A DNA stretch of 64,000 bases, from NCBI GenBank assembly GCA_021768705.1, contig JAETUG010000002.1, positions 1 to 64,000 on the forward strand, in the 5' to 3' direction. Numbering within the stretch: position 1 is the first letter of the stretch; each line of letters starts with the position of its first letter. The translations under genes and the position numbers were made by a program. The notes under the pieces are model-generated. The model had not been told where the DNA came from. It did not search any database and was given only the letters and a program-made list of their open reading frames with translations. Positions 1 to 64,000 of this stretch are shown here, one piece after another. The DNA is from Bacillota bacterium. Its GTDB lineage: Bacteria > Bacillota > Clostridia > Lachnospirales > Anaerotignaceae.

Positions 1-2990
1 AGTGTAGCTGTCTTTGTAGCTGCATCCCATGTGATATCTGTTACGCCCAGAGCTGTAGCCAGATCTCTCATAGGCAGGAATGTTCTGCCGTTTGTGATTT
101 CAACGGATGCGGATGCAGGGATAGCGGAACCATTTACATAAACAACCTTCTGACCAGCTGTCATTGTGATGATTCTCTGACCATACAGGATTGTTACTGT
201 TCTTGTAGGCTGATTCCACAGAACGTTCTGTGTATCGATACCCAGTGCAACTGCAACTGCTCTTACGGGCAGCATTGTGTAGCCAGCTGCGGAAACGTAA
301 GCGGGTACATCCAGAGCAACCTGGTTTTCACCAGAGATGATGTAGGATTCGCCAACGGGAACAACAACCTTTGTTGTGAAGGAAGCGTCGTCTTTATCTC
401 TACCACCTGTGATAACGTTTACGAATGCTGCTTTTACAACGTCGCTGTAGTCACAAACGTCTGCTACATATGTGTCTTCGTCAACTACGCTTGTTTTAGG
501 ACGATCGCCGGATTTCCAATCAGCAGCATACTCATCTGCATAGTCATCTCTGTCGGGTGCTACTACGCCATTAGCTGCCAGCTTAATGCCATCCATATCG
601 TCGGGTGCAAACAGAACTTCTCTTTCATAAGCGTCAGCCAGAGTAGAACCGATTGTCAGATCGTAAGGACCTGCGGGGATATTTCTCTGCATGAACAGTC
701 TCATGTCTTTGATTGTTACTGTAGCTGCTTCATCGGATTCAGCATCAACTTCGAAGCCGATTACGCCATCTTTTTCTCTTGTGAAGTCATCAACTTCCAG
801 TTCGGAATCTTTATCTACTTCAAATGTTGCATCATCTTCGAAGTTGATCATATCGCCTCTGTCGATTGCGAATCTGAATTCAGCTTCGTCTTTTGCCCAC
901 AGACCAGCTTCAGCTTCTGTGATTGTGATTGCTGTAGGGATTTCTGTGTTTCTGTAGTCGATCTTCAGATCGTTCTGTTCAGCCTTAACTGTGTAAGGTT
1001 TTACGAACTTAGCGATTGTTACTTCCTGTTCATCTACCAGGTCGCCTGTCAGTTTCAGAACTACATCGCCTTCGAATGTAGGATCTGCAACCAGTGTCAG
1101 TGTGAATGTCATTGTAGCACATTCTTTGTCTCTCAGGTCGGAGTCAACGTCATCGAATACTCTCTTTTCGAATTCGAAGTTTACGTGGCTACCATCCTGG
1201 TAAGCGTTCCAGAATGCTGCTTCTACTGTTTCGGGATCAACATCGTTGCCTTTGCTGCCGTTCAGGTAGAAGTATTCTGCTTCTGTTACATCAACATCTG
1301 TTACATAAACGCCTTCGGGCAGTTCAAAGTTGAAGCCTTTTCTCATGGACCATGCGCCGGGGAATGTTTCTTCAGCTGTTACTTCCAGAGAAACGTGATC
1401 GGAATCATCTGTGATACCATAGTTGTCAACGTTAACGCCGCTGTAGATTACAGGTACATCTTCGTCTTCATCTACGGACAGAACTACTTTGTAATCAACA
1501 ACTTTAGCTACTTCTACTGTTGCTGTAGCAGAGAAAGTGCCGGGACGATCATCTCTTTCGTTGTCCAGATCTCTGTCTTTCAGTGCTTTTACTGTCAGTG
1601 TAGCTGTTGCGCCAGATTTTGCTGTTGTAGCTTCGATGGAGATATGGCTTGCATCGATTGTGATTTCATCTGTACCGTTGCCCAGATATTCCATGTATAC
1701 TACGTTGTCATCGATTTTGCTGAATTTGTAAACATTACTGTTGTCTTTTTCGGGTGTTTCGTTAACAGCAAAGTCAAATTCAAAGCCTTTGGACAGTTTC
1801 AGTTCGAATACCTGATGTTCTGCGAAATCGCCAACGTTGGATTTGATCTTCAGATCTTTTTCCAGTTCGATCTTTTCTTCTTCTGCTACGTTAGCCACTT
1901 TCTTTGTGGAAGCTGTGATACCATGACCCAGGATGGAAACGTAAACCAGATCATCAACGGATACCATCTTAGAATCTACAGATACTGTAGCTTTTTTGCC
2001 TTCGGATGTTTTATCCATTACAGAGTACAGGTCAACATAAACGATGTCATCTTCGTGCAGTTCGCCAACGATTGTGAATTCCAGTTCATCTTTATCTTTG
2101 TTGATCTTGAAATCTTTGAATGTTACGTTGCTTACTGTTGCTGCATTCTGTGCATCTTTCAGAGCCTTTTCAGCTTTTTCCAGTTCTGCTTGTTTTGCAA
2201 CTACATTTGCATTGTTAGCAGTTGCTTCGTCAACTGCTTTCTGAGCTGCTTCTACAGCTGCGTCAGCTGTTGCTTTGGCTGCTACTGCATCATCATATGC
2301 TGTCTGTGCAGTTGCTGCTTCTGTTTTTGCTGTGTCCAGAGCTGTTTTTGCAGCTGTCATAGCATTTTTCAGGGTGTTACCAGGATCACCAGCACCGCCA
2401 GGTGCCATTGCTTCATAATATGCTTTTTCTGCAGCATCGTATGTTGTCTGTGCAGTTGTTACAGCAGTATTTTTAGTGTCCAGAGCTGTTTTTGCATTTT
2501 CTACTGCAGTTGCAGCCGCTGCCTGTTCATCCTTTGCTACTTTCAGTCTGCCAGCGATTGCTGCGGGAACTGTTGCTGCAGCCTGTGCTTCTTTCAGAGC
2601 CTGTTTAGCTGCTTCTACTTTTTCCTGTGCTTCTTTCACTGCTGCATCTGCATTTGCGCCAATATTTGCATTATCGGGACGGATGCCAACGATATCTTCC
2701 CAATCCCAACCTGCGGGCAGTTTGAAATCAGCGTTGTCCAGAGTAACGGTTACATCCATTTCAGGAGCTTTACCGTCGTTTGTTTTTGTGTAGTCTACGT
2801 CTTTGATTTTCATCTGCAGCTCGGGAACTTCATCGTCTTTGCCATCAACGTTGCCGTCGAAATCTTTGGTTTCTTCCAGCGCATCAACGATTTTCGCTGT
2901 AGCTGTAACTTCGCCCTTCGCAAACGCTGTTGCGGGAACCAAGGATACAACCATTGCTGCAGCCATCACCATGGAAATAAATTTCTTCAT
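1..2990 (-). CDS. Large secreted surface protein: Ala-rich coiled coil plus C-terminal copper-amine-oxidase-like stalk domain (partial)
   Basis: The gene starts at 2990 and runs off the left edge; about 996 residues are visible without a stop. A GGAGG sits 9-13 bases before the ATG. Residues 1-24 form a signal peptide (MKK start, hydrophobic core, ATAFA-K cleavage). Residues ~40-100 look like the first strands of an adhesin-type beta domain; ~105-265 are an Ala/Lys/Glu/Gln-rich heptad region, predicted coiled coil; ~270-870 are acidic, Thr/Val-rich beta-type sequence; from ~885 on there is a stalk domain of the copper amine oxidase N-terminal family (motifs LPVRAVAVALG, FLPMRDLATALG). I infer a cell-surface or S-layer-like structural protein. 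The codon use (ACA, GCA, GAA, CTG) is strongly biased, as in highly expressed genes. No enzymatic residues are evident. Confidence 0.85.
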   Translation of the reverse strand, partial: MKKFISMVMAAAMVVSLVPATAFAKGEVTATAKIVDALEETKDFDGNVDGKDDEVPELQMKIKDVDYTKTNDGKAPEMDVTVTLDNADFKLPAGWDWEDIVGIRPDNANIGANADAAVKEAQEKVEAAKQALKEAQAAATVPAAIAGRLKVAKDEQAAAATAVENAKTALDTKNTAVTTAQTTYDAAEKAYYEAMAPGGAGDPGNTLKNAMTAAKTALDTAKTEAATAQTAYDDAVAAKATADAAVEAAQKAVDEATANNANVVAKQAELEKAEKALKDAQNAATVSNVTFKDFKINKDKDELEFTIVGELHEDDIVYVDLYSVMDKTSEGKKATVSVDSKMVSVDDLVYVSILGHGITASTKKVANVAEEEKIELEKDLKIKSNVGDFAEHQVFELKLSKGFEFDFAVNETPEKDNSNVYKFSKIDDNVVYMEYLGNGTDEITIDASHISIEATTAKSGATATLTVKALKDRDLDNERDDRPGTFSATATVEVAKVVDYKVVLSVDEDEDVPVIYSGVNVDNYGITDDSDHVSLEVTAEETFPGAWSMRKGFNFELPEGVYVTDVDVTEAEYFYLNGSKGNDVDPETVEAAFWNAYQDGSHVNFEFEKRVFDDVDSDLRDKECATMTFTLTLVADPTFEGDVVLKLTGDLVDEQEVTIAKFVKPYTVKAEQNDLKIDYRNTEIPTAITITEAEAGLWAKDEAEFRFAIDRGDMINFEDDATFEVDKDSELEVDDFTREKDGVIGFEVDAESDEAATVTIKDMRLFMQRNIPAGPYDLTIGSTLADAYEREVLFAPDDMDGIKLAANGVVAPDRDDYADEYAADWKSGDRPKTSVVDEDTYVADVCDYSDVVKAAFVNVITGGRDKDDASFTTKVVVPVGESYIISGENQVALDVPAYVSAAGYTMLPVRAVAVALGIDTQNVLWNQPTRTVTILYGQRIITMTAGQKVVYVNGSAIPASASVEITNGRTFLPMRDLATALGVTDITWDAATKTAT

Positions 2991-3196
2991 GGGTTCATTC
3001 CTCCTTTTTCAATTTTAAATGTACGATTCGTTTTATAATTATACAACGAAGATGCAGTTCAATTTTCCTTCTTCCTTTCCATCGGCACGTCCCTTCCGTC
3101 CCTTCGGCTTCGGCAACACCCATTCAATGCTTCGGCTTCTGTTTCTTCTGTTCCGTGACAATTTCTATTCCGATATCCAATTTACTTTGCAGGATT

Positions 3197-3225
3197 ATCA
3201 TATCAATAACTTCACTTTTTGACAA
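3197..3225 (-). promoter_or_regulatory. Sigma-A-type promoter of the surface protein gene
   Basis: On the minus strand TTGTCA (3220-3225) is followed after exactly 17 bases by TATGAT (3197-3202). This leaves a purine-rich 5' leader of about 200 bases before the start at 2990. A second, weaker candidate lies nearer the gene around 3025-3050. Confidence 0.6.
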
Positions 3226-3252
3226 TAGAAAATCACGAACTGTAATAAAACT

Positions 3253-3288
3253 GAAATATTACAGAAATAAAGCGTGAAATATTACAGA
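3253..3288. repeat. Direct repeat GAAATATTACAGA, two copies, upstream of the surface-protein promoter
   Basis: The 13-mer occurs at 3253-3265 and 3276-3288, 23 bases apart start to start (about two helical turns), just upstream of the minus-strand -35 box; a related TGTAATA lies at 3241. The spacing suggests an activator or repressor site, but no regulator can be named. The rest of 3005-3433 holds no convincing gene. Confidence 0.45.
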
Positions 3289-3433
3289 GAATCCTTATGC
3301 TATTTTCATTTATCGTGATTTTCACGATTCGCAACATCTTGAGACTATGGGGGACTTGCCTTCCTCTATATTGGGTCTATCAACAAAAGCCGACAAGAAA
3401 CAACAACAAACGACAAGAAAGGAGACAAACACT

Positions 3434-3913
3434 ATGGCAACCTTTACAGAACACTACAATCTCATCAAACCATCGGAGGAGGATTATTATGACGTACAGG
3501 ATTTTAATGAAAATATGGACGCCATTGACGGGCAGATGATGGAAACAGCGGCGGAGGTGGACGGCATCGGAGAAAAGATCGGCACAGCGGCAGACGAAGG
3601 AACGGAAACGGTATTCGGCAAGCTAAACCAAATCTCAGGGGGAATGACAGGAGTACAGCTGATAAAATCCATCCAGCATGTGACATACAGTACTTCCTAT
3701 GATTCCGATTCCGACTCCGGCAGCTGCAGTATTCGGGCGGTAGACCCCAAACGCTGCTTCGTCATTTTTGAGCGTCTGTACGACAGTTCAAACAGCGGAA
3801 CTGCTTATATATCCTACTCATTAAACGCAACCTCTATATCCGTCGAGCACTCATCTTATTCCTCTACCGGTCCCCATATTACGTTAGGCTTCTGGGTCGT
3901 GGAATTCTATTAA
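3434..3913 (+). CDS. Phage tail-like protein, copy 1
   Basis: 159 residues, started at the ATG preceded by AAGGAGA. The N-terminus (YNLIKPSEEDYYDVQDFNENMDAID) has the look of a short tail-associated domain common in Firmicutes phage tail and fibre proteins, followed by a helical segment (~35-70) and a C-terminal beta-rich module with KSIQHVTYS, a Cys/Asp-rich turn, FVIFERLYDS and a terminal FWVVEF motif. The gene is a paralogue of the next one and is not surrounded by capsid, terminase or integrase genes. A role as a domesticated tail protein, tailocin part or surface/adhesion module is inference only. Confidence 0.7.
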   Translation: MATFTEHYNLIKPSEEDYYDVQDFNENMDAIDGQMMETAAEVDGIGEKIGTAADEGTETVFGKLNQISGGMTGVQLIKSIQHVTYSTSYDSDSDSGSCSIRAVDPKRCFVIFERLYDSSNSGTAYISYSLNATSISVEHSSYSSTGPHITLGFWVVEFY

Positions 3914-3917
3914 ACGA

Positions 3918-3937
3918 GGGCGGGAACGCACCCGCCC
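3918..3937 (+). other. GC-rich hairpin after tail-like copy 1
   Basis: GGGCGGG and CCCGCCC flank the loop AACGCA, five bases after the stop codon. It is followed by A-rich, not T-rich, sequence, so it is not a standard terminator on the plus strand; it may protect the mRNA 3' end. Confidence 0.4.
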
Positions 3938-3951
3938 GCACCCCGAAAAAC

Positions 3952-4013
3952 AAAAAAATCAAAAAAAGCCCTAGCCGAGCATCCTTGAAACTACAGGAGA
4001 CTCGGCTTAGGGC
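3952..4013 (-). terminator. Minus-facing intrinsic terminator between the two tail-like genes
   Basis: GCCCTAGCCGAG (3968-3979) pairs with CTCGGCTTAGGGC (4001-4013) with one bulge; read on the minus strand the stem is followed by two runs of seven T (A-runs at 3952-3967). The only minus-strand gene it can serve is the membrane protein ending at 4492, so that transcript would cross the whole antisense of the second tail-like gene. Confidence 0.5.
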
Positions 4014-4055
4014 ATTCTGTGCTTGTAGATCGAAAGAAAAAAGGAGGAATGAACT

Positions 4056-4499
4056 ATGTCTACATTTACAGAAAACTACAATTTGATCAAACCAAACCCC
4101 ACCGATTATTACGATGTGGCGGATTACAATGAAAATTTCGATGCCATCGACGCTTTGATGGCGGAAAATGAAGAAACAGCCAGGGAGATCAACAGAAAAC
4201 TGGGCACCCCCGAGGGAGAGGAGACGGTCTTTTCTTTATTGAAGGGCAGCAACAGCATCATCAAGTCTATCCAAAGGGTCACCTACAGCAGAATCCCCAG
4301 CACGACAGGCAGCAGCATTGCCATCCAAGAGGTGAACCCCGAAAAATGCATCGTTCTTTTCGAAAGATTCTACGATTCCGCTACCGGCGGCCTAAGCAGA
4401 GTGGAATATGAGCTGACAGCAACCGCAATCAATATTTCCCACTATGCTTCCTCTAGCAACTCATTGATCGTTGGATTTTGGGTCATCGAATTCAACTAA
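4056..4499 (+). CDS. Phage tail-like protein, copy 2
   Basis: 147 residues, start after AAGGAGGAATGAACT. It keeps the YNLIKP-x-x-x-DYYDVADYNENFDAID N-terminus of copy 1, a shorter helical linker, and the same C-terminal module (KSIQRVTYS, VNPEKCIVLFERFYDS, closing FWVIEF). The two copies are diverged enough to be an old tandem duplication; the two ends are best conserved and the middle varies. The 3' end overlaps the convergent gene at 4492 by 8 bases. Confidence 0.72.
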   Translation: MSTFTENYNLIKPNPTDYYDVADYNENFDAIDALMAENEETAREINRKLGTPEGEETVFSLLKGSNSIIKSIQRVTYSRIPSTTGSSIAIQEVNPEKCIVLFERFYDSATGGLSRVEYELTATAINISHYASSSNSLIVGFWVIEFN

Positions 4500-5307
4500 G
4501 TGCTTCCTTGCTCTCCCGCAGGGCTTGATTGAACACCGCCCCCACCAGAAGCGCAGTCATGGACCAGTTCAGCCAGATGAGAAAGGCGATGATCGCCCCG
4601 ATGGAACCATAGATGACGGAATAGCTGCCCATATTGTCCACATAGTAGGAAAAGCCCACGGAATAAACCATCCAGAGGGCCGTGGACAGGGCGGCACCGG
4701 GGAGGATAAAACGCCACACAGGGGGATGATTGGGGGAAAAATAATAGATGGCGGAAATCAGCAGGATGAGCGCAGCAGCCATGGGCAGAAAACGGGCTTT
4801 TGTCCAGATGGAGATAAATTCCCTTGTGATGGGGAAAAATTGCGCCACCAGGCTGAGGACGCTTTCGCCGATAATCATCAAAACCAGCATGGCCGGAATG
4901 AGGATGAGAATCACAAGGGAAAGCAGAATGATCCGCTTTCTATGACCGATGGGCTTTTCATCACCGTAGATATCGGAGACTGCGTCGGTCAGGTTTTTCA
5001 CCGCACGATAGGGAAACCAAAAGGAGAAAACTACGCCGAAGGTAAGGATGGCACCGTTGCTGCGCTCGGTCATGTGGGCGATGGTGAGGTTTAATAAAGT
5101 AATGACATCCGCAGGGAGAAACGCCGCTGCGTCCCCTTCCAGAGAGATCATGGGCAGGTGGAGAAAGCCCAGCAGGGAGATCAGAGAGATGATGAAGGGG
5201 AAGATGGCAAAGATCAGGTAGTAGGTCAGGGATGCGGAACGCTTGCTGACTTCTTTTTTCAGAAACCGCTGTATGGATAATTTCAGGATGGTTTTTATTT
5301 TTTTCAT
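4492..5307 (-). CDS. yihY: YihY/BrkB-family inner-membrane protein
   Basis: 271 residues. I chose the ATG at 5307 because GAAAGG precedes it; a start 27 bases upstream lacks a ribosome binding site. The family signature is visible: an N-terminal amphipathic segment, SLTYYLIFAIFPFIISL, then about six membrane segments and GAIIAFLIWLNWSMTALLVGAVFN near the end. Members are polytopic proteins of uncertain role, once misnamed ribonuclease BN. Here it stands alone between the tail-like pair and a short-chain dehydrogenase. Confidence 0.88.
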   Translation of the reverse strand: MKKIKTILKLSIQRFLKKEVSKRSASLTYYLIFAIFPFIISLISLLGFLHLPMISLEGDAAAFLPADVITLLNLTIAHMTERSNGAILTFGVVFSFWFPYRAVKNLTDAVSDIYGDEKPIGHRKRIILLSLVILILIPAMLVLMIIGESVLSLVAQFFPITREFISIWTKARFLPMAAALILLISAIYYFSPNHPPVWRFILPGAALSTALWMVYSVGFSYYVDNMGSYSVIYGSIGAIIAFLIWLNWSMTALLVGAVFNQALRESKEALS

Positions 5308-5382
5308 ATTGTTCAACCTTTCAAATCGTAACATTTGGAAGCCGCCTGCGGAGAGCGGATGGGAAAGGAACCCTTGCTTCTA

Positions 5383-6132
5383 TCAGCCTTTCTTAGACTG
5401 GGCATGATATGACGCTTTCAGCATCAGCGGTTCCGACAGGCATTTTTCGCCGAGATAGGTCAGCTTCATCAGCAGACCGGGGAGAACCACCACTTTGCCC
5501 TGAAACATACCATCGATACCGACTTTCGCCACCTTATAGGAAGAAACGCCGCCGATCGAATGGCGCACATGGGCACGGGCATCGAAGCCGGTCTCCACAT
5601 GACCGGGGCAAAGGGCTGTGATCTTTACACCGCTGCCGGACCGGCGCAGTTCTTCGTGAATGGCTTCCGTCAGGCGGAGGACATAGGATTTGGTTGCATA
5701 GTAAGTGGACATCAGGGGGCCTGCCAAAAAGCCCGCAGAGGAAGCCACGTTCAGGATATATCCCCGATCCTTTTTGCGGAAATCCGCCAGAAACAGCTTC
5801 GTCAGGATATGGACGGCACGAATATTCAAATCAATCATATTACATTCCGTTTCCAGGGGAACTTCCCAGAAACGACCAAAGGCACCAAAGCCTGCGTTAT
5901 TGATGAGGATATCGATATCCTCATTTTTTGTTTGTTCATATAGGGAATAACAGTCGGATTCCTTGGACAGATCCACTGTAATCGTTTTCACACGGACAGG
6001 CAGACGGCGGGCGATCTGGCGCATTTTTTTCGTGTCACGGCTGGCAATGATCAAATCGATGCCCATGCGGGACAAAATGACCGCCATATCCCGCCCGATG
6101 CCGCTGGTTGCTCCTGTGATCAATGCTTTCAT
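5383..6132 (-). CDS. Short-chain dehydrogenase/reductase (SDR)
   Basis: 249 residues; start at the ATG preceded by AAGGAGG. Classical SDR layout: the Rossmann motif TGATSGIG at residues 6-13, NNAG around 80, catalytic Ser in VASSAGF, and YYATK with the Tyr/Lys pair around 150-154. The Arg in ASRD after the second strand suggests NADP(H). It belongs to the DltE-like SDR subgroup of unknown substrate. It has its own promoter at 6173-6201 and is monocistronic. Confidence 0.85.
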   Translation of the reverse strand: MKALITGATSGIGRDMAVILSRMGIDLIIASRDTKKMRQIARRLPVRVKTITVDLSKESDCYSLYEQTKNEDIDILINNAGFGAFGRFWEVPLETECNMIDLNIRAVHILTKLFLADFRKKDRGYILNVASSAGFLAGPLMSTYYATKSYVLRLTEAIHEELRRSGSGVKITALCPGHVETGFDARAHVRHSIGGVSSYKVAKVGIDGMFQGKVVVLPGLLMKLTYLGEKCLSEPLMLKASYHAQSKKG

Positions 6133-6172
6133 AGGAAATCCTCCTTCGGATTGGTTTTGACTATTGTTTCCT

Positions 6173-6201
6173 ATTATACAAAACCCCTTGCCTTTTTTCA
6201 A
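6173..6201 (-). promoter_or_regulatory. Promoter of the SDR gene
   Basis: Minus-strand TTGAAA (6196-6201), 17-base spacer, TATAAT (6173-6178); the -10 lies 41 bases upstream of the start at 6132. Confidence 0.65.
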
Positions 6202-6305
6202 TTTTTTCAAAAAACAAGAAAAAAACTCTCCCCTAAAAACATGAAAAAATCTGTTTCTTTTTCTCAGGAAAAGGCAAAAGAGACTAAGAAAAGCAACACT
6301 CCCCT

Positions 6306-6337
6306 ACTCTCCTCTAAAAGGAGAGTTTTTCTTTTTT
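6306..6337 (+). terminator. Intrinsic terminator with no upstream plus-strand gene
   Basis: ACTCTCCT (6306-6313) and AGGAGAGT (6319-6326) form an 8-bp stem with a 5-base loop, followed by TTTTTCTTTTTT. The upstream gene is on the other strand, so this terminator either ends a short untranslated RNA or blocks stray transcription into the acl operon. Confidence 0.6.
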
Positions 6338-6374
6338 CCGCAAAAAAAGTTTTAAAAAAAGAGAAAACTCCCTA

Positions 6375-6405
6375 TTGACTCTCCTTTTGCGGCAGGAAAT
6401 ATACT
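6375..6405 (+). promoter_or_regulatory. Promoter of the beta-alanine unit
   Basis: TTGACT at 6375-6380, then AATATACT with the -10 at 6398-6403 (17-base spacer, AATATA) or 6400-6405 (19-base spacer, TATACT). It gives a leader of about 85 bases. Confidence 0.5.
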
Positions 6406-6494
6406 CAAGTCAAAGCTAAGGAACAGAAACCTCGGCAAACCCAAAACACAACCCAATGTTACTTCAGGTATCTATGTAAAAGGAGGAAAAAAGT

Positions 6495-6953
6495 ATGGTA
6501 GGGAAAAAGGTAGTACATCATCTGATGATGAGCGCAAAGGATGCACATTATGTTGGCGGTCTGGTAAACGGGGCAAGAATCGTAGACCAGTGGGGCGACG
6601 TCGGCACAGAACTGATGGTATATGTAGACGGCGATATCAGCCTGTTCCTGGGCTATGAAAAGATAGAATTCCTGGCTCCCGTATACGTTGGGGACTTCAT
6701 GGAATACCACGGCTGGATCGAAAAAGTAGGCAATCAGTCCTATACCTGCAAATTTGAAGCATGGAAAGTGGCAACACAGCTGGACAGAACCGATGCGGAC
6801 CTGACAGGAATCGCAACACCCAGCACAGCAGCAACAGCCTGCGAACCTCCCGTACTCTGCGGCAGAGCTACAGGCAGCCTGTTCATTGCCAAGAAAGACC
6901 AGAGAGGCCCTCAGGAGGTTACTTTCCTGGATAGAAAACACCCCGGCGAATAA
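6495..6953 (+). CDS. acl: Beta-alanyl-CoA:ammonia lyase
   Basis: 152 residues, hot-dog fold, start after AAAGGAGG. The sequence is close to the Clostridium propionicum beta-alanyl-CoA:ammonia lyase as I recall it: MVGKKVVHHLMMSAKDAHY, NGARIV, QWGDVGTELMVYVDGD, GDFMEYHGWIEKVGNQS and ATACEPPVLCG are all present. The enzyme removes ammonia from beta-alanyl-CoA to give acryloyl-CoA, which enters the propionate pathway. A nearby relative is 3-aminobutyryl-CoA ammonia-lyase of lysine fermentation, but the length and motif wording favour the beta-alanyl enzyme. It is followed by a CoA-transferase that could activate the substrate. Confidence 0.85.
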   Translation: MVGKKVVHHLMMSAKDAHYVGGLVNGARIVDQWGDVGTELMVYVDGDISLFLGYEKIEFLAPVYVGDFMEYHGWIEKVGNQSYTCKFEAWKVATQLDRTDADLTGIATPSTAATACEPPVLCGRATGSLFIAKKDQRGPQEVTFLDRKHPGE

Positions 6954-7013
6954 GGCTTTGGCTTCGCCAATGACGACGGCTTGGAAATTGCCGAAACCAA
7001 AAACAGTTGCAGG

Positions 7014-7041
7014 AAGGAGCGGAACGCACCGCTCCTTTCTT
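7014..7041 (+). terminator. Internal terminator/attenuator between acl and the CoA-transferase
   Basis: AAGGAGCGG and CCGCTCCTT pair around the loop AACGCA and are followed by TCTTTAT. A second small hairpin (TCAGAAA/TTTCTGA) lies directly before the next ribosome binding site. Together they would lower CoA-transferase expression relative to acl. Confidence 0.45.
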
Positions 7042-7076
7042 TATCAGAAAAAGAGTTTCTGAAAGGAGGATTTCCT

Positions 7077-8264
7077 ATGAAACGACCTTTGGAGGGCATC
7101 CGTGTCCTCGACCTGACTCAGGCTTACAGCGGCCCCTTCTGCACCATGAATCTTGCCGACCACGGGGCGGAGGTCATCAAGATCGAAACGCCGGAAAAAG
7201 GCGACCAGACCCGTGGCTGGGGTCCTATGGAAAACGGCTACAGCGGCTATTATGCCTATATCAACCGCAACAAAAAGGGCATCACCCTGAATCTGAAAAC
7301 GGAGGAAGGCAAACAGATCTTCACGGAGCTTCTGAAAACAGCCGATGTGGTCTGCGAAAATTACAAGGTAGGCGTATTGGAGCGGCTGGGCTTTTCCTAT
7401 GAAAAAATGAAAGAGATCAACCCTCGCATCATCTATGGTTCCATCAGCGGCTTCGGTCTGACGGGGGATTTGGCTCCCCGTCCCGCCTATGATATCGTGG
7501 CACAGGCCATGAGCGGCATGATGAGCGTAACAGGCTTTCCCGACGGTCCTCCCTGCAAAATCGGTCCCTCCATCGGGGATAATTACACAGGGGCATATCT
7601 CTGCATGGGCATTTTGATGGCATTATATGAACGGGAAAAAACAGGCGTCGGCCGCCGCATTGATGTAGCCATGATGGATACCCTCTTTTCCGTCATGGAA
7701 AACTTCGTGGTGGAATATACCATTGGGGGAAAAACGCCCCATCGTGCCGGCAATCAAGACCCCTCCATCGCCCCCTTCGATTCCTTCCATGCCAAAGACG
7801 GAGATTTCGTCATGGGCTGCGGCACAGATAAGATGTTTGCCACCCTGTGCGATGCCATGGAACAGGCAGAACTACCCAAGGATGCTCGCTTCGACACCAA
7901 TCTGCACCGCTGTGAAAACTACAGCATTCTGAAGCCTATCATCGAAGCATGGACAACAACAAAGACCGTCAAGGAGCTGGAAGGCATCATTTCCTCTCTG
8001 AAGATTCCCTTTGGAGAAATTCTGGATATCCCCCAAGCGGCAGAACACGCCCAGACAAAGGAGCGCAACATGCTTTGGGAGGTATTCCAGCCGGGCATGG
8101 AACAGAACATCCGTATTCCCGGCACACCCATCAAAATCCACGGAGAGCAGGACAGCATCCAGAAGGCCGCCCCTGTTTTGGGCGAAGACAACGCCGCCGT
8201 TTACGGGATGCTGGGCTATTCAGACGATGCCCTTCAAGTATTTGTGCAAAAGGGCATAATCTAA
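7077..8264 (+). CDS. Family III CoA-transferase (CaiB/BaiF/Frc type)
   Basis: 395 residues; start at the ATG with AAAGGAGG 7 bases before. Family III features: RVLDLTQAYSGPFCTMNLADHGAEVIKIE at residues ~7-35, RNKKGITLNL at ~65, and the catalytic Asp in PSIGDNYTGA (~170). These enzymes move CoA between carboxylic acids. Next to the ammonia-lyase the likely substrate is beta-alanine, with acetyl-, propionyl- or acryloyl-CoA as donor; that is inference from context. The C-terminal part is standard for the family. Confidence 0.88.
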   Translation: MKRPLEGIRVLDLTQAYSGPFCTMNLADHGAEVIKIETPEKGDQTRGWGPMENGYSGYYAYINRNKKGITLNLKTEEGKQIFTELLKTADVVCENYKVGVLERLGFSYEKMKEINPRIIYGSISGFGLTGDLAPRPAYDIVAQAMSGMMSVTGFPDGPPCKIGPSIGDNYTGAYLCMGILMALYEREKTGVGRRIDVAMMDTLFSVMENFVVEYTIGGKTPHRAGNQDPSIAPFDSFHAKDGDFVMGCGTDKMFATLCDAMEQAELPKDARFDTNLHRCENYSILKPIIEAWTTTKTVKELEGIISSLKIPFGEILDIPQAAEHAQTKERNMLWEVFQPGMEQNIRIPGTPIKIHGEQDSIQKAAPVLGEDNAAVYGMLGYSDDALQVFVQKGII

Positions 8265-8327
8265 TAGATTCTTTTGATATCTTCTGATAAAATGACTTTA
8301 ATTTCCAAAAAGAAAGGATGAATAGAT

Positions 8328-9194
8328 ATGTCCGGGCAAAAAGGAACATATTCCATCGGTAAAGTATCCAGCCTTTGCAATGTTTCCATCAAAACCCTGC
8401 GGTATTACGACGAAATTGGCCTGCTCATCCCCGACTGCCGTAAGGATGACAGCAATTATCGCTATTATACCCATGAACAGATTTTGACCTTATTCATCAT
8501 CCGTAAGCTGCGCCATCTGGGGGTACCTTTAAAGGAAATCAAGGATATCATCAGCCAAAAGGATGCGGAAAGCATGGAAAAATGTATCCGACAACGGCTG
8601 GAAGAGATCAACCATGCCATCGAAGCCCTGAACGACCAATACGCCGAAGGGCAGCTTTTACTGGAACGGCTGGAAAAGGGACATGACCTATTGGAAACAG
8701 AGCATACGAACTGGTCCACAGAAAGCATCCATGTGGAGGCGATTCCTGTTTCTCCTGTATTATTCACCAGACGAATCAAAAAGAATTACAAAAACAGTGA
8801 TGTTTCCGTGGATCGCTGGTTCGAATTATTTGAAATGGTCTCCCGCTATAAATTAAAGGCTACCGGGCCCGTCATTCTGACATACCACAATAATCCTCTG
8901 GAGCAGTTTTATCAGAACGACTGCGATCTGGAGATCAGTATCCAGGTAAATGAATCAGTGGATTCCCCTGCTGCAAAGACCTTCGGCGGCTTCCCCGCCG
9001 TAACGGCACTGCATATCGGGCGGAATGAAGATATCATCCAGACCCATATCAAGGCAATCAAATGGCTGAATCAGCGGGGCTATACCATTGCCGGCCCCAT
9101 TTCGGAGGAATATATCATTTCTCCCGTGGATATCGAAAATGAAGCGGATCATATCACAAGAGTTATTATCCCCATTGAAAAGCCGGAAAACTAA
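8328..9194 (+). CDS. MerR-family regulator with GyrI-like effector domain
   Basis: 288 residues. The N-terminus carries a MerR winged helix (YSIGKVSSLCNVSIKTLRYYDEIGLLIP, then RYYTHEQILTLFIIRKLRHLGVPLKEIKDII), a coiled-coil dimerisation helix at ~75-125, and from ~135 a GyrI-like/BltR-type ligand-binding domain (FGGFPAVTALHIG, GPISEEYIISP). The gene lies 63 bases after the CoA-transferase on the same strand, so it is probably a local regulator of the beta-alanine unit. Its ligand cannot be read from the sequence. Confidence 0.82.
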   Translation: MSGQKGTYSIGKVSSLCNVSIKTLRYYDEIGLLIPDCRKDDSNYRYYTHEQILTLFIIRKLRHLGVPLKEIKDIISQKDAESMEKCIRQRLEEINHAIEALNDQYAEGQLLLERLEKGHDLLETEHTNWSTESIHVEAIPVSPVLFTRRIKKNYKNSDVSVDRWFELFEMVSRYKLKATGPVILTYHNNPLEQFYQNDCDLEISIQVNESVDSPAAKTFGGFPAVTALHIGRNEDIIQTHIKAIKWLNQRGYTIAGPISEEYIISPVDIENEADHITRVIIPIEKPEN

Positions 9195-9274
9195 AAAAGG
9201 GAAAGGAGTCTTTTGAGCTTTTTGCAAATAATATTTACATAATTTTTCACCAATACCTTGATTACCAAACCTAG

Positions 9275-9330
9275 GATAACAGAGATTCCGTCAAGGTGAG
9301 ATTTCTAGCCTTTACAGAGTCTCTGTTATC
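9275..9330. other. Large dyad between convergent genes
   Basis: GATAACAGAGA (9275-9285) and TCTCTGTTATC (9320-9330) are perfect inverted repeats around a 34-base loop that contains a further AGAGTCTCT palindrome. It sits between the 3' ends of the MerR gene and the minus-strand stalk-domain gene. No proper T-run follows on either strand, so it is not a textbook terminator. Confidence 0.45.
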
Positions 9331-9352
9331 TTGTAGCTTCAAAAAGGCGTTA

Positions 9353-10819
9353 TCATTTATTTACTTCTGTGTGAATTGTTGCGGTCTTAGTTGTATTATC
9401 CCACTGAACTTCTTCATCTGAGATTGCACAAATTCGGCACATATCTCTCAAAGAAACAAACATACGACCATCCTGTATTTCCGCAGCATTTTTCAATGTA
9501 CTTGCTTTACCATTTATATACATTTCATCTGCACCGGAAACAATCGATATACAATCCTGTCCGTAAAAAATTTCTGCCTCTTTGCAATTATTATTCCAAA
9601 GCACTTCTATATCAGGAAATACTTCCGTTATCTCTCTAATAGGTAGCATTATATATCCATTTCGAGAAATAAAAGCTGGCACTCTAAGTTTTTTTTCTAT
9701 TCCATTTACAAGTATAGTATCTTCATAAAGGTTAATCACAATATCTAAGTTTTCCATTAAAGGAGTTTGTTCTTCTCCTTCAACATAACCAACCCAGCCT
9801 TTATATAAAATTGCAGACACTTCTTTGTCAGATATAATAAAGTAAAATGGTTTATAGAACATATAGTCAACTGCACTATTTACAGGTAAATATATTTCTT
9901 TCGGACGTTGATCTGAAACTGTTCCTTCTTGAAAAAAACCATTTTCATTAAGGATATATGTACTATTTTCGTCTTGAATGGTAAATATTGGAATACTAAT
10001 ACTGGTTGCCTTTATTTTAGAATCACGATATTTGTAAATATGATTGACAACTTCATCGTTTATTTCATCGCCATAAATAAATGTTATTTCATAATTTTGA
10101 TTGAAGGGAACCGTTACAGCCTGTACTTTATCATCTTCATAAAATTTACAGCGATTATTCGATGTAATATAATCTGTCAAATATGTATCTTTATTATTAT
10201 CCATAAAAACACTTTGTTCCACCGTTTGGAAAGAAAATTCCCATGTGAAATTTATAGGAACATCCTTTTCAGATAGCTCGACTGTATTTTTAGTTTTTTC
10301 TGACAAACTTTCTATATTAAAAGTTTTATTTGTCCAATTTATTTGTTCTTTTCCAAGAGTATCATTACGCAAATAGACATTAAGGGTATCATCTATTTGT
10401 TCAAAATTTATAAAAAAAGAGCGACCCATGTTAATCAAAGGGAGATATTCTGTTGATACATATACACATCCGTCCTTTTGAATGGGTGGATCATTCATCT
10501 CAGCTAGAATACCATTCACCTCGATTATATTACTACCTGATGTAAGTACAATACGTGCCTTTCCATCATACTCGGTATCTTGAATAATAATTATATTAGG
10601 AGATTCGTACTTTAATTGCCCCGTCCCATAATGATTCATCATTTCTCGCAAAGGAATATATAAAACATTATCCATCAAAAATGGCTTGTTTTCCAATTCT
10701 ATGAGCATTCTTCCATTCTCATAAATATTGATTCTATCTTCTTGAGCATAACAAGTGTTATATGAAAACAACAAAAATGCCATCATAGCAAAAAACAATG
10801 ATTTTCGGAATTTAAGCAT
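9353..10819 (-). CDS. Secreted protein with copper-amine-oxidase-like (stalk) domains
   Basis: 488 residues with a signal peptide (LKFRKSLFFAMMAFLLFSYNTCYA, cut near residue 25). Stalk-domain units occur near the N-terminus (FLMDNVLYIPLREMMNHYG and a following VSTEYLP unit) and near the C-terminus (GYIMLPIREITEVFPDIEVLWNN and RMFVSLRDMCRICAI). The middle (~150-350) is unassigned. The gene is clearly more AT-rich than its neighbours, which fits acquisition by transfer. It shares the C-terminal domain type with the protein at 1-2990. Confidence 0.8.
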   Translation of the reverse strand: MLKFRKSLFFAMMAFLLFSYNTCYAQEDRINIYENGRMLIELENKPFLMDNVLYIPLREMMNHYGTGQLKYESPNIIIIQDTEYDGKARIVLTSGSNIIEVNGILAEMNDPPIQKDGCVYVSTEYLPLINMGRSFFINFEQIDDTLNVYLRNDTLGKEQINWTNKTFNIESLSEKTKNTVELSEKDVPINFTWEFSFQTVEQSVFMDNNKDTYLTDYITSNNRCKFYEDDKVQAVTVPFNQNYEITFIYGDEINDEVVNHIYKYRDSKIKATSISIPIFTIQDENSTYILNENGFFQEGTVSDQRPKEIYLPVNSAVDYMFYKPFYFIISDKEVSAILYKGWVGYVEGEEQTPLMENLDIVINLYEDTILVNGIEKKLRVPAFISRNGYIMLPIREITEVFPDIEVLWNNNCKEAEIFYGQDCISIVSGADEMYINGKASTLKNAAEIQDGRMFVSLRDMCRICAISDEEVQWDNTTKTATIHTEVNK

Positions 10820-10878
10820 TGTAACACCTCTTTCTTATAAAACATTAGGGGCTATATCAGCCCCTAATTTAAAATAGA

Positions 10879-11133
10879 TTAAAGAATCACATCTTCACCT
10901 TTACAATATCTTAATCCATCTTCATTTTCATATGTCGTTTCCATTCTTACAAAATATTCTTTTGTTTTAGAATCAAAGCGTTTTATGTAATTCACATCTT
11001 TAACTGTATTATCTTCGGCAAGAGTAGCATTATTATTTTCTGTAAATGTATCAAATTCCATATCTGCAATATCCATAGACAGTGTTACAGGCATATTATA
11101 AAGAGATTCCCCGACCCTTACAATTTCCTTATT
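10879..11133 (-). pseudogene. 3' remnant of an AT-rich gene
   Basis: An open frame of 84 codons ends at 10879. The first Met is at 11094 without a ribosome binding site, yet the same frame reads sensibly 13 codons further upstream until a TAG. The visible part (LYNMPVTLSMDIADMEFDTF, ending CKGEDVIL) is not recognised. I read it as a gene tail whose 5' part has been lost, in the same AT-rich patch as the stalk-domain gene 60 bases downstream. A short real gene with an odd start cannot be excluded. Confidence 0.4.
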
Positions 11134-11246
11134 CTACAAATATAAACAACTTGATTTTATCATAGTTTATCTGAATAATCAAATCAACAATAATGATACA
11201 ATCTTTACATGTCGCAGCTAGTGCCAAGAATATTTTGGAACTCAAA

Positions 11247-11348
11247 TTAAACTCCCTGTACCTTTACCTGCTTTACTCTTGCATCAAGTTTTTTTACAAA
11301 TGGATTTTCGTTGTATTCTCCGTTTACATATCGCAGGAACGCTTGGAT
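11247..11348 (-). pseudogene. C-terminal scrap of an Rpn-family (PD-(D/E)XK nuclease/transposase) protein
   Basis: Thirty-three codons in one minus-strand frame read IQAFLRYVNGEY...NPFVKKLDARVKQVK and end in a TAA at 11247. The wording matches, from memory, the C-terminal region of Rpn-family recombination-promoting nucleases. There is a stop directly upstream and no start, so only a decayed end remains. The rest of 11134-11421 shows nothing else. Confidence 0.4.
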
Positions 11349-11421
11349 TTATCTGACTGACACATTAAAAATATGGCTTGGAGAGTCTCCCTCACTTTTT
11401 TATATGAGTTTTTTGAATGTC

Positions 11422-12435
11422 TTATTCTTCCAGCAGGTTGACAACCAGACCAGATACATCCGCTTTTTCAGCCAAAATGCCCTTTTCATACATCCAGTCG
11501 GCATTCTCCTGCCATACGCTGACTTCCTGATGCAGGAAACGGGCATCTTCTGTTTCCATTACAGGCAGCAGGATATTCATGCTTTCTGTTTCCACGGTTT
11601 CAGACAGAGGGAAGTTTTCCGCATTCTGGTTTGCCAGCAGAATCTGCAATGCTTCTTCGGGGTTTTCCTTCATAAAGTCAAAGCCCTTCTGGCAGGCACG
11701 CAGGAATTTCTGGATTTTTTCGGGATTATTTTCTACGGCATCCTTGCCAGCCAGGAATACCAGTTCATAACATTCCGGTACGCCGTAGTCGGTAGGATAG
11801 AAATAGTTGATATCAATGCCTTCTTCTTCCAGCTGGGGCACTTCATGGTTGACCATATTGCCTGTGGTAGCGTCTACCTGTCCGGTGGTAGTAGCTGTCA
11901 GCAGGTCAAAACCAACATCCACAAACTGGCAGTCATCGGCAGACAGGCCTGCATATTCCAGCATGGATGCGATCTGGGCTTCGGAAAGGGCTGTGCCGGC
12001 ATAGCCAATCTTTTTCCCAGCCAGATCTTCTGCACCTTCAATGCCGCTTTCCTTCAGAGAAATCACAACATTCAGGGAGCTTTGTGTCACTGCGCCAACG
12101 GAAACGATAGGAACATCTTCCTCTACAGATGTCTGGATGGCATCCTGCAGATAATACATACCGATATCCGCTTTGCCCGCCGCAGGCATGGAAATGCCGT
12201 CATTGGTATTGGCAGGGAAATTGATGACAAGGTTCAGACCTTCTTCCGCAAAATAGCCCTTTTCCTGGGCTACATACAGGAAGGAATGGATGGCATTGGG
12301 ATACCAGTCCAGCACGATATTGAAATCCTCCAGAGCCGTATCCCCCTCTGTGGGAGCTGTTTCTCCGCCGCCGCAGCCCACTGCGCCGACCGCCATCAGG
12401 GCAGCCATAAATAATGCAACTAGTTTCTTCTTCAT
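11422..12435 (-). CDS. thiY: Thiamine-precursor ABC transporter, substrate-binding lipoprotein
   Basis: 337 residues; start at the ATG with AAAGGAGAT before it. Signal peptide with lipobox (AVGAVGC, Cys near residue 20). The NMT1/THI5-like fold is shown by LDWYPNAIHSFLYVAQEKGYF and KKIGYAG, with the pyrimidine-binding Trp/Tyr at the start. It is the last gene of the TPP-controlled operon tenA-thiZ-thiX-thiY, so the cargo is most likely formylaminopyrimidine or another HMP precursor. A structured 160-base element separates it from thiX. Confidence 0.88.
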   Translation of the reverse strand: MKKKLVALFMAALMAVGAVGCGGGETAPTEGDTALEDFNIVLDWYPNAIHSFLYVAQEKGYFAEEGLNLVINFPANTNDGISMPAAGKADIGMYYLQDAIQTSVEEDVPIVSVGAVTQSSLNVVISLKESGIEGAEDLAGKKIGYAGTALSEAQIASMLEYAGLSADDCQFVDVGFDLLTATTTGQVDATTGNMVNHEVPQLEEEGIDINYFYPTDYGVPECYELVFLAGKDAVENNPEKIQKFLRACQKGFDFMKENPEEALQILLANQNAENFPLSETVETESMNILLPVMETEDARFLHQEVSVWQENADWMYEKGILAEKADVSGLVVNLLEE

Positions 12436-12466
12436 TTTGAATATCTCCTTTCTTTCACCAACGATT

Positions 12467-12629
12467 CTTTGACAAAACCGATTGCTTCGCTTCTCCGAAG
12501 CTCCCGCAATCGCCCTATTCGTAACTCCGAGCATACTCTCCGTTACTCATTGTGGACACTCGCCAAATCGCTTCCTTCCTGTATGCTATGCATACAAAGG
12601 AAGCCACTTGGCTCCTTGTTTCGTCAAAG
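12467..12629 (-). repeat. Structured intergenic element, family G copy 1 (thiX-thiY)
   Basis: On the minus strand CTTTGACGAAAC and GTTTTGTCAAAG close a ~163-base region holding several hairpins (GGAGCC/GGCTTCC, GTATGC/GCATAC, GATTGC/GCAATC). It contains ATGAGTA-hairpin-TACGAATAGG, also present in the element at 47575-47693. It begins within the last codons of thiX and ends 31 bases before thiY. Confidence 0.55.
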
Positions 12630-13364
12630 TTCTTTCCGCCATGTAATGATTTTTCTCTCTATGATGGTGATGATCCAGACCGTCACCATAGCCACTACGG
12701 ACAGCAGCACCACAGGGGCAAAGACCCCTGCACCGTCCAACTGTGTCATCATTCGTTTACTGAAATATCCCAGACCCTTCTGGGCACCCAGCCATTCCGC
12801 AATGGCTGCCCCGATGACGCTCAGGGGGATAGACATTTTGATGGCGGAAAAGAAACTGGGCAGAGCGGTCGGCAGTTTCAGTTTCAAAAAAATATCTTTT
12901 TTTGTTGCGCCGTAGGTCATCAGCAGTTCTTCCATTTCCCGCTTCGTCCCTTTCAAACCGTCAAACACAGTAATGGCGATGGGGAAAAAGGTCATCAGAA
13001 TTGTTACCAGCACTTTGCTCCAGATCCCATAGCCAAACCACAGAATAAACAGAGGTGCAATGGCTGTGGTGGGGATGGTCTGAGATGCCACGATGATGGG
13101 ATAAAGGGCTTTTTCCAGCTTGGGGTTCCAATCCATGGAGATGGCAAGCAAAAGCCCCAGGACAACAGAAATACACAAGCCCAATGCCGTAACGCCCATG
13201 GTGGCAGGCAGATGCACCAGGATCAAAGGTTCCCGCAGTTCCCACAGCCGTTCCAGAATCTGTGTCGGAGAAGGCAGGATATAAGCCGCATCGACGCCCA
13301 TGGCTGCCCCCTGCCAGATGACCAGCAGGATAAATACCAATATCAGAGAAGAAATATTTTTCAT
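12624..13364 (-). CDS. thiX: Thiamine-precursor ABC transporter, permease
   Basis: 246 residues with about six membrane segments and the BPD-type EAA loop (MEELLMTYGATKKDIFLKLKLPTALPSFFSAIKMSIPLSVIGA at ~145-190), as in the SsuC/TauC/ThiX permeases. Its ATG overlaps the stop of thiZ (ATGA at 13361-13364), so the two are translationally coupled. Substrate assignment rests on the TPP riboswitch and tenA in the same operon. Confidence 0.88.
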   Translation of the reverse strand: MKNISSLILVFILLVIWQGAAMGVDAAYILPSPTQILERLWELREPLILVHLPATMGVTALGLCISVVLGLLLAISMDWNPKLEKALYPIIVASQTIPTTAIAPLFILWFGYGIWSKVLVTILMTFFPIAITVFDGLKGTKREMEELLMTYGATKKDIFLKLKLPTALPSFFSAIKMSIPLSVIGAAIAEWLGAQKGLGYFSKRMMTQLDGAGVFAPVVLLSVVAMVTVWIITIIERKIITWRKEL

Positions 13365-14113
13365 ACGCTCACACTCCTTCTCAGCTTTCCGATGAGCTGC
13401 TCCTTCAATTCCACGATCTCCGGCTTTTTCAGGTCACTGCGGTCCCGAGGATAGGAAAGGGGCACCTCCACCATTTCCATAGAGGAAAAGGGTCTGTCCT
13501 GAATGACGAATATCTTTTGGGACAGGAACACAGCCTCCTCCACATCATGGGTAATAAACAAAATGGTCTTATCATAATGCTCCCACTGATGCAGCAGCCA
13601 TTCCTGCATTTCCACCCGAGTCAAATAGTCCAGAGCCGAAAAGGGCTCGTCCAGCAACAGCATATCTGCCCCGGACAGGAGGGTACGGGCAAAGGATACC
13701 CTCTGCTTCATGCCGCCGGAAAGGTCTTTGGGATATTTTTTCATATAATCCAGAAGTCCTACCTGTTCCAGCACCTCTCGGCAGCGCGCCTCCTGCTCTT
13801 TTGGGGGAACGCCTGCCAGCTCCATGGGCAGGCAGATATTTTTTTCAATGGTACGCCAGGGGAACAGCAGATCCTTTTGGGGCATAAAAGCACTATACTG
13901 CTTCAGGGAAGCAATGGGCTTCCCATCCACCAAAATCTCGCCCTTTTGGGGCTTTTCCAGCCCGTTGATGAGGCGGAAGATGGTGCTTTTGCCGCATCCG
14001 CTGGCACCGATGATGGAAACGAATTCCCCATCCTCCACGGAAAAGGACAGATCCTCCATCATAGAGAATGCATCCACATCATAGCGGAAGGAGACATTTT
14101 TAAATTCCAGCAT
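13361..14113 (-). CDS. thiZ: Thiamine-precursor ABC transporter, ATP-binding protein
   Basis: 250 residues from the second of two nearby ATGs, chosen because AAGGAG lies 8 bases before it (the first, at 14119, is only 2 bases away). Walker A GASGCGKST, Q-loop PQKDLLFPW, signature LSGGMKQR, Walker B MLLLDEPF and switch His in ITHDVEEA are all intact. Belongs to the SsuB/TauB-like importer ATPases. Confidence 0.9.
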   Translation of the reverse strand: MLEFKNVSFRYDVDAFSMMEDLSFSVEDGEFVSIIGASGCGKSTIFRLINGLEKPQKGEILVDGKPIASLKQYSAFMPQKDLLFPWRTIEKNICLPMELAGVPPKEQEARCREVLEQVGLLDYMKKYPKDLSGGMKQRVSFARTLLSGADMLLLDEPFSALDYLTRVEMQEWLLHQWEHYDKTILFITHDVEEAVFLSQKIFVIQDRPFSSMEMVEVPLSYPRDRSDLKKPEIVELKEQLIGKLRRSVSV

Positions 14114-14149
14114 TTTCATTACTCCTTTTTATTGTGCCGCATGACCTTT

Positions 14150-14812
14150 TTACTCTGGTATTGCTGCATAAGCCATATCCCAGAAATACTGTTCATATCG
14201 GCTGCAGTTTACGAAAATTTCTTTCAGATGTTCTTCTCTTTCGGGGGTCACATCCTTGCCCAGTTCATTCACCAAATCAATGATCTCCTGGGTAGTTTCA
14301 CAATATTCCTTGCTGCTGTAGCCCTGCACCCATTCACCGAACAAAGGATGTTCCAAAGCACCGGGAATAGTCTTGTGGTGTTCCCCGATCATCTGATAGC
14401 TCCATGCGCAGGAAAGCACCGCAACCAAGATTTCCAGAGGGCCGCCTTTGTAGGCTTCATCCAGCATATAGGAAGTATAGGACTGGTTCGCCAAAGCAGA
14501 TTTTGTAGTGGCAACCTCCTCTTCTGTAATGCCCAGACGGGACATATATGCCTTATGGATATTCATTTCCCCGTCCAAGGTATCATGGACCATATAGGAG
14601 AAACGGGTCATCAGCCGTTCATCCTCTGTTTTTACCACGCCCATGGCAAATACCTTTGCATACTGCAGCAGGTAGCGATAGTCCTGCACCATATAAAAAC
14701 GGAACCGTTCCTCACTCAAGGTGCCTTCCCCCAGTTCTTTTACAAAAGGCTGTGTCAGGTAGCCATCCCAGATGGGCTTTGCCGCTTCATACAATCTGTC
14801 TGTCAAATTCAT
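14150..14812 (-). CDS. tenA: Aminopyrimidine aminohydrolase / thiaminase II
   Basis: 220 residues; the second ATG (14812) has better ribosome-site spacing than the one at 14818. TenA features: the all-helical fold, FRFYMVQDYRYLLQYAK at ~40 with the active-site Asp, the YMVHDTLDGEMNIH region, the catalytic Cys in VLSCAWSY (~135) and the C-terminal EEHLKEIFVNCSRYEQYFWDMAY. It hydrolyses aminomethylpyrimidine to HMP in thiamine salvage. First gene behind the TPP riboswitch. Confidence 0.92.
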   Translation of the reverse strand: MNLTDRLYEAAKPIWDGYLTQPFVKELGEGTLSEERFRFYMVQDYRYLLQYAKVFAMGVVKTEDERLMTRFSYMVHDTLDGEMNIHKAYMSRLGITEEEVATTKSALANQSYTSYMLDEAYKGGPLEILVAVLSCAWSYQMIGEHHKTIPGALEHPLFGEWVQGYSSKEYCETTQEIIDLVNELGKDVTPEREEHLKEIFVNCSRYEQYFWDMAYAAIPE

Positions 14813-14838
14813 TGTCATCTTCCTTTCTTTTTAGAAGC

Positions 14839-14873
14839 AAAATAGAAAAGACCTTTCCCCAGCGGGAAAGGTC
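14839..14873 (-). terminator. Terminator of the TPP riboswitch
   Basis: GACCTTTCCC and GGGAAAGGTC (14850-14873) form a strong hairpin followed on the minus strand by TTTTCTATTTT. It lies between aptamer and tenA, so TPP binding should end transcription here. Confidence 0.85.
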
Positions 14874-14885
14874 TGATATTACTTT

Positions 14886-14982
14886 CATCGTTTCGCTTCC
14901 CTCCGTTGGTACTAACCACATCAAGTTCAAAGGGTTGGAAAAAATCCTCTCAGCTGCTTTTGGCAGCACCCCCAGCTTTTCA
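14886..14982 (-). promoter_or_regulatory. TPP riboswitch (THI element)
   Basis: The minus strand carries the conserved blocks GGGGGTGC, CTGAGAGGA, ACCCTTTGAACTTGATGTGG and TTAGTACCAACG with a closing GGGAAGC, in the order and spacing of the TPP aptamer. It controls tenA-thiZ-thiX-thiY by transcription termination. Confidence 0.95.
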
Positions 14983-15006
14983 AACTTATTTAGTTTGTTC
15001 TCTTTG

Positions 15007-15034
15007 ATTATATCATACTTTTTCCTAATGTAAA
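15007..15034 (-). promoter_or_regulatory. Promoter of the thiamine-salvage operon
   Basis: Minus-strand TTTACA (15029-15034), 16-base spacer, TATAAT (15007-15012), just upstream of the TPP aptamer. Confidence 0.65.
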
Positions 15035-15143
15035 CCATTTCTTTTCATGCACGGAAAGAAAAACGTGTTCGTTTTACACAAAAAAATGGAAAAATCTTAA
15101 AATAATTTTACTTTACTTTTTCTGTAAAATGAATACACTAAAG

Positions 15144-15182
15144 AATGTGCCTGCGGGCACATTTTGATTTACCATCAAAATG
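15144..15182 (+). promoter_or_regulatory. Two overlapping, mutually exclusive hairpins before the exporter gene
   Basis: Stem 1 is AATGTGCC/GGCACATT (15144-15163); stem 2 is CATTTTGAT/ATCAAAATG (15160-15182). They share bases 15160-15163, so only one can form. They lie just before the ribosome binding site at about 15195, as in an attenuator or translational switch. Confidence 0.45.
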
Positions 15183-15210
15183 CATTTGAAAAAGAAAGGA
15201 ATTCCAACCT

Positions 15211-15969
15211 ATGGATTACGATACCCAACTCATCAACCTGGCTCTGGATGCAGGGGAGATCATGCTGGCCTCCGGCGCAGAGACCTTCCGTGTACAGGAT
15301 ACCATGAAACGCATCCTCTCCACCAGCGGCAGGGAAAAGATCGAAGCTCTGGCTATGTGTACCCTGCTCATGGTAACCCTGCCCAGAGAAGAAAAAGGCC
15401 CTCTTTCCATGGCCCGTGCCGTAAAGAGCCGCGGCGTAAACTTTGAAAAAATCTGCGCTGTCAACGATATGTCCCGCGCCTTCGTTTCGGGTCAGATCAC
15501 CATCGAGGAAGCCCTGTTCCGCTGTCAGGATATCCACAACGCTCCCAATTTCAGATTCGGCACCCGTGTGCTGGGCTACGGACTAAATGGTGCCGGCTTT
15601 GCCCTCATGGTAGGCGGTTCCCCCCTGGATGGGTTCATTTCCTTCTTTGTTGCCCTCCTGATGGGTGCAACACTGGTTTATCTGGGCGGAAAAAAAGTGC
15701 CCTTCTTCTTTGGTCCCCTGATGGGCGGGCTGGTAACGGGTCTTGCCGCCTGTGCGGCGCATCTCTTCCTGCCGGGAACCCAGCTGGATAAAATGATCAT
15801 CGGCACCATGAAAGCACTGCTGCCCGGCCTTGCCCTCTCCAAAGCCATGCGTGATCTGTTGGAGGGCAACCTCATCAGCGGCAATTCCAAGGTGGTGGAA
15901 GTATTGCTCCATGCCTGCTCCATTGCCGCCGGCGTTGCCATTGCTTTGATGATTTTCCATATGTCTTGA
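15211..15969 (+). CDS. Threonine/serine exporter, ThrE N-terminal (YjjP-like) subunit, copy 1
   Basis: 252 residues. The family (DUF1212/ThrE) is shown by LALDAGEIMLASGAETFRVQDTMKRIL at the N-terminus, the cytosolic domain up to ~115, and then five membrane segments with DLLEGNLISG near the end. In this split form the YjjP subunit works with a small YjjB subunit, which is the next gene. A ribosome site AAGAAAGGAA precedes the start. Confidence 0.85.
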   Translation: MDYDTQLINLALDAGEIMLASGAETFRVQDTMKRILSTSGREKIEALAMCTLLMVTLPREEKGPLSMARAVKSRGVNFEKICAVNDMSRAFVSGQITIEEALFRCQDIHNAPNFRFGTRVLGYGLNGAGFALMVGGSPLDGFISFFVALLMGATLVYLGGKKVPFFFGPLMGGLVTGLAACAAHLFLPGTQLDKMIIGTMKALLPGLALSKAMRDLLEGNLISGNSKVVEVLLHACSIAAGVAIALMIFHMS

Positions 15970-15985
15970 GATCGGAGGTTAAGCT

Positions 15986-16453
15986 ATGAATCAAGAACTC
16001 TTTTATTATCTGATACATCCTTTTATCGCATTCATTGCCTGCATGGGCTATGCCATCGTCTGCAATGCACCCAGAAGAGAGATCCCCTTTTGCGGGCTCA
16101 CCGCAGCCCTTTGCTGGCTGGTATATCAGCTGGTGCTGAGAAACGAAGGCTCTGCCCTTCTGGCTACCCTGCTGGCTACCTTTGCTGCAACCGGCCTGGC
16201 CCGCTTCCTCTCCTACCACCGGATGCTGCCTACCATCGTATACCATATCCCCGGCATTCTGCCTCTGGTACCCGGTGCAGCTGTGTATCGCTGCATCACC
16301 TCTGCCATGGACAGTAGGGTTTTGGAAACGACCTCCAATATCCTGACCGCCCTGAAACTGGCAGGTGCCATCGGCATCGGTTCTGTGATCATTCTGGTGC
16401 TTCCCCAGGCATGGTTCCAGATTTTTCCCCGACTGAAGCGAAAAAATATATAA
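15986..16453 (+). CDS. Threonine/serine exporter, YjjB-like subunit
   Basis: 155 residues, four membrane segments, with LPTIVYHIPGILPLVPGAAVYR (~80-100) typical of the ThrE C-terminal/YjjB part. It lies 16 bases after copy 1 of the YjjP-like gene, with GGAGG before the ATG. It probably forms one transporter with the upstream and/or downstream YjjP paralogue. Confidence 0.83.
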   Translation: MNQELFYYLIHPFIAFIACMGYAIVCNAPRREIPFCGLTAALCWLVYQLVLRNEGSALLATLLATFAATGLARFLSYHRMLPTIVYHIPGILPLVPGAAVYRCITSAMDSRVLETTSNILTALKLAGAIGIGSVIILVLPQAWFQIFPRLKRKNI

Positions 16454-16546
16454 CCGAAAGCCCCGATGCCCATCAGGGTAGAACTGGTAAAAGCAAATTT
16501 CGACGAAGGGTGTCGGACAATCGACACCCTCGAAAGGAGGGCATTT

Positions 16547-17299
16547 ATGGACTATAATACCAAACTCATCAACCTGGCACTGGATGCAGGGGAAATTATG
16601 CTCAAAAACGGTGCGGAGACTTTCCGTGTGCAGGATACCATGAAGCGGATCCTTTCCACCACCGGAAGGGAAAAGATCGAAGCCACGGCCCTTTCCACTG
16701 CCCTCATCGTGACCCTGCCCCGAGAAGAAAAGGGGCCCCTTTCCATGATGCGAGGCGTCCATACCCGTACGGTCAATTTTGAAAAGGTCTGCGAAGTAAA
16801 CGATATCTCCCGTGCTTTTGTTTCCGGAAAAATTACGCTGGAAGAAGCCATTGCAAAGCTGAACGCCATACGCCAAGCCCTCTTCTACCCTATGCCCCTG
16901 CGTATCTTCGCTTATGGGATCATTTCCGGCGGCTGCGCCCTTCTCAGTGGGGAATCGGCTATCGATGGCATTCTTTCCTTTTTTATCGGGATGCTGCTGG
17001 GCTGCTTCGTTTTCTGGCTGGGGACAAAAAAAGTGCCCTATTTCTTCGAGCCTTTTCTGGGCGGAATGCTGGCGGCCTATTGCGCCTGCTGGATGGCACC
17101 GCTGTTCCCTTCATCCCATATCGATACCATCGTCATCGGCAGTATCATGCCCCTTTTGCCGGGGGTGACCTTCTCCAAGTCCATGCGTGATCTATTGGAG
17201 GGGAATCTCATCAGCGGCAGCACAAAGGCAGTAGAAGCACTGGTCATCGCCTGCTCTCTTGCAGGGGGCGTGGGTCTGACATTGGCATATTTTATGTGA
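16547..17299 (+). CDS. Threonine/serine exporter, ThrE N-terminal (YjjP-like) subunit, copy 2
   Basis: 250 residues, started at the ATG with AAAGGAGG before it. It begins MDYNTKLINLALDAGEIMLKNGAETFRVQDT and is a clear paralogue of the gene at 15211, which it matches over its whole length. A hairpin (GGGTGTCG/CGACACCC, 16508-16529) sits just before its ribosome binding site. The order YjjP-YjjB-YjjP suggests two alternative partners for one small subunit. Confidence 0.85.
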   Translation: MDYNTKLINLALDAGEIMLKNGAETFRVQDTMKRILSTTGREKIEATALSTALIVTLPREEKGPLSMMRGVHTRTVNFEKVCEVNDISRAFVSGKITLEEAIAKLNAIRQALFYPMPLRIFAYGIISGGCALLSGESAIDGILSFFIGMLLGCFVFWLGTKKVPYFFEPFLGGMLAAYCACWMAPLFPSSHIDTIVIGSIMPLLPGVTFSKSMRDLLEGNLISGSTKAVEALVIACSLAGGVGLTLAYFM

Positions 17300-17307
17300 T
17301 TGAAGAC

Positions 17308-17362
17308 TTCGGGGACTTTGTCCCCAATCCCCTACCAGGGCATCATGCCCTGGACCTGATAC
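17308..17362 (+). repeat. Multi-hairpin element, family H copy E
   Basis: Hairpin TCGGGGAC-TTT-GTCCCC, linker TCCCCTA, hairpin CCAGGGCA-TCA-TGCCCTGG, linker ACCTGATAC, then a third hairpin that here is the terminator at 17363-17394. Same plan as the copies at 20302, 38774, 43125 and 52631. Confidence 0.6.
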
Positions 17363-17394
17363 AAAAAAGTGAAGGCATACGCCTTCACTTTTTT
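17363..17394. terminator. Bidirectional terminator between convergent genes
   Basis: AAAAAAGTGAAGGC and GCCTTCACTTTTTT are perfect 14-base arms around ATAC. It serves the exporter operon on the plus strand and the zinc-ribbon gene on the minus strand. Confidence 0.85.
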
Positions 17395-17636
17395 ATTTTG
17401 TCAAACCTTGTAATGCCAACATTACAATTCTGACAAATATGCAACTCTATTCTCTTTTCATTATGGCTGCCAAATGGCTTTCTCTTCCAGTAAATCCCAT
17501 TCTTTTTTTCAACGTTTTTTTCCGTATCCCTCAGAAACGAAGGCTCTTCCTCCTCAGGAAGCCAAACCATAGGTTGCAGCGGATCTGACCATATATATCC
17601 CTGTATCATCTCTTTTCCGCAATAAGGGCATTTCAT
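17385..17636 (-). CDS. Small zinc-ribbon protein (PF20097-like)
   Basis: 83 residues with CPYCGKEM at the N-terminus and ICQNCNVGI near the C-terminus, two Cys pairs able to bind one zinc, and a central IWSDPLQPMVWLP segment typical of the short DUF6487-type proteins in Clostridia. Function unknown. The last bases lie in the terminator stem. It follows recR with a 15-base gap. Confidence 0.65.
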   Translation of the reverse strand: MKCPYCGKEMIQGYIWSDPLQPMVWLPEEEEPSFLRDTEKNVEKKNGIYWKRKPFGSHNEKRIELHICQNCNVGITRFDKIKK

Positions 17637-17651
17637 TCTGCATTTCTCCTC

Positions 17652-18248
17652 TTATAATTCCCGTCTGCCCTCCAAGGCACGAGAAAGGGTGATCTCATCC
17701 ACATATTCCAGATCGCCGCCCACAGGCACGCCATTGGCGATGCGGGTCACCTTCACGTCCAGAGGTTTCAGCAGCTTTGCAATATACATCGCCGTTGCTT
17801 CCCCCTCCACGTTAGGGTTTGTGGCAAGGATGACCTCCTCCACCGAACCGTCAATACGGCTGATGAGTTCACGGATACGGATATCCTGAGGGCCCACACC
17901 CGTCATAGGGGAAATGGCACCATGCAGCACATGATAGACACCGTGGAATTCCTTGGTTCTCTCGTAAGCCGCCATATCTCTGGGGTCTTCCACCACCATG
18001 ATGGTCTTATGATCCCGCTTCACATTGGCACAGACAGGGCAAACCTCTTCCTCCGTCAGGTTGCAGCAAACAGAGCAGTATTTTACCTGATCCTTTGCCT
18101 TCAGAATAGCTTCGGAAAGGGCCGCCACCTTTTCTCTTGGCATATGGATGATATGGAAAGCCAGCCGCTGGGCGGATTTGCCGCCGATCCCTGGCAAAGA
18201 TGCCAGTTCCTCAATCAGCCTTGTGACCGGGTTGCCGTAATAATTCAT
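17652..18248 (-). CDS. recR: Recombination mediator protein RecR
   Basis: 198 residues, the normal length. Helix-hairpin-helix ([18 protein letters not shown]), the four-Cys zinc finger ([16 protein letters not shown]) around 57-72, and the Toprim domain ([25 protein letters not shown]). It loads RecA at gaps together with RecF/RecO. The order dnaX-ybaB-recR is a standard bacterial cluster. Confidence 0.97.
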
Positions 18249-18263
18249 AGTATCCCTTCTTTA

Positions 18264-18605
18264 TCAGAACAGACCGCCACCCAGACCGCCGGTCATTCTG
18301 CCCATTTCGTTGTTATACATTTCCTCCACCTGACGGATGGCTTCATTGACAGCAGAAATAATCAGGTCTTCCAGCATTTCCACATCATCGGGGTCCACTA
18401 CATCAGGGTTGATCTTCAATTCCTGAATCTCCTTTTTACCGGAGATCACTACTTTCACTGCACCGCCGCCGCTGGTCATTTCCAGGGTTCTTGCCGCCAG
18501 TTCTTCCTGTTTTTCCATCATCTGCTTCTGCATTTTCTGGGCCTGCTTCATCAGGTTATTCATGTTCATGCCCCCCATGCCGCCGGGGAAACCGCCTTTT
18601 GCCAT
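18264..18605 (-). CDS. ybaB: YbaB/EbfC nucleoid-associated protein
   Basis: 113 residues, start after AAGGAGG. Gly/Met-rich N-terminus ([23 protein letters not shown]), then the family core [33 protein letters not shown]. Homodimeric DNA-binding protein usually found between dnaX and recR, as here. Confidence 0.95.
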
Positions 18606-18680
18606 ATTGTATTCCTCCTTGAAAATAATCCTATTTATATCTTTTTTATTGTATCGAAAATCTTACCCAATGGCAAGTAT

Positions 18681-20285
18681 TTACTCTTCTACATCCGCTT
18701 CGGGAAAATATTGTCCCAGCAGGCTTGCAAATTCCGCATCCTCTTCTGCTGTGGAAGCCTCCTCCTGCTTTCCATAGGCGGCTTCGTACCACTTATCGTA
18801 TTCTTCCTTGGTCGTGGTGCGGAGCTCAAAGCTCTTGCCTGTCTCTCTTTCCAGAACCGCGGCGATCTTATCAATGCCCCGTTCCACCATATCCGCCAAT
18901 GCAGGATATTCGCAGATAAGATACAGGAATTCATCCTCTTTAAAGCCTACTTCTACCTGCCCCAACATACTTTTCAGCACCACATCATCCACATCGTTGC
19001 GGAGCAAAGGCCATTGCTCTTTCACCTGTTTTCTGTCCTCAGGTAGTGCAGGTGGTTTCCGTTTAGGTTTCGGGGCTTCTTTTGGTTTAGCGTCGCTGCT
19101 TTGCGCCGCCTGTATCGCCACAGGCACGCCCTCGGCAACCTTCCGTTCCAATTCGCCCAGCCTTGCCGCCAATGTGGTCAGGTCTTTCTCTGTCCAAGGG
19201 GCGCAGAGCTTCATCAGCTCCACCTCCAGCAAAATACGTTCGTTGGGTGCCCATTTCAATTCGCTCTGCAGATCAGAAAATTTCCCGATCAGATAAATGA
19301 TCTCTTCGGGAGAAAGGATTTTTGCCGCCGCCTGCAGCCGTTCCCCATCCTCCTGAGAAAGATCCAGTATCTGTTTCACATCAGGGATGGTTGCCGCAAT
19401 CAGCAGATTTCTGAGATGCTGCAGCATTTCTGTGACGAACTGCTTCACATCTCTGCCGGAAAGCATCATATCCTCCACTAAAGTCATGGCTTTTTTCGCA
19501 TTTTTCTGCGCCAAGGCTTCTGTCATTTCAAAGAAAATGGTCTGGTCTACGGCGCCCATGATATCCAGCACCTTTTCCAGTGTCACTTCCTCGCCGCTGA
19601 AAAAGGCAAGGCACTGGTCTAAGATACTCAGGGAATCACGCATGGAGCCATCCCCCAGATGGGCCACATAGCGCACCGCTTCAGGGGTCACCTTCTGCCC
19701 TTCTTCCTGCAGATAGCCCATGAGGGTCTCCGCAATGGTTTCCGTGGTGATACGGCGGAAATCGAACCGCTGCACACGGGAAAGAATGGTGGCAGGAACC
19801 TTCTGGGGGTCTGTGGTTGCCAAAATGAAGATGACATGGGCAGGGGGTTCTTCCAGGGTTTTCAGCAGTGCATTAAAGGCACTATTGGAAAGCATATGCA
19901 CTTCGTCGATGATATAGACCTTGAACCGCCCTTGGGTAGGGGGGTATTTCACTTCTTCCCGAATCTCACGGATATTATCTACGCTATTGTTGGAGGCAGC
20001 GTCGATTTCGATCACGTTGACGCTTCTGCCTGCCAAAATATCCTGACATACGTCGCACTGATTACAAGGCTCCCCTTCTTCTGTGGGGTGGAGGCAGTTG
20101 ATGGCTCTGGCAAAGATTTTTGCCGTAGAGGTCTTACCGGTGCCCCGTGTGCCGCAAAACAGATAGGCATGGGACACCCGACCTGTTTTCATCTGGTTTT
20201 TTAATGTCCGAACAATATGCTCCTGCCCGATAACGCCATCAAAGGTCTGGGGGCGGAATTTCCGATACAATGCCGTATAAGCCAT
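18681..20285 (-). CDS. dnaX: DNA polymerase III subunit gamma/tau
   Basis: 534 residues. Walker A GTRGTGKTS at ~45-53, zinc-binding Cys residues around CNQCDVC, Walker B IDEVHML, arginine finger region ILSRVQRFDF, then clamp-loader domain III and a short C-terminal tau region ending in an acidic tail. Start has GAAAGGAG upstream. No slippery sequence for a gamma frameshift is obvious. It drives ybaB and recR downstream. Confidence 0.96.
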   Translation of the reverse strand: MAYTALYRKFRPQTFDGVIGQEHIVRTLKNQMKTGRVSHAYLFCGTRGTGKTSTAKIFARAINCLHPTEEGEPCNQCDVCQDILAGRSVNVIEIDAASNNSVDNIREIREEVKYPPTQGRFKVYIIDEVHMLSNSAFNALLKTLEEPPAHVIFILATTDPQKVPATILSRVQRFDFRRITTETIAETLMGYLQEEGQKVTPEAVRYVAHLGDGSMRDSLSILDQCLAFFSGEEVTLEKVLDIMGAVDQTIFFEMTEALAQKNAKKAMTLVEDMMLSGRDVKQFVTEMLQHLRNLLIAATIPDVKQILDLSQEDGERLQAAAKILSPEEIIYLIGKFSDLQSELKWAPNERILLEVELMKLCAPWTEKDLTTLAARLGELERKVAEGVPVAIQAAQSSDAKPKEAPKPKRKPPALPEDRKQVKEQWPLLRNDVDDVVLKSMLGQVEVGFKEDEFLYLICEYPALADMVERGIDKIAAVLERETGKSFELRTTTKEEYDKWYEAAYGKQEEASTAEEDAEFASLLGQYFPEADVEE

Positions 20286-20301
20286 AAAAACACTCCTTCT
20301 T

Positions 20302-20376
20302 TCCGGGACGCTGTCCCGGACCCTGCGAGGGGGTCACCCCCTCGACCCGATGCAGCAAGCAGCACTGCTGCTTGCA
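20302..20376 (+). repeat. Multi-hairpin element, family H copy C
   Basis: Hairpin TCCGGGAC-GCT-GTCCCGGA, linker CCCTGC, hairpin GAGGGG-GTCA-CCCCCTC, linker GACCCGATGC, then hairpin GCAAGCAG/CTGCTTGC. It lies between the SRP RNA terminator and the dnaX start. Confidence 0.6.
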
Positions 20377-20413
20377 AAAAGCATTCTATTTTATAATATA
20401 TCACAAACTAAAT

Positions 20414-20440
20414 ATAAAAAAAGCCTCATTTTTATGAGGC
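20414..20440 (-). terminator. Terminator of the SRP RNA gene
   Basis: Minus-strand GCCTCAT-AAAA-ATGAGGC followed by a run of seven or more T (A-run at 20414-20422). Confidence 0.8.
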
Positions 20441-20471
20441 ACAAAATTGCAATTAAATTTTCGTATTATTA

Positions 20472-20736
20472 AAGGTCCGCACGCCCGCTGTTGCCATATC
20501 GCCCCATGCGTTACCTTCTTCCACGGCTCCATCCGAGCACCCTTACCACACACACAAGTTGACTGCTTAGTGCTGCTGCCTTCCGACCCTGACACGGTTC
20601 ACAGGCTCATGTTGCGTAAGACCCGAACTTCAACACCGCTTCCGAAGGGCAGGCCATCAAGCCATACGTCGAAAGCGAGCATCACCCTCACTATAGCGGA
20701 TTGTGAGTACAGGGCACCGCTACCGCCCCGGCTAGT
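20472..20736 (-). ncRNA. ffs: Signal recognition particle RNA, large bacterial type
   Basis: The minus strand contains the SRP core GTCAGGGTCGGAAGGCAGCAG followed by CACTAAGCAG, and the 5' Alu-type start GGGCGGTAGCGGTGCCCTGTA with AATCCGCTATAG, as in clostridial SRP RNAs. Mature ends are estimated to within about 10 bases. With Ffh it targets nascent membrane proteins to FtsY. The promoter lies about 100 bases upstream, which implies a longer precursor that is trimmed. Confidence 0.93.
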
Positions 20737-20830
20737 ACGGAGATATTACTCAGTTAAAATCAGGATTTTAACTGGTTTTTACAGATATATGCAAGCCCTT
20801 CGGTGATTCTACCGAAAGTATAGCTATATT

Positions 20831-21330
<500 letters not shown>

Positions 21331-22656
21331 TTATTCCTCCGATGCCAGATACAGCTGTCCCCGCCGATCGACATTATCCTGCACCAGCCAATAATCTGTC
21401 TTGCCGTTTCCATCGAAATCGAAGGGGTAGATGCACTGACCGTAATCGATATCCTCATTGGCTGAGCGCAGCCCTTTTTCCGTCAGGATATAGCGGATGG
21501 TAGTAGCTGTGGTATCACAGGCATAAATTTCCTTGACGCCATCGCCGTTCAAATCGCCGCTGGAAATGGGGCCATAGAAATTTTCCACGCCCAGATGGGT
21601 GCTCCACAATTTACGGAAGCTACCTCCCGTAGCATGATAGAGATACAGGTCCATATTGTCAGTCATGATATATTCCTTTTTCCCGTCCCCATCCAAATCG
21701 GTCACATGGAACTGGGTCACCTGATGGCGCAGCTTTCTGCTGCCTGTCCGCTCCCAACCATTTTCCGTTTCTTCATAGATATCCATATTCTGATCGATAA
21801 ACAGATAAAGCTTGCCATCCTCTGCCCCAATGGCTGTGCAAAGCTCCCCTTCCAGAGGGATTTCCCCTGCCGCGTTCAGTTTTTCATCATAGAGCATGAT
21901 CTTTTCCGCCCGAGAATAGGTCTTTTCGCTTTCCTCTTCGCCGCTTTCCGTCACACTGGAAACCAACACCGCCAGGCGAGCATCCTTTCCGTTCAGAAAT
22001 GCCGCAGAAGTGGCTTCCAGTCCATAGCCATAGGAGAAATTACGGTAACGGCTCAGCCCATTGGCATAGCGATAGACTGCCGCTTTCCCATCCTGAATGG
22101 AAACAGCCAGCCCATTGCCATTGGCATCCTTCCCTGTGGAATAGATACCTTCGGGGGAAAATTCCCCTCTGCCCTTCTGAAAAGCAGCGCCCATGCCTGT
22201 CCAGCTTTCATAAGCACGAAAGCCGCCGTCCGCCACAAAGGGATTTCGTTCCTTCAAGCTGTAATATCCGTTATCATAGCCGCCGCTGTAGGCTACCCCT
22301 GCCAGCTGACCGCCAACGAACCAGCACTGCAGCTTTCCCGCAGTATCGCCATTATAATGGAGCAGGGAAGCCTCTGCCAAAACGGCATCCTGCCCTGCCT
22401 TGCTCTTCAGATTATATTCGCAGGCAGAGGAAGCAGAAAACAGCCGCCCGCTTTCCTCGTTATTTTCCGGCACCACTGCCGGTCCAAAGGTCAGACTGCT
22501 ACGGTCATATTCCCAATAAAATTCCTCCATCACGCCATCGATCATTTCCACATAGGATTCCTGTTCGGCAGCCGTCAGGCTGAAAGTCTTCTCCTCTTCG
22601 GCTGCACAGCCGGTGAATAACAAGAGACTTGCCACGACCATCATCCATTTTTTCAT
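21331..22656 (-). CDS. FG-GAP repeat lipoprotein
   Basis: 441 residues; signal peptide with lipobox LFTGC (Cys at 17). The C-terminal half has FG-GAP/EF-hand-like calcium loops: TDLDGDGKKEYIM, SGDLNGDGVKEIYAC and FDFDGNGKTDYWLV, consistent with a beta-propeller. The N-terminal half is unassigned. Likely a surface-anchored, calcium-binding protein of unknown partner. Start is preceded by GAAGGAAGG. Not linked to sporulation genes by any visible signal. Confidence 0.75.
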   Translation of the reverse strand: MKKWMMVVASLLLFTGCAAEEEKTFSLTAAEQESYVEMIDGVMEEFYWEYDRSSLTFGPAVVPENNEESGRLFSASSACEYNLKSKAGQDAVLAEASLLHYNGDTAGKLQCWFVGGQLAGVAYSGGYDNGYYSLKERNPFVADGGFRAYESWTGMGAAFQKGRGEFSPEGIYSTGKDANGNGLAVSIQDGKAAVYRYANGLSRYRNFSYGYGLEATSAAFLNGKDARLAVLVSSVTESGEEESEKTYSRAEKIMLYDEKLNAAGEIPLEGELCTAIGAEDGKLYLFIDQNMDIYEETENGWERTGSRKLRHQVTQFHVTDLDGDGKKEYIMTDNMDLYLYHATGGSFRKLWSTHLGVENFYGPISSGDLNGDGVKEIYACDTTATTIRYILTEKGLRSANEDIDYGQCIYPFDFDGNGKTDYWLVQDNVDRRGQLYLASEE

Positions 22657-22920
22657 AAGTACCTTCCTTCCTTCTCAAGCGAAGGAAACCGATCCCCTTC
22701 GCCCGATCAACCATAGAAAAGGAAAGACGTTTTGTCTTTTCCATATATATAACCAATATATAACCATTTTACATTATAGCTCATTCGGGCATAGAAAAAA
22801 AGGCACGAAAAAAAGTATTTGCGAAAATTTTTTTTATTCTTTAGGCATTTTACACCTTTTTTTGCCTTACGATCTCCTGTTTTTCCGCCATTTGGAGGTC
22901 TTTCATCCCCAATGTTCTTT

Positions 22921-23448
22921 TCAAAAAACCAGCTTCACCAGCCATACTGCCGCAAAGACCCCCACGATATTCGCCACCAGGGCGCAGGGCAGCGTATAAC
23001 GGGTCTTTTTGATGCCGACGGAAAGAAAATAGAGGCTCATGGTATAAAACACCGTTTCCGTACAGCTCATCATCACCGAAGCGGTCCTGCCAATAAAAGA
23101 ATCCGGGCCATATGTAGAAAAAATATCTGTCAGCAGTCCCGTTGCCGCCGAAGAGGACACCAGACGCACGATACTCAGGGGTGCCAGCTCCGCCGGAAAA
23201 TGGATGGCTTCTGCCGCAGGGCGGATCAATTCCACCAAGATTTCCAGCAGTCCCCCTGCCCGCATGACCTCTACCGCCATGATAAGACCAATCAGGGTAG
23301 GCAAAATATCCAAGACTGTTTGCAGTCCCTCCTTTGCCCCTTCCAGAAAGACTTCATAGATATCTACCTTTTTCAGACAGCCAAAGACCACGATGAACAG
23401 CACCGTTACAGGGATCAGAAAATCAGATATGGTCAAAAGGATACGCAT
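22921..23448 (-). CDS. spmB: Spore maturation protein B
   Basis: 175 residues; start at the ATG after AAAGGAG, overlapping the end of spmA. Membrane protein of the nucleoside-recognition (Gate) family: FLIPVTVLFIVVFGCLKKVDIYEVFLEGAKEG and SSSAATGLLTDIFSTYGPDSFIGRTASVMMSCTETVFYT are hallmark segments. With SpmA it is needed for spore core dehydration in Bacillus and Clostridium. Confidence 0.92.
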   Translation of the reverse strand: MRILLTISDFLIPVTVLFIVVFGCLKKVDIYEVFLEGAKEGLQTVLDILPTLIGLIMAVEVMRAGGLLEILVELIRPAAEAIHFPAELAPLSIVRLVSSSAATGLLTDIFSTYGPDSFIGRTASVMMSCTETVFYTMSLYFLSVGIKKTRYTLPCALVANIVGVFAAVWLVKLVF

Positions 23449-23449
23449 T

Positions 23450-24028
23450 TCACATTCTCCTTTCCAGCAGCTTTGCCACACAGATACCCACCAGCGTAGT
23501 GATCAGGGTTGCCACAATGCCTACCCCCACGATCTCCGCCGGGTTTTTGGAGCCAAATTCCGTCCGATAGGCCAAGATATTCACTGTCACCAGCTGCAAA
23601 GAAGTCATATTGACCGTCAGAAACATACACATGGCAGAGGATGCCGTCCCTTCCTGTTCCCGATTCAATTTCTGCAATTCCTTCATAGCCATCAGTCCTG
23701 CCGGAGTCGCCGCCCAGCCCAGACCAAGGAAATTTGCCACAAAATTTGTAGCTATGTATTTGCGGGCCCGATGGCTGCGAGGGATCGTGGGAAACAAAAA
23801 ATCCATGATGGGCGTCATTTTTCCCGCAAGGGCATCGATCATGCCGCCCCGTTCCGCAATTTTCAGCACCCCTGACCAGACAGCCACCACCCCTGCCATG
23901 GTGAAAGCCAGTTCCATGGCAGATTTGCCCCCGCCAATGACCGCTGACGTCACCATATCCATCCTTCCCAAAAATGCCCCCGTCAGAATGCCACCAATGA
24001 CAAAGAAGCCCCAGATCCCATTCAGCAT
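23450..24028 (-). CDS. spmA: Spore maturation protein A
   Basis: 192 residues from the ATG with GAGGAG 8 bases upstream; the GTG at 24037 is too close to that site. Gate-family motifs MDMVTSAVIGGGKSAMELAFTMAGV and NFLGLGWAATPAGLMAMKEL. Partner of SpmB; the two overlap and are surely co-expressed. Supports a spore-forming host. Confidence 0.93.
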   Translation of the reverse strand: MLNGIWGFFVIGGILTGAFLGRMDMVTSAVIGGGKSAMELAFTMAGVVAVWSGVLKIAERGGMIDALAGKMTPIMDFLFPTIPRSHRARKYIATNFVANFLGLGWAATPAGLMAMKELQKLNREQEGTASSAMCMFLTVNMTSLQLVTVNILAYRTEFGSKNPAEIVGVGIVATLITTLVGICVAKLLERRM

Positions 24029-24161
24029 AGACTTCACTCCTCTCCGTCCAGTTTATGCCGAAAGCTCTCCTTCCATGAAATAAAAATTCCTTCATGCAAC
24101 GAAATAAAGTTCATTTTACACCATAAAAAAAGAGGAATCGTTCCATTTTTGTCGATTTCTG

Positions 24162-24190
24162 TTGAAATATCTTTTTCCCTGTGTTAAGAT
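24162..24190 (+). promoter_or_regulatory. Promoter of the AbrB-like regulator
   Basis: TTGAAA (24162-24167), 17-base spacer, TAAGAT (24185-24190). A direct repeat of TTAAGATTT overlaps the -10 region (24184-24203), a possible autoregulatory site. Confidence 0.5.
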
Positions 24191-24244
24191 TTGGTTAAGA
24201 TTTATAAATAGTTCTGAAAAAAGAGTGGTAGGGGGAGCAAATAC

Positions 24245-24505
24245 ATGAAATCAACAGGTATCGTAAGGAAAGTAGATGAATTGGGAAGAGTTGTTCTGCC
24301 CATCGAGCTTCGCCGCAATATGGGGATCGCCATCAAGGATTCTCTGGAGATTTTCGTAGACGATAACATGATTATTTTGAAAAAATATGAGCCTGCTGAT
24401 ATCTTCACCGGCAGTATGGATGATCTGATCGATTATAAAGGCAAAAAAGTATCCAAGGCTTCTATTTTGGAAATGGCAAAGCTGGCAGGCTTGGATGTCA
24501 AATAA
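24245..24505 (+). CDS. AbrB/SpoVT-family transcription regulator
   Basis: 86 residues. N-terminal swapped-hairpin DNA-binding domain: STGIVRKVDELGRVVLPIELRRNMGI followed by DSLEIFVDDNMIILKKY, the classic AbrB core. The C-terminal ~35 residues resemble AbrB rather than the longer SpoVT. Such proteins control the transition to stationary phase and sporulation. It is monocistronic, with its own promoter and terminator. Confidence 0.9.
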   Translation: MKSTGIVRKVDELGRVVLPIELRRNMGIAIKDSLEIFVDDNMIILKKYEPADIFTGSMDDLIDYKGKKVSKASILEMAKLAGLDVK

Positions 24506-24519
24506 AATTGACCGATAGG

Positions 24520-24547
24520 AAGGACGGTAAAACCGTCCTTTTTTTAT
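24520..24547 (+). terminator. Terminator of the AbrB-like gene
   Basis: AAGGACGGT and ACCGTCCTT form a 9-bp stem with loop AAA, then a run of seven or more T. Confidence 0.9.
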
Positions 24548-24575
24548 TGACAAGATGCCATACGCCCCATAAAAT
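24547..24575 (+). promoter_or_regulatory. Promoter of the MoxR/VWA pair
   Basis: TTGACA (24547-24552), 17-base spacer, TAAAAT (24570-24575), directly after the preceding terminator. Confidence 0.7.
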
Positions 24576-24634
24576 AGGGGTATCCAAAATGATTCGTATG
24601 CGAAACAAATAAAAAGAAAGGCGTGATCCCCATT

Positions 24635-25447
24635 ATGAATCTGACATTCCAAGGCAGTGAAAATTACGTAGCCAGCGAAGAGCTGATGCGTTCCGTCAAT
24701 ATCGCAATCGCCCTGCAGAAACCTCTGCTCATCAAAGGCGAGCCCGGCACAGGCAAGACCATGCTGGCAGAAGCCATTTCTCAGGCATTGGGCAAAAAAC
24801 TCATCATCTGGAACATCAAATCCACCACAAAGGCCCAGGATGGTCTGTATGTTTACGACGTGGTACAGCGTCTGTATGACTCCCAATTCGGCAACGAAGG
24901 GGTAGATGATATCGCAAAATATGTAAAGCTGGGCAAGCTGGGGGAAGCCTTCAGCAGCGATGAACAGGTCATCCTGCTGATCGACGAGATCGACAAGGCC
25001 GATCTGGAATTCCCCAACGACCTGCTGTGGGAGCTGGATAAGATGGAATTCTATATCCCCGAAACAAAGGAAACCATCAAGGCAAAACAACGCCCTATCG
25101 TCATCATCACCTCCAATGCGGAAAAGGAACTGCCCGACGCTTTCCTGCGCCGCTGCATCTTCCATTATATCGAATTCCCCGATGCGGAACAGATGGAAGA
25201 GATCATCAAAGTGCATTTCGACCATGTAGAAGAAAACGTACTGAAACAGGTTCTGGCAACCTTCTATTGGATCAGAGGACTGTATAACATCCAGAAGAAA
25301 CCCAGCACCTCCGAAGTCATCGACTGGATCCGTGCATTGGAGCTGGGCGGCGTGCCTTCCCATAAGATCAAAGAAACCGTTCCTTTCGCAGGGGTTCTGC
25401 TGAAAAAGAACGAAGATATCGACACCATGAGAAGATACTTGAAGTAA
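24635..25447 (+). CDS. MoxR-type AAA ATPase
   Basis: 270 residues; I favour the ATG at 24635 over the GTG at 24623, which is too close to AAAGG. Walker A GEPGTGKTM at ~37-45, Walker B LLIDEIDKAD, sensor ITSNAEKELPDAFLRRC with the arginine finger. MoxR ATPases act with VWA-domain partners in assembly or activation of other complexes, and the VWA gene follows after 14 bases. The client is unknown. Confidence 0.88.
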   Translation: MNLTFQGSENYVASEELMRSVNIAIALQKPLLIKGEPGTGKTMLAEAISQALGKKLIIWNIKSTTKAQDGLYVYDVVQRLYDSQFGNEGVDDIAKYVKLGKLGEAFSSDEQVILLIDEIDKADLEFPNDLLWELDKMEFYIPETKETIKAKQRPIVIITSNAEKELPDAFLRRCIFHYIEFPDAEQMEEIIKVHFDHVEENVLKQVLATFYWIRGLYNIQKKPSTSEVIDWIRALELGGVPSHKIKETVPFAGVLLKKNEDIDTMRRYLK

Positions 25448-25461
25448 GTAGGTGAGTACAA

Positions 25462-26661
25462 ATGTTTACTTCATTTTTCTATCTTCTTCGTGCCAGAGGG
25501 CTGAAGGTCTCCCTGAATGAGTGGATGTCCCTCATCGAAGCATTGGACAAGGGGCTGCACCATTCCTCCTTTACGGGGTTCTATTACCTTTGCCGTGCCA
25601 TTCTGGTAAAAAGCGAAGCGGATTTCGACAAATTTGATGGGGCTTTCCTGGAATATTTCAAGGACATGGAACGAGCCTCCGATGAACTGCCCAAGGAGCT
25701 TTTAGACTGGCTGAATAAGCCCAGAGAGGAACTGGACGGCAGCTTCAGCGAGGAAGACCTGCTCCGCAACATGGGTCTGCCGGAAGATGTGATCCAGCAA
25801 ATGTTTTTGGAACGGCTGAAAGAACAGCACGAACAGCATAACGGCGGCTCCAAATGGATCGGCACCAGAGGGGCTTCCCCCTTCGGCAATAATGGACAGA
25901 TCGATAAAGGCATCCGTGTGGGCGGCGAAAGCAAAAAGAAAAGCGCCTTCCAAGTGGCAGGGGAGAGAAAATTCCGTGATTTCCGTGAGGATAATGTGCT
26001 GGATACCCGCCAATTCCAGATGGCCTTCCGCCGTCTGCGGCAATTTTCCGCCCGTGCGGATGAAGCCAGAACGGAATTTGATATCGACGGTACCATTCGG
26101 GAAACCTGCGACAACGCCGGCACTTTGAAGGTAGTTTATGATAAACCCAGAAGAAATACCGTAAAGGTACTGCTTCTGATGGACAGCGGCGGCTCTATGG
26201 ATTATTACAGCCGCATGTGTTCCGCCCTCTTCCAGGCGGTACGCAATTCCAACCATTTCAAAGACCTGCAGGTATTCTATTTCCATAACTGCATCTATTC
26301 CAAAATCTTCAAGGACCCTCGGATGCGCCCCGCTTCCGCCACCCCCACGGAATGGATTTTGCAGAATATCAGCAGCGAATACAAGGTCATCATCGTTGGG
26401 GATGCCCAGATGGACCCCTACGAACTGATGGAAGGCAGCTGGTACAGCTATGGCGCCAGGGATAAGACCCCTGGTATTGAGTGGCTGCGCCGCTTCAAGG
26501 AAAAATATCCCCATATCGTGTGGCTGAACCCTTCCGAACGGCCCTATTGGGGCGGCTGGTGGGCAAAGACCTACGATATTCTCGCCAAAGAATTTGATAT
26601 GTACCGCCTGACGCTGGATGATCTGAATATCGCTTTGAAAAAGCTGATGGTAAATCGCTGA
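25462..26661 (+). CDS. VWA (CoxE-like) protein, partner of the MoxR ATPase
   Basis: 399 residues. The N-terminal half is helical and charged; the VWA domain begins near residue 235 with VLLLMDSGGSMDYY. The metal-ion site reads D-S-G-G-S rather than the usual D-x-S-x-S, a variant common in CoxE-like partners of MoxR ATPases. A basic KSKKKSAFQ linker lies at ~155. The C-terminus includes IVWLNPSERPYWGGWWAKTYDI. No membrane segment or signal peptide, so it acts in the cytoplasm. Confidence 0.85.
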   Translation: MFTSFFYLLRARGLKVSLNEWMSLIEALDKGLHHSSFTGFYYLCRAILVKSEADFDKFDGAFLEYFKDMERASDELPKELLDWLNKPREELDGSFSEEDLLRNMGLPEDVIQQMFLERLKEQHEQHNGGSKWIGTRGASPFGNNGQIDKGIRVGGESKKKSAFQVAGERKFRDFREDNVLDTRQFQMAFRRLRQFSARADEARTEFDIDGTIRETCDNAGTLKVVYDKPRRNTVKVLLLMDSGGSMDYYSRMCSALFQAVRNSNHFKDLQVFYFHNCIYSKIFKDPRMRPASATPTEWILQNISSEYKVIIVGDAQMDPYELMEGSWYSYGARDKTPGIEWLRRFKEKYPHIVWLNPSERPYWGGWWAKTYDILAKEFDMYRLTLDDLNIALKKLMVNR

Positions 26662-26684
26662 ACTGCCTTTGCGTATTTGCACCA

Positions 26685-26714
26685 TTGACAAGGCATCCTC
26701 ATATCCTATATACT
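26685..26714 (+). promoter_or_regulatory. Promoter of the guanidine-responsive gene
   Basis: TTGACA (26685-26690), 18-base spacer, TATACT (26709-26714), shortly before the riboswitch. Confidence 0.75.
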
Positions 26715-26738
26715 GGAATAAGATTATATATTATTTGG

Positions 26739-26832
26739 TTTTCTAGGGTTCCGCAGAAAGATTCTGGTCTGAGACCAAGAGAAAACCCACGGTATCTACC
26801 GTGTCACGGAAGGATAAAAGCCTGGGAGATAT
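26739..26832 (+). promoter_or_regulatory. Guanidine-I riboswitch (ykkC motif)
   Basis: Conserved ykkC blocks: CTAGGGTTCCG, GGTCTGAGACC, ACCCACGG, CACGGAAGGATAAAAGCCTGGGAGA. It sits directly before an SMR transporter gene, its usual target. Guanidine binding is expected to prevent the following terminator. Confidence 0.93.
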
Positions 26833-26862
26833 TCAAACAAAGAGTATTTCTCAGGCTTTTTT
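26818..26862 (+). terminator. Terminator of the guanidine-I riboswitch
   Basis: AAGCCTGGGAGATA pairs with TATTTCTCAGGCTT and is followed by TTTTT. Its 5' arm is also part of the conserved aptamer 3' side, which explains the ON switch. Confidence 0.8.
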
Positions 26863-26901
26863 GTTGTTTCCGGTCATTTTCATAGAAAGGAGGTATTTTC
26901 C

Positions 26902-27219
26902 ATGCCCTGGTTTTATCTTGTCATCGCCGGAATATTTGAAGTGGTCTGGTCTACAGCCATGAAATATTCCGAAGGCTTTTCCAAGCTGGTGCCATCCATT
27001 TTCACTATCGCAGGTATGATCGTTAGCTTCTATTTTCTTTCACAGGCGACCAAAACCCTGCCCCTTGGCACAGCCTATGCTATCTGGACAGGAATCGGCT
27101 CTATGGGGGCTGTCCTTTTGGGTATTGTGCTGTTCCATGAAGCGATCAATCCCTTCCGTATTCTCTTCCTGCTTCTGATTCTTATTGGAATTTTGGGGCT
27201 GAAATTGACTGCATCTTAA
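26902..27219 (+). CDS. gdx: Guanidinium exporter of the SMR family
   Basis: 105 residues, four membrane helices. The essential Glu of SMR pumps is E13 (AGIFEVVWSTAMKYSEGF); the WSTAMKYSEGF wording is that of Gdx/SugE rather than EmrE-type drug pumps. PLGTAYAIWTGIGSMGA and the C-terminal GLKL are also typical. It exchanges guanidinium for protons and is controlled by the guanidine-I riboswitch just upstream. Confidence 0.95.
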   Translation: MPWFYLVIAGIFEVVWSTAMKYSEGFSKLVPSIFTIAGMIVSFYFLSQATKTLPLGTAYAIWTGIGSMGAVLLGIVLFHEAINPFRILFLLLILIGILGLKLTAS

Positions 27220-27247
27220 AAAAGGTCAGGCAAATGCCTGACCTTTT
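27220..27247. terminator. Terminator after gdx
   Basis: AAAAGGTCAGGC and GCCTGACCTTTT flank AAAT; usable in both directions and shared with the minus-strand MFS remnant. Confidence 0.85.
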
Positions 27248-27263
27248 CGTCATTTTGAAGCGA

Positions 27264-27568
27264 TTATGCTCTTTCCATCTTTTTTCTATAGGTAAAGGAA
27301 GAAGGATGGTTTCTGCCAATGAGGATATAGACCAAAATAGACAGGATATTGAACACCGCCATGATGACAAACATTTCCCCATAGCCAAAGGATGAGATCA
27401 GCATCCCCGCATTGCCGCCGCCATGCCTGCTACTGCCTCCGAACCGCCCAGATACTCAATGTAGAATGGAAATGTGGACAAGATGGACAGATGATTTAGG
27501 AATACCAGAAAATTAATGATGATAATAAACACAAAATTCCGATTCCACAATTTTACTTCCTTTTGCAA
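27264..27568 (-). pseudogene. MFS transporter remnant with large internal deletion and frameshift
   Basis: The start (TTG at 27568 behind AGGAGG) gives an MFS-like N-terminus: LWNRNFVFIIIINFLVFLNH and TFPFYIEYLGGSEAVAGMAAA. At about 27415, in a GGCGGCAATG run, the frame changes and the sequence continues as an MFS C-terminus (SSFGYGEMFVIMAVFNILSILVYILIGR) that ends at 27264. A normal MFS protein has about 400 residues; only ~100 codons remain. So most of the gene was lost in one deletion, leaving both ends. Confidence 0.75.
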
Positions 27569-27766
27569 AAGAACGACCTCCTTTTTCTGATAAAAATTTT
27601 TCCGCATAAAAAAAGAAAGAGCTGCTCACACACCAATCACAATCGGATTTACGCGTGTAAGCAACTCATTGCAATACTTTTATACCATATTTTTTGAAAA
27701 AATGTAAGTAAAAAATTTTTTTATTTTACAAGCATCGGAGGGTGTATTTTGATAAAGCAAAGGGGC

Positions 27767-28834
27767 TTAGTCAACCTTAACTGTCCAGCCGAAGGTGTCT
27801 TCTTTCAGTCCCCACTGCACGCCTGTCAGTTCATCATAGACCTTCTGGGTCATTTCGCCAATTTCGTTATTGTTCACAACAGCCTTTTCCTCCCCACGAA
27901 CAAAACCGCCGATGGGTGTAACGACCGCCGCTGTGCCGCACATGAAGGCTTCCTGCACCGTGCCGTTTTTACAGCCTTCCATCAGTTCATCTACGGTGAT
28001 CTTGCGTTCTACGGTTTCCATCCCCCAGCTCTTTGCCAGTTCCAGGATAGATTTTCTTGTAACGCCGGGCAGGATAGAACCATTCAGTTCGGGGGTTACC
28101 AGCTTGCCGTTCCAAACGAACATCAGGTTCATGCCGCCGCCTTCTTCCACATATTTCCGTTCTACGCCGTCTACCCATACAACCTGAGAATACCCCTTTG
28201 CCGCTGCCTTTTCACCGGCTCTTGTGGCCGCTGCGTAGTTACCGCCGCATTTTGCATAGCCTGTGCCGCCGCGAACCGCACGGACATCGTCCATTTCGAT
28301 CAGCATATCAACAGGAGCCAGCCCACTCTTATAATAACTGCCTACCACGCAGGCGATCACCATAAATGTGGCGTGGGAGATACCATGCAGGGCCAGGTCT
28401 GCATCCGTACCAAACAGGAAGGGTCGCAGATACAGGGATGTGCCATACTGATCGGGTACCCAGTCTTTTTCCACCTCTACATATTTTCTCAGATATTCCA
28501 CTGCATCATCCACATCGAACTGGGGCAGACACAGTCGTTCCGCAGAATTGTTCATACGTTTGAAGTTTTCCACAGGGCGGAACATCTGCACCGTGCCATC
28601 AGGCTTACGGTATGCTTTCAGCCCTTCAAATACCTCTGCGCCATAGTGGAACACCAGGGCGGCAGGATTCAGCGCAATGTCATCAAAGGGAACGATGCGG
28701 GCATTCTGCCAGCCATTTTCCGCATCCCATTCCATCATAAACATATGATCTGTGAAAGCTACGCCGAAGGGCACAGTCGCAGGATCGGGTTTTTTCTTGG
28801 GGTTTGTTGTTTTTGTCACTTTTACTTCCATCAT
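27767..28834 (-). CDS. ilvE: Branched-chain amino acid aminotransferase
   Basis: 355 residues, the long bacterial/eukaryotic BCAT type. N-terminal FGVAFTDHMFMMEWD, the HYGAEVFEGLKAYR motif, PLP Lys in GTGYAKCGGNYAAA (~200), and EEGGGMNLMFVWNGKLVTPELNGSILPGVTR. It transaminates Leu, Ile and Val with 2-oxoglutarate. It ends the minus-strand cluster with the 2-hydroxyacid dehydrogenase and the permease, which suggests a fermentation rather than biosynthetic role. Confidence 0.93.
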   Translation of the reverse strand: MMEVKVTKTTNPKKKPDPATVPFGVAFTDHMFMMEWDAENGWQNARIVPFDDIALNPAALVFHYGAEVFEGLKAYRKPDGTVQMFRPVENFKRMNNSAERLCLPQFDVDDAVEYLRKYVEVEKDWVPDQYGTSLYLRPFLFGTDADLALHGISHATFMVIACVVGSYYKSGLAPVDMLIEMDDVRAVRGGTGYAKCGGNYAAATRAGEKAAAKGYSQVVWVDGVERKYVEEGGGMNLMFVWNGKLVTPELNGSILPGVTRKSILELAKSWGMETVERKITVDELMEGCKNGTVQEAFMCGTAAVVTPIGGFVRGEEKAVVNNNEIGEMTQKVYDELTGVQWGLKEDTFGWTVKVD

Positions 28835-28863
28835 AGTTATTTTCTCCTTTGTCTCTTCTTGAT

Positions 28864-28877
28864 TTTTTCTTTTGTAT
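28864..28877 (-). repeat. ATACAAAAGAAAAA motif before ilvE
   Basis: One of four exact copies of this 14-mer on the minus strand; it lies 30 bases upstream of the ilvE start. The others are at 29893, 31532 and 31555. Confidence 0.6.
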
Positions 28878-28883
28878 GTATGT

Positions 28884-29834
28884 TTATTTATTTTCTTCTA
28901 CGAATTTGATATTGCCACGGATGACATCGCAGGATTTTTTGAATTCCGCCTTTTCTGCATTGTTCAGGGGGATTTCTACGATCTCTTCCACGCCGTTTTT
29001 GCCGATAACGCAGGGTACACCCACAAATACGTCTGTTTCGCCGTATTCTCCGCAAAGCTCTGCGCTGGCAGGCATGATCTGCTTTTCATCATGCAGGACG
29101 ATGCTTACCATACGGGCTGCCGTGGTGGCAATGCCATATTCTGTGCAGAATTTGCCGGAAAATGTGACCCAGCCGCCGCCGATGGATTCTTTCTGCAGCG
29201 CATCTTTATCGAAACGGAAGCGTTCATCTGTTTTCGCCCATTCCTCCAAGGATTTACCGTGGAAGGAAACATTGCTCCATGCGGCAAATTGCTGATTGCC
29301 ATGTTCCCCCAGCATATACGCTGTAATAGATTTGTGGTCGATGCCGGTCTGTCTTGCCAGTGCAGATAACAAACGGGAGGTATCCAAGCCTGTGCCTGTG
29401 CCGAAAACACGGCCACGGGGCAGGCCTAAGCCCTTCGCCAGCTGCTGTGTGACAACGTCACAGGGGTTCGTGATGTTGACAACAACGCCGTCAAAACCGG
29501 AAGCCTTTACTTTGTCTACATAGCTGTTGACTGTCGGCACGGTAAATTTCATTTCATCTGTTCTGTCCTGATTTTCCCGCAATATTTCGATTTTGCCAAT
29601 GCTGTTGACGATCACGTCGCAGTCTCCCAGGTCTTCATAGGAACCCACACTGACTGTCACTCTATGGGGCAGATAAGCTACACTGTCCCGCAGATCCTGA
29701 CATTCGCTGTTTGCCTTTTTTTCATTGACGTCCACCAATACCAGCTCGTCCGCAATGCCCTGTACTGCCAGGCTATATGCCACATGGGCACCTACATGAC
29801 CCAAACCAATGATACCAACTTTTCTTGTTTTCAT
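28884..29834 (-). CDS. L-2-hydroxyisocaproate / L-lactate dehydrogenase
   Basis: 316 residues; start at the ATG after GGAGGAATTACAG. NAD-binding VGIIGLGHVGAHVAYSL, GTGTGLDTSRLLSALA and the catalytic His in YMLGEHGNQQFAAWS. The GEHGNxQF.AWS wording and overall layout match L-2-hydroxyisocaproate dehydrogenase of lactobacilli as I remember it better than standard LDH. Beside the BCAT it could reduce 2-ketoisocaproate in the reductive branch of leucine fermentation; beside a lactate permease it could also handle lactate. The substrate cannot be settled from sequence alone. Confidence 0.85.
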   Translation of the reverse strand: MKTRKVGIIGLGHVGAHVAYSLAVQGIADELVLVDVNEKKANSECQDLRDSVAYLPHRVTVSVGSYEDLGDCDVIVNSIGKIEILRENQDRTDEMKFTVPTVNSYVDKVKASGFDGVVVNITNPCDVVTQQLAKGLGLPRGRVFGTGTGLDTSRLLSALARQTGIDHKSITAYMLGEHGNQQFAAWSNVSFHGKSLEEWAKTDERFRFDKDALQKESIGGGWVTFSGKFCTEYGIATTAARMVSIVLHDEKQIMPASAELCGEYGETDVFVGVPCVIGKNGVEEIVEIPLNNAEKAEFKKSCDVIRGNIKFVEENK

Positions 29835-29892
29835 CTGTAATTCCTCCATTCTGTTTGAATGCTTCTTTTGTTGTATCGATTTTCTTTCCATG

Positions 29893-29906
29893 TTTTTCTT
29901 TTGTAT
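29893..29906 (-). repeat. ATACAAAAGAAAAA motif before the hydroxyacid dehydrogenase
   Basis: Exact copy of the 14-mer, with shorter ACAAAAGAAG variants on both sides (29866-29876 and 29922-29933), in the 110-base leader between permease and dehydrogenase. Confidence 0.6.
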
Positions 29907-29944
29907 ATTTTTTTGTAAAATCTCTTCTTTTGTAACGTTTTATA

Positions 29945-31465
29945 TCACATCCCGAAATTAGGGAAGAGGATATGCGTATAGAGCATAGCCAGAACCATAT
30001 ATTCCAGCAGCAGGATGCCGAATACCACAATGCCTTTTCTCAAAACCTCGCCTTCTCTGCCGATGATATCGACCGTGGCGCAGGCTGCAACGACATTATT
30101 GGGACAGATCATATTGCCCAGAGAAGCACCTGCATTTTGTCCGGCAAATACCGTCACGGGATTGATACCCAGCATATTGCAGGCATCTACGTGCATGGGC
30201 GCAAACATGATATTGGAGCCAAGGCCTGTGCCCGTTGCAAAGGAACCGGATGCACCGATAAATACTGCCGCTGCGGGATAGAAGAAACCGGCTGCCCCTG
30301 CGATGGTCGTTGCGATGACTGTCATCATGCCGGTATCGGCACTCTGCATGATATAGGATACGGTCAGCAGAGAACCCATGGTAACCATGACGGGCATCAC
30401 ACGCTTTAAGGTCTGCCCCATGGTATCCACAAAATCATTCAGGCTGACCCCAAGGATCACGCCGCCAGCTGCCGCACAGAAGAATACAACACAGTCTACC
30501 CAAACGATATAACCAAAGGTAGTCAGGATAGAGAAGGGTACCGTATATCGAACCACAGGAAGCAGCACCACCAGCAGCAGATAAGGAGACAATGCACGGA
30601 AGGAAGAATAATGTCCCTCTTCTGCACCGTCAAATTCCGCCTGATACAGATATTCCTCAGGGGTATCGATCTTGAAAACCTTCAGATATACCACAGAAAG
30701 GATGATGGAAAGCAAGCCCGTACCAAGGCTGGTGGTCTCGGGGCCAACGAAATTGGAAATCCCAAACATCAAAAGACAAGTGCTGATCCCGGCAAAAACC
30801 AGATACGGAAGGATGCCCTTGAACCCTTTTCTGCCAAAGGCAATCATAACGATCAGGAAAGGAATGATGAGAACACCAAACATATGGATCCTGCCGACCA
30901 TGGAGGAGTTCAACGCTGCTGTACTCAGCCCCTGTTCCACCAAATAGCTGCCGCCTGTGATGGTGGTCAGACCTGCGCCGCCCCAAGAACAGGGAGTGGC
31001 ATCCCCCAAGAGGGCAACCACGATGGCTACCAGCGGATGGAAACCAAGGCCCACCAGGAAAGGTGCTGCGATAGCTGCGGGGGAGCCTGCCCCTGCTGCC
31101 CCTTCCAAAAAGATGGGAACCATCATACCGGCAATAACCAGCTGGGCTCTTCTGTCGCGGGTAACCCCTGCCAGTGTTTTCTGCACCTGACGGATGGCAC
31201 CCGTATGCTGCATCAGGTTCAGCAGCAGGAAGGAGGAAAAGACCAGCATAACGATCTTCGCACTCTCCTTGATGCCTTTCCAGAGCAGGGCATCTGTATT
31301 TGTGACCATCTCCTTGAATGCCAGAGACTGCATGTTAAAATAAGTGAATGCAATGAGGATTGTATACACCAGCGCCAAAGGGGCCACCTTCATCGCCGGT
31401 TTTTTCAGAAAAAGGATTCCCACCAATACAAATAACAGGGGGCTCAATGCCATTAAAAAAGTCAT
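29945..31465 (-). CDS. lldP: L-lactate permease (LctP/LldP family)
   Basis: 506 residues from the ATG preceded by AAAGGAGATG. Twelve or more membrane helices. Family motifs: GMMVPIFLEGAAGAGSPAAIAAPFLVGLGF, LLGDATPCSWGGAG, SGSFATGTGLGSNIMF, FAGQNAGASLGNMICPNNVVAA. A proton-coupled carrier for lactate, glycolate and other 2-hydroxy acids. As first large gene of the cluster it could export the hydroxyacid made by the downstream dehydrogenase or import lactate. Confidence 0.92.
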   Translation of the reverse strand: MTFLMALSPLLFVLVGILFLKKPAMKVAPLALVYTILIAFTYFNMQSLAFKEMVTNTDALLWKGIKESAKIVMLVFSSFLLLNLMQHTGAIRQVQKTLAGVTRDRRAQLVIAGMMVPIFLEGAAGAGSPAAIAAPFLVGLGFHPLVAIVVALLGDATPCSWGGAGLTTITGGSYLVEQGLSTAALNSSMVGRIHMFGVLIIPFLIVMIAFGRKGFKGILPYLVFAGISTCLLMFGISNFVGPETTSLGTGLLSIILSVVYLKVFKIDTPEEYLYQAEFDGAEEGHYSSFRALSPYLLLVVLLPVVRYTVPFSILTTFGYIVWVDCVVFFCAAAGGVILGVSLNDFVDTMGQTLKRVMPVMVTMGSLLTVSYIMQSADTGMMTVIATTIAGAAGFFYPAAAVFIGASGSFATGTGLGSNIMFAPMHVDACNMLGINPVTVFAGQNAGASLGNMICPNNVVAACATVDIIGREGEVLRKGIVVFGILLLEYMVLAMLYTHILFPNFGM

Positions 31466-31531
31466 AGTAACATCTCCTTTAAAAATCTTTGGTACATTTT
31501 TTTGTTTTCTCTTTTGTGCATTTCCATCTGG

Positions 31532-31568
31532 TTTTTCTTTTGTATGCTTCTGTGTTTTTCTTTTGTAT
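31532..31568 (-). repeat. Two ATACAAAAGAAAAA motifs in the permease leader
   Basis: Exact copies at 31532-31545 and 31555-31568 (23 bases apart), with a weaker GCACAAAAGAGAAAA at 31505-31519. They lie between an upstream terminator and the permease start. Confidence 0.6.
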
Positions 31569-31601
31569 CTATGCAATGTTCATTTGCTTTCTTCGGGAAA
31601 C

Positions 31602-31633
31602 AAAAAAGACCCAAGGCCAAATGCCATGGGTCT
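31602..31633 (-). terminator. Terminator/attenuator between the small peptide gene and the permease
   Basis: Minus-strand AGACCCATGGC and GCCTTGGGTCT pair, followed by TTTTTTG. It would limit readthrough from the upstream promoter into the permease. Confidence 0.75.
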
Positions 31634-31673
31634 GCGAACACAAACATATCCCAGTTTTTTTCTTAGGGGCGGT

Positions 31674-31799
31674 TTATTTTTGCACATGACAATTGACGCT
31701 ATTCTTCTTTTCATTCAAAATACCAATGACCAGAATCATAACGCTAATTAGCAGGACAGCAAAACCATATGCAGTTGTCGTGAATGTAGGATTCATCAT
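31674..31799 (-). CDS. Small single-pass membrane peptide, 41 residues
   Basis: An ATG-ATG start follows GGAAAGAGG at the right distance and the frame ends in TAA at 31674. The peptide has a short polar N-terminus (MMNPTFTTTAYG), one membrane helix (about residues 12-28) and a Lys/Asn-rich C-terminal tail. It has its own promoter (31835-31863) and terminator. Position directly ahead of the lactate permease suggests an accessory or regulatory peptide of that transporter; this is inference. I do not recognise a family. Confidence 0.6.
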   Translation of the reverse strand: MMNPTFTTTAYGFAVLLISVMILVIGILNEKKNSVNCHVQK

Positions 31800-31834
31800 A
31801 ACGCATAACCTCTTTCCAAAAAACTGATAAAAAA

Positions 31835-31863
31835 AAGATATCACTTTATTTTTTATGCGTCAA
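31835..31863 (-). promoter_or_regulatory. Promoter of the small peptide/permease cluster with upstream dyad
   Basis: Minus-strand TTGACG (31858-31863), 17-base spacer, TATCTT (31835-31840). An inverted repeat CGTAAAAA/TTTTTACG (31864-31889) abuts the -35 box and may be an operator. Confidence 0.65.
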
Positions 31864-31997
31864 CGTAAAAAACAGCGAGGATTTTTACGGTTTTGTATCT
31901 ATTTTTATACATATTTTCCCATGTACCGACAAAAATACCAAAGAGACAAATGTCCGTCTTATTATTTCGCATACAAATTACCAACCACGCAAAATAA

Positions 31998-32029
31998 AAA
32001 TCCCCCGATATCACAATATCAGGGGATTT
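31998..32029 (-). terminator. Terminator of trxA
   Basis: AAATCCCCTGATATTG and GATATCGGGGGATTT pair on the minus strand and are followed by TTATTTTG. Confidence 0.8.
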
Positions 32030-32037
32030 GATATGTC

Positions 32038-32352
32038 TTACAAAAGTTTTTCCAGTTTTTCCTTCAAATAAGCTGCGGGAACCGCCCCTACCACCGCATC
32101 GGCAGGCGCACCATCCTTGAAGAAGATCATATTGGGAACGCTCATGATCTGATATTTCTGAGCCAGATCCATGGATTCATCGATATCTACTTTTACGATC
32201 TTTGCTTTGCCCTCATATTCTGCGGACATCTGCTCCAGCACGGGACCCATCATCTGGCAAGGGCCGCACCATGTAGCGGAAAAATCCACCAAAACGGGAA
32301 CCTTGCTTTCTAAAACTTCCATCTGAAATTCTTTGGACTTTACCTGTTTCAT
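32038..32352 (-). CDS. trxA: Thioredoxin
   Basis: 104 residues from the second ATG, which has AAGGAGG 8 bases upstream. Active site WCGPC (~29-33) in FSATWCGPCQMMGPV, the KVDIDES strand, and the cis-Pro motif SVPNMIFF. Monocistronic with its own promoter and terminator. General disulfide reductase. Confidence 0.95.
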   Translation of the reverse strand: MKQVKSKEFQMEVLESKVPVLVDFSATWCGPCQMMGPVLEQMSAEYEGKAKIVKVDIDESMDLAQKYQIMSVPNMIFFKDGAPADAVVGAVPAAYLKEKLEKLL

Positions 32353-32418
32353 TTTCATTTCCTCCTTATGTTTTTATTTTCTATCTTAACCTTTTGATGA
32401 TTTCTTATGTTTGCAATC

Positions 32419-32447
32419 AGTATAGCACAAAAAGGAAATATTTTCAA
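32419..32447 (-). promoter_or_regulatory. Promoter of trxA
   Basis: Minus-strand TTGAAA (32442-32447), 17-base spacer, TATACT (32419-32424). An AT-rich dyad GAATTA-N6-TAATTC (32465-32482) lies just upstream and could bind a Fur/PerR-type regulator, but the match is too loose to assign. Confidence 0.65.
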
Positions 32448-32626
32448 TAATTTTTCTTAAATAAGAATTATTATTGTAATTCGATCACAAAACTTTTCCG
32501 ATTTGCTGTATATTTCCCCTCAAAGGGGCAATACTGATGACTGAGGATGTTACTCCCCCTTAGAATGTTTTCGGAATCATTCTGAAATCATTCTAACTAA
32601 CATTCTTTCTACTTCTTCCCCTTAAG

Positions 32627-32657
32627 AAAAGGACGACAGAAATCTGTCGTCCTTTTT
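32627..32657. terminator. Terminator after murI
   Basis: AAAAGGACGACAGA and TCTGTCGTCCTTTTT pair; on the minus strand it follows murI by a few bases. The stretch 32483-32626 upstream on the trxA side holds scattered AGAATG/CATTCT repeats and no gene. Confidence 0.8.
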
Positions 32658-32662
32658 GTTTG

Positions 32663-33466
32663 TCAATATTTTTCAATATCAATAATTTCCGGCTGATAGC
32701 CATGCTTCAATGCCTTCTGGCAAACGAATTTGAAGGTATCCGTGCTGTCGCTGAGATAGAACTGCTTTTCGCCCACTTCTTCGCTTTCATTCAGCATGTC
32801 TCTTTCCCCAAGAAAATGCATCACCCGCTTGGCTGTGGCCTTGGCAGGGTCTACCAGCTTGATGGCATCGCCTACGGTCGTGCCGATACAGCGTTTCAGC
32901 AGAGGATAATGGGTGCAGCCCAAAACCAGAGAATCGATGCCTGTTTCCACCAAATCTGTCAGATAGTTTTTCGCCGCCTGACGGGAAACCTCGTTATCTG
33001 TCCAGCCTTCTTCCGCCAAAGGCACGAAAAGGGGACAGGCCTTTGTGAACACCTGCATTTCGCTGTCCTGGGCGCAGATCATTCTTTCATAAGCGCCGGA
33101 ACGCACCGTACCGGGCGTACCGATCACGCCGATCTTTTTATTTTTTGTAGAGCGCAGAGCCTCCTCCACCCCGGGCACAACAACGCCGAAGATTGGCACA
33201 TCGAAGGTGGACCGCAGCTCATCCAGACTGTTGGAGCTGGCTGTATTGCAGGCTACGATGATCGCCTTTACGTCCTTGCTCAGCAAAAAGCGCACATTCT
33301 GCTTAGAATATTTCGTTACGGCTTCCTTGGACTTGGTACCATAGGGCACACGAGCCGTGTCGCCAAAATATATGATATTTTCATGGGGCATGACCTTCAT
33401 GATCTGCTTTACCACAGTCAAACCGCCCACCCCGGAATCAAATACACCGATAGGTCTTGTATCCAT
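32663..33466 (-). CDS. murI: Glutamate racemase
   Basis: 267 residues; the ATG at 33466 follows AAGGAG and starts just inside the intergenic space after ddl. Motifs IGVFDSGVGGLTV, catalytic Cys in VACNTASSN (~72) and the second Cys in LVLGCTHYPLL (~183). Provides D-glutamate for peptidoglycan. Paired with ddl in one operon for D-amino-acid supply. Confidence 0.95.
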   Translation of the reverse strand: MDTRPIGVFDSGVGGLTVVKQIMKVMPHENIIYFGDTARVPYGTKSKEAVTKYSKQNVRFLLSKDVKAIIVACNTASSNSLDELRSTFDVPIFGVVVPGVEEALRSTKNKKIGVIGTPGTVRSGAYERMICAQDSEMQVFTKACPLFVPLAEEGWTDNEVSRQAAKNYLTDLVETGIDSLVLGCTHYPLLKRCIGTTVGDAIKLVDPAKATAKRVMHFLGERDMLNESEEVGEKQFYLSDSTDTFKFVCQKALKHGYQPEIIDIEKY

Positions 33467-33477
33467 ACTACTTCTCC

Positions 33478-34557
33478 TTACCCCCTGATGCCCGAATCTC
33501 TGGTCAGTGCCAGTTCGATGAAACGATCCATCAGCTCTGTTTCTGTCATGCCTGCGTGTACCCAAAGCATGGGATACATGCTGATGGGCGTAAAGCCCGG
33601 CATGGTATTCAGCTCATTAAAGAGCACTTTTCCTGTTTTTTGATCGATGAAGAAATCCACCCGTGCCAGCCCGCTGCCGTCTACGGCACGGAAAATTTTC
33701 TTGGCAATGCGGCGCATTTCCTCCACCTTTTCTTTTTCCACCTCCGCAGGAATCACCGTGCGGGAGTCGCTGTTGTTATACTTTGCATCGTAATCATAGA
33801 ATTCCGCCGCCGAAAGGACTTCCCCCACGCCGCTGACAATGGGTTCTTCATTGCCCAAAACGGCACATTCGAATTCTCTGGCATCGATGGCTTCTTCGAT
33901 GATGACCTTTCTGTCATAGCCTGCCGCATAGTCCAAAGCCTTGGAAAGCTGTTCTCTGTTTTTCGCCTTGGAGATCCCCACAGAAGAGCCTGCATTGGAG
34001 GGCTTTACGAAGCAGGGATAGCCCAGCTTTCGCTCCACCTGATCCATGATCTTTTCGGCTTTTTCCTCCAGATCCATTTTATGAACCCAAAGGTATTTCG
34101 CCTGGGGAATGCGGACAGATTTGGCGATCATCTTGGTAAAAACCTTATCCATGGAGACTGCGGATGCCAATACGCCACAGCCCACATAGGGGATCTGAGC
34201 CATTTCCAAAAGCCCCTGTATGGTGCCGTCCTCTCCCCATGCGCCATGAAGTACAGGAATCACCACATCCACAGGGATCTCCTTCACCGTACCGTTGACG
34301 ATCTTCAGGAAGCATTTTTTTGTGGCATCGGGGGAAAGGGACACAGGTGTGCCGTATTTTTCCCATTCTCCGGTTTTCACATGCTCCACAGGGCCGTTAT
34401 AGATGAGCCACTGTCCTTTTTTTGTAATCCCTACAGGAAGGACCTGATATTTTTCTTTATCCAGCGCATGCAGCATCAGCACTGCAGAGGTTCTGGAAAC
34501 TTCGTGTTCGGAGGACTGTCCCCCGAAAATCACCGCAACTGTTTTTTTGCTGTTCAT
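33478..34557 (-). CDS. ddl: D-alanine--D-alanine ligase
   Basis: 359 residues. ATP-grasp enzyme with VIFGGQSSEHEVSR at the N-terminus, VLHGAWGEDGTIQGLLEM, PCFVKPSNAGSSVGISK, and FNELNTMPGFTPISMYP at the end. The Tyr/Phe specificity loop region is compatible with D-Ala-D-Ala rather than D-Ala-D-Lac or D-Ser enzymes, though the VanG-like length calls for care. Upstream gene of murI with an 11-base gap. Confidence 0.93.
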   Translation of the reverse strand: MNSKKTVAVIFGGQSSEHEVSRTSAVLMLHALDKEKYQVLPVGITKKGQWLIYNGPVEHVKTGEWEKYGTPVSLSPDATKKCFLKIVNGTVKEIPVDVVIPVLHGAWGEDGTIQGLLEMAQIPYVGCGVLASAVSMDKVFTKMIAKSVRIPQAKYLWVHKMDLEEKAEKIMDQVERKLGYPCFVKPSNAGSSVGISKAKNREQLSKALDYAAGYDRKVIIEEAIDAREFECAVLGNEEPIVSGVGEVLSAAEFYDYDAKYNNSDSRTVIPAEVEKEKVEEMRRIAKKIFRAVDGSGLARVDFFIDQKTGKVLFNELNTMPGFTPISMYPMLWVHAGMTETELMDRFIELALTRDSGIRG

Positions 34558-34606
34558 AGCATCCTTCCTCTCAAAGGGAATGTCTGATTTTCACCAATTC
34601 TTTTCT

Positions 34607-34635
34607 ATTATATGCACTTCGCCCCCTGATGACAA
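34607..34635 (-). promoter_or_regulatory. Promoter of ddl-murI
   Basis: Minus-strand TTGTCA (34630-34635), 17-base spacer, TATAAT (34607-34612). Confidence 0.7.
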
Positions 34636-34724
34636 CAAAAAATTGCGGGAAAACGGAAAATTTCAATATCTTAAACACATCATCATTCCCCTTCCGCCTG
34701 CCGCCTTCCCAAAAACAACCATGG

Positions 34725-34746
34725 AAAAAGGCCCCTGACGGAGCCT
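34725..34746 (-). terminator. Probable terminator of ribU
   Basis: Minus-strand GGCTCC-GTCA-GGGGCC (one G-T pair) followed by TTTTT. Confidence 0.55.
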
Positions 34747-34790
34747 CATCTATCGAAAAGAATGATTTCAAATCCCACATTTCTTCCAGA

Positions 34791-35354
34791 TCAATGGCCT
34801 TTGATCAGATGAGAAATGGATTTATACAGGAAGAAAGTAATGGTGCAGTTGATGCCTGCTTTCAATGCATTGAAAGGGATGATCGCAGGGATCAGCATTG
34901 CCAGAACCGTTTCCAGAGGTGCGCCCATGAACAGGGGTGTGAAGATCATATTCATCACAACCATAGCCAGTGTCTGCACGATGGCACCGCAGATCAGCGC
35001 GATCACTGCAGTTTTTCTTGTTTTATTGCGTTTATAGATATGCCCTGCCACCAGAACACAGGAGCCTGTGGCAAAAATATGCATGATGATGCCGATGATG
35101 CCGCTCTGGGCACTGACGGTCATCCCCTGAATAAAGGAAACGACTACAGTCAGCAAAAAGCCTGCCCCGGGGCCATAGGCAAAGGCGCAGATCAGAATGG
35201 GGATATCTGCAGGGTCATATTCCAAAAATGCCGCCGCCGGAATCAAAGGGAAATGCACCGCTGCCACCAGCACGATAGAAATCGCCCCCAGCATCGCCAT
35301 AGATACCAGTTGTCTTGTTGAAATCCTTTTTGTTTTGTTTGCCGTATTTTCCAT
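34791..35354 (-). CDS. ribU: Riboflavin ECF transporter S component
   Basis: 187 residues, about six membrane helices. RibU-type features: STRQLVSMAMLGAISIVLVA at the N-terminus, FLEYDPADIPILICAFAYGPGAGFL at ~45-70 and PFNALKAGINCTITFFLYK near the end. It binds riboflavin and works with the shared EcfA/A'/T module encoded elsewhere. The FMN riboswitch directly upstream confirms the substrate. Confidence 0.93.
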   Translation of the reverse strand: MENTANKTKRISTRQLVSMAMLGAISIVLVAAVHFPLIPAAAFLEYDPADIPILICAFAYGPGAGFLLTVVVSFIQGMTVSAQSGIIGIIMHIFATGSCVLVAGHIYKRNKTRKTAVIALICGAIVQTLAMVVMNMIFTPLFMGAPLETVLAMLIPAIIPFNALKAGINCTITFFLYKSISHLIKGH

Positions 35355-35399
35355 TTTTGATTACCTCCATTTTTTTGTTTTCGCTTTCAGGCTTTTTCC

Positions 35400-35429
35400 A
35401 AAAAGAAAACGCCTGAATCTCTTCAGGCG
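35400..35429 (-). terminator. Terminator of the FMN riboswitch
   Basis: CGCCTGAA-GAGA-TTCAGGCG followed on the minus strand by TTTTCTTTTT, between aptamer and ribU. Confidence 0.85.
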
Positions 35430-35488
35430 AAACAAGCAAAAGAAAGGCTGATATTTTCCGCATACGCAAAAAACACCAAACTTCGCTT

Positions 35489-35597
35489 TTCTTCTTCCAT
35501 CCAGACTATACTGTCGGTTTTGGAATCGCACCAAATCCTACGCCGAAACGCTCGCGGACTTTACCGCCGATCGGGAATTTCACCCTGCCCTGAAGAA
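35489..35597 (-). promoter_or_regulatory. FMN riboswitch (RFN element)
   Basis: Minus strand shows CTTCAGGGCAGGGTGAAATTC, CCGATCGGCGGTAAAGTCCGC, GATTTGGTGCGATTCC, CGACAGTATAGTCTGGATG and GAAGAAG in the standard order. Confidence 0.95.
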
Positions 35598-35675
35598 AAA
35601 TCTTATGGTTATGTGCCATAGGAATCAAAACCTTTCGATTTTTGAAAGTTCCATGGCAATTGATTTTATGCTTTC

Positions 35676-35703
35676 ATTATACCATTTGTTAATAACTTGT
35701 CAA
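35676..35703 (-). promoter_or_regulatory. Promoter of the FMN riboswitch/ribU transcript
   Basis: Minus-strand TTGACA (35698-35703), 16-base spacer, TATAAT (35676-35681). Confidence 0.75.
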
Positions 35704-35741
35704 GTATATTCCACAGAATCGCACTGGGAAATGCCCTCCGC

Positions 35742-35954
35742 TTATTTCAGGCGTTTGAAACGGTTGGGGTCATTTCTTCTGTCTCTATCCCCTTTTTTTG
35801 CTGCATAATGCATAAAATAGCCTGCTACGCCAATGCCGCAGATGGTGCCGATGGCAATGGGGATCAGTGTCAGTGCTGCGCCAGGTTCAATGGCTGCTTC
35901 TGCCGTCTGGGCTGCTGCATCCAGCAGGAAAGCTGTTGTCTGAAAATCGAACAT
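35742..35954 (-). CDS. Small membrane protein, third of a three-gene set
   Basis: 70 residues from the ATG with GGAGGA 7 bases upstream. N-terminus MFDFQTTAFLLDAAAQTAEAA is Ala-rich; a glycine-rich membrane helix (LIPIAIGTICGIGVAGYFMHY) is followed by a strongly basic tail (KKGDRDRRNDPNRFKRLK). Not recognised. It is the last gene after two other small membrane proteins on the same strand. Confidence 0.6.
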   Translation of the reverse strand: MFDFQTTAFLLDAAAQTAEAAIEPGAALTLIPIAIGTICGIGVAGYFMHYAAKKGDRDRRNDPNRFKRLK

Positions 35955-36022
35955 CTTCATTCCTCCTCATTGGGTTCTTGTCTCATTATGACACAAAAGG
36001 GGGGTTTTTGCAATATCCCCCC

Positions 36023-36169
36023 TTATTTTCTGCGGAGCAGCAGATACAAGCCCAGTCCCATTGCCACGCAAATCAAAAATGTCGTTCCTCCGTGGGCCTT
36101 CGCATAGTCCCCCACAGGTAACTGCCCATATGCATCGACCCTGCCCCAAAATAACCATATCTTTTCCAT
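36023..36169 (-). CDS. Small membrane protein, 48 residues, second of the set
   Basis: The ATG follows AAGGAG and the ribosome site overlaps the stop codon of the upstream gene (TAAGGAG), so translation is coupled. The peptide starts MEKIWLFWGRVDAYGQLPVGDY, has a KAHGGTTF turn and one C-terminal membrane helix (about 28-45) ending in LLRRK. Not recognised. Confidence 0.6.
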   Translation of the reverse strand: MEKIWLFWGRVDAYGQLPVGDYAKAHGGTTFLICVAMGLGLYLLLRRK

Positions 36170-36181
36170 CGTTGCTTCTCC

Positions 36182-36517
36182 TTATCGAACAAGCTGCATC
36201 AGCCAGCCGATGATTCCCCCTGCCAAAAGCGCAAGACCAAAGGGGAGCAAAGAACGCAGGATGCCTTGCCAAGGAAATGCTTTCCTCTTTTGCCGATCTT
36301 CCGTAAAGGAGGTATACATCCAGTCCTTCGGCATATTTTGTGCCACAACCAATATCAGTATCAAGCCCCCAGCAAATATCAACAGCGGCAATTCTGATTC
36401 CTGTACTGCGCCGATTCCGATCAGAAGCCCTATCACAAAGAACCCGGTCATCATACGAAACTGCAGCCGCCACACCGGTTTGTCCCGTTTTTCTTCCCTC
36501 TTATTTCCCTCTCCCAT
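36182..36517 (-). CDS. Small membrane protein, 111 residues, first of the set
   Basis: A basic N-terminus (GEGNKREEKRDKPVWRLQFR) is followed by two close membrane segments (~21-60), a cytoplasmic linker with PKDWMYTSFTEDRQKRKAFPW, and a third hydrophobic helix near the C-terminus. Start preceded by GAAGGGAG. I recognise no family. With the next two genes it makes a compact operon of small membrane proteins between tex and the ribU leader. Confidence 0.6.
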   Translation of the reverse strand: MGEGNKREEKRDKPVWRLQFRMMTGFFVIGLLIGIGAVQESELPLLIFAGGLILILVVAQNMPKDWMYTSFTEDRQKRKAFPWQGILRSLLPFGLALLAGGIIGWLMQLVR

Positions 36518-36574
36518 AAAAAGCTCCCTTCTTTTTTCCTTTTTCGATAAATTCCTTCTTTCATCATACCAAGA

Positions 36575-36601
36575 AACCCCTTCGCACGCAACGAAGGGGT
36601 T
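36575..36601 (-). terminator. Terminator of tex
   Basis: AACCCCTTCG and CGAAGGGGTT pair on the minus strand; the trailing TTCTTGG is a poor T-run. A TTGCGT-17-TATGAT promoter for the next gene overlaps this hairpin. Confidence 0.5.
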
Positions 36602-36618
36602 GATTTTATAAGATATTT

Positions 36619-38757
36619 TTAAATATTTTTCATGGTCAGGGAAATCCGCTTCTTCTGCAGGTCTACAGAAAGCACCTTCACCTGCACCACATCCCCCAGC
36701 TTCACCGCCTCCAGGGGATGCTTAATAAAGCGGTCGCAGATCTGGGAGATATGCACCAACCCATCCTGATGGACACCGATATCCACAAATACGCCAAAAT
36801 CGATGACATTGCGCACCGTACCCGTCAGCACCATGCCCTCTTTCAAATCCTCCATGGAAAGGACATCACTGCGCAGCACAGGGGCAGGGGCTTCGTCACG
36901 GGGGTCTCGCCCGGGTTTTTCCAGCTCTCGCATGATATCTTCCAAAGTAGGCACACCGATCCCCAGCTGTTCCGCTGTTTTTTCGGGAGATTTGATTTTC
37001 TTCACCAAGCCGCTGACCTTTTTCGCCGCCACATCTTCCAAGGTATAGCCGCAGAGAGACAGCAAGCCCTCCGCCGCTTTATAGCTTTCGGGATGGACAC
37101 CGGTTCTGTCCAGCGCCATGGTGCTTTCCGGCAGACGCAGAAAGCCTGCACACTGCTCATAGGCCTTGGGCCCCAGCTTCGGCACCTTCAACAGTTCCTT
37201 TCTGGAAGAAAATTTGCCGTGTTCCTCTCGGTATTTCAGAATATTTTTCGCCACGGTGCCATTGATGCCTGCCACATAGGACAGCAGTGCCGGGCTGGCA
37301 GTATTCAAATCTACACCAACACGATTGACACAATCCTCTACCACGCCGCCAAGGGCTTCCCCCAGTCGCTTCTGGTTCATATCATGCTGATACTGGCCTA
37401 CGCCGATGGATTTGGGGTCGATCTTCACCAGTTCCGCCAAGGGGTCTTGGATACGGCGGCCGATGGAAACAGCACTCCGCAGGGAAACATCATATTCGGG
37501 GAATTCCTCCGCCCCCAACTTGGATGCGGAATAGACGGATGCCCCTGCTTCATTAGCAATGATATACTGCACTTTTCTCTTCATTTTTTTCAACATTTCC
37601 GCCACAAAAAGCTCCGATTCTCTGGATGCAGTGCCGTTGCCGATGGAAATGAGGTCAACGCCGTATTTTTCAATCAATCCCAGCAGCTTTTTCTCTGCCT
37701 CAGCGGTCTTGTTCTGGGGCGGTGTGGGATAGACCACTGCTGTTTCCAAGGGTTTGCCTGTGGCATCGATGACAGCGATTTTGCAGCCCGTACGATAGGC
37801 AGGGTCCAAAGCCAACACCACCTTGCCGCTGATGGGCGGCTGCAGCAAAAGCTGGCTCAGGTTTTCCCGAAAGACACCAATGGCGGATTCTTCGGCTTTT
37901 TCCGTCAAATCGTTACGGATCTCCCGTTCCAGAGAAGGGGCGATGAGCCGTTTATAGCTGTCGGCGATGACTTCCCGCAAAAGCTCCGCCGTATCGCTGT
38001 TTCTGCGGATGAGTTTGCGTTCCATCCGCTGCAGCAGTCGTTCTTCCTCTCCTTCGATCTTGACGGAAAGGAAGCCTTCTTTTTCTCCACGGTTCACCGC
38101 CAAAATACGGTGTCCTGCCGCTTTTTTCAGGGGCTCCTGATAATCGTAGTACATTTCATAGACGGAAGGCTCGTCCTTGGTTTTTTTCGACAAAAGGGCA
38201 CCATATTTCACGGTATCCTCCCGCAGGATTTTACGCAGATCAGCATCGTCGGAAATCTGCTCTGCCAAAATATCCTTTGCCCCTTGGATGGCATCTTCCG
38301 CCGTTTCCACGCCTTTTTCACTGTCGATAAAGGCGGCGGCATAGTCCGCCAAGGTGCCGATGAGCTTTTGTCCCCAGATCATATCCGCCAGGGGTTGTAA
38401 GCCTTTTTCCTTGGCGATAGACGCACGGGTGCGGCGTTTGGGGCGGAAGGGGCGATAGAGGTCATCGATCTCCGTCTGGGTTTCGGCAGCGTCCAGCTTT
38501 GCCGCCAGTTCATCGGTCAAATTGCCCTGTTCGGCGATGGTGGCTTTCACCTGCTCCCGTTTTTCCTCTAAATTACGCAAAGCGGTCAGCCGTTCGGAAA
38601 GCTGGCGGATGATCTGATCGTCCAAAGAGCCGGTCATTTCCTTGCGGTAACGGGCGATAAAGGGGACAGTATTCCCCTCGTCCAACAATTTTACGGTGTT
38701 TTCCACCTGGCTAGCCTTTATCTCGAATTCTTCCTGTAATTTTTGCAATATATCCAT
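36619..38757 (-). CDS. tex: Tex-family S1 RNA-binding protein
   Basis: 712 residues; ATG at 38757 with AAGGAGATTGAGT before it. Tex N-terminal domain (VPFIARYRKEMTGSLDD), YqgF/RuvC-like domain (LALDPAYRTGCKIAVID, SIGNGTASRESE), helix-hairpin-helix (VGVDLNTASPALLSYVAGI) and C-terminal S1 domain (GMVLTGTVRNVIDFGVFVDIGVHQDGLVHIS). Cytoplasmic nucleic-acid-binding protein affecting transcription and toxin expression in other bacteria. Confidence 0.95.
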   Translation of the reverse strand: MDILQKLQEEFEIKASQVENTVKLLDEGNTVPFIARYRKEMTGSLDDQIIRQLSERLTALRNLEEKREQVKATIAEQGNLTDELAAKLDAAETQTEIDDLYRPFRPKRRTRASIAKEKGLQPLADMIWGQKLIGTLADYAAAFIDSEKGVETAEDAIQGAKDILAEQISDDADLRKILREDTVKYGALLSKKTKDEPSVYEMYYDYQEPLKKAAGHRILAVNRGEKEGFLSVKIEGEEERLLQRMERKLIRRNSDTAELLREVIADSYKRLIAPSLEREIRNDLTEKAEESAIGVFRENLSQLLLQPPISGKVVLALDPAYRTGCKIAVIDATGKPLETAVVYPTPPQNKTAEAEKKLLGLIEKYGVDLISIGNGTASRESELFVAEMLKKMKRKVQYIIANEAGASVYSASKLGAEEFPEYDVSLRSAVSIGRRIQDPLAELVKIDPKSIGVGQYQHDMNQKRLGEALGGVVEDCVNRVGVDLNTASPALLSYVAGINGTVAKNILKYREEHGKFSSRKELLKVPKLGPKAYEQCAGFLRLPESTMALDRTGVHPESYKAAEGLLSLCGYTLEDVAAKKVSGLVKKIKSPEKTAEQLGIGVPTLEDIMRELEKPGRDPRDEAPAPVLRSDVLSMEDLKEGMVLTGTVRNVIDFGVFVDIGVHQDGLVHISQICDRFIKHPLEAVKLGDVVQVKVLSVDLQKKRISLTMKNI

Positions 38758-38773
38758 ACTCAATCTCCTTTTC

Positions 38774-38914
38774 TTGAGGGCGTTGCCCTCAAACTCCCAC
38801 CAAGGGAGTTACTCCCTTGGAACCCGATACGAAAATCAAATTTCTGTGAAATTTGATTTTCAAATGGGGGTCTGGGGTATCATACTCCAGCGGGGAATTG
38901 GGGCGGTGCCCCAA
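38774..38914 (+). repeat. Multi-hairpin element, family H copy A (fullest copy)
   Basis: Five hairpins in ~140 bases: TTGAGGGC/GCCCTCAA; CCAAGGGA/TCCCTTGG; GAAAATCAAATTT with its complement; CTGGGGT/ATACTCCAG; TTGGGGC/GCCCCAA. Linkers are ACTCCCA, AACCCGATAC, AAATGGGGGT and CGGGGAA. The linkers themselves can pair (CTCCC with GGGGA, ACCC with GGGT), so the whole element can fold as one unit. Lies between the MBL-hydrolase gene and tex. Confidence 0.65.
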
Positions 38915-38919
38915 GGTCT

Positions 38920-39963
38920 TTAACGATACTTATTCCAAAGCTCGTCGAGCTTCGCCTTGCATTCTTCGGCGGAAAGGGTCAGCCGATAGGCTCTGTGCTC
39001 GCCCTCATCCTTTCGCACCGCCATGCCCCGCACCAGCAGATAATCCAAGTGCGCCATGGTCTCCCCAACGGCAAACCACCGCTGAGACAAGGGGAACTCC
39101 ACCCAAGTCTTGCCCCGCATGGACCATTTCAGATGGGCGGCAACCTCCGTTGCATGGCTGTCGGGGTGGCTTGCCAGCGCATCCACCGTCTCCTTTAGCC
39201 GCACCAAATGATGCTCGATGATCTGGCTGATGCGTTCATACACATCCATATCATTTTTCCGATGGGCAGGGAAAGCCGTTTCCATCTCAAAGCTGCGTAT
39301 CTTCACCAGGCTGTCCAGATAATCCCCTAAGGAATCGGCGGCATCCTTCCAATGGGTGATATTTGGGGTGATATCGAAAAGGATATGATCTGCTGTGAAC
39401 ATGATCTTCTTTTTCGGGCAATAGAGACACATCTGCCCGGGGGTATGTCCAGGAACGGAAACGCAGACAAATTCCCATTTTCCGACTTTCACCCTGTCCC
39501 CGTCCGCCACATGCTCCGCTTCAAAATATCGGGTCGGCTCCAATCCACGGGCAGGGTTGGAAATCCGCAGTTCCGCCAGTTGTTCTCTGGTAAAGCCCTC
39601 GTGATAGAAAAGCTCATCCGTCTCTTTCCACCGTTCCCCCTTCATGTGTTCCCACAGAATTTGGTGATCCTTCTCGCCGATGTAAATTTTCCCCGGCTTG
39701 TCCTCCATAATGGCGGGGGCCAGTCCCGTATGGTCGGAATGCAGATGGGTCAGGAAGAGATTGGTCTTGTTCCAGTCGGCGTTCAATTCTTCCAGCCCTG
39801 CCAGCAAAGCCTCTTTACATTCGGGGCGGTTGAAGCCTGTATCGATGATAAGAGTCTCTCCTCCATCCTGAACGATATAGCAGTTCAGGTTTCGCAGGGG
39901 GTTATCAGGCAGGGGTACATCTATCTGAAAAATACTTGGTTCTTCATAAATTTTTTGAAGCAT
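38920..39963 (-). CDS. Metallo-beta-lactamase-fold hydrolase
   Basis: 347 residues; ATG at 39963. Metal site THLHSDHTG (~80-88), further His in VSVPGHTPGQMCLY and ADHILFDITP. The C-terminal ~110 residues (LVRLKETVDALASH..., WFAVGETMAHLDYLLVRGMAV) match the winged-helix extension of the YqgX/LACTB2-like group. Likely hydrolyses a thioester or nucleotide-type substrate; not predictable further. It may be co-transcribed with tex downstream. Confidence 0.85.
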   Translation of the reverse strand: MLQKIYEEPSIFQIDVPLPDNPLRNLNCYIVQDGGETLIIDTGFNRPECKEALLAGLEELNADWNKTNLFLTHLHSDHTGLAPAIMEDKPGKIYIGEKDHQILWEHMKGERWKETDELFYHEGFTREQLAELRISNPARGLEPTRYFEAEHVADGDRVKVGKWEFVCVSVPGHTPGQMCLYCPKKKIMFTADHILFDITPNITHWKDAADSLGDYLDSLVKIRSFEMETAFPAHRKNDMDVYERISQIIEHHLVRLKETVDALASHPDSHATEVAAHLKWSMRGKTWVEFPLSQRWFAVGETMAHLDYLLVRGMAVRKDEGEHRAYRLTLSAEECKAKLDELWNKYR

Positions 39964-40054
39964 TCGGTTTCCTCGCTTTCTGTTTCGTGGTATCCTTAAT
40001 TGTAACATAAGAAAATCCACCATGCCACATCAGAAAAAACAGGAGGGAATCCCC

Positions 40055-40537
40055 ATGCTTACCATCAGACCCGCAGCCAAAACAGACTATGCCGCCATCC
40101 TCAACTGGAACGCCGATCAAGACGAGGCCTATCTTTTTCAATGGGCGGGCTTCACCGCCTATCAGCATCCTCTGACAGAGGAACAAATCGCCAAGCAGGC
40201 GAAAAAAGAAACGGTACAAATCTTCATGGTATGTAACGATGAAATCCCCATCGGCACCATAGAACTGAACGATATTGACCCCATTGCCAAAACCGGACGC
40301 ATCTGTCGTGTGCTATTCTCCGAGAAAGCCCGCGGAAAGGGCTGGGGCGAAGCCGCCCTGCGCCTGCTGATACGTTACGCCCATGAAACTTTTGGGATAA
40401 CTTCTTTTTCCCTGCGGGTATTCTGCTTTAATATCTCTGCTATCCGATGTTATGAAAAAGTGGGGTTTCGTATGGCAGAATATTTTGAAGAAAAAGACCC
40501 TCACTGGAACAATTATTCCATGGAGCTAAAAAAATGA
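40055..40537 (+). CDS. GNAT-family N-acetyltransferase
   Basis: 160 residues; start at the ATG after GGAGGGAATCCCC. RimJ/RimL-like layout with the acetyl-CoA loop FSEKARGKGWGEAALRLLIRYA (~95-115) and FSLRVFCFNISAIRCYEKVGFRMAEYF. The substrate is unknown. Divergent from the MBL-fold gene. Confidence 0.88.
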   Translation: MLTIRPAAKTDYAAILNWNADQDEAYLFQWAGFTAYQHPLTEEQIAKQAKKETVQIFMVCNDEIPIGTIELNDIDPIAKTGRICRVLFSEKARGKGWGEAALRLLIRYAHETFGITSFSLRVFCFNISAIRCYEKVGFRMAEYFEEKDPHWNNYSMELKK

Positions 40538-40543
40538 CCCCCG

Positions 40544-40570
40544 GGCGGACAAAGCAGTCCGCCTTTTTTA
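40544..40570 (+). terminator. Terminator after the GNAT gene
   Basis: GGCGGAC-AAAGCA-GTCCGCC followed by TTTTTT. Confidence 0.85.
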
Positions 40571-40613
40571 TTTCCCAATTTGCAAATTATTTTATTTTAA
40601 ATGCAAAATATAA

Positions 40614-40642
40614 TTGACATTAAGAAAAATATGTTGTATAAC
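40614..40642 (+). promoter_or_regulatory. Promoter of the HTH/DUF6773 pair
   Basis: TTGACA (40614-40619), 17-base spacer, TATAAC (40637-40642). Upstream, TTTGCA and TGCAAA (about 40580-40608) form a spaced dyad, a possible operator for the HTH protein. Confidence 0.65.
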
Positions 40643-40713
40643 TGAATCATAAGGAGGGTTCTCCGGAAAGCCCTCCTCAGGATATCCGAAAAACACTGAT
40701 TGGAAGTGATGAT

Positions 40714-40908
40714 TTGAAAAATTTGAAATTAAAGGCCGCCCGCGCGGCGAAAGACCTCTCCCAAGAACAGCTGGCACAAGCCATCGGCGTTACCAGGCAG
40801 ACCATCGGCATGATCGAAGCAGGGAAATATAATCCCACCCTGAATCTCTGCATCGCCATCTGCAAGGCATTAGATAAAACGCTGGACGAATTGTTCTGGG
40901 AAGAATAA
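40714..40908 (+). CDS. Small Xre/Cro-type HTH regulator
   Basis: 64 residues with a TTG start behind GGAAGTGATG. A single HTH_3 domain: LKAARAAKDLSQEQLAQAIGVTRQTIGMIEAGKYNPTLNLCIAICKALDKTLDELFW. This length and wording are typical of regulators paired with small DUF6773/DUF3796-type membrane proteins, as with the next gene. Confidence 0.9.
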   Translation: MKNLKLKAARAAKDLSQEQLAQAIGVTRQTIGMIEAGKYNPTLNLCIAICKALDKTLDELFWEE

Positions 40909-40934
40909 AACCCTTATAAAGGAGGAATATCATT

Positions 40935-41384
40935 ATGACATTACAGCAACTCAAAGACGAAAGAGTCGAACAGGCAAAAAGCAAGATCTATTCTGAGCTG
41001 ATGCTTATCATTTTCTATATCGTTGTGGCGTCCTTCTGCGTGAAGGCTCTGTATTTCCACATGGATCTGAAACAGTGCGCCACGGAATATATCATCCTGA
41101 TCCTGACCCCCATATATCAGGCCATTCGCAGCCGCCAAATGGGCGTTGTCCTCAGCACAAAGTCCAGCCGAAAGGCGCTGCTCCCCACCGCTGCCATCAT
41201 TATTCTGATGGTGGTACTGCTTTGGATGAGCAACAAAGGGGTTCCTTCCACAGCACGAACGATCTCCGCTGTGCTCTCTCTCGCCGTATTTGCCGTACTG
41301 TTTCTGGTGGTGCAGGGTATCTTTATCCATCTGGAACGCAAACGGGCAGAAAAATTGGAGCATCAGTATGACGATGAAGATTGA
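40935..41384 (+). CDS. DUF6773-like membrane protein
   Basis: 149 residues with four membrane helices (about 22-42, 50-62, 82-99, 110-130), a charged N-terminal helix (LQQLKDERVEQAKSKIYSEL) and a basic-acidic tail. Follows the HTH gene by 26 bases with AAGGAGG before the ATG. Such pairs are frequent in Firmicutes; the role is unknown. Confidence 0.75.
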   Translation: MTLQQLKDERVEQAKSKIYSELMLIIFYIVVASFCVKALYFHMDLKQCATEYIILILTPIYQAIRSRQMGVVLSTKSSRKALLPTAAIIILMVVLLWMSNKGVPSTARTISAVLSLAVFAVLFLVVQGIFIHLERKRAEKLEHQYDDED

Positions 41385-41412
41385 TTCTGGAAAAAATCTC
41401 AAAAAACCCGAA

Positions 41413-41449
41413 AAAAAGCCTTGCATCCGCAGGGCTTTTGTGGTATTCT
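41413..41449 (+). promoter_or_regulatory. Terminator overlapped by the rpsF promoter
   Basis: AAAAAGCCTTGC and GCAGGGCTTTT (41413-41440) end the DUF6773 transcript. Within it TTGCAT (41421-41426), 17-base spacer and TATTCT (41444-41449) form the likely promoter of rpsF-ssb-rpsR. Confidence 0.55.
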
Positions 41450-41454
41450 CATTT

Positions 41455-41520
41455 AGTGTCGGTCAATCTGCCGACAGATGAAAATATCCTTGTTCTTCCC
41501 AAGGAGGAAGAGCCATATGT
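41455..41520 (+). promoter_or_regulatory. Structured leader of the S6 operon
   Basis: TGTCGG/CCGACA and GTTCTTCC/GGAAGAGC hairpins lie between promoter and rpsF. S6:S18 autoregulatory leaders with a CCG motif are known before rpsF; the CCG here is compatible, but I cannot confirm the full motif. Confidence 0.4.
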
Positions 41521-41541
41521 CCAAAAGGAGGTGTAACCCAC

Positions 41542-41829
41542 ATGAACAAATACGAATTGGCGCTGGTTTTAAGTCCCGCACTGGACGAAGAAGGCAGAGC
41601 AGCAGAAGTAGCAAAAGTACAGGCTACACTGGAAAGATTCGGTGCAAAGATCGAAAAGGTTGATGATTGGGGCAAAAGAAAACTCGCTTACGAAATCGCA
41701 AAAGTAAACGAAGGTTTCTACAGCTTCACAACATTCGAAGCACCCGCTGCTGCACCCGCAGAAATCGAAGCTCGTATGCGTATTATGGAAAACGTTCTGC
41801 GTTACCTGATCATCCGTAAGGAAGCTTAA
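41542..41829 (+). CDS. rpsF: 30S ribosomal protein S6
   Basis: 95 residues, standard S6: MNKYELALVLSPALDEEGRAAEV, DDWGKRKLAYEIAKVNEGFYSFTTFEAP, and ENVLRYLIIRKE at the end. AAAGGAGGTG before the start. First gene of rpsF-ssb-rpsR. Confidence 0.97.
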   Translation: MNKYELALVLSPALDEEGRAAEVAKVQATLERFGAKIEKVDDWGKRKLAYEIAKVNEGFYSFTTFEAPAAAPAEIEARMRIMENVLRYLIIRKEA

Positions 41830-41847
41830 TCAAGGGAGGTAACTCTT

Positions 41848-42285
41848 ATGAACAAAGTGATTTTGATGGGACGGCTGACAAGAGATCCTGAAGTAAGATA
41901 CTCTCAGGGCAATGAACCCCTTGCCGTTGCCAGATACACTTTGGCGGTAAACCGCCGTTTCAAACGCCAAGGCGAGCAGGACGCCGACTTCATCGGATGC
42001 GTTGCATTCGGTAAAGCAGGTGAATTTGCGGAAAAATACTTCAAAAAAGGTCAGATGGTCAGCATTGTCGGTCGGCTTCAGGTAAGAAGCTGGGATGATA
42101 ATGAGGGCAAAAAACGCTGGAGCACAGACGTTGTTGTCGAAGAACAGTACTTTGCGGAAAGCAAGGCTTCCTTCGAAAGCCACAAAGATGCGGCACCCGC
42201 TGCACCCGCTCCCAAACAGACAGCCCCTTCCGATGGTTTCTATCCTATCGATGAAAGCATCGAAGATGATGATCTCCCCTTCTAA
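41848..42285 (+). CDS. ssb: Single-stranded DNA-binding protein
   Basis: 145 residues. OB-fold start MNKVILMGRLTRDPEVRYSQ, VAFGKAGEFAEKYFKKGQMV, disordered Ala/Pro linker, and the acidic C-terminal tip ESIEDDDLPF that binds partner proteins. Usual position between rpsF and rpsR. Confidence 0.97.
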   Translation: MNKVILMGRLTRDPEVRYSQGNEPLAVARYTLAVNRRFKRQGEQDADFIGCVAFGKAGEFAEKYFKKGQMVSIVGRLQVRSWDDNEGKKRWSTDVVVEEQYFAESKASFESHKDAAPAAPAPKQTAPSDGFYPIDESIEDDDLPF

Positions 42286-42311
42286 CAAATCTTTAAGGAG
42301 GACTTAGAATC

Positions 42312-42539
42312 ATGATTAAAAAACGTGGTCGCAGAAAAAAACGCGTTTGCCAGTGCTGTGTTGATAAAGTAACAACAGTTGATTACAAAGATATCAGCAA
42401 ACTGAGAAGATATGTTTCTGAAAGAGGCAAAATCCTTCCCAGAAGAATCACAGGCAACTGTGCAAAACACCAGAGAGCGCTGACAACAGCAATCAAGAGA
42501 GCAAGACACGTATCCCTGATGCCCTATACACAGGACTAA
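42312..42539 (+). CDS. rpsR: 30S ribosomal protein S18
   Basis: 75 residues: [56 protein letters not shown]. Cys pair CQCC plus a further Cys suggest the zinc-binding form. AAGGAGG before the ATG. Confidence 0.97.
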
Positions 42540-42551
42540 TTTGAGATACTT

Positions 42552-42580
42552 AAAAGGACGGTTTTCACCGTCCTTTTTTT
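42552..42580 (+). terminator. Terminator of rpsF-ssb-rpsR
   Basis: AAAAGGACGGT-TTTC-ACCGTCCTTTTTTT. Confidence 0.9.
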
Positions 42581-42605
42581 ATTCTCTTTATAATTGCATC
42601 TGTTT

Positions 42606-43034
42606 TTATTTCCCCATCTCCTTCAGGCAAACGATCCCATCCTTCCGCTCCACAGAAAAGAGAGCTTCCTCCTCAAATGCCACCATATCGGCAAATTCCA
42701 CCTGATAGCCCAGGGTGGAAGCATAGCCGCACACGCTCGCTGTCACCTTATCTCCGTCTACAAAAATAAGCTGCACCATGCCTTCGCTGACGGTTTCCTC
42801 AATGGCACGGCTCCGAAAACCGATTTTCTCCTCTATCTCCGTCTTGGAGGTATAAGGCGGAAAGGTATAGACCTTATCCCAGTCAAAAGGGACTATTTCA
42901 TTCAGTGTTACGGTATCCCTTTGCAGCACTGCCATCGCCTGCTTCAATTGATGCTCATGCCACTGTACAAACGGATTGCAGAGAACCACAACCGCTAAAA
43001 TCAAACATCCCAGCAAAATCAAAAACTTTTTCAT
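42606..43034 (-). CDS. Membrane-anchored hypothetical protein
   Basis: 142 residues; N-terminal hydrophobic helix (KKFLILLGCLILAVVVLCNPF) followed by an extracytoplasmic domain with LNEIVPFDWDKVYTFPPYTSK, a DGDKVTASVCGY strand and a short C-terminus. AAGGAGGG precedes the start. The FDWD..Y.F pattern is seen in many small Firmicutes proteins of unknown role. Convergent with the rpsR operon. Confidence 0.7.
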   Translation of the reverse strand: MKKFLILLGCLILAVVVLCNPFVQWHEHQLKQAMAVLQRDTVTLNEIVPFDWDKVYTFPPYTSKTEIEEKIGFRSRAIEETVSEGMVQLIFVDGDKVTASVCGYASTLGYQVEFADMVAFEEEALFSVERKDGIVCLKEMGK

Positions 43035-43069
43035 GCCGCATCCCTCCTTTTTTCCAGAATAGCATACCC

Positions 43070-43102
43070 AAAAGAAAAAGGATACTCCATCTGAGTATCC
43101 TT
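43070..43102 (-). terminator. Terminator of ddh
   Basis: AAGGATACTC and GAGTATCCTT pair, followed on the minus strand by TTTTCTTTTGG; it lies beyond the family H element that follows ddh. Confidence 0.8.
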
Positions 43103-43124
43103 AATCAAATCTTATGAAATTCTC

Positions 43125-43232
43125 GCAGAAACGTTAGTTTCTGCAAAATGGGGGTCGAAGGGAATCATTCCCCTCGCAGGGTGTATGCTGCCAGCACAAA
43201 GTACTGGTCAGGTGAATAGGACAGTGTCCCAC
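43125..43232 (+). repeat. Multi-hairpin element, family H copy D (right half only)
   Basis: Hairpin GCAGAAAC-GTTA-GTTTCTGC, linker AAAATGGGGGTC, hairpin GAAGGGA-ATCA-TTCCCCTC, linker GCAGGG, then a degraded hairpin and GGACAGTGTCC. It matches the right half of the copy at 38774. Confidence 0.55.
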
Positions 43233-43239
43233 CAAACTC

Positions 43240-44226
43240 TTACAGCAGATTCTTTCTCAACTCTTCTGCGGACAAGGGAGACAGATATGCAGGAGCCACA
43301 TCGAATACGGTCTTTGCCCCAGTCATGCCTTCCTTCGCCATTTTATAAGCCGCTCTTGCGTAAGCCACGATGACGCTGGAGGTAAATTCGGGGTTGGAGC
43401 CCAGTGTCAGCTTATATTCGATCATCTGCTTCGTATCCACACCTGTTTTGCCTGTTCTGATGACAAAACCGCCATGGGGGATACCCTTGTGGTCACGATC
43501 CAGTTCTTCCTGAGAGATGAAATGCACCGTTGTATCATAATCAGCGAAGTAGTTGGGCATGGTCTTGATCTCGTTTTCGATTCTAGCCAGATCTGCCCCT
43601 TCTTCCGCCACTACATAGCATTCTCTTGTGTGTTTTTCTCTGGTTGTCAGTTCAGGATTCTCCCCGGCTCTGACTCTTTCCAGGGCAGCCTCTACGGGTA
43701 CTGTGTACTGCTTGCCGTCCTTTACGCCGTCAATTCTTCTGATGGCATCGGAATGCCCCTGGCTGACCCCTCTGCCCCAGAAGGTATAATCCTTGCCTTC
43801 CGGCAGGATGCAGTTGCCCAGCAATCTCTGCATGCTGAACATACCGGGGTCCCAGCCAACGGAAATAAATGCCACATGACCGCCTTCTTTTGCGCTAGCG
43901 TCTACATTGGCAAAATGTTCGGGAATTTTTGCGTGGGTATCAAAGCTGTCTACGATATTGAAATATTTTGCATATTCGGGGCTCTGCACGGGCAGATCTG
44001 TGGCACTGCCACCGCAAAGGATCATTACATCGATGTCATCTTTTTTGCTCACAGCATCTTTAATGTTATATACAGGCACTTCAGGGCTCTGTGTTTTCAG
44101 GCTTTTGGGGTCTCTTCTTGTGAAGAAAGCCGCCAATTCCATATCGGGGTTCTGTCTTACTGCCAGTTCTACACCCCTGCCCAGGTTGCCGTAGCCTAAA
44201 ATACCGATTCTGATTTTATCTGTCAT
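43240..44226 (-). CDS. ddh: Meso-diaminopimelate D-dehydrogenase
   Basis: 328 residues; the second ATG has the better-spaced AAGGG. NADP-binding IRIGILGYGNLGRGVELAV, FFTRRDP, and substrate region FISVGWDPGMFSMQRLLG with WGRGVSQGHSDAIRRI and HGGFVIRTGKTG. Makes meso-DAP in one step from tetrahydrodipicolinate, for lysine and peptidoglycan. The gene stands alone. Confidence 0.95.
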   Translation of the reverse strand: MTDKIRIGILGYGNLGRGVELAVRQNPDMELAAFFTRRDPKSLKTQSPEVPVYNIKDAVSKKDDIDVMILCGGSATDLPVQSPEYAKYFNIVDSFDTHAKIPEHFANVDASAKEGGHVAFISVGWDPGMFSMQRLLGNCILPEGKDYTFWGRGVSQGHSDAIRRIDGVKDGKQYTVPVEAALERVRAGENPELTTREKHTRECYVVAEEGADLARIENEIKTMPNYFADYDTTVHFISQEELDRDHKGIPHGGFVIRTGKTGVDTKQMIEYKLTLGSNPEFTSSVIVAYARAAYKMAKEGMTGAKTVFDVAPAYLSPLSAEELRKNLL

Positions 44227-44381
44227 TTGTACCATCCCTTTTCTTTAGAATTTATTTTGAGTATATCACAGGAATTGGAATAAGGAAATATTTCCGTTTA
44301 AAAAAGCCATCAATAGAATTGATTTTCCTTATAAGAAAAGGGGATTGGGTCGTTCCCATTTCCCCCTTTCTCCTCAAAAGA

Positions 44382-44594
44382 TCAAATCCGTTTTTCAAAG
44401 GCGATCTTTTGGCTGTTGTCAAACCAGATGACACCGCAATAGGTAAAGCCGTTCTTTTCCAGCACGTGCTGCATGATTTTATTGGCTTCATCGGTATCCA
44501 CACGGAAATTGGAAATCCCCTTTGCCTTCGCCTGATTGATGATATCCATGGCGATGGTTTCTTCTCCTGCTTTTGCATTTCTCAATTTGTACAT
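44382..44594 (-). pseudogene. GNAT acetyltransferase with in-frame internal deletion
   Basis: 70 codons remain: a normal GNAT N-terminus (MYKLRNAKAGEETIAMDIINQAKA) is joined directly to a normal C-terminus (KGISNFRVDTDEANKIMQ, HVLEKNGFTYCGVIWF). The intact family has about 165 residues, so the middle ~90 including the acetyl-CoA loop is gone. The frame and ribosome site (GGAGGAAATGGAA) are intact, so a short peptide may still be made. Confidence 0.7.
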
Positions 44595-44607
44595 TTCCAT
44601 TTCCTCC

Positions 44608-44883
44608 TCATTTTGTTTCTTCCACAGGTTTCCCCATAATACGCTCTATTTTTTCCATGGCATCCAGCAACACAAGAAATTCCCTGTCACTGATGCCGTG
44701 GATCTGCCCCAGGATACGCTGATTTGCCTTTTCCTCCAGAGAGACATTCAGCTTTTCCCCTGCTTCCGTCAGGCGCAAATGCTTTTCCCTGGCATCCTTT
44801 TCCGATTTTTCCCGCCAAATCAGCCCCTGCTTTTCCAAATTTTGCAGCATACGGCTCATATAGCCTTTATCAACTATAATTCC
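44608..44883 (-). pseudogene. MarR-family regulator lacking its N-terminus
   Basis: The frame reads VDKGYMSRMLQNLEKQGLIWREKSEKDAREKHLRLTEAGEKLN, the MarR recognition helix and wing, then the C-terminal dimer helix. The first half of the domain is absent: upstream lies the P-type ATPase terminator. No ribosome site precedes the Met at 44859. With the truncated GNAT gene downstream it looks like a decayed MarR-GNAT operon. Confidence 0.65.
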
Positions 44884-44885
44884 AT

Positions 44886-44913
44886 GAAAAAGAGCTGCTT
44901 CAAAAACAGCTCT
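44886..44913 (-). terminator. Terminator of the P-type ATPase gene
   Basis: Minus-strand AAAGAGCTG-TTTTTGAAG-CAGCTCTTTTTC. Confidence 0.8.
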
Positions 44914-44938
44914 TTCATTCTCTATCTTGCCAAAAGGT

Positions 44939-47533
44939 TTACTTTCCTCTTACCACTCTGCTCAACTGAATCAAAAGAGTAGGCAAAAAGGCAAAGCCTA
45001 CGATCTTCAAAATATACATTCCTGTCAGGGCATTGCTGATATCAAACAGCCGATGGAGCCCTGTGATCCCCAACACTGCCATCAAAAGCACTGTGCCAAT
45101 GGCAAAGGCACCCCAGCTATAGGGATTGGATGGCAGACGGAATATAGACCGTGTGCCGCGGCAATTAAAACCGTGGAACAAACGTGCCAGACACAATGTC
45201 GCAAATGCCATGGTACAGGCCATTCCCGGGCTTACCGCCAAACCGCTGTAAAAGCCCATCATGGTAACAATGGCGATCAAGCCGCCCTGTATCACCAGCT
45301 TCTTCATAAAATCCTTGGTCAGAATCCCCTCCTGAGGGTCTCTGGGCTTCTGGTCCAGCAGATCGCCTGTGGGCTGTTCCATATTCACTGCCAAAGCCGG
45401 CAGGCTGTCCGTCAGCAGATTGATGAACAACAGCTGTACTGCTGTGAAAGGCAGGGGCAGCCCCATCAGGGAGGTGAAAACCACCACCAGAATCCCTGCC
45501 AGATTGCCGCTCAGCAGAAACTGGATGGAGTTTTTGATATTGGTATATACATTCCTGCCGTTGGCAACAGCTTTTACGATCGTGGCAAAGTTATCATCGG
45601 TCAAGATCATGGCTGCCGCATCCTTGGATACCTCTGTCCCTGTGATGCCCATGGCGATACCGATATCCGCCTGTTTCAAGGCAGGGGCATCGTTAACGCC
45701 GTCCCCGGTCATAGCGGCGATACAGCCGTTTTCCTGCCAAGCCCGCACAATGCGGATCTTATGCTCGGGAGATACACGGGCATAAACGGAAATATCCTTG
45801 ACTGCTTCTTTCAGCTGTTCATCGGTCATGTGTTCCAGTTCAGAGCCCTCAATGGCACGGTCGCCCTCCTGCAAAATGCCGATTTCCTTGGCGATTGCCG
45901 ATGCAGTCACCTTATGGTCACCGGTAATCATAACAGGGCGAATCCCTGCACGGCGGCAATCTGCCACCGCCGCAGCCGATTCTACACGGGGAGGGTCCAT
46001 CATGGCAATCAGGCCCACAAAGGTCAAGTCTTTTTCATCCTCCAAAGTCAAGGGTCTGTCCGCAGATATGATTTTTTCCGCAAATGCCAGCACACGCAAC
46101 CCTTGGGAAGAAAAGGCGGCATTCTGCCGGTGAATTTCTTCGGAAATCTCTGCCCTCATGGGATTGATGCCATCAGGGGTCTTGGCAGATGCGCACCGCG
46201 CCAGCAGTACATCGGGGGCGCCCTTTGTCAGAATCATATATTTCCCATTGATTTGATGGAGGGTAGACATCAATTTTCGGTCGGAATCGAAGGGCAGTTC
46301 CTTCAGACGGGGATAAGCAGAGCGCACCTCATTTTCGTTTCTGCCTGCTTTTCTGCAGAAGGCCAGCAACGCCGTTTCTGTAGGGTCGCCCACATGGCTT
46401 TCCTCATGGATGGCCCCATCGTTGCACAGCACACTGCTTTCGATCAATTCCTTCAAAGGGGATTCCTCTGCATCTGCCCCTTCCGCATCCCACACTCTGC
46501 CCATGGTAAAGGCTTTTTGTACGGTCATGCGGTTCTGGGTCAGCGTCCCTGTTTTATCGGAACAGATGACGGAAACGGAACCCAAAGATTCCACCGCCCG
46601 CAGTTTTTTGATGATGGCATTTTCCTTCGCCATTTTCTGAGTACCGATGGCAAGACCAATGGTAACGATAGAGCTGAGGGCTTCGGGAATAGCCGCCACC
46701 GCCAGTGCCACCGCAAACATCAGAGCATTGCCGATCCCCATATTTCTCCAAACACCCAAGGCAAATACCACGGCGCAGATCGCAAGGATGATTATGGAGA
46801 GTTTTTTGGAAAAACCGTCCAAACTACGCTGCAGGGGTGTTGTTTTTTCCTGGGCAGATTCCATCAGATGGGCGATCTCCCCCATTTCCGTATCCATCCC
46901 TGTGGCAGTTACCAAAACCACGGCGCGACCATAGGAAACCAGGGAACCGCTGTAGACCATATTCAGGCGGTCGCCCAAGGGCAGTTCCTCTTTTTCAATG
47001 ACTGCATCGATTTTATTGACATTTTCCGATTCTCCCGTCAATGCGCTTTCATTGACCTGCAGGGAATAATTTTCCAGAATACGGCCATCCGCCGCCGCAA
47101 CGTCCCCTGCCTCCAGCAGCAGGATATCCCCCGGCACAATATCAACAGAAGAAATCTCCATCTTATCGCCGCCGCGGATGACTCTGGCATGGGGCGCACT
47201 CATGGCTTTCAGGCTGTCCAGAGATTTCTGGGCTTTAAAATGCTGCACTGTGCCCAAAATGGCGTTCAAGATCAGGACAGCAATGATAACAATGGTGCCT
47301 TCCCATCCACCAGTCAATGCGGAAATGATGGCAGCGATGATGAGGATGACCACCAGCAGATCTGCGAACTGCTCTGCAAATACTTGCAGCACGCCTTTTT
47401 GCTTGCCCTCCCGTAATTTATTTTCGCCGTATTTTTCCAGTCTTTGGGCTGCTTCCATGCCGCTCAGACCATGTTCGCCCGTTTCAAAGCCTGCGAATAA
47501 TTCCTCTTTGCTTTTTTGCCAAAGTTTTTCCAT
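44939..47533 (-). CDS. Cation-transporting P-type ATPase (Ca2+/Mn2+ type)
   Basis: 864 residues from the ATG with AAAGGAGAATGTTT before it. N-terminal cation domain, VNESALTGES, phosphorylation motif CSDKTGTLTQNRMTV, KGAPDVLL nucleotide site, GDGVNDAPALKQADIGIAMGITGTEVSK hinge, and ten membrane segments. P2-type, PACL/LMCA1-like. The PEAL-type helix 4 and the yybP-ykoY leader favour Mn2+ (or Ca2+) export. Confidence 0.9.
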   Translation of the reverse strand: MEKLWQKSKEELFAGFETGEHGLSGMEAAQRLEKYGENKLREGKQKGVLQVFAEQFADLLVVILIIAAIISALTGGWEGTIVIIAVLILNAILGTVQHFKAQKSLDSLKAMSAPHARVIRGGDKMEISSVDIVPGDILLLEAGDVAAADGRILENYSLQVNESALTGESENVNKIDAVIEKEELPLGDRLNMVYSGSLVSYGRAVVLVTATGMDTEMGEIAHLMESAQEKTTPLQRSLDGFSKKLSIIILAICAVVFALGVWRNMGIGNALMFAVALAVAAIPEALSSIVTIGLAIGTQKMAKENAIIKKLRAVESLGSVSVICSDKTGTLTQNRMTVQKAFTMGRVWDAEGADAEESPLKELIESSVLCNDGAIHEESHVGDPTETALLAFCRKAGRNENEVRSAYPRLKELPFDSDRKLMSTLHQINGKYMILTKGAPDVLLARCASAKTPDGINPMRAEISEEIHRQNAAFSSQGLRVLAFAEKIISADRPLTLEDEKDLTFVGLIAMMDPPRVESAAAVADCRRAGIRPVMITGDHKVTASAIAKEIGILQEGDRAIEGSELEHMTDEQLKEAVKDISVYARVSPEHKIRIVRAWQENGCIAAMTGDGVNDAPALKQADIGIAMGITGTEVSKDAAAMILTDDNFATIVKAVANGRNVYTNIKNSIQFLLSGNLAGILVVVFTSLMGLPLPFTAVQLLFINLLTDSLPALAVNMEQPTGDLLDQKPRDPQEGILTKDFMKKLVIQGGLIAIVTMMGFYSGLAVSPGMACTMAFATLCLARLFHGFNCRGTRSIFRLPSNPYSWGAFAIGTVLLMAVLGITGLHRLFDISNALTGMYILKIVGFAFLPTLLIQLSRVVRGK

Positions 47534-47574
47534 AAACATTCTCCTTTCAACACATTTGGTGCTGAGTCTTTTCT

Positions 47575-47693
47575 CTATGAAAGCCTGCCATTCGTAGGGC
47601 TGCGCCCTACTCATGTCATCAGGTCCTCCAATGTCCCCTCAGAATTGTCTGCAAGCAGACATTCTGCCGGGTCCATTGATGACGCTTTCATAG
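47575..47693 (-). repeat. Structured leader element, family G copy 2
   Basis: CTATGAAAGC and GCTTTCATAG form a perfect 10-bp closing stem on the minus strand. Inside are GTCATCA/TGATGAC, CAGAAT-GTCTGC/GCAGAC-ATTCTG and GTAGGGC/GCCCTAC. It shares ATGAGTA-hairpin-TACGAAT with the element at 12467-12629. It lies between the riboswitch terminator and the ATPase start. Confidence 0.55.
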
Positions 47694-47743
47694 CAAAAGA
47701 AAAAGACTTCTATTGCACCCAAAAAACAGCGCAATAAAAGTCT
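47693..47743 (-). terminator. Terminator after the yybP-ykoY aptamer
   Basis: Minus-strand AGACTTTTATTGC and GCAATAGAAGTCT pair and are followed by TTTTTCTTTT. Confidence 0.8.
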
Positions 47744-47850
47744 TGCTTCTCAGACGACCGAATGGTCTTTCTATCGGACAGCGTCCGGATCTTTGCAGAC
47801 CGGGATGACGAACGCTGGCAACGGTTTCCCGTAAGCTACTCCCCTTCATT
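47742..47850 (-). promoter_or_regulatory. yybP-ykoY (Mn2+) riboswitch
   Basis: Minus strand: GAAGGGGAGTAGCTTACGG, TTCGTCATCCCGG, CCGGACGCTGTCC and TCTGAGAAGCAAGAC, the order expected for the yybP-ykoY aptamer with its GGGGAGTAGC signature. A -35/-10 pair TTGCTT-17-TAAAAT lies just upstream. It fits a metal-exporting P-type ATPase. Confidence 0.85.
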
Positions 47851-48034
47851 GTTGACTGATTTTACCACACCGTCCCATCAAAAGCAAGTAAAAATTTCTT
47901 TACAGGATACTATAGCCCATTTGACGCCAAATCATGCAAAAGGGGATTTTTCCTGTTTGTCTCTTTTTTTCCTGCTGTTTTTTTGGTATGATAGAGAAAA
48001 TAAAAAGAAAATTCCCCCAAAGGAGGCCGAAAAT

Positions 48035-48271
48035 ATGAGACATGACAAATACAGATATACCAATACCGAAGAAATCGTTTACTATCTGAAAAAATATCGC
48101 CGCGTGCAGGAGGACTGGCAGGCAGATTTCTTTGATGAATACGGCAGACATATGCTGACCTTTGAAAGTTCAGACGAAGAAACTATGGAAGCATTGGGAG
48201 ACGAGGACAAGCTGTTTGCCCTGGTGGCTGAATGGCTGGATTTTGCCCTGATGATCTCTCCGGAAGACTAA
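48035..48271 (+). CDS. Small acidic hypothetical protein
   Basis: 78 residues from the ATG behind AAAGGAGG. The sequence is charged and without membrane segments: RHDKYRYTNTEEIVYYLKKY, WQADFFDEYGRHMLTF, ending WLDFALMISPED. I recognise no domain. It is divergent from the riboswitch/ATPase unit and monocistronic. Confidence 0.65.
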   Translation: MRHDKYRYTNTEEIVYYLKKYRRVQEDWQADFFDEYGRHMLTFESSDEETMEALGDEDKLFALVAEWLDFALMISPED

Positions 48272-48288
48272 GGCTCCATTCCCGATAT

Positions 48289-48378
48289 AAAAAAGCGATA
48301 AGACAATTGGGATGTCCCGAAATAAGAAAACATTTTTTGTTTTCTTATAGGGACTTCTCTAATGTCTTATCGCTTTTT
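48289..48378. terminator. 90-base palindrome, bidirectional terminator
   Basis: AAAAAGCGATAAGACA and TGTCTTATCGCTTTTT form the outer arms; inside, GTCCC plus AATAAGAAAACA pairs with TGTTTTCTTAT plus GGGAC. It ends both the small plus-strand gene and the MATE gene, but is much longer than needed. Confidence 0.7.
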
Positions 48379-48384
48379 CTTCGT

Positions 48385-49758
48385 TTATACTTCTGCCTCT
48401 GTTGTCTGCGCTTCAAACATAGGCTTGATCTCTTTCCGATAGATTTTTCTCATGCAGAAGGCGGTAAAGAGCATTGCCACCACCTCGGAAATAGGGAATG
48501 CCAGCCATGTGGCCTGCAGACCGGCAATTCTGGAGAAAATGAATGCCACTGGCAGAATGACCACCATCTGACGCAGGATAGAAACGCACAAACTAACAAC
48601 ACCATGCCCCAATGCCTGAAAGTTGGAAGAACAGATGATGTTAAACCCTGCCAAAAGCCAGCTCAGGGAGATGATCCGCAGGGCAGGAATACCGATCTCC
48701 AGCATGGTCTGCGATGCATTGAAGATGCCCAGAAGCTGGGGCGTAAACAGCCAGATGCAGATACAGCCCACTGTCATGATGGCTGTGGCATAGAAAATAC
48801 TCAGCTTCATGGTGTGGGTGATTCGTTCGGGCTTTCTCGCGCCGTAGTTGAAGCCGATGATAGGAACCATACCATTATTCAGACCGAATACGGGCATAAA
48901 GATAAAGCTCTGCAGCTTGAAATATACACCAAATACTGCTGTTGCCGTAGAAGTGAAGGCGATCAGGATCTTATTCATGCCAAAGGTCATGACAGAGCTG
49001 ATGGACGCCATGCAGATGGAAGGGATCCCGATGGCATAGATATTTTTTACTGCCGCCCCATTCAGGCGATAGCGGAAAGGATTGATGACGATATCGTCAT
49101 TTTTCTTCTTATTGAACAGGAAGGCAAAAAACGCTGCCACGAACTGCCCTGTTACTGTTGCCAGTGCCGCCCCTCTTACCCCCATGGCAGGCGCACCAAA
49201 CAACCCGAAAATCAAAATAGGGTCCAGAATGATATTGAGGATGGCCCCCATCCCCTGGGTACACATGGTAAAAAGGGTACGGCCTGTGGCCTGCAGGGTA
49301 CGTTCAAAGGCAAACTGCAAAAAGATACCCATGGAAAGCCCTAAGGCGATCTGCAGATATTCTACCCCCAGCTGTACGATCTCCGCATCATCCGTCTGGG
49401 CTCTAAAAAATAATCTGCTGCCAAATAACGCCAATACCGCAAATACCAAAGAGCTGATGAACAGCAGGATGATACCGTTATTGGCGATCAGGTTCGCCCG
49501 TTCTTTGTTCTGTTCCCCTAAGGCACGGGAGACCAGAGCATTGATACCAACGCCGGTACCTGTCCCCACAGCGATCATCAGATTCTGGGCAGGGAAAGCC
49601 AAGGAAACCGCCGTCAGGGCATTTTCACTCAGCCGGGCAACGAACATACTGTCCACGATATTATAAAGAGCCTGTACCAGCATGGATGCCATCATAGGCA
49701 GTGCCATAGAAAGCAGAAGCTGATTCACAGGCATAACGCCCATTTTATTATTTTCCAT
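48385..49758 (-). CDS. MATE-family multidrug/sodium antiporter
   Basis: 457 residues, twelve membrane helices. NorM/DinF-type motifs: SMALPMMASMLVQALYNIVDSMFVARL at the N-terminus, AFPAQNLMIAVGTGTGVGINALVSRALGE, and the repeated unit FGLNNGMVPIIGFNYGA. AAGGAGG precedes the start. Substrate unknown. Confidence 0.93.
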   Translation of the reverse strand: MENNKMGVMPVNQLLLSMALPMMASMLVQALYNIVDSMFVARLSENALTAVSLAFPAQNLMIAVGTGTGVGINALVSRALGEQNKERANLIANNGIILLFISSLVFAVLALFGSRLFFRAQTDDAEIVQLGVEYLQIALGLSMGIFLQFAFERTLQATGRTLFTMCTQGMGAILNIILDPILIFGLFGAPAMGVRGAALATVTGQFVAAFFAFLFNKKKNDDIVINPFRYRLNGAAVKNIYAIGIPSICMASISSVMTFGMNKILIAFTSTATAVFGVYFKLQSFIFMPVFGLNNGMVPIIGFNYGARKPERITHTMKLSIFYATAIMTVGCICIWLFTPQLLGIFNASQTMLEIGIPALRIISLSWLLAGFNIICSSNFQALGHGVVSLCVSILRQMVVILPVAFIFSRIAGLQATWLAFPISEVVAMLFTAFCMRKIYRKEIKPMFEAQTTEAEV

Positions 49759-49793
49759 TTTTCCGTATTCCTCCTTTTTGAAATAATCTTGAT

Positions 49794-49824
49794 AAAAACA
49801 GCCTTCCCCTTTTGGGAAGGCTGT
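49794..49824 (-). terminator. Terminator of guaB
   Basis: Minus-strand AACAGCCTTCCC-AAAA-GGGGAAGGCTGTT followed by TTTATC. Confidence 0.85.
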
Positions 49825-49838
49825 TGGATCATCAAGTC

Positions 49839-51341
49839 TTATTTGATCTGTGCGCTGTCTTTCAGCAGTACGTCGTGGGCACCGCCTTCTACCAGGGATG
49901 TGGTAGAAATCACAGTGATCTTTGCTTTTTCCTGCAGTTCAGGGATGGAAAGCACACCACAGTTGCACATAGTGGATTTTACTTTCTTCAGGGACAGACC
50001 AACGTTGTCGTGAAGGCTGCCTGCATAGGGAACATAGGAGTCAACGCCTTCTTCGAAGGACAGCTTCGCATCGCCGCCCATATCATATCTCTGCCAGTTT
50101 CTTGCTCTTGCAGAGCCTTCACCCCAGTATTCCTTCATGTAGGAACCGTTGATGTTCACTTTATTGGTGGGAGATTCATCGAAACGAGCGAAGTATCTGC
50201 CCAGCATAATGAAGTCTGCGCCCATAGCCAGAGCCAGTGTCATGTGGTAGTCGTATACGATACCGCCGTCGGAGCAGATAGGTACATAAATACCTGTTTC
50301 TTCGAAATATTCGTCTCTTGCTTTTGCAACTTCGATGACTGCGGAAGCCTGTCCACGGCCGATCCCCTTCTGTTCACGGGTAATGCAGATAGAGCCGCCG
50401 CCGATACCGATCTTTACAAAGTCTGCGCCGCAGTCTGCCAGGAAACGGAAACCTTCTGCGTCTACTACGTTGCCTGCGCCGATCTTTACTGTATCGCCAT
50501 AGGTTTCTCTGATCCAATCCAGAGTATCTTTCTGCCATTCGCTGTAGCCTTCGGAAGAGTCGATGCAAAGGATATCTACGCCTGCTTCCACCAGAGCGGG
50601 TACTCTTTCCTTGAAGTCTCTTGTATTGATACCGGCACCTACAACGTAACGCTTGTGGGCATCCAGCAGTTCATTGGAGTTTACTTTATGGCTGTCATAG
50701 TCTTTACGGAATACCAGATATTCCAGTCTGCCTTCTGCGTCTACGATGGGCAGCTGGTTGATCTTGTTATCCCAGATGATGTTGTTTGCTTCTTTCAGCG
50801 TTGTGCCGGAGGGAGCCCAGATCAGCTGATCCATGGGTGTCATGAAATCCTTTACCAGCTCTGTGCCTTCCATACGGCTGACACGGTAGTCTCTGCTTGT
50901 TACCAGACCTACCAGTTTGCCCTGGGCTGTGCCGTCTGTGGTAACGGCTACTGTGGAATGGCCTGTTCTTGCTTTCAGCTTCAGGATATCGTTCAGTGTG
51001 CTTTCGGGGCTGATGTTGGAATCACTGATAACGAAACCGGCTTTATATGCTTTTGCTCTTGCCACCATTGCCGCCTGGCTTTCGATGGACTGAGAGCCGT
51101 AAATAAAGGAGATGCCGCCTTCTTTCGCCAGAGCCACCGCCATTTTGTCATCGGATACCGCCTGCATGACTGCGGACACCAAGGGGATATTCATTTCCAG
51201 TGCAGGTTTTTCACCTTTTTTGAATTTTACAACGGGTGTTTTCAAACTAACATTATCCACCATGCATTCTTTGGAAGAATAGCCGGGTACCAGCAGAAAT
51301 TCGCTGAAAGTTCTGGATGGTTCTGTGAAATAAGTTGCCAT
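49839..51341 (-). CDS. guaB: IMP dehydrogenase
   Basis: 500 residues. N-terminal barrel, CBS pair in the middle ([47 protein letters not shown]), catalytic loop [25 protein letters not shown] with the active Cys, and GAMADF-type IMP site. Ends in the flap and DSAQIK. Converts IMP to XMP in GMP synthesis. Monocistronic; no purine riboswitch is visible upstream. Confidence 0.95.
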
Positions 51342-51429
51342 TTTTCATTCTCCTCCTATGATCTTTTTTTGATTTTATATATAGTACGCCATTTTGATTA
51401 CATTTTAATGTGACAATGATTTTAACACT

Positions 51430-51458
51430 AAAAAGCCCCCTATTCAAGGGGGGCTTTT
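51430..51458 (-). terminator. Terminator of the Gx-transporter operon
   Basis: AAAAGCCCCCC-TTGAA-TAGGGGGCTTTTT on the minus strand. Confidence 0.85.
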
Positions 51459-51537
51459 GGAATTTCTTTGATTTTGTAGATTTCGTCAGTTTTTTGGTGA
51501 TTTTTCAAGGATTTTCGTAAGTTTGTATACAGTATCG

Positions 51538-52023
51538 TTATCGTTTCAAATAGCCCAACGCCGTTTTTGCCACGATGCCGATGAGCATACCTGTCACCAC
51601 GCCGGAAACCAGCAGGAAGGGCAGATAATAGGCCATCTTCACATTTTCCACCGCCAGAGCTGCCACAATGATCTGCCCTACGTTATGGAACACACCGCCG
51701 GCAATGGACACACCTACGATGCTGAATTTATCTGTCTTTTTCAGCAAAGCCATCACCGCAAAGCTGAGCATCGCCCCTGCCAGACTATAGAGCAGCCCCG
51801 CAAAGCCGGCAAATAAAAGCCCCGACAGGACAACACGGATCAGGGAAACGAAAAATGCGCTCTTCGTATCCATAAAATACATCATAATAATAATGATGAC
51901 ATTTGCCAGCCCCAGCTTCACCCCGGGAATGGGCACAGGAACGGGAATGAGCATTTCCACATAACCCATCAAAATCGCCAGTGCGGCAAACAGACCGTAA
52001 TATGGAATTTTTTTGTAATCCAT
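51538..52023 (-). CDS. Gx transporter family membrane protein
   Basis: 161 residues, about five membrane helices: LFAALAILMGYVEMLIPVPVPIPGVKLGLANVIIIIMMYFMD at the N-terminus is the signature of the family once called heptaprenyl diphosphate synthase component I. ECF-like S-component fold. In many Clostridia it sits next to a NusG-domain-II protein, as here, and sometimes to flavin-transfer genes. Substrate unknown. Confidence 0.88.
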   Translation of the reverse strand: MDYKKIPYYGLFAALAILMGYVEMLIPVPVPIPGVKLGLANVIIIIMMYFMDTKSAFFVSLIRVVLSGLLFAGFAGLLYSLAGAMLSFAVMALLKKTDKFSIVGVSIAGGVFHNVGQIIVAALAVENVKMAYYLPFLLVSGVVTGMLIGIVAKTALGYLKR

Positions 52024-52386
52024 TTACATCACCACCGCATCAAAATCCCCAGGTTCGTCCCCTGTGATGGTCACAACTAATTTATGGGGCAGGCAAACGA
52101 TGGTCTCCCCTGTTTTCGATACCTTTTTATGGTCTACGCAGATCTGGTCACGGCAATCGGCTTCGGTGATAAAAACCTTGCCATCCTGCACTGTCACGAT
52201 ATTGTAGCCATCCCCTGTGTCGATACGGACACTGTCATCCTCGTCCAAGGGGAGAAAGGCTTCGCTTTCGCCGTCTATGGTAATTTCCACGCCTTTGCCT
52301 TTTTCTGCGCCTGCGGAATAAAAAAGATAGATGGCCGCCGCCGCAACAAGGGCAAGCACAACAAGGATCAAGTCTGTTTTTTTCAT
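52024..52386 (-). CDS. NusG domain II-containing membrane-anchored protein
   Basis: 120 residues from the ATG with AAAGGCGG before it. One N-terminal helix (LILVVLALVAAAAIYLFYSA), then a beta domain with GYNIVTVQDGKVFITEADCRDQICVDHKKVSKTGETIVCLPHKLVVTI; the two Cys lie in the usual CRDQIC and CLPH positions. Extracytoplasmic. Its stop touches the Gx transporter start, so they are co-translated. Confidence 0.88.
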   Translation of the reverse strand: MKKTDLILVVLALVAAAAIYLFYSAGAEKGKGVEITIDGESEAFLPLDEDDSVRIDTGDGYNIVTVQDGKVFITEADCRDQICVDHKKVSKTGETIVCLPHKLVVTITGDEPGDFDAVVM

Positions 52387-52413
52387 ATCCGTACCGCCTT
52401 TCATACATACAAG

Positions 52414-52441
52414 AAAAAGGAAGCGAGATGCTTCCTTTTTT
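52414..52441 (-). terminator. Terminator downstream of tRNA-Phe
   Basis: AAAAAGGAAGC-ATCT-GCTTCCTTTTT-type hairpin on the minus strand, between the tRNA and the NusG-II gene. Confidence 0.75.
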
Positions 52442-52478
52442 CAAGTAGTAGGATTTTAATGTGTACTGCAAAAAAAAA

Positions 52479-52551
52479 TGCCCAGAACCGGAATCGAACC
52501 AGTGACACGTGGATTTTCAGTCCACTGCTCTACCAACTGAGCTATCTGGGC
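52479..52551 (-). tRNA. tRNA-Phe (anticodon GAA)
   Basis: The minus strand folds into a complete cloverleaf: acceptor GCCCAGA/TCTGGGC, D-arm GCTC-AGTTGGTA-GAGC, anticodon arm with CTGAAAA, T-arm with GGTTCGATTCC, discriminator A. No CCA is encoded; a T-run follows. Confidence 0.97.
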
Positions 52552-52630
52552 ATAGTATGCATCTCTCTGACGCAAGAGTTATGATATCATACAAAATCTG
52601 ACCTGTCAACACCTTTTTCAAACCTTTTTC

Positions 52631-52735
52631 TTGAGGGCTCCGCCCTCAAACTCCCATAAGGGGAATCATTCCCCTTAACCCCGATACCCCGCACCAAATG
52701 TACATCTGGTGCGGAAATATGGGGATGCAGGGGTG
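52631..52735 (+). repeat. Multi-hairpin element, family H copy B
   Basis: Hairpin TTGAGGGC-TCC-GCCCTCAA, linker ACTCCCAT, hairpin AAGGGGA-ATCA-TTCCCCTT, linker AACCCCGATAC, hairpin CCGCACCA/TGGTGCGG, then a shortened right half AAATATGGGG...GGGGT. Lies between the desulfidase-like gene and tRNA-Phe. Confidence 0.6.
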
Positions 52736-52741
52736 TAGGTC

Positions 52742-54016
52742 TTATTTCCCCTGCTGCATAACGTTGATAATCGTTGCATCCATGGGTGCCATACCCTCAT
52801 CGGAAATTCTGCCCAGATTTTTCTCCGTCTGTTCCGCAGAAGACCCGATCACGCCAAAGTTATGGGGGATCGCCACCCCTTCCATGGCCAGCATTGCGGA
52901 AAGGTAAGCGGAATATACCCCAGCAGAGGCTTTCAGCGCGCAGCCTGTGCTGCCGCCGTCACAGATCATCCCTGTCAGGTTCGCCGCCATATGATCCATT
53001 GCCGCAGAAACCTCTTTGGCACCGCCGCCCATCAGATACACAATGCCAGATGCCGCACCGCTGCCACCGCCCAATACGCAGCCGCAGAGGGCAGACAATC
53101 TGCCTGTATAATGTTTGCTGTAAATTGTAATAAGACCGCTCAGTGCCACGGCACGGATGATCTCTTCCTCGGATTTTCCCGTATATCTGCCATAGGAAAC
53201 CACAGGCATAGAGCAAAGAATCCCATGGGAACCGCTGCCCACAATGCTCATTGCCGCAAAGGGCAGACCTGCCAGTCTGGCGTCCATGGCAGAACAGGTC
53301 AGCTTCTGGGCGGCATAGATCATATCATTGCCCCCCAGCGCACCTTTGTTCTGGAAGGCAGATAATGTTTTCCAAATGCTCAGACCAACACCCTTTTCCC
53401 CTTCTGCGGAAAGCCGACAGTTCATTTCGATCATGCCTTTGATGCAGTCCAGTTCTTCAATGGGTACGTTTTTCGCATAGTCCACCATATCTGCCACGGT
53501 CACGGCTTCAAAATCGAACACGTTCCCCTTGGCTGCTGCCTCTGCCTTTTCCCCTTCAAAAAGCACTTCGTTATCCTTAGCTACATAAACGATATTGGCA
53601 TGGAACTCTTCGATGCGGCAAAGCCCAACACCCTTTGTGGTGGTCACCTCCGCTTCAATGAAGATATTTTCCTTTGTTTCATCCACATGAATCTCAATGG
53701 GGATGGACAACGCCTTTGCCTGAGCCACATGGTCTGCCGTGATATTTTTCAGTACCTCCAGCCCCAGCTGCCAATCGCCCCCTAGGGCACCCAAAGCCGC
53801 CGCCATTTCGCAGCCCAATTCTTCCGTGCCGGGAATGGCGCAGGAAAAGGCGTTTTTATACATACCGCCATTCATCGTCATTTCGATATGGAGCAGGCTG
53901 CCGCCAACGGCATCATAGGCCCTTGCCGCCGCCAGGGCGATGGCCCCTACTTCCGTTACGCCTAAGGCAGGTTTGATCTCATTTTTCAATAAAGCTGTAT
54001 AATCAAATGTTGTCAT
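52742..54016 (-). CDS. L-cysteine desulfidase / UPF0597 family enzyme
   Basis: 424 residues. Serine dehydratase alpha-chain-like fold; conserved Cys in DGGSTGCALKASAGV near the end, SIVGSGSHGILCSMPVV and CGCVLGGGSGAASGIVYLMGGG in the middle, consistent with the oxygen-sensitive 4Fe-4S enzymes that split L-cysteine to pyruvate, ammonia and sulfide. Divergent from a sodium-coupled amino-acid transporter, which fits amino-acid catabolism. Confidence 0.88.
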   Translation of the reverse strand: MTTFDYTALLKNEIKPALGVTEVGAIALAAARAYDAVGGSLLHIEMTMNGGMYKNAFSCAIPGTEELGCEMAAALGALGGDWQLGLEVLKNITADHVAQAKALSIPIEIHVDETKENIFIEAEVTTTKGVGLCRIEEFHANIVYVAKDNEVLFEGEKAEAAAKGNVFDFEAVTVADMVDYAKNVPIEELDCIKGMIEMNCRLSAEGEKGVGLSIWKTLSAFQNKGALGGNDMIYAAQKLTCSAMDARLAGLPFAAMSIVGSGSHGILCSMPVVSYGRYTGKSEEEIIRAVALSGLITIYSKHYTGRLSALCGCVLGGGSGAASGIVYLMGGGAKEVSAAMDHMAANLTGMICDGGSTGCALKASAGVYSAYLSAMLAMEGVAIPHNFGVIGSSAEQTEKNLGRISDEGMAPMDATIINVMQQGK

Positions 54017-54160
54017 AGTTTCTCCTCCCTCTTTTTCTTTTGGTTTCTTCTGTTTTCCAGTATACCTGTTTCTTCCGTTTTTTGCTACCTCTTTCTGACT
54101 TTCCTTTCCTATCTATAAAACATTTTTTTCGATGTTCTTCATTGATTTTTTCGATTTATA

Positions 54161-54189
54161 TTGTTTTCCGCAAAAAATGTCAGTATAAT
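54161..54189 (+). promoter_or_regulatory. Promoter of the sodium symporter gene
   Basis: TTGTTT (54161-54166), 17-base spacer, TATAAT (54184-54189). Confidence 0.65.
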
Positions 54190-54246
54190 ATGGAAGAAGT
54201 TTGCCTGACAAGGCAGCAAAGTTTTTTATGATTTAGGAGGGTCATT

Positions 54247-55623
54247 ATGGAACAACAAAGAGAAAAATTTGCGTCCCGTCTGGGCTTTATCCTCATTTCC
54301 GCAGGCTGTGCCATCGGTCTGGGGAATGTTTGGAAATTCCCCTATATCACAGGGAAATACGGCGGTGCCGCATTCGTGCTGATCTATTTCGTCTTTCTGC
54401 TGATTTTGGGTATTCCCGTTCTGACAATGGAACTTGCCGTAGGCCGTGCCAGCCAGCGGAGCGTTGCCCTGTCCATGGATATTTTGGAGCCCAAGGGCAG
54501 CAAATGGCACTGGTTTAAATATCCCGCCATGGCAGGTAACTACATCCTGATGATGTTTTACACAACAGTAGCCGGCTGGATGGTCTATTATTTCTTTAAA
54601 ATGGCTGCCGGCGGCTTTGTTGGGCTGGATGCTGATGGCATCGGCGCCGCCTTTAACAATACCTTGGCAAGCCCCACCATTAACGTAGCGTTTATGATCG
54701 CCGTTGTCATCTGCTGTATGCTGATCGTCGGCAAAGGGCTGCAAAACGGCGTAGAAAAGATCACAAAGATCATGATGCTGGCACTGCTGGCACTGATGAT
54801 CGTATTGGCTGTCCGCTCCTTCTTTTTAGCAGGAGGCGAAGAAGGTCTGCGCTTCTACCTCTACCCCGACTTTTCCAAGCTGATGGAATACGGACTAACA
54901 GAAGTTCTTTTCGCAGCCATGAGCCAGGCGTTCTTTACACTGAGCATTGGTATGGGTGCCATGGCAATTTTCGGTAGCTTTATCGACCGCAGCCGTTCCC
55001 TGACAGGGGAAGCCATCTGCATCACCATTCTGGATACCTCTGTAGCGTTGATGGCAGGTCTCATCATTTTCCCTGCCTGCTTTGCCTACGGTGTTGACCC
55101 CGGTCAGGGCCCCGGATTGATCTTCGTTACCCTGCCCAATGTATTCAATGCCATGCCCGGCGGCCGTCTGTGGGGCACATTGTTCTTCCTGTTCATGTGC
55201 TTTGCGGCTTTCTCCACTGTCATCGGCGTATTCCAGAACCTGATTACATTCTGGACAGATATGACAAATGCACCCAGAAAGAAGATCGTTGCCATCCACA
55301 TGGTAGTAATGATCCTGCTTTGCCTGCCCTGCGCTTTGGGCTATAGCGTGCTGAGTGCTATCCAGCCTTTGGGCGAAGGTTCTGCAATCTTGGATCTGGA
55401 GGATTTTATCGTTTCCAATAATATCCTGCCTCTGGGCAGCGTGGTATATGTCCTGTTCTGCTCCTGGAAAATGGGCTGGGGCTGGGATAACTCCATCGCA
55501 GAAGCCAATACCGGTCATGGGATCAAATTCCCTAACGCCATTCGCCTGTATGTGAAATATATCCTGCCTTTGATTATTTTGTTCGTATTTGTCATGGGGT
55601 ATATCTCCATGTTCGGAAAATAA
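54247..55623 (+). CDS. Sodium-dependent (SNF/NSS) amino-acid transporter
   Basis: 458 residues, eleven to twelve helices. NSS motifs: SRLGFILISAGCAIGLGNVWKFPYITGKYGGAAFVLIYFVFLL, AVGRASQRS, FFTLSIGMGAMAIFGSFI and FQNLITFWTDM. LeuT-like; bacterial members take up Trp, Leu, Ala and others. Divergent from the cysteine desulfidase-like gene, so cysteine or serine uptake is possible but unproven. Confidence 0.93.
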   Translation: MEQQREKFASRLGFILISAGCAIGLGNVWKFPYITGKYGGAAFVLIYFVFLLILGIPVLTMELAVGRASQRSVALSMDILEPKGSKWHWFKYPAMAGNYILMMFYTTVAGWMVYYFFKMAAGGFVGLDADGIGAAFNNTLASPTINVAFMIAVVICCMLIVGKGLQNGVEKITKIMMLALLALMIVLAVRSFFLAGGEEGLRFYLYPDFSKLMEYGLTEVLFAAMSQAFFTLSIGMGAMAIFGSFIDRSRSLTGEAICITILDTSVALMAGLIIFPACFAYGVDPGQGPGLIFVTLPNVFNAMPGGRLWGTLFFLFMCFAAFSTVIGVFQNLITFWTDMTNAPRKKIVAIHMVVMILLCLPCALGYSVLSAIQPLGEGSAILDLEDFIVSNNILPLGSVVYVLFCSWKMGWGWDNSIAEANTGHGIKFPNAIRLYVKYILPLIILFVFVMGYISMFGK

Positions 55624-55640
55624 ACGAAGTTAGATAGTAA

Positions 55641-55677
55641 AATCAGCCTTGGCAAAAGCCAAGGCTGATTTTTATTT
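55641..55677. terminator. Bidirectional terminator between transporter and asnS
   Basis: AATCAGCCTTGGC-AAAA-GCCAAGGCTGATTTTTATTT. Confidence 0.88.
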
Positions 55678-55688
55678 CCTATATAAAA

Positions 55689-57083
55689 TTAGAATTCAGC
55701 GTTTTTCACTGTTCTGGGGTAAGGCAGTACGTCACGGATATTGCCGACGCCTGTCAGATACATCACCGCACGTTCGAAGCCCAGACCAAAGCCTGCGTGT
55801 CTGGTGCCGCCGTATTTGCGCAGATCCAGATACCACCAGTAATCCTCTTTTTTCAGACCCAGCTCATTCATACGAGCCTCCAGCACATCCAGTCTTTCCT
55901 CTCTCTGGCTGCCGCCGATGATTTCGCCAACGCCAGGCACCAGCAGGTCCATGGCAGCTACAGTCTTGCCATCGTCGTTCAGACGCATATAGAAGGCTTT
56001 GATTTCTGTAGGGTAATCTGTAACAAAAATAGGTTTCTTGAAGATCTGTTCTGTCAGGTAGCGTTCATGCTCTGTCTGCAGGTCGATGCCCCATTCAACG
56101 GGATATTCGAACTGATGACCGGATTTTTTCAGCAGATCTACTGCTTCTGTATAGGTCACTCTGCCGAAGTCATTGTTCAGGATGTTATCCAGTCTTTCCA
56201 GCAGGGTCTTGTCTACAAAGCTGTTGAAGAATTCCATTTCTTCGGGAGCTTTGTCCAAAACGTACTGAATGATGTATTTCAGCATTTCTTCTGCAATCTC
56301 CATGTTATCGTTCAGATCAGCGAAAGCCATTTCAGGCTCGATCATCCAGAATTCCGCAGCATGTCTTGTGGTGTTGGAATTTTCCGCACGGAACGTGGGG
56401 CCAAAGGTATAGATGTTGCGGAAGGCCATGGCAAAGGTTTCCGCAGAAAGCTGACCGGATACCGTCAGGTTTGTTTCCTTGCCGAAGAAGTCCTTGGAAT
56501 AGTCTACCTTGCCATCTTCTGTACGGGGCAGGTTTTCCAAATCCAATGTGGTGACACGGAACATTTCGCCGGCACCTTCACAGTCAGAGCCTGTGATGAT
56601 AGGTGTATGGGCATAAACGAAGCCTTTGCCCTGGAAGAATTCATGGATCGCCATAGCGATCAGGCTGCGTACCCGGAACGTTGCAGAAAACAGATTTGTT
56701 CTAGGGCGCAGATAAGCGATTTCACGCAGGAATTCCACAGAGTGGCGTTTTTTCTGCAGAGGATAATCGGGTGTGGATGTGCCTTCCACTGCGATCTCTG
56801 TTGCTTTGATCTCGAAGGGCTGTTTTGCTTCTGGTGTTTCCACCAGCAGACCTTTTATAATCAGGGCTGCGCCAACGTTCTGTTTGGAGATTTCTTCGTA
56901 GTTGGACAGCTTGTCAGCTTCAAATACAATCTGGATGTTCTTAAAGAAAGAACCATCGTTCAGTTCGATGAAGCCGAAATTTTTGGAGACACGCATGGTG
57001 CGGATCCAGCCGCCCAGTGTCACTTCTTTATTTGCATACTCCGCTGTGTTGCGGTAGATAGATTTTACTGTTGTCAGATCCAT
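55689..57083 (-). CDS. asnS: Asparaginyl-tRNA synthetase
   Basis: 464 residues. OB-fold anticodon domain ([25 protein letters not shown]), class II motif 2 ([24 protein letters not shown]) and motif 3 ([34 protein letters not shown]). AsnRS rather than AspRS by the [12 protein letters not shown] and C-terminal PRTVKNAEF wording. No T-box is visible upstream. Confidence 0.97.
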
Positions 57084-57162
57084 AATGTTACTTCCTTTCC
57101 AAGATATTTTTTCACATTATCCCTATTGTAGCCGTTTTGCGGCAAAAAGACAACCTCTTTTC

Positions 57163-58137
57163 TTAGAGAAACCGCAGAAAATCGCCATATCCTTCCTGCT
57201 CCATGTCCTCTTTGGGGATAAAACGAAGGGAAGCACTATTGATGCAGTAGCGCAGGCCCCCCAACTGAGCAGGCCCATCCGCAAAAACGTGACCCAGATG
57301 GGCATTGCCCACACGGCTGCGTACCTCCGTCCGAATCATACCGCAGGAAAGGTCATCATATTCCGTAACAGTATTGGGGTCTATGGGCTTGGCAAAGGCA
57401 GGCCAGCCACAGGCGGAGGGGAATTTATCCCGAGAGGAAAACAATGGTTCTCCCGATGTAATATCCACATAGATACCCTCCCGTTTGGTATTCCAAAATT
57501 CATTTTCAAAGGGCGGCTCCGTGGCGTTCTGCTGGGTCACGGCGTATTGCAGGGGGGTCAGGACTTCTTTCAGCTCTGCCGTAGTCTTTTTGGTATATCG
57601 CTCTGGGTCTACCACCCGCTGTTTCCGCTTAGCGATTTTGGCAAAATCGATGTGGCAATAGCCGCCGGGGTTTTTCTCCAAATACTCCTGATGATATTCC
57701 TCGGCGGGGATGAACTGCAGTAAAGGCAGGTTTTCCACCATAATGGGCGCATCATATTCTTTTTGCAGTTCTTGCAAAAATTCTGTGGCGATCTGACGCT
57801 GTTCCTCCGTCAGGGAATAAATACCCGTACGGTATTGAATACCGAAATCTGCCCCCTGTCTGCCCAAAGAGGTAGGGTCGATGGTATAGGCGTATTCTTT
57901 CAATACCTCTTGCAAAGGGATAACATCTGCATCGAAAACCACCTCCACCGTTTCCGCATGACCGCTGTGATTGCAGACCTCTTCATAGGTGACGGTTTCT
58001 GGCAGTTCCGGATTCCAGCCCTCTTTTTTCCCGAAAGCATAGCCTACACGGGTGGAACGCACGCCATCAATGGTTTTCATATAATGCTCGGTGCCCCAAA
58101 AGCAGCCCCCGGCTAAATAGATCGTTTCTTTTTTCAT
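57163..58137 (-). CDS. msrAB: Bifunctional methionine sulfoxide reductase A/B
   Basis: 324 residues. MsrA domain 1-~160 with active site [14 protein letters not shown] and [17 protein letters not shown]; MsrB domain ~180-324 with [38 protein letters not shown] and catalytic Cys in [15 protein letters not shown]. Repairs both epimers of methionine sulfoxide. Overlaps the nitrilase gene by 4 bases (ATGA). Confidence 0.95.
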
Positions 58138-59042
58138 TCTAAACGCCCCTTTATTTTATCCATAATCGATTTTTCATAAGGTGATTTTGTATACCGCCGC
58201 ACGCCCGGCGTCATAACGGATTCCAAAAAATATAAATCCGTCCGCCGGTGCTTCAGCAAAGGCAGCTGTTCCCTTACTTTCTCCACTTTCTCAAAATCCA
58301 ATTCCACTGTCAGAATCCCTTCTTTTTCGTCCAATTGTTCCACCACAGTCCCCCAGGGGTCGGTAACAATGGAATGTCCCCAAGCCTGATAGGAGGAATT
58401 GATATCCCTTGCCGGAGCGCAGCCTATCATAAAAAGCTGCTGGTCTAAAGCTCGCATACGGAAGGAAATTTCCCAATGGGCAGGACCTGTGGTCATATTG
58501 AAGGCGGCAGGGACAATGATGGCATTTATCCTGCTGAAAGGGTCGAGATTTTGAGCGGTCAGACGAGCCATCTCGGGAAAACGGATATCATAGCAGATCA
58601 TCAAACCAAATCTGCCCCAAGGGGTCTGGAAGGTGGTCACTTCCTCCCCTGCGGTAAAGGTATCCGATTCCATGAAATACTGACCACCTTCTACGTTGAT
58701 ATCAAACAAATGCACCTTACGGTGTCTGACAATTTGTTCCCCCTTAGGATTATACACAAAGGAAGTATTATATATCTTTTTCCCTGCCGCTTCCGGCACA
58801 GAGCCTGCTACCAGATACAGTTCCAGCTCTTTTGCCGTTTCTGCCAATGCCTTTAAAAAAGGCGCATTGGCAGGCATAGCGTATCGGACAAAGGCTTCAT
58901 TTTCATAGGGACAGCAGCACATTTCCGGCAGGACAGCCATATCTGCTCCCTCTGTCTTCGCTTTTTTCAGCAGTTCTTTGATCTTTACGACGTTTTCTTC
59001 CGGTGTTGCCATGGTTTTCATTTGCAGCAAGGATACTTTCAC
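58134..59042 (-). CDS. Carbon-nitrogen hydrolase (Nit2/omega-amidase-like)
   Basis: 302 residues with a GTG start, chosen because AAGGAG lies 9 bases upstream. Catalytic triad: Glu in [11 protein letters not shown], Lys in [12 protein letters not shown] and Cys in [15 protein letters not shown]. The wording matches the omega-amidase branch that hydrolyses 2-oxoglutaramate or 2-oxosuccinamate. Coupled to msrAB downstream. Confidence 0.9.
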
Positions 59043-59167
59043 AGGGCCCCACTCCTTTCGGTTCGTTGATTTTTCTGCCCTCATCATAGCATATCTGAGA
59101 AAAAAGAAAAAGAGGATTTGCCCTCTGCATAGAATAGAAAGAGCATCTATTGAAAAGGAGTTTTCCC

Positions 59168-59641
59168 ATGTATCCTTATTTTCAACGAAATCCCAAACAA
59201 AACCTGCAGGCCAGAGAGATGACCTCTGCGGACCCCTTGCGGGATTTTCTGACCCAAAACCCTGATTTCGGTATCCTGCTGTTTCAGGTCACCGGTGGAC
59301 AAGGGGCCTTTCCCATCGGAGGGGCAACGGTCGTCATCACCAAAAATTTGACGGACGGCCATGCCCTTTCTATCACCACGACCACAGATGAAAGCGGAAA
59401 AACTCAGGAATTTTCTCTGCCTGCCCCCCATAAGAGTATTTCTCAGACCCCCAATGAGCAGGATTATTTCGCCACCTATGATGCAGTCATCACGGCCCCG
59501 GGCTATATCGCTGTGACAGTGCGGGATATTCCCATTTTCGACGGCGTCACCACCATACAGCCCGTCAATCTTTCCCCCAACCTGACAGGACAGCCCATCG
59601 CAGAAACCGAGACCATCGAAGACACGGAACCGGAATTTTAA
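59168..59641 (+). CDS. Carboxypeptidase-regulatory-like beta protein (spore-associated context)
   Basis: 157 residues from the ATG behind AAAAGGAG. A central beta-sandwich: GILLFQVTGGQGAFPIGGATVVITK, TTTTDESGKTQEFSLP, YDAVITAPGYIAVTVRDIPIFDGVTTIQPVNL. No signal peptide. It directly precedes the SpoIID-like/peptidoglycan-binding gene; such pairs are frequent in spore-forming Clostridia, so a mother-cell or spore-coat role is inferred. Confidence 0.7.
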   Translation: MYPYFQRNPKQNLQAREMTSADPLRDFLTQNPDFGILLFQVTGGQGAFPIGGATVVITKNLTDGHALSITTTTDESGKTQEFSLPAPHKSISQTPNEQDYFATYDAVITAPGYIAVTVRDIPIFDGVTTIQPVNLSPNLTGQPIAETETIEDTEPEF

Positions 59642-59705
59642 TCAGGTTGTTTCTTTTCCTCATGGAAAAGACCTCTAACCTTTGTAACGAGAAAGGAGTA
59701 TCGCT

Positions 59706-61058
59706 ATGGCCTTACAGCAATTGCCTACCATCCCAGAGACCATCACCGTCCATCTGGGACTTCCCGATCAGCCGGCGGAAAACGTCACCGTTTCCTTCCC
59801 CGAATATATCAAAAACGTGGCTTCCAGCGAAATTTATCCCACCTGGCCGGAAGCTGCCATCCGTGCAAATATCTATGCCCAGATCACCTATGCCCTGAAT
59901 CGGGTCTACAATGAATTTTACCGCAGTCAGGGCTACGATTTTGATATCACCAACACCACCCAATACGACCAAAAATTCATCAAAGGCAGAGATATCTATG
60001 AAAATATCAGCCAGATCGTAGATGAAATCTTCAACAACTATGTGGTACAGCAGGGGCGGGTAGACCCCTTCTTCACCGCCTACTGCAACGGCACCACCAC
60101 CGTCTGCGCCGGACTTTCCCAATGGGACACCGTAGCCTTAGCGGAACAAGGGCTGACCCCCTATCAGATCCTTCAGCACTTTTACGGGCCCAATATCGGC
60201 ATCGTGGAAAACGCCCCCATTTCTGCCAATGTGCCCACCTATCCCGGTACGCCCCTGCGGCTGGGTGCTTCCAGAAACGACGTCAAAACCATACAGCTGC
60301 AGCTGAACCGCATCGCCGACAACTATCCTGCCATTCCGAAGATCGCCAATCCGAACGGTGTATTTGGCGTAGATACGGAAAATGCCGTTAAGGAATTTCA
60401 GCGCATCTTCAACCTGACCCCCGATGGCATCGTTGGGAAAGCCACATGGTATCAACTGAAATATATCTACAACGGGGTAAAACGGCTGAATGAGCTTTCC
60501 TCCGAAGGGTTGACGCTGGAGGAAGTGACCCGCCCCTTTCCGCCTGTGCTGCAGGAAGGCACTCAGGGCATCAGCGTTCGTTCCCTGCAGTATTATTTGA
60601 CAGTGATCTCCTATTTTTCCGACGGCGCCGTTCCCAGTGTGACCATCGACGGTATTTTCGGCCCCCAGACAAAGGAAGCTGTCATCGCCTTCCAGAATCT
60701 TGCCGGACTGACGCCTGACGGCATCGTAGGACAAAACACATGGCAGCGGATAGAACAGGCCTATCAAATCATTCTGGATACCCTGCCCGCCAATATCCAG
60801 GGACAGGGGGCAGGATTATACCCCGGCTATGTGCTTTCCCTGGGCTTGGAAAACCAGGATGTACGGGATCTGCAGACCTATCTGCAGGGGATCGCCGATT
60901 TTTATGGGAATATTCCCCGTATCGAGGTGACAGGTGTCTTTGATGAACCCACGAGGGATGCCGTCATTGCCCTGCAGTCCCAGTATGGGCTTCCCCCGGA
61001 AGGGGTGGTGGGGCCTGCCACATGGGAACGTATCCGCACCCTTTATAATTCCAGATGA
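59706..61058 (+). CDS. SpoIID-like protein with three peptidoglycan-binding domains
   Basis: 450 residues. N-terminal ~40-170 resembles the SpoIID/LytB amidase-enhancer region (YPTWPEAAIRANIYAQITYALNRVYNEFYRSQGYDFDITNTTQYDQKF). Three PG_binding_1 repeats follow, ending TPDGIVGKATWYQLKYIY (~255), TPDGIVGQNTWQRIEQAY (~350) and PPEGVVGPATWERIRTLY (~445). No signal peptide, as in spore proteins made in the mother cell. It probably binds spore cortex or coat peptidoglycan. Confidence 0.82.
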   Translation: MALQQLPTIPETITVHLGLPDQPAENVTVSFPEYIKNVASSEIYPTWPEAAIRANIYAQITYALNRVYNEFYRSQGYDFDITNTTQYDQKFIKGRDIYENISQIVDEIFNNYVVQQGRVDPFFTAYCNGTTTVCAGLSQWDTVALAEQGLTPYQILQHFYGPNIGIVENAPISANVPTYPGTPLRLGASRNDVKTIQLQLNRIADNYPAIPKIANPNGVFGVDTENAVKEFQRIFNLTPDGIVGKATWYQLKYIYNGVKRLNELSSEGLTLEEVTRPFPPVLQEGTQGISVRSLQYYLTVISYFSDGAVPSVTIDGIFGPQTKEAVIAFQNLAGLTPDGIVGQNTWQRIEQAYQIILDTLPANIQGQGAGLYPGYVLSLGLENQDVRDLQTYLQGIADFYGNIPRIEVTGVFDEPTRDAVIALQSQYGLPPEGVVGPATWERIRTLYNSR

Positions 61059-61061
61059 CAA

Positions 61062-61119
61062 AAATACTTGCCATTGTCAAATAAAATTACTTGGCTTTGG
61101 CAAGTATTTCTTTTATACT
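61062..61119 (+). promoter_or_regulatory. Terminator dyad with an embedded promoter for the GNAT gene
   Basis: AAATACTTGCCA (61062-61073) pairs with TGGCAAGTATTT (61098-61109), ending the previous gene. TTGGCT (61091-61096), 17-base spacer, TATACT (61114-61119) overlaps it and would drive the next gene. Confidence 0.55.
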
Positions 61120-61182
61120 GGAAATCAGAAAGCATCCTTTCGGGACTGCCTTTGGAAATCAATGAACGAGAGGAAGATACTT

Positions 61183-61686
61183 ATGACAAAGGAATTGCAC
61201 TTTACCATCCGTCCTTATCAAAAAGACGAAGCCGATTACATCGCCGAAGCCCACGACCGCATCTATCGGGAGGAATATGGCTGGGGAGAAGGCTTCAGCA
61301 AATATGCCAAGCAGGTAGTCTATGATTTTGCCGCCGCCCCCAAAAGGGAACATGCGGAGATGTGGGTGGCCGATGTAGACGGTCAGCCTGTGGGCTCCAT
61401 CATGCTGCAGGAAACAGAAGAAACGGGCGTGGGGCAGCTGCGTCTCTTCCTGCTGGAAAAAGCATACCGCCGCCACGGCATCGGCAAAGCTCTGACGGAT
61501 ACCGCCATGGCAGCTGCCGCAGCCTGGGGCTTCCACCATCTTTTCCTCTGGACAGCGGAGCCTTTAAAGGATGCCAGAAGAAAATACGCCCAGCTGGGAT
61601 TTGTGATTACCGACAAAGAGCTGATGACAGACTGGGCACTGGATGGCAGTGAGGTTTACGAGGAACGCTGGGATAAGGAGTTATAA
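61183..61686 (+). CDS. GNAT-family N-acetyltransferase
   Basis: 167 residues from the ATG behind GAGAGGAAG; an earlier ATG at 61162 lacks a good site. Acetyl-CoA loop LEKAYRRHGIGKALTDTAMAAA (~95-115) and C-terminal strand LFLWTAEPLKDARRKYAQLGFVIT. Similar single-domain GNATs are often fused to MarR regulators. Substrate unknown. Confidence 0.87.
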   Translation: MTKELHFTIRPYQKDEADYIAEAHDRIYREEYGWGEGFSKYAKQVVYDFAAAPKREHAEMWVADVDGQPVGSIMLQETEETGVGQLRLFLLEKAYRRHGIGKALTDTAMAAAAAWGFHHLFLWTAEPLKDARRKYAQLGFVITDKELMTDWALDGSEVYEERWDKEL

Positions 61687-61691
61687 GAAAT

Positions 61692-61731
61692 AAAATAACC
61701 GCAAACCAATGTAGTGGTCTGCGGCTATTTT
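61692..61731. terminator. Bidirectional terminator
   Basis: AAAATAACCGCAAACCA and TGGTCTGCGGCTATTTT pair with two mismatches; between the convergent GNAT and WecB-SHOCT genes. Confidence 0.75.
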
Positions 61732-61741
61732 GCTGTCTATA

Positions 61742-63688
61742 TCATTCAACATCTTTTTCGTCTTTTGTTTCTTCTTCGGCATCCTCTTCCCAATCCTCGG
61801 GGTTAAATTCACCGAAGGCGGACATCAGGAAGCTTTCCATATCGTTCAGTTCTTCCATGCGGCTGTCCATTTCATCCAGAACATCCTCCACTTTATTCAG
61901 GTATTTGTTCATTTCAGGGGTGATCTGTTCCACTTCTTCTTTCGCTTCTGCCGGTGTCTGCTCTGTCGGTTCCACAGCTTTTTCGGAAACCAGTTCTTCC
62001 GCTGCGGCTTCTGCTGCTACAGCTGCGGCTTCATCGGCGTCCATTTCTTCCAGATCCAAATCGTCCCAATCTTCTGCTTCATCACGATTTTTTCTTTCTC
62101 TCAGCTTTTCACGATAAGTCGCCATGTCTTCCTTCAGTTCGCTGGCTTTTTCCGCCATGCGGAAAGCTGCGGAGCGTACGGCAGGCTGCAGATCATCGGC
62201 TTTATCCACCAGTTTTTCTTTCATACGGAAAGCTGCGGAGCTTACCTTGGGCTGCAGGTCGTCGGCTTTATCTGCCATCTTATCTGCAGCATTTTTCACT
62301 GCGGGATTTTCTTTTACCTTTTCTGCCACAGCGTTCAGGGCTGCGCCGGCTTTGCCCAGCATACCGCCAACAACCTTTGTGATGCCGTCTTTTTCCAGGC
62401 CCATGCCATTGTGCAGGGTGGTCAGCAGGCGTTCCGCTTCATCTACAGTGATGATGCCTTTTTCCAGCATATTCAAAATGGCCATTCTTTCTTCTTTCAT
62501 TGTTTTTCCCTCCTTGGGTTCATTCTCGTGATTCTTCTGAAGCACATACTCATCAGGTCTGTCTTTTTTCTTTCCAAAAGCATACAGGATGCTTTCCACG
62601 ATACGGCGGCTGGCCTGACCATCGCCGAAGGGGTTTTTCGCCTGTGCCATTTTTTCGTATTCTTCATTATCATCCAGCAGTTCCTTCGCCATGCGATAGA
62701 TCACATCTTCCTCTGTGCCTGCCAGCTTCAAGGTGCCTGCTTCCACCCCTTCGGGGCGTTCTGTCACATTTCTGAGCACCAGTACGGGCTTGCCCATAGA
62801 AGGTACTTCCTCCTGCAGACCGCCGCTGTCTGTCATGACAAAGAAGGAACGGCACATCAGGTTATGCATATCCTTCAAATCCAGAGGGTCTGTCAGGTGG
62901 ATGCGGTCGTTGCCGCCCAAAATCTCATGGACAGGTTCTACCACGGCAGGGTTTTTATGCACTGCATAAACCACTTCCACATCGGGGTATTCTTCCACCA
63001 GACGTTTTACCGCGCGGCAGATATTCCGCAGGGGTTCGCCCAGATTTTCTCTTCTGTGGGCAGTCATGGCAATGACACGTTTGCCCTTGAAGTCGATTTT
63101 GTTCAGTTCGTCCACAGTGAAGGTGTAATCCTCTTCAATGGTATGTGCCAAGGCATCGATCACAGTGTTGCCTGTGATAAAGATGCCGTCCTCGCTGATA
63201 TTTTCCTTTAAAAGGTGTTCCTTTGCCAGAGGCGTGGGCGCAAAATGCAGATCCGTCAATGCCCCTGTCAGTCTGCGGTTCATTTCTTCGGGGAAGGGCT
63301 GATATTTATCATAGGTACGCAGACCTGCCTCCACATGACCCACCTTTATCTGATTATAATAAGCCGCCAATGCGCCGGCGAAAGTGGTGGAAGTATCGCC
63401 ATGCACCAGAACGATATCGGGCTTTTCCTTTCCCATGACTTCCTCCAGCCCCGTCAGAGCACGGGTGGTGATGCCTGCCAGGGTCTGTCTTGCCTGCATG
63501 ATATTCAGGTCATACTGGGGATGCAGACCGAAGATTTCCAGAACCTGATCCAGCATTTCCCTGTGCTGCGCCGTCACGCAGACGATACTTTCGATTTCCG
63601 GTGTTTTTTCCAGCTCCTTCACCAAGGGAGCCATTTTGATGGCTTCGGGGCGAGTACCGAATACACTCATAACTTTTATTCTATCCAT
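61742..63688 (-). CDS. wecB: UDP-N-acetylglucosamine 2-epimerase fused in frame to a SHOCT-like/coiled protein
   Basis: 648 residues. Residues 1-~385 are a complete WecB/MnaA epimerase (VMSVFGTRPEAIKMAPLVKEL, VTAQHREMLDQVL, VHGDTSTTFAGALAAYY, MTAHRRENLGEPL, TDSGGLQEEVPSMGKPVLVLR). After a short linker a second protein begins at Met397 (62500): a SHOCT-like helix pair (RMAILNMLEKGIITVDEAERLLTTL), repeats of KADDLQPxVxSAAFRM, and a long acidic coiled C-terminus. The linker codons contain AAGGAGGG 8 bases before the ATG of Met397, so the second part was probably a separate gene and may still be translated alone. Confidence 0.85.
   Translation of the reverse strand: MDRIKVMSVFGTRPEAIKMAPLVKELEKTPEIESIVCVTAQHREMLDQVLEIFGLHPQYDLNIMQARQTLAGITTRALTGLEEVMGKEKPDIVLVHGDTSTTFAGALAAYYNQIKVGHVEAGLRTYDKYQPFPEEMNRRLTGALTDLHFAPTPLAKEHLLKENISEDGIFITGNTVIDALAHTIEEDYTFTVDELNKIDFKGKRVIAMTAHRRENLGEPLRNICRAVKRLVEEYPDVEVVYAVHKNPAVVEPVHEILGGNDRIHLTDPLDLKDMHNLMCRSFFVMTDSGGLQEEVPSMGKPVLVLRNVTERPEGVEAGTLKLAGTEEDVIYRMAKELLDDNEEYEKMAQAKNPFGDGQASRRIVESILYAFGKKKDRPDEYVLQKNHENEPKEGKTMKEERMAILNMLEKGIITVDEAERLLTTLHNGMGLEKDGITKVVGGMLGKAGAALNAVAEKVKENPAVKNAADKMADKADDLQPKVSSAAFRMKEKLVDKADDLQPAVRSAAFRMAEKASELKEDMATYREKLRERKNRDEAEDWDDLDLEEMDADEAAAVAAEAAAEELVSEKAVEPTEQTPAEAKEEVEQITPEMNKYLNKVEDVLDEMDSRMEELNDMESFLMSAFGEFNPEDWEEDAEEETKDEKDVE
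62500..62512 (-). promoter_or_regulatory. Internal ribosome binding site and start within the WecB-SHOCT gene
   Basis: Minus-strand AAGGAGGGAAAAACAATG: a full Shine-Dalgarno sequence in frame inside the fused gene. Internal initiation would give a 252-residue protein (61742-62500). Confidence 0.6.
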
Positions 63689-63691
63689 ATA

Positions 63692-64000
63692 TTATTTCAC
63701 CTCATTCGTCATGGTGCCAATGCCTTCGATCTCGCATTTCACCACATCGCCTTTTTTCAGGAATTTGGGGGGCTGGAAGCCCATGCCGACCCCTGCGGGG
63801 GTTCCCATGGCAATGATCGTGCCTGCCTGCAGGGTCATGCCCTGAGAAAGCTGGCAAATGACTTTTTCAATGCCATTGATCATCAATCCTGTATTGCTGT
63901 CCTGTCTCAGCTCGCCGTTGACATAGGAACGGATGGGCAGAGCAGGAGGATTTGTAAATTCATCCTTTGTCACAATCCAAGGGCCGATGGGTGTAAAATC
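63692..64000 (-). CDS. Fumarylacetoacetate hydrolase family protein (C-terminal part)
   Basis: Only the last 102 residues are visible; the gene continues past the right edge. FTPIGPWIVTKDEF, LPIRSYVNGELRQ, MTLQAGTIIAMGTPAGVGMGF and FLKKGDVVKCEIEGIGTMTNEV are typical of the FAH C-terminal domain (2-hydroxyhepta-2,4-diene-1,7-dioate isomerase/acylpyruvase type). It lies 3 bases upstream of the WecB start, so both are in one operon. Confidence 0.88.
   Translation of the reverse strand, partial: DFTPIGPWIVTKDEFTNPPALPIRSYVNGELRQDSNTGLMINGIEKVICQLSQGMTLQAGTIIAMGTPAGVGMGFQPPKFLKKGDVVKCEIEGIGTMTNEVK

Follow-up and report, generated by a model that had tools for sequence, protein, structure and literature searches.

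A conserved leader ORF ahead of a permease-dehydrogenase-transaminase operon in Clostridia is best read as a branched-chain amino acid attenuator

We analyzed a 64,000-nucleotide stretch of DNA (contig JAETUG010000002.1 of a Bacillota bacterium), hereafter referred to as the window, in which a first-pass annotation had pointed to an uncalled small gene for a membrane peptide ahead of lldP. The promoter, ribosome site, 41-codon ORF, and terminator of this element all lie upstream of lldP on the minus strand, and their coordinates were verified. The features are as follows.

31835 to 31863, minus strand: promoter TTGACG-17-TATCTT with an extended -10 (TG), from a pattern scan, similar boxes being read in relatives
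31809 to 31815, minus strand: ribosome-binding site AAAGAGG, 9 nt before the ATG at 31799
31674 to 31799, minus strand: leader peptide ORF of 41 codons, MMNPTFTTTAYGFAVLLISVMILVIGILNEKKNSVNCHVQK, from the ORF list and homologues
31716 to 31757, minus strand: Leu/Ile/Val codon run, codons 15-28, VLLISVMILVIGIL, the proposed sensing site
31738 to 31773, minus strand: region 1, forming the 5' side of the hairpin within the ORF (inner arm 31738-31749, outer arm 31765-31773)
31681 to 31704, minus strand: region 2, GAAUAGCGUCAAUUGUCAUGUGCA, putative partner of region 1 or of the terminator, conserved though non-coding in genus g2
31602 to 31633, minus strand: predicted attenuator terminator, fold of -17.1 kcal/mol
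31616 to 31633, minus strand: region 3, the terminator 5' arm and loop, putative antiterminator partner of region 2
32358-32038, minus strand: thioredoxin gene, on the other side of the element from lldP
29945 to 31465, minus strand: lldP-family permease (Pfam PF02652, 275 bits), the predicted first gene controlled
28884 to 29834, minus strand: L-2-hydroxyacid dehydrogenase (DH) of the LDH / L-2-hydroxyisocaproate DH superfamily
27767 to 28834, minus strand: branched-chain aminotransferase, ilvE (NF009897, 457 bits versus a cut-off of 307)

Taken alone, the promoter pattern was not above chance in the window (5 sites versus 4.2 +/- 2.1 in shuffles). A TTGAC box and a TAT-type -10 box were readable at the same place before the ORF in related leaders. 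The terminator was not listed by a simple pattern scan, yet stood above chance by folding (z -3.7, none of 200 shuffles equally good); the terminators of the 15 other leaders described below were read by eye. A small gene with its own promoter, ribosome site, ORF, and terminator, as the first-pass annotation had it, was thus confirmed on the minus strand, with a conserved and translated-looking frame. The hairpin taken as the end of that gene does exist, but it is better read as an attenuator. Directly upstream of the -35 box lies a perfect inverted repeat, CGTAAAAA/TTTTTACG (31864-31871/31882-31889), which was one of 7 short, mostly A/T repeats in the same scan and could be an operator.

No NCBIfam family matched the leader peptide, and a match to Pfam SLATT_5 (E 0.11, below cut-off) was taken as chance. 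Searching 31460-32040 against Rfam at E up to 1 yielded no family for the element, the two sub-threshold matches both falling outside it at 31986-32040. The T-box model RF00230 had no match in the window at its gathering score, nor in 31460-32040 at the relaxed threshold (E up to 1). Elsewhere in the window, a guanidine-I riboswitch (26732-26830, plus strand) stands directly ahead of ORF 26902-27219, whose product was named by eye as a small multidrug-resistance-type protein.

Within the genus (g1), the leader peptide was found in five of nine genomes (G000, G002, G004, G006, and G008), lldP in three, and ilvE in six. Five of the six ilvE carriers had the leader and none of the three genomes without ilvE did; in G001, ilvE follows closely behind another gene and no leader match was seen. 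A profile of the five peptides, searched in 58 family genomes, added six leaders from g5, a sister genus, and two weaker matches from g2. The many matches with E above 0.004 were discarded, and two weak protein matches were rejected, one in G006 (contig C10) with three in-frame stops and one in G001 (contig C269) within a 472-residue frame. A covariance model built from 13 leaders and run against 392 genomes drawn from the order recovered its input, as it must, and three new leaders (G009, G012, and G013; E <= 3.3e-5). We left out two marginal matches from genomes beyond the family, one in G350 (E 0.0096), which lies within a 715-residue coding frame, and one in G227 (E 0.023), around which no leader ORF with a Leu/Ile/Val run was seen. 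The 16 members known in this way all belong to a single taxonomic family, five in g1, six in g5, and five in g2.

The genes behind the leader varied. They were lldP-DH-ilvE in three members (G000, G006, and G008), ilvE alone in two (G002 and G004, whose genomes have no match to the window lldP at E <= 1e-30), lldP-DH in all six g5 members, DH alone in three (G009, G012, and G013), and thiamine genes in two (G010 and G014). Accordingly, ilvE is found behind 5 of the 16 leaders, and lldP is missing behind 7. This variation indicated that the leader does not follow lldP. The earlier suggestion of an accessory peptide of the permease was therefore not borne out, given that lldP occurs in 3/9 genus genomes versus 5/9 for the leader, and that the leader also precedes ilvE alone, DH alone, or thiamine genes. 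As to the latter, the leader at L051:1772-1858 (G010) and at the matching place in L052 (G014) precedes thiamine genes, and no DH, lldP, or ilvE was seen behind it within the stretch examined. TPP riboswitches are present in both loci, so the thiamine genes are probably under their own control, and the leader may be there either as a relic or in a second use.

What the peptides share is limited. Start codon, open frame, and Leu/Ile/Val run were kept in all 16 members, the best 14 residues holding 8-12 Leu/Ile/Val; Leu and Ile occur in every leader, and Val is absent from one (G004). N-termini vary (MMNPTF, MDKMFS, MNCVAF, MDTVKF, MSRAFS). A T-YG motif is shared by g1 and g5 and, in g2, by two of the five members; 3 of the 16 have lost YG. 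Relatives were checked for stops or frameshifts, which the first-pass annotation had named as refuting evidence: alignment gaps within the coding region come only in multiples of three, hence the frame is kept. The g2 ORFs nevertheless end early, at 28 or 31 codons, once the run is passed, and lack the C-terminal NS--CH part. Conservation is for this reason not of the kind expected of a protein: five of the 16 members lack the C-terminal third of the peptide, and the DNA there is kept as RNA. Five of the six g5 genomes carry the stretch AATAGTGCTGATTGTCATG as part of the frame; in G009 and G013 it recurs unchanged as non-coding sequence, which points to selection on the RNA. G012 carries a non-coding form with one change, AATAGTACTGATTGTCATG, and G010 and G014 a more divergent non-coding one. 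We regard the coding/non-coding identity of AATAGTGCTGATTGTCATG as the sharpest single piece of evidence suggesting RNA-level selection. By this comparison, the run appears to be the lasting feature of the peptide. The membrane helix proposed earlier corresponds to a hydrophobic stretch that is indeed present, but that is better read as a regulatory run of Leu/Ile/Val codons.

Two alternative helices can be drawn with region 2. The ORF-internal hairpin, in which it pairs with region 1, folds in the window with z -3.4; in the alignment, both-side changes were seen in two of its seven pairs, one of these two being broken in two sequences. Pairing of region 2 with region 3 was assessed in several ways. 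When whole leaders were scanned for complements of the terminator half, a segment over region 2 ranked first in 9 of 13 leaders. In two more, G019 and G010, it trailed the top segment by no more than 1 kcal/mol, and in G026 and G004 other segments clearly outdid it. With region 2 shuffled, 11 of 16 leaders gave p <= 0.05, and with the terminator halves shuffled, 10 of 16 did; G026, G010, G014, and G004 failed both tests and G024 narrowly missed both. When six lineage representatives were compared all against all (6 x 6), region 2 fitted its own terminator best in five of six rows, and the terminator its own region 2 best in four of six columns. The region 2 of G004 fitted another lineage's terminator better than its own.

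We then modeled the effect of a ribosome by setting its front at each codon of the run and counting pairs before the terminator 3' half was made. Under these conditions, 8-14 region 2:3 pairs were expected on average in 15 of the 16 leaders; G004 showed no such pairing. With the ribosome at the stop codon, the pairs vanished in 11 of 16, zeros that follow from the geometry of the model, region 2 then lying behind the ribosome. They amounted to 0.4-4.3 in G009, G012, and G013, and persisted in G010 and G014 (8.7 and 9.3). Without a ribosome, at most 4.1 pairs were expected in 13 of 16, the exceptions being the window (9.6), G009 (8.8), and G012 (12.1); since the helix forms there without a ribosome, an untranslated leader would not be shut off in these three.

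For the window alone, the region 2:3 signal was only modestly significant and not convincing: p was 0.008 against shuffled region 2 and 0.088 against shuffled terminator, and the fold had a z of -1.1. Shuffled upstream sequence gave a fraction of 0.19 for the window and, among the eight of 16 leaders so treated, 0.005 for G002, 0.010 for G006, 0.465 for G004, 0.055 for G021, 0.135 for G026, 0.005 for G010, and 0.000 for G012. It is the family that convinces, and the case is a comparative one. Computation over the family gives a conserved ORF, its codon run, both helices, and a position before ilvE/DH genes.

The same operon was looked for in other taxa by a contig scan with a dehydrogenase alignment, the best 80 of 85 loci being kept. 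Among these, 24 outside the window's family had lldP before DH; L092 and L099 were excluded for having little upstream DNA, which left 22 loci (8 labelled Oscillibacter, 2 Oscillospiraceae, the rest other Clostridia or other titles). Of the 22 lldP operons among the best 80 of 85 loci, 15 were preceded, within 420 nt, by a sense ORF in which Leu/Ile/Val make up 9 or more of 14 residues, compared with none of 22 in the antisense control by the same criterion. As a background, 7 of 744 short ORFs in the window reach this value, the leader's own frame being among the 744. These leaders, for example LISLISLISLISLLGLILIL (L094) and LISLISLISLLVLITILVV (L077), are unrelated in sequence to the window leader. 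Upstream of lldP in L087, L081, and L102, a common GGACGCC..GGCGTCC-like hairpin (GGACACC..GGTGTCC in L102) was seen by eye just before the Leu/Ile run, and matching LDA--L-AS residues occur in several other loci; they too are unrelated in sequence to the window leader.

Terminator folding covered 15 loci, that is, 14 of the 15 with a run of at least 9 (without L123) plus L081 (8). Twelve of them were used, as no terminator was found in L080 and L090 and the hairpin of L089 was implausible. In these 12 loci the ORF ends 13-33 nt before a strong terminator. A stalled ribosome left 4-15 antiterminator pairs on average; with the ribosome at the stop codon, at most 1.4 remained in 11 of 12, L081 keeping 6.9. 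The share of shuffles attaining the observed value was at most 2% for six loci, 6-11% for five, and 32% for L102.

In L093 and L082, the same gap holds T-boxes (87.7 and 82.7 bits, E 1.6e-19 and 3.1e-18), both scoring under the Rfam gathering score of 93; that of L082 was missed at the gathering score and found by eye and at a relaxed threshold. Taking the specifier as the three bases ending one base before the closing helix of the specifier loop, we read by eye CUC (Leu) in L082 and CUG (Leu) in L093, where a shifted register gives GUC (Val). These T-boxes are thus probably specific for Leu (or Val). In the remaining 5 of 22 lldP operons, neither a run of at least 9 nor a T-box was found, L081 and L111 reaching 8 and L103, L105, and L109 at most 6. 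Unrelated leaders and T-boxes of the branched-chain amino acid (BCAA) type therefore stand before the same operon elsewhere.

In a textbook leader-peptide attenuator, plenty of the amino acid leads to termination, and shortage to a stalled ribosome, antitermination, and expression. The window element has a short ORF with promoter and ribosome site ahead of an operon, a run of codons for the amino acids that ilvE, where it lies downstream, serves, an intrinsic terminator before the first gene, and a mutually exclusive antiterminator that the folding model frees upon stalling. That region 2 can pair with either the 5' part of the ORF or the terminator conforms to the logic of ribosome-mediated attenuation. 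On these sequence grounds, we propose, with a probability of about 0.85, that the element is a ribosome-mediated transcription attenuator sensing branched-chain amino acids (Leu/Ile, perhaps Val) through a disposable leader peptide. Its target, in the best reading, is the permease-dehydrogenase-transaminase operon. The regulatory role envisaged by the first-pass annotation is thereby upheld, in the form of an attenuator.

We infer that the leader would be translated, that ribosomes would stall on it, and that polymerase would read through. Region 1, in the 5' part of the ORF, would pair with region 2 in its 3' part, or else region 2 would pair with region 3. With ample charged Leu/Ile/Val tRNA, the ribosome would reach the stop codon and occupy or clear region 2, the terminator would form, and transcription would end before lldP. 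When charged tRNA is scarce, the ribosome would stall within the run and cover region 1, such that region 2 would pair with region 3 and RNA polymerase would read into lldP-dehydrogenase-ilvE.

Other explanations account for part of these observations. A structured RNA that senses its ligand directly (riboswitch), or a small RNA, with the ORF as an incidental passenger, would fit the strong ORF-internal hairpin (z -3.4), the conservation of its 3' arm in g2 despite being non-coding, and the retention of the leader before thiamine genes in G010 and G014. However, a ligand-binding RNA would need neither run, start codon, nor open frame, all kept in 16 of 16; the element has no Rfam match, and the same codon logic recurs in unrelated leaders elsewhere. 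We consider this explanation very unlikely. Slightly less credence still goes to a small single-pass membrane protein acting in trans, for instance as a subunit or regulator of the LldP-family permease. The hydrophobic stretch, the conserved frame with its ribosome site and start, and the T-YG motif kept in g1, g5, and two of five g2 members speak for such a protein. It is hard to reconcile with the 7 members that have no lldP behind them, with the loss of the C-terminal third in 5 and of YG in 3, with nucleotide conservation extending beyond the stop, with the lack of any NCBIfam or significant Pfam family, and with unrelated Leu/Ile-rich ORFs standing at the same place elsewhere.

An attenuator might also respond to arrest by the nascent peptide rather than to codon-specific starvation, and most members do share some residues beyond the run (T-YG, N-S--C), as an arrest peptide would predict. 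These residues, however, fall on the pairing arms and are variable or missing in g2, and leaders in other taxa share the richness in Leu/Ile/Val but not these residues, which makes arrest the least probable of the three. Codon-specific attenuation remains our preferred reading.

What such an operon would be for is suggested by its genes. The permease scored 271 bits against NCBIfam lctP, below the cut-off of 341. The best PDB match of the DH was an L-LDH (228 bits), L-HicDH 1hyh scoring 196 bits; against NCBIfam L-LDH it reached 304.8 bits for a cut-off of 303.55. In ten genomes searched, ilvD and ilvC families were found in G002, G019, G021, G026, G010, and G012, and not in G000 (85% complete), G006 (99%), G008 (77%), and G004 (67%), an absence that incompleteness weakens for G000, G004, and G008. 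Within the genus, the three lldP-DH-ilvE carriers thus show no de novo pathway, and G002, with ilvE only, has one. Both lldP-DH and ilvC/D are present in each of the three g5 genomes tested, which argues against a strict rule.

A tentative reading, which we rate at somewhat under even odds, is that the operon is induced by starvation and salvages branched-chain 2-hydroxy acids. On this view, 2-hydroxyisocaproate and related compounds would enter through the LldP-family carrier and be oxidized by the DH; the resulting 2-oxo acids would be aminated by IlvE, supplying Leu/Ile/Val to bacteria in which no ilvC or ilvD was found. Control by starvation would suit such a supply route. As part of this same tentative reading, evolution may have exchanged leader-peptide attenuators and T-boxes as the sensor of one operon.

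The gaps of the operon hold a further repeated motif. TACAAAAGA occurs five times in the window (31536-31567, 29897-29934, and 28868-28876, minus strand; shuffle mean 0.57), every copy being on the sense strand, in one of the spacers ahead of lldP, the dehydrogenase, and ilvE. Across the genome the motif shows no enrichment (57 versus 56 for the reversed pattern). Sense-strand copies also follow the attenuator in G010 (four) and G014 (six). Three copies lie between a T-box-like terminator and a gene named by eye as ileS (G000:C8:8872-8920), and two ahead of a DctP-like ORF, also named by eye (G000:C5:84586-84619).

Attenuators of BCAA genes in E. coli and Salmonella work by ribosome position, mutually exclusive helices, and regulatory BCAA codons. 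The window element shares this logic; the bacteria, the sequence, and the target operon differ. In Firmicutes, BCAA genes are often controlled instead by T-boxes, which read uncharged tRNA directly, without translation. T-box leaders (RF00230) do the same job, namely induction on amino-acid shortage, but the window element has no T-box match. PMC5794164 names the E. coli/Salmonella leader-peptide attenuators of BCAA genes and gives B. subtilis ilv-leu as a T-box case. It also describes the Staphylococcus aureus ilvD leader, a Leu-rich attenuator peptide of 26 residues controlling the ilv-leu biosynthetic operon, for which promoter-activity and mutant evidence is reported and stalling at low Leu is proposed. 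This leader is the closest precedent: it too belongs to a Firmicute and combines a short Leu/Ile-containing leader peptide with an alternative terminator/antiterminator. Here, in contrast, the target is a permease-hydroxyacid dehydrogenase-ilvE operon in Clostridia, and region 2 lies inside the ORF in 11 of 16 members.

RNA attenuators of amino-acid genes are reported to have been predicted comparatively in Actinobacteria (PMC1262725), which resembles our approach in dealing with RNA regulation of Gram-positive amino-acid genes, in a different phylum, and a broad survey of attenuators exists (PMC2965389). A study of lactate-utilization genes in gut bacteria refers to Anaerotignum lactate permeases (PMC8914356), and the words "leader" and "branched-chain" are absent from its main text. 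At the level of titles and abstract starts of CC-licensed PMC articles, no description of this leader family or target operon was evident. The mechanism is already known; what is added is the leader family, the unusual target operon, and the T-box exchange.

Leader-peptide attenuation of BCAA genes would thus extend to anaerobic Clostridia, where one operon, placed under leader peptides in some genomes and under T-boxes in others, offers a natural comparison. The case also carries a warning: a short hydrophobic ORF that is taken for a membrane peptide can turn out to be a Leu/Ile/Val attenuator leader. Because genes named "lactate permease" and "lactate dehydrogenase" would here answer to branched-chain amino acids, they are probably not, or not only, for lactate; were the salvage reading true, the permease would be misnamed. 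A supposed orphan membrane peptide would become a regulatory signal that indicates the purpose of its operon.

Follow-up and report, generated by a model that had tools for sequence, protein, structure and literature searches.

BIMEs of enterobacteria are intergenic mosaic combinations of palindromic units that occur in high copy number, and MITEs of the Correia, ERIC and RUP type are small, non-autonomous, palindromic elements with inverted ends. The features of REP elements (PMC3733652) and the background on MITEs (PMC3049150) have been described. The BOX elements of Streptococcus pneumoniae are modular composites of variable size with predicted stem-loops and are MITE-like (PMC3049150). Moreover, mitochondria contain double-hairpin or repetitive hairpin-forming elements (RHE), which consist of several hairpins, are apparently mobile and have no known function (PMC2800124).

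Here, a repeat family of a gut bacterium of the Anaerotignaceae is analysed, of which no description was found in the literature (open-licence papers). It resembles BIMEs and REP elements in being an intergenic mosaic of palindromic units in high copy number, with 158 combinations in 169 arms, it resembles BOX in being a modular composite of variable size with stem-loops, and it resembles the Correia/ERIC/RUP-type MITEs in being small, non-autonomous and palindromic with inverted ends. The family is real and more extensive than the five copies listed in an earlier note on this DNA. It is probably an interspersed element of the BIME/BOX kind, palindromic, mosaic and non-autonomous, which acts at the level of DNA. 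Most copies lie in the gap that separates a stop codon from the following ribosome-binding site.

Five copies in the window

The window, i.e., the whole stretch of 64,000 nucleotides that was analysed, is part of contig C38 of a genome (G000) of 1.86 Mb with a completeness of 85%. All five copies are present where they had been placed, and they share the proposed plan of hairpins and linkers with variable yet paired stems, the fuller plan being two inverted arms with the outer termini AAGACC/GGTCTT. Each arm starts with (T)AAGACC, and its hairpin 1 is joined by a YCCC linker to hairpin 2, after which comes ACCCGATAC in A-type and ACCCCCATTT in B-type arms. A covariance model of one arm was trained on ten copies that had been located by pattern. 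The copy at 38774 is an A-B element with the following features:

38774 to 38792, + strand: hairpin 1 (TTGAGGGC-GTT-GCCCTCAA), the outer one in the A-type arm (sequence; model match 38774-38830, 75.9 bits)
38793 to 38799, + strand: linker ACTCCCA (sequence; YCCC conserved in alignments A2 and A3)
38800 to 38820, + strand: hairpin 2 (CCAAGGGAG-TTA-CTCCCTTGG) (sequence; arm model)
38821 to 38830, + strand: linker AACCCGATAC, A-type (sequence; arm model)
38831 to 38861, + strand: central hairpin 3 (local folding)
38862 to 38871, + strand: linker AAATGGGGGT of the B-type arm, the opposite strand reading ACCCCCATTT (sequence patterns and alignments)
38872 to 38890, - strand: hairpin 4, B-type arm (opposite-strand model match 38867-38915, 25.2 bits)
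38898 to 38914, - strand: hairpin 5, corresponding to hairpin 1 in the B-type arm, with GGTCTT adjoining at 38915-38920 (sequence, model match and terminus pattern)

The other four copies are composed as follows:

17308 to 17394, + strand: A-type arm (17309-17362) and an intrinsic-terminator-like hairpin (17363-17394) (model match, 70 bits)
20302 to 20376, + strand: A-type arm (20302-20353) and hairpin 3 (arm model)
43125 to 43239, - strand: degenerate right half, a worn B half made of hairpin 3, AAAATGGGGGT, hairpin 4 and remnants (empty site in G003; E=0.25)
52631 to 52735, + strand: A-type arm (52631-52687), hairpin 3 and a truncated right side (model match, 69.1 bits)

The copy at 17308 lies between the convergent genes 16466-17299 (+) and 17652-18248 (-), and the copy at 20302 is flanked by the SRP RNA gene and the gene 18681-20285 (-). 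The insertion point of the copy at 43125-43232 is directly 3' of the stop codon of the gene 43240-44235 (-), and the truncated right side of the copy at 52631 adjoins a gene end at 52742. At none of the five copies did Rfam give a match at gathering score; the sub-threshold matches look like chance, among them a weak one to Clostridiales-2 with 22.1 bits against 58.6 on a single hairpin. Rfam matches above gathering score elsewhere in the window are a Clostridiales-1 RNA (12470-12626), a TPP riboswitch (14881-14983), the large SRP RNA (20477-20740), a guanidine-I riboswitch (26732-26830) and an FMN riboswitch (35485-35601).

Four of the five copies match the arm model with E-values of 1e-14 to 1e-15 (arms at 17309, 20302, 38774 and 52631), values which are circular because these copies were among the ten training sequences. 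Support that is independent of the training set comes from the roughly 50 arms genome-wide, the 83 arms in G003 and the 388 of 391 genomes of the class that are without them. The fifth copy at 43125 matches the model weakly (E=0.25); it is a real insertion despite this score because G003 has an empty site there.

Arms, linkers and centres

Among the two-arm cases in codirectional contexts the arms face inward in 54 of 57, and the element is therefore an inverted pair of arms. A-B elements have a single central hairpin 3 common to both arms, and in A-A elements the centre is longer and contains two hairpins, the centre length ranging from 13 to 180 bp across 60 parsed paired-arm elements. The elements have terminal inverted repeats and no coding capacity, as is typical for MITEs, and a non-exhaustive inspection of the match spacing revealed no gene-bearing pair of facing arms that would represent an autonomous copy.

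It had been proposed that the linkers pair with each other across the element (CTCCC:GGGGA, ACCC:GGGT). This was not supported by a shuffle test, in which the two arms of the same element were compared with arms of different elements in 500 shuffles: the linkers are less complementary within an element than between elements, with 500 of 500 shuffles for linker 1 and 496 of 500 for linker 2 at least as high as the value within elements, so that the pairing lacks covariation support. The apparent pairing arises because C-rich linkers sit in both arms in inverted order.

Some elements carry further sequence. A module of about 60 bp (GCACCGCCAAGATNAAGGCGGCGGC...GTCTTCCCGCAGGGAAGAT) resides in the hairpin-4 loop of L015, L016 and L089 and at G000:C38:66362, 69906, 75263 and 76839; G000 and G003 together have 14 copies, nearly all inside or adjoining elements, and G004 and G008 have none. 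L126 (G001:C47:10000-11356) is a direct tandem of three element copies at a spacing of about 229 bp, joined by AAGACCTTAAGACC.

Distribution and the mobiliser

The earlier note had suggested a model search of the genome and of related genomes as a check, and this search found many more copies: about 50 arms in G000 (57 places at E<=1, 51 at E<0.01) and 83 arm matches in G003 at E<=0.1. The model found arms in every one of the nine genomes of the genus and, within the family, in 23 of 58 genomes, representing 6 of 17 sampled genera. Elsewhere in the order, scattered genomes of further genera and families have high arm counts (G023, G044, G052). In the class sample, with 14 candidates scored per genome, 3 of 391 genomes match the arm model at E<=1e-5 and the other 388 have no arm at this threshold. 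The element density differs between the contigs of G000, C38 and C44 being rich and the 214-kb contig C16 having none among the model matches.

When 84,980 species were scanned for the exact pattern, 27 matches were obtained, scattered over unrelated phyla and probably mostly due to chance; two matches each fell in Anaerotignum sp. RGIG2943 and the Clostridia MAG SRR15732368_bin.3. The sole exact-pattern match in viral contigs, L127, is without arm hairpins, lies in an apparently coding stretch and looks like chance.

The idea that copy-rich genomes encode a RAYT-like transposase found no support. Y1_Tnp (PF01797) has no match in G000, G005-G008, G033, G044 and G052, all of which carry 13 to 44 arm matches, whereas G018 has 37 Y1 matches and not a single arm, and the presence of Y1_Tnp shows no relation to the arm copy number. 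It is thus highly improbable that these are REP/REPIN-type elements mobilised by RAYT (Y1 tyrosine transposase), even though the elements are palindromic, intergenic and of high copy number as such a reading predicts. Y1 may have been lost from the carriers or been missed in incomplete assemblies. In the transposase search, which covered the Y1 family, no mobilising enzyme was found.

Mobility and module exchange

The view of the family as interspersed, modular and made of whole and half copies holds, and the 169 arms of the palindrome search contain 87 hairpin-1 and 100 hairpin-2 sequences. The suspected mobile-element character is supported by relatives with empty sites at 38774 (G006) and 43125 (G003). 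The 38774 site holds one lone hairpin in G008 and, in G003, a full element whose core is reversed. At the 52631 site, G003 has a full element, again with a reversed core, G006 a right half and G008 a lone 36-bp palindrome. At the 20302 site, an arm is present in four species (the own genome, G003, G007 and G008) with stems that differ and are paired in each. Furthermore, the centre with hairpin 3 of L016 is the reverse complement of the centre of L078 with one difference.

Comparison of 11 orthologous loci of G000 and G003 revealed three elements that are nearly identical (94.9-100%), three that are partially swapped and have only a part in common, and five that are replaced, with an aligned identity of 53-60% between well-matched flanks. 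At the sequence level, these comparisons show mobility, i.e., presence, absence and same-site replacement, as well as module exchange. Repeated insertion at a preferred site could be another cause of the same-site replacement. In a comparison of two empty sites by eye, no unambiguous target-site duplication was seen. Lone palindromes also occur where relatives have full elements, e.g., in L118 and L107, namely CAAAGACCTTGGGGGGAATCCCCCAAGGTCTTTG (G008) and a hybrid hairpin at the 38774 site, which are possibly deletion remnants.

Some orthologous elements are better conserved than their flanks (L014/L079 with 98.6% against 92.3%; L027/L102 with 100% against 98.1%). This counts against the mobile-element reading preferred here, as a purely parasitic element would not need conservation above its flanks (L014/L079).

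Stem covariation and loops

Covariation was counted on alignments fitted to the arm model, and an alignment-free palindrome search recovers the same kind of hairpins. In 104 distinct arms, 96.7% of the stem cells are paired, 351 cells are changed on both sides and all 16 pairs vary on both sides; a slide by one column reduces the covariation score from 0.586 to 0.10. In a wider set, read in model orientation, 3315 Watson-Crick cells stand against 11 G·T, 40 A·C and 31 other cells, and the stems change from Watson-Crick to Watson-Crick pairs with few one-sided intermediates. The strong covariation that had been claimed is thus present, but the conclusion drawn from it, selection on structure, does not follow from covariation alone, because hairpins are swapped as units and because template switching between inverted-repeat arms is reported to homogenise the arms and to invert spacers (PMC8604942).

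The loops behave differently. Read in arm orientation, the loop of hairpin 1 is rich in pyrimidines in every one of the 169 arms, a pattern that the arm model could favour, although a three-base loop contributes only a few bits; the hairpin-2 loops are chiefly TCA, TAA or TGA. Since the two arms occupy opposite strands, the hairpin-1 pattern is found on no single RNA strand.

These data bear on a purely mutational origin of the perfect stems, according to which template switching between the hairpin sides homogenises them, nothing selects or mobilises the elements and spread occurs by occasional non-allelic recombination. The two-sided changes with hardly any one-sided intermediates fit this explanation, as do the core inversions at two sites (38774 and 52631 in G003) and the inverted hairpin-3 centre of L016/L078, which are signatures of template switching (PMC8604942). 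However, the hairpin-1 loops are not inverted at random, because their polarity is the same in every arm, and the conservation of loops and linkers exceeds what homogenisation explains. A purely mutational origin is rather doubtful.

Genomic context and the question of DNA or RNA

Genes were called with a simple codon-usage caller, and 125 of 135 element places lie outside called genes. Genes had been called on either side of these 135 places; 103 lie between codirectional, 25 between convergent and 7 between divergent genes, showing that divergent spacers are avoided (25 convergent against 7 divergent, p=0.002). More than half of the codirectional places start no more than 16 bp after the upstream stop codon, and many of them end right before the next ribosome-binding site. 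The orientation relative to transcription is neutral, the arm on the stop side being A in 11 and B in 10 cases and single arms being sense in 18 and antisense in 28 cases. The sense-strand mismatches in codirectional contexts comprise 13 G·U and 16 A·C.

This placement just 3' of stop codons and just 5' of ribosome-binding sites within operons would suit a functional RNA element, such as a processing or stability site of operon mRNAs or an attenuator, selected at each site, and so would the copies conserved above their flanks and the 20302 arm that is kept in four species, where its stems differ yet are paired. Yet the RNA role that had been considered earlier is not supported: on the sense strand, G·U mismatches do not exceed A·C mismatches (13:16), and orientation is neutral. 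Moreover, there is no Rfam family, and whole elements are replaced and lost at orthologous sites. The evidence points to a DNA-level over an RNA-level element, and selection as RNA at each site is unlikely.

The avoidance of divergent spacers would also be expected of transcription terminators or 3'-end stabilisers, some of them domesticated, and several half copies do adjoin terminator-like hairpins (17363-17394; L018, L030, L037, L038). However, the arm hairpins themselves are without a T run 3' of them and many copies lie within operons, 15-45 bp upstream of the next start, making such a role quite unlikely.

Discussion

For the preferred reading, a DNA-level element of the BIME/BOX kind, hairpins would form while the DNA is single-stranded and copies would spread through such hairpins, which might be moved by a recombinase or by template switching during replication or repair. 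The stems might stay perfect because only the hairpin shape, the loop polarity and the linkers matter; alternatively, template switching between the hairpin sides might keep repairing the stem. Template switching accounts for the paired changes and the flips, not for the fixed loop polarity. Recognition of a folded hairpin by a recombinase would explain why stems are free while loops and linkers are fixed, and the two processes may act jointly. More specifically, and tentatively, the ends might be recognised as folded single-stranded hairpins via loop polarity and linkers, whatever the stem sequence, by a recombinase other than Y1/RAYT, so that the element would stay active when hairpins are swapped and rewritten.

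The family offers a natural system to ask whether selection on folded DNA or template-switch mutation keeps palindromes perfect, as orthologous sites in close species capture insertion, loss, inversion and module exchange. It also calls for caution, as strong covariation by itself is no demonstration of a functional RNA.

Compared with the known systems, two features of REP/REPIN elements that were looked for are lacking, i.e., the RAYT gene and the GTAG/CGTC tag. REP elements carry GTAG or CGTC tags at the hairpin foot, whereas here AAGACC forms the outer foot, with YCCC and ACCC linkers; furthermore, in contrast to REP/BIME there is no link to RAYT, and stem sequences are free while loops and linkers are fixed. 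BOX modules are conserved in sequence, whereas the stems vary here and no IS with matching ends was identified. A difference from the Correia/ERIC/RUP-type MITEs is that here two ends from the same element resemble each other less than ends from different elements do; the two empty sites compared gave no clear target-site duplication. In the RHE of sponges, which belong to another compartment and are likened here by description, stems are conserved and loops vary, the opposite of the present pattern. Interspersed repeats of bacteria are in most cases recognised by a conserved sequence, whereas this family of the BIME/BOX kind shows an unusual pattern, combining fixed loops and linkers with free but perfectly paired stems.
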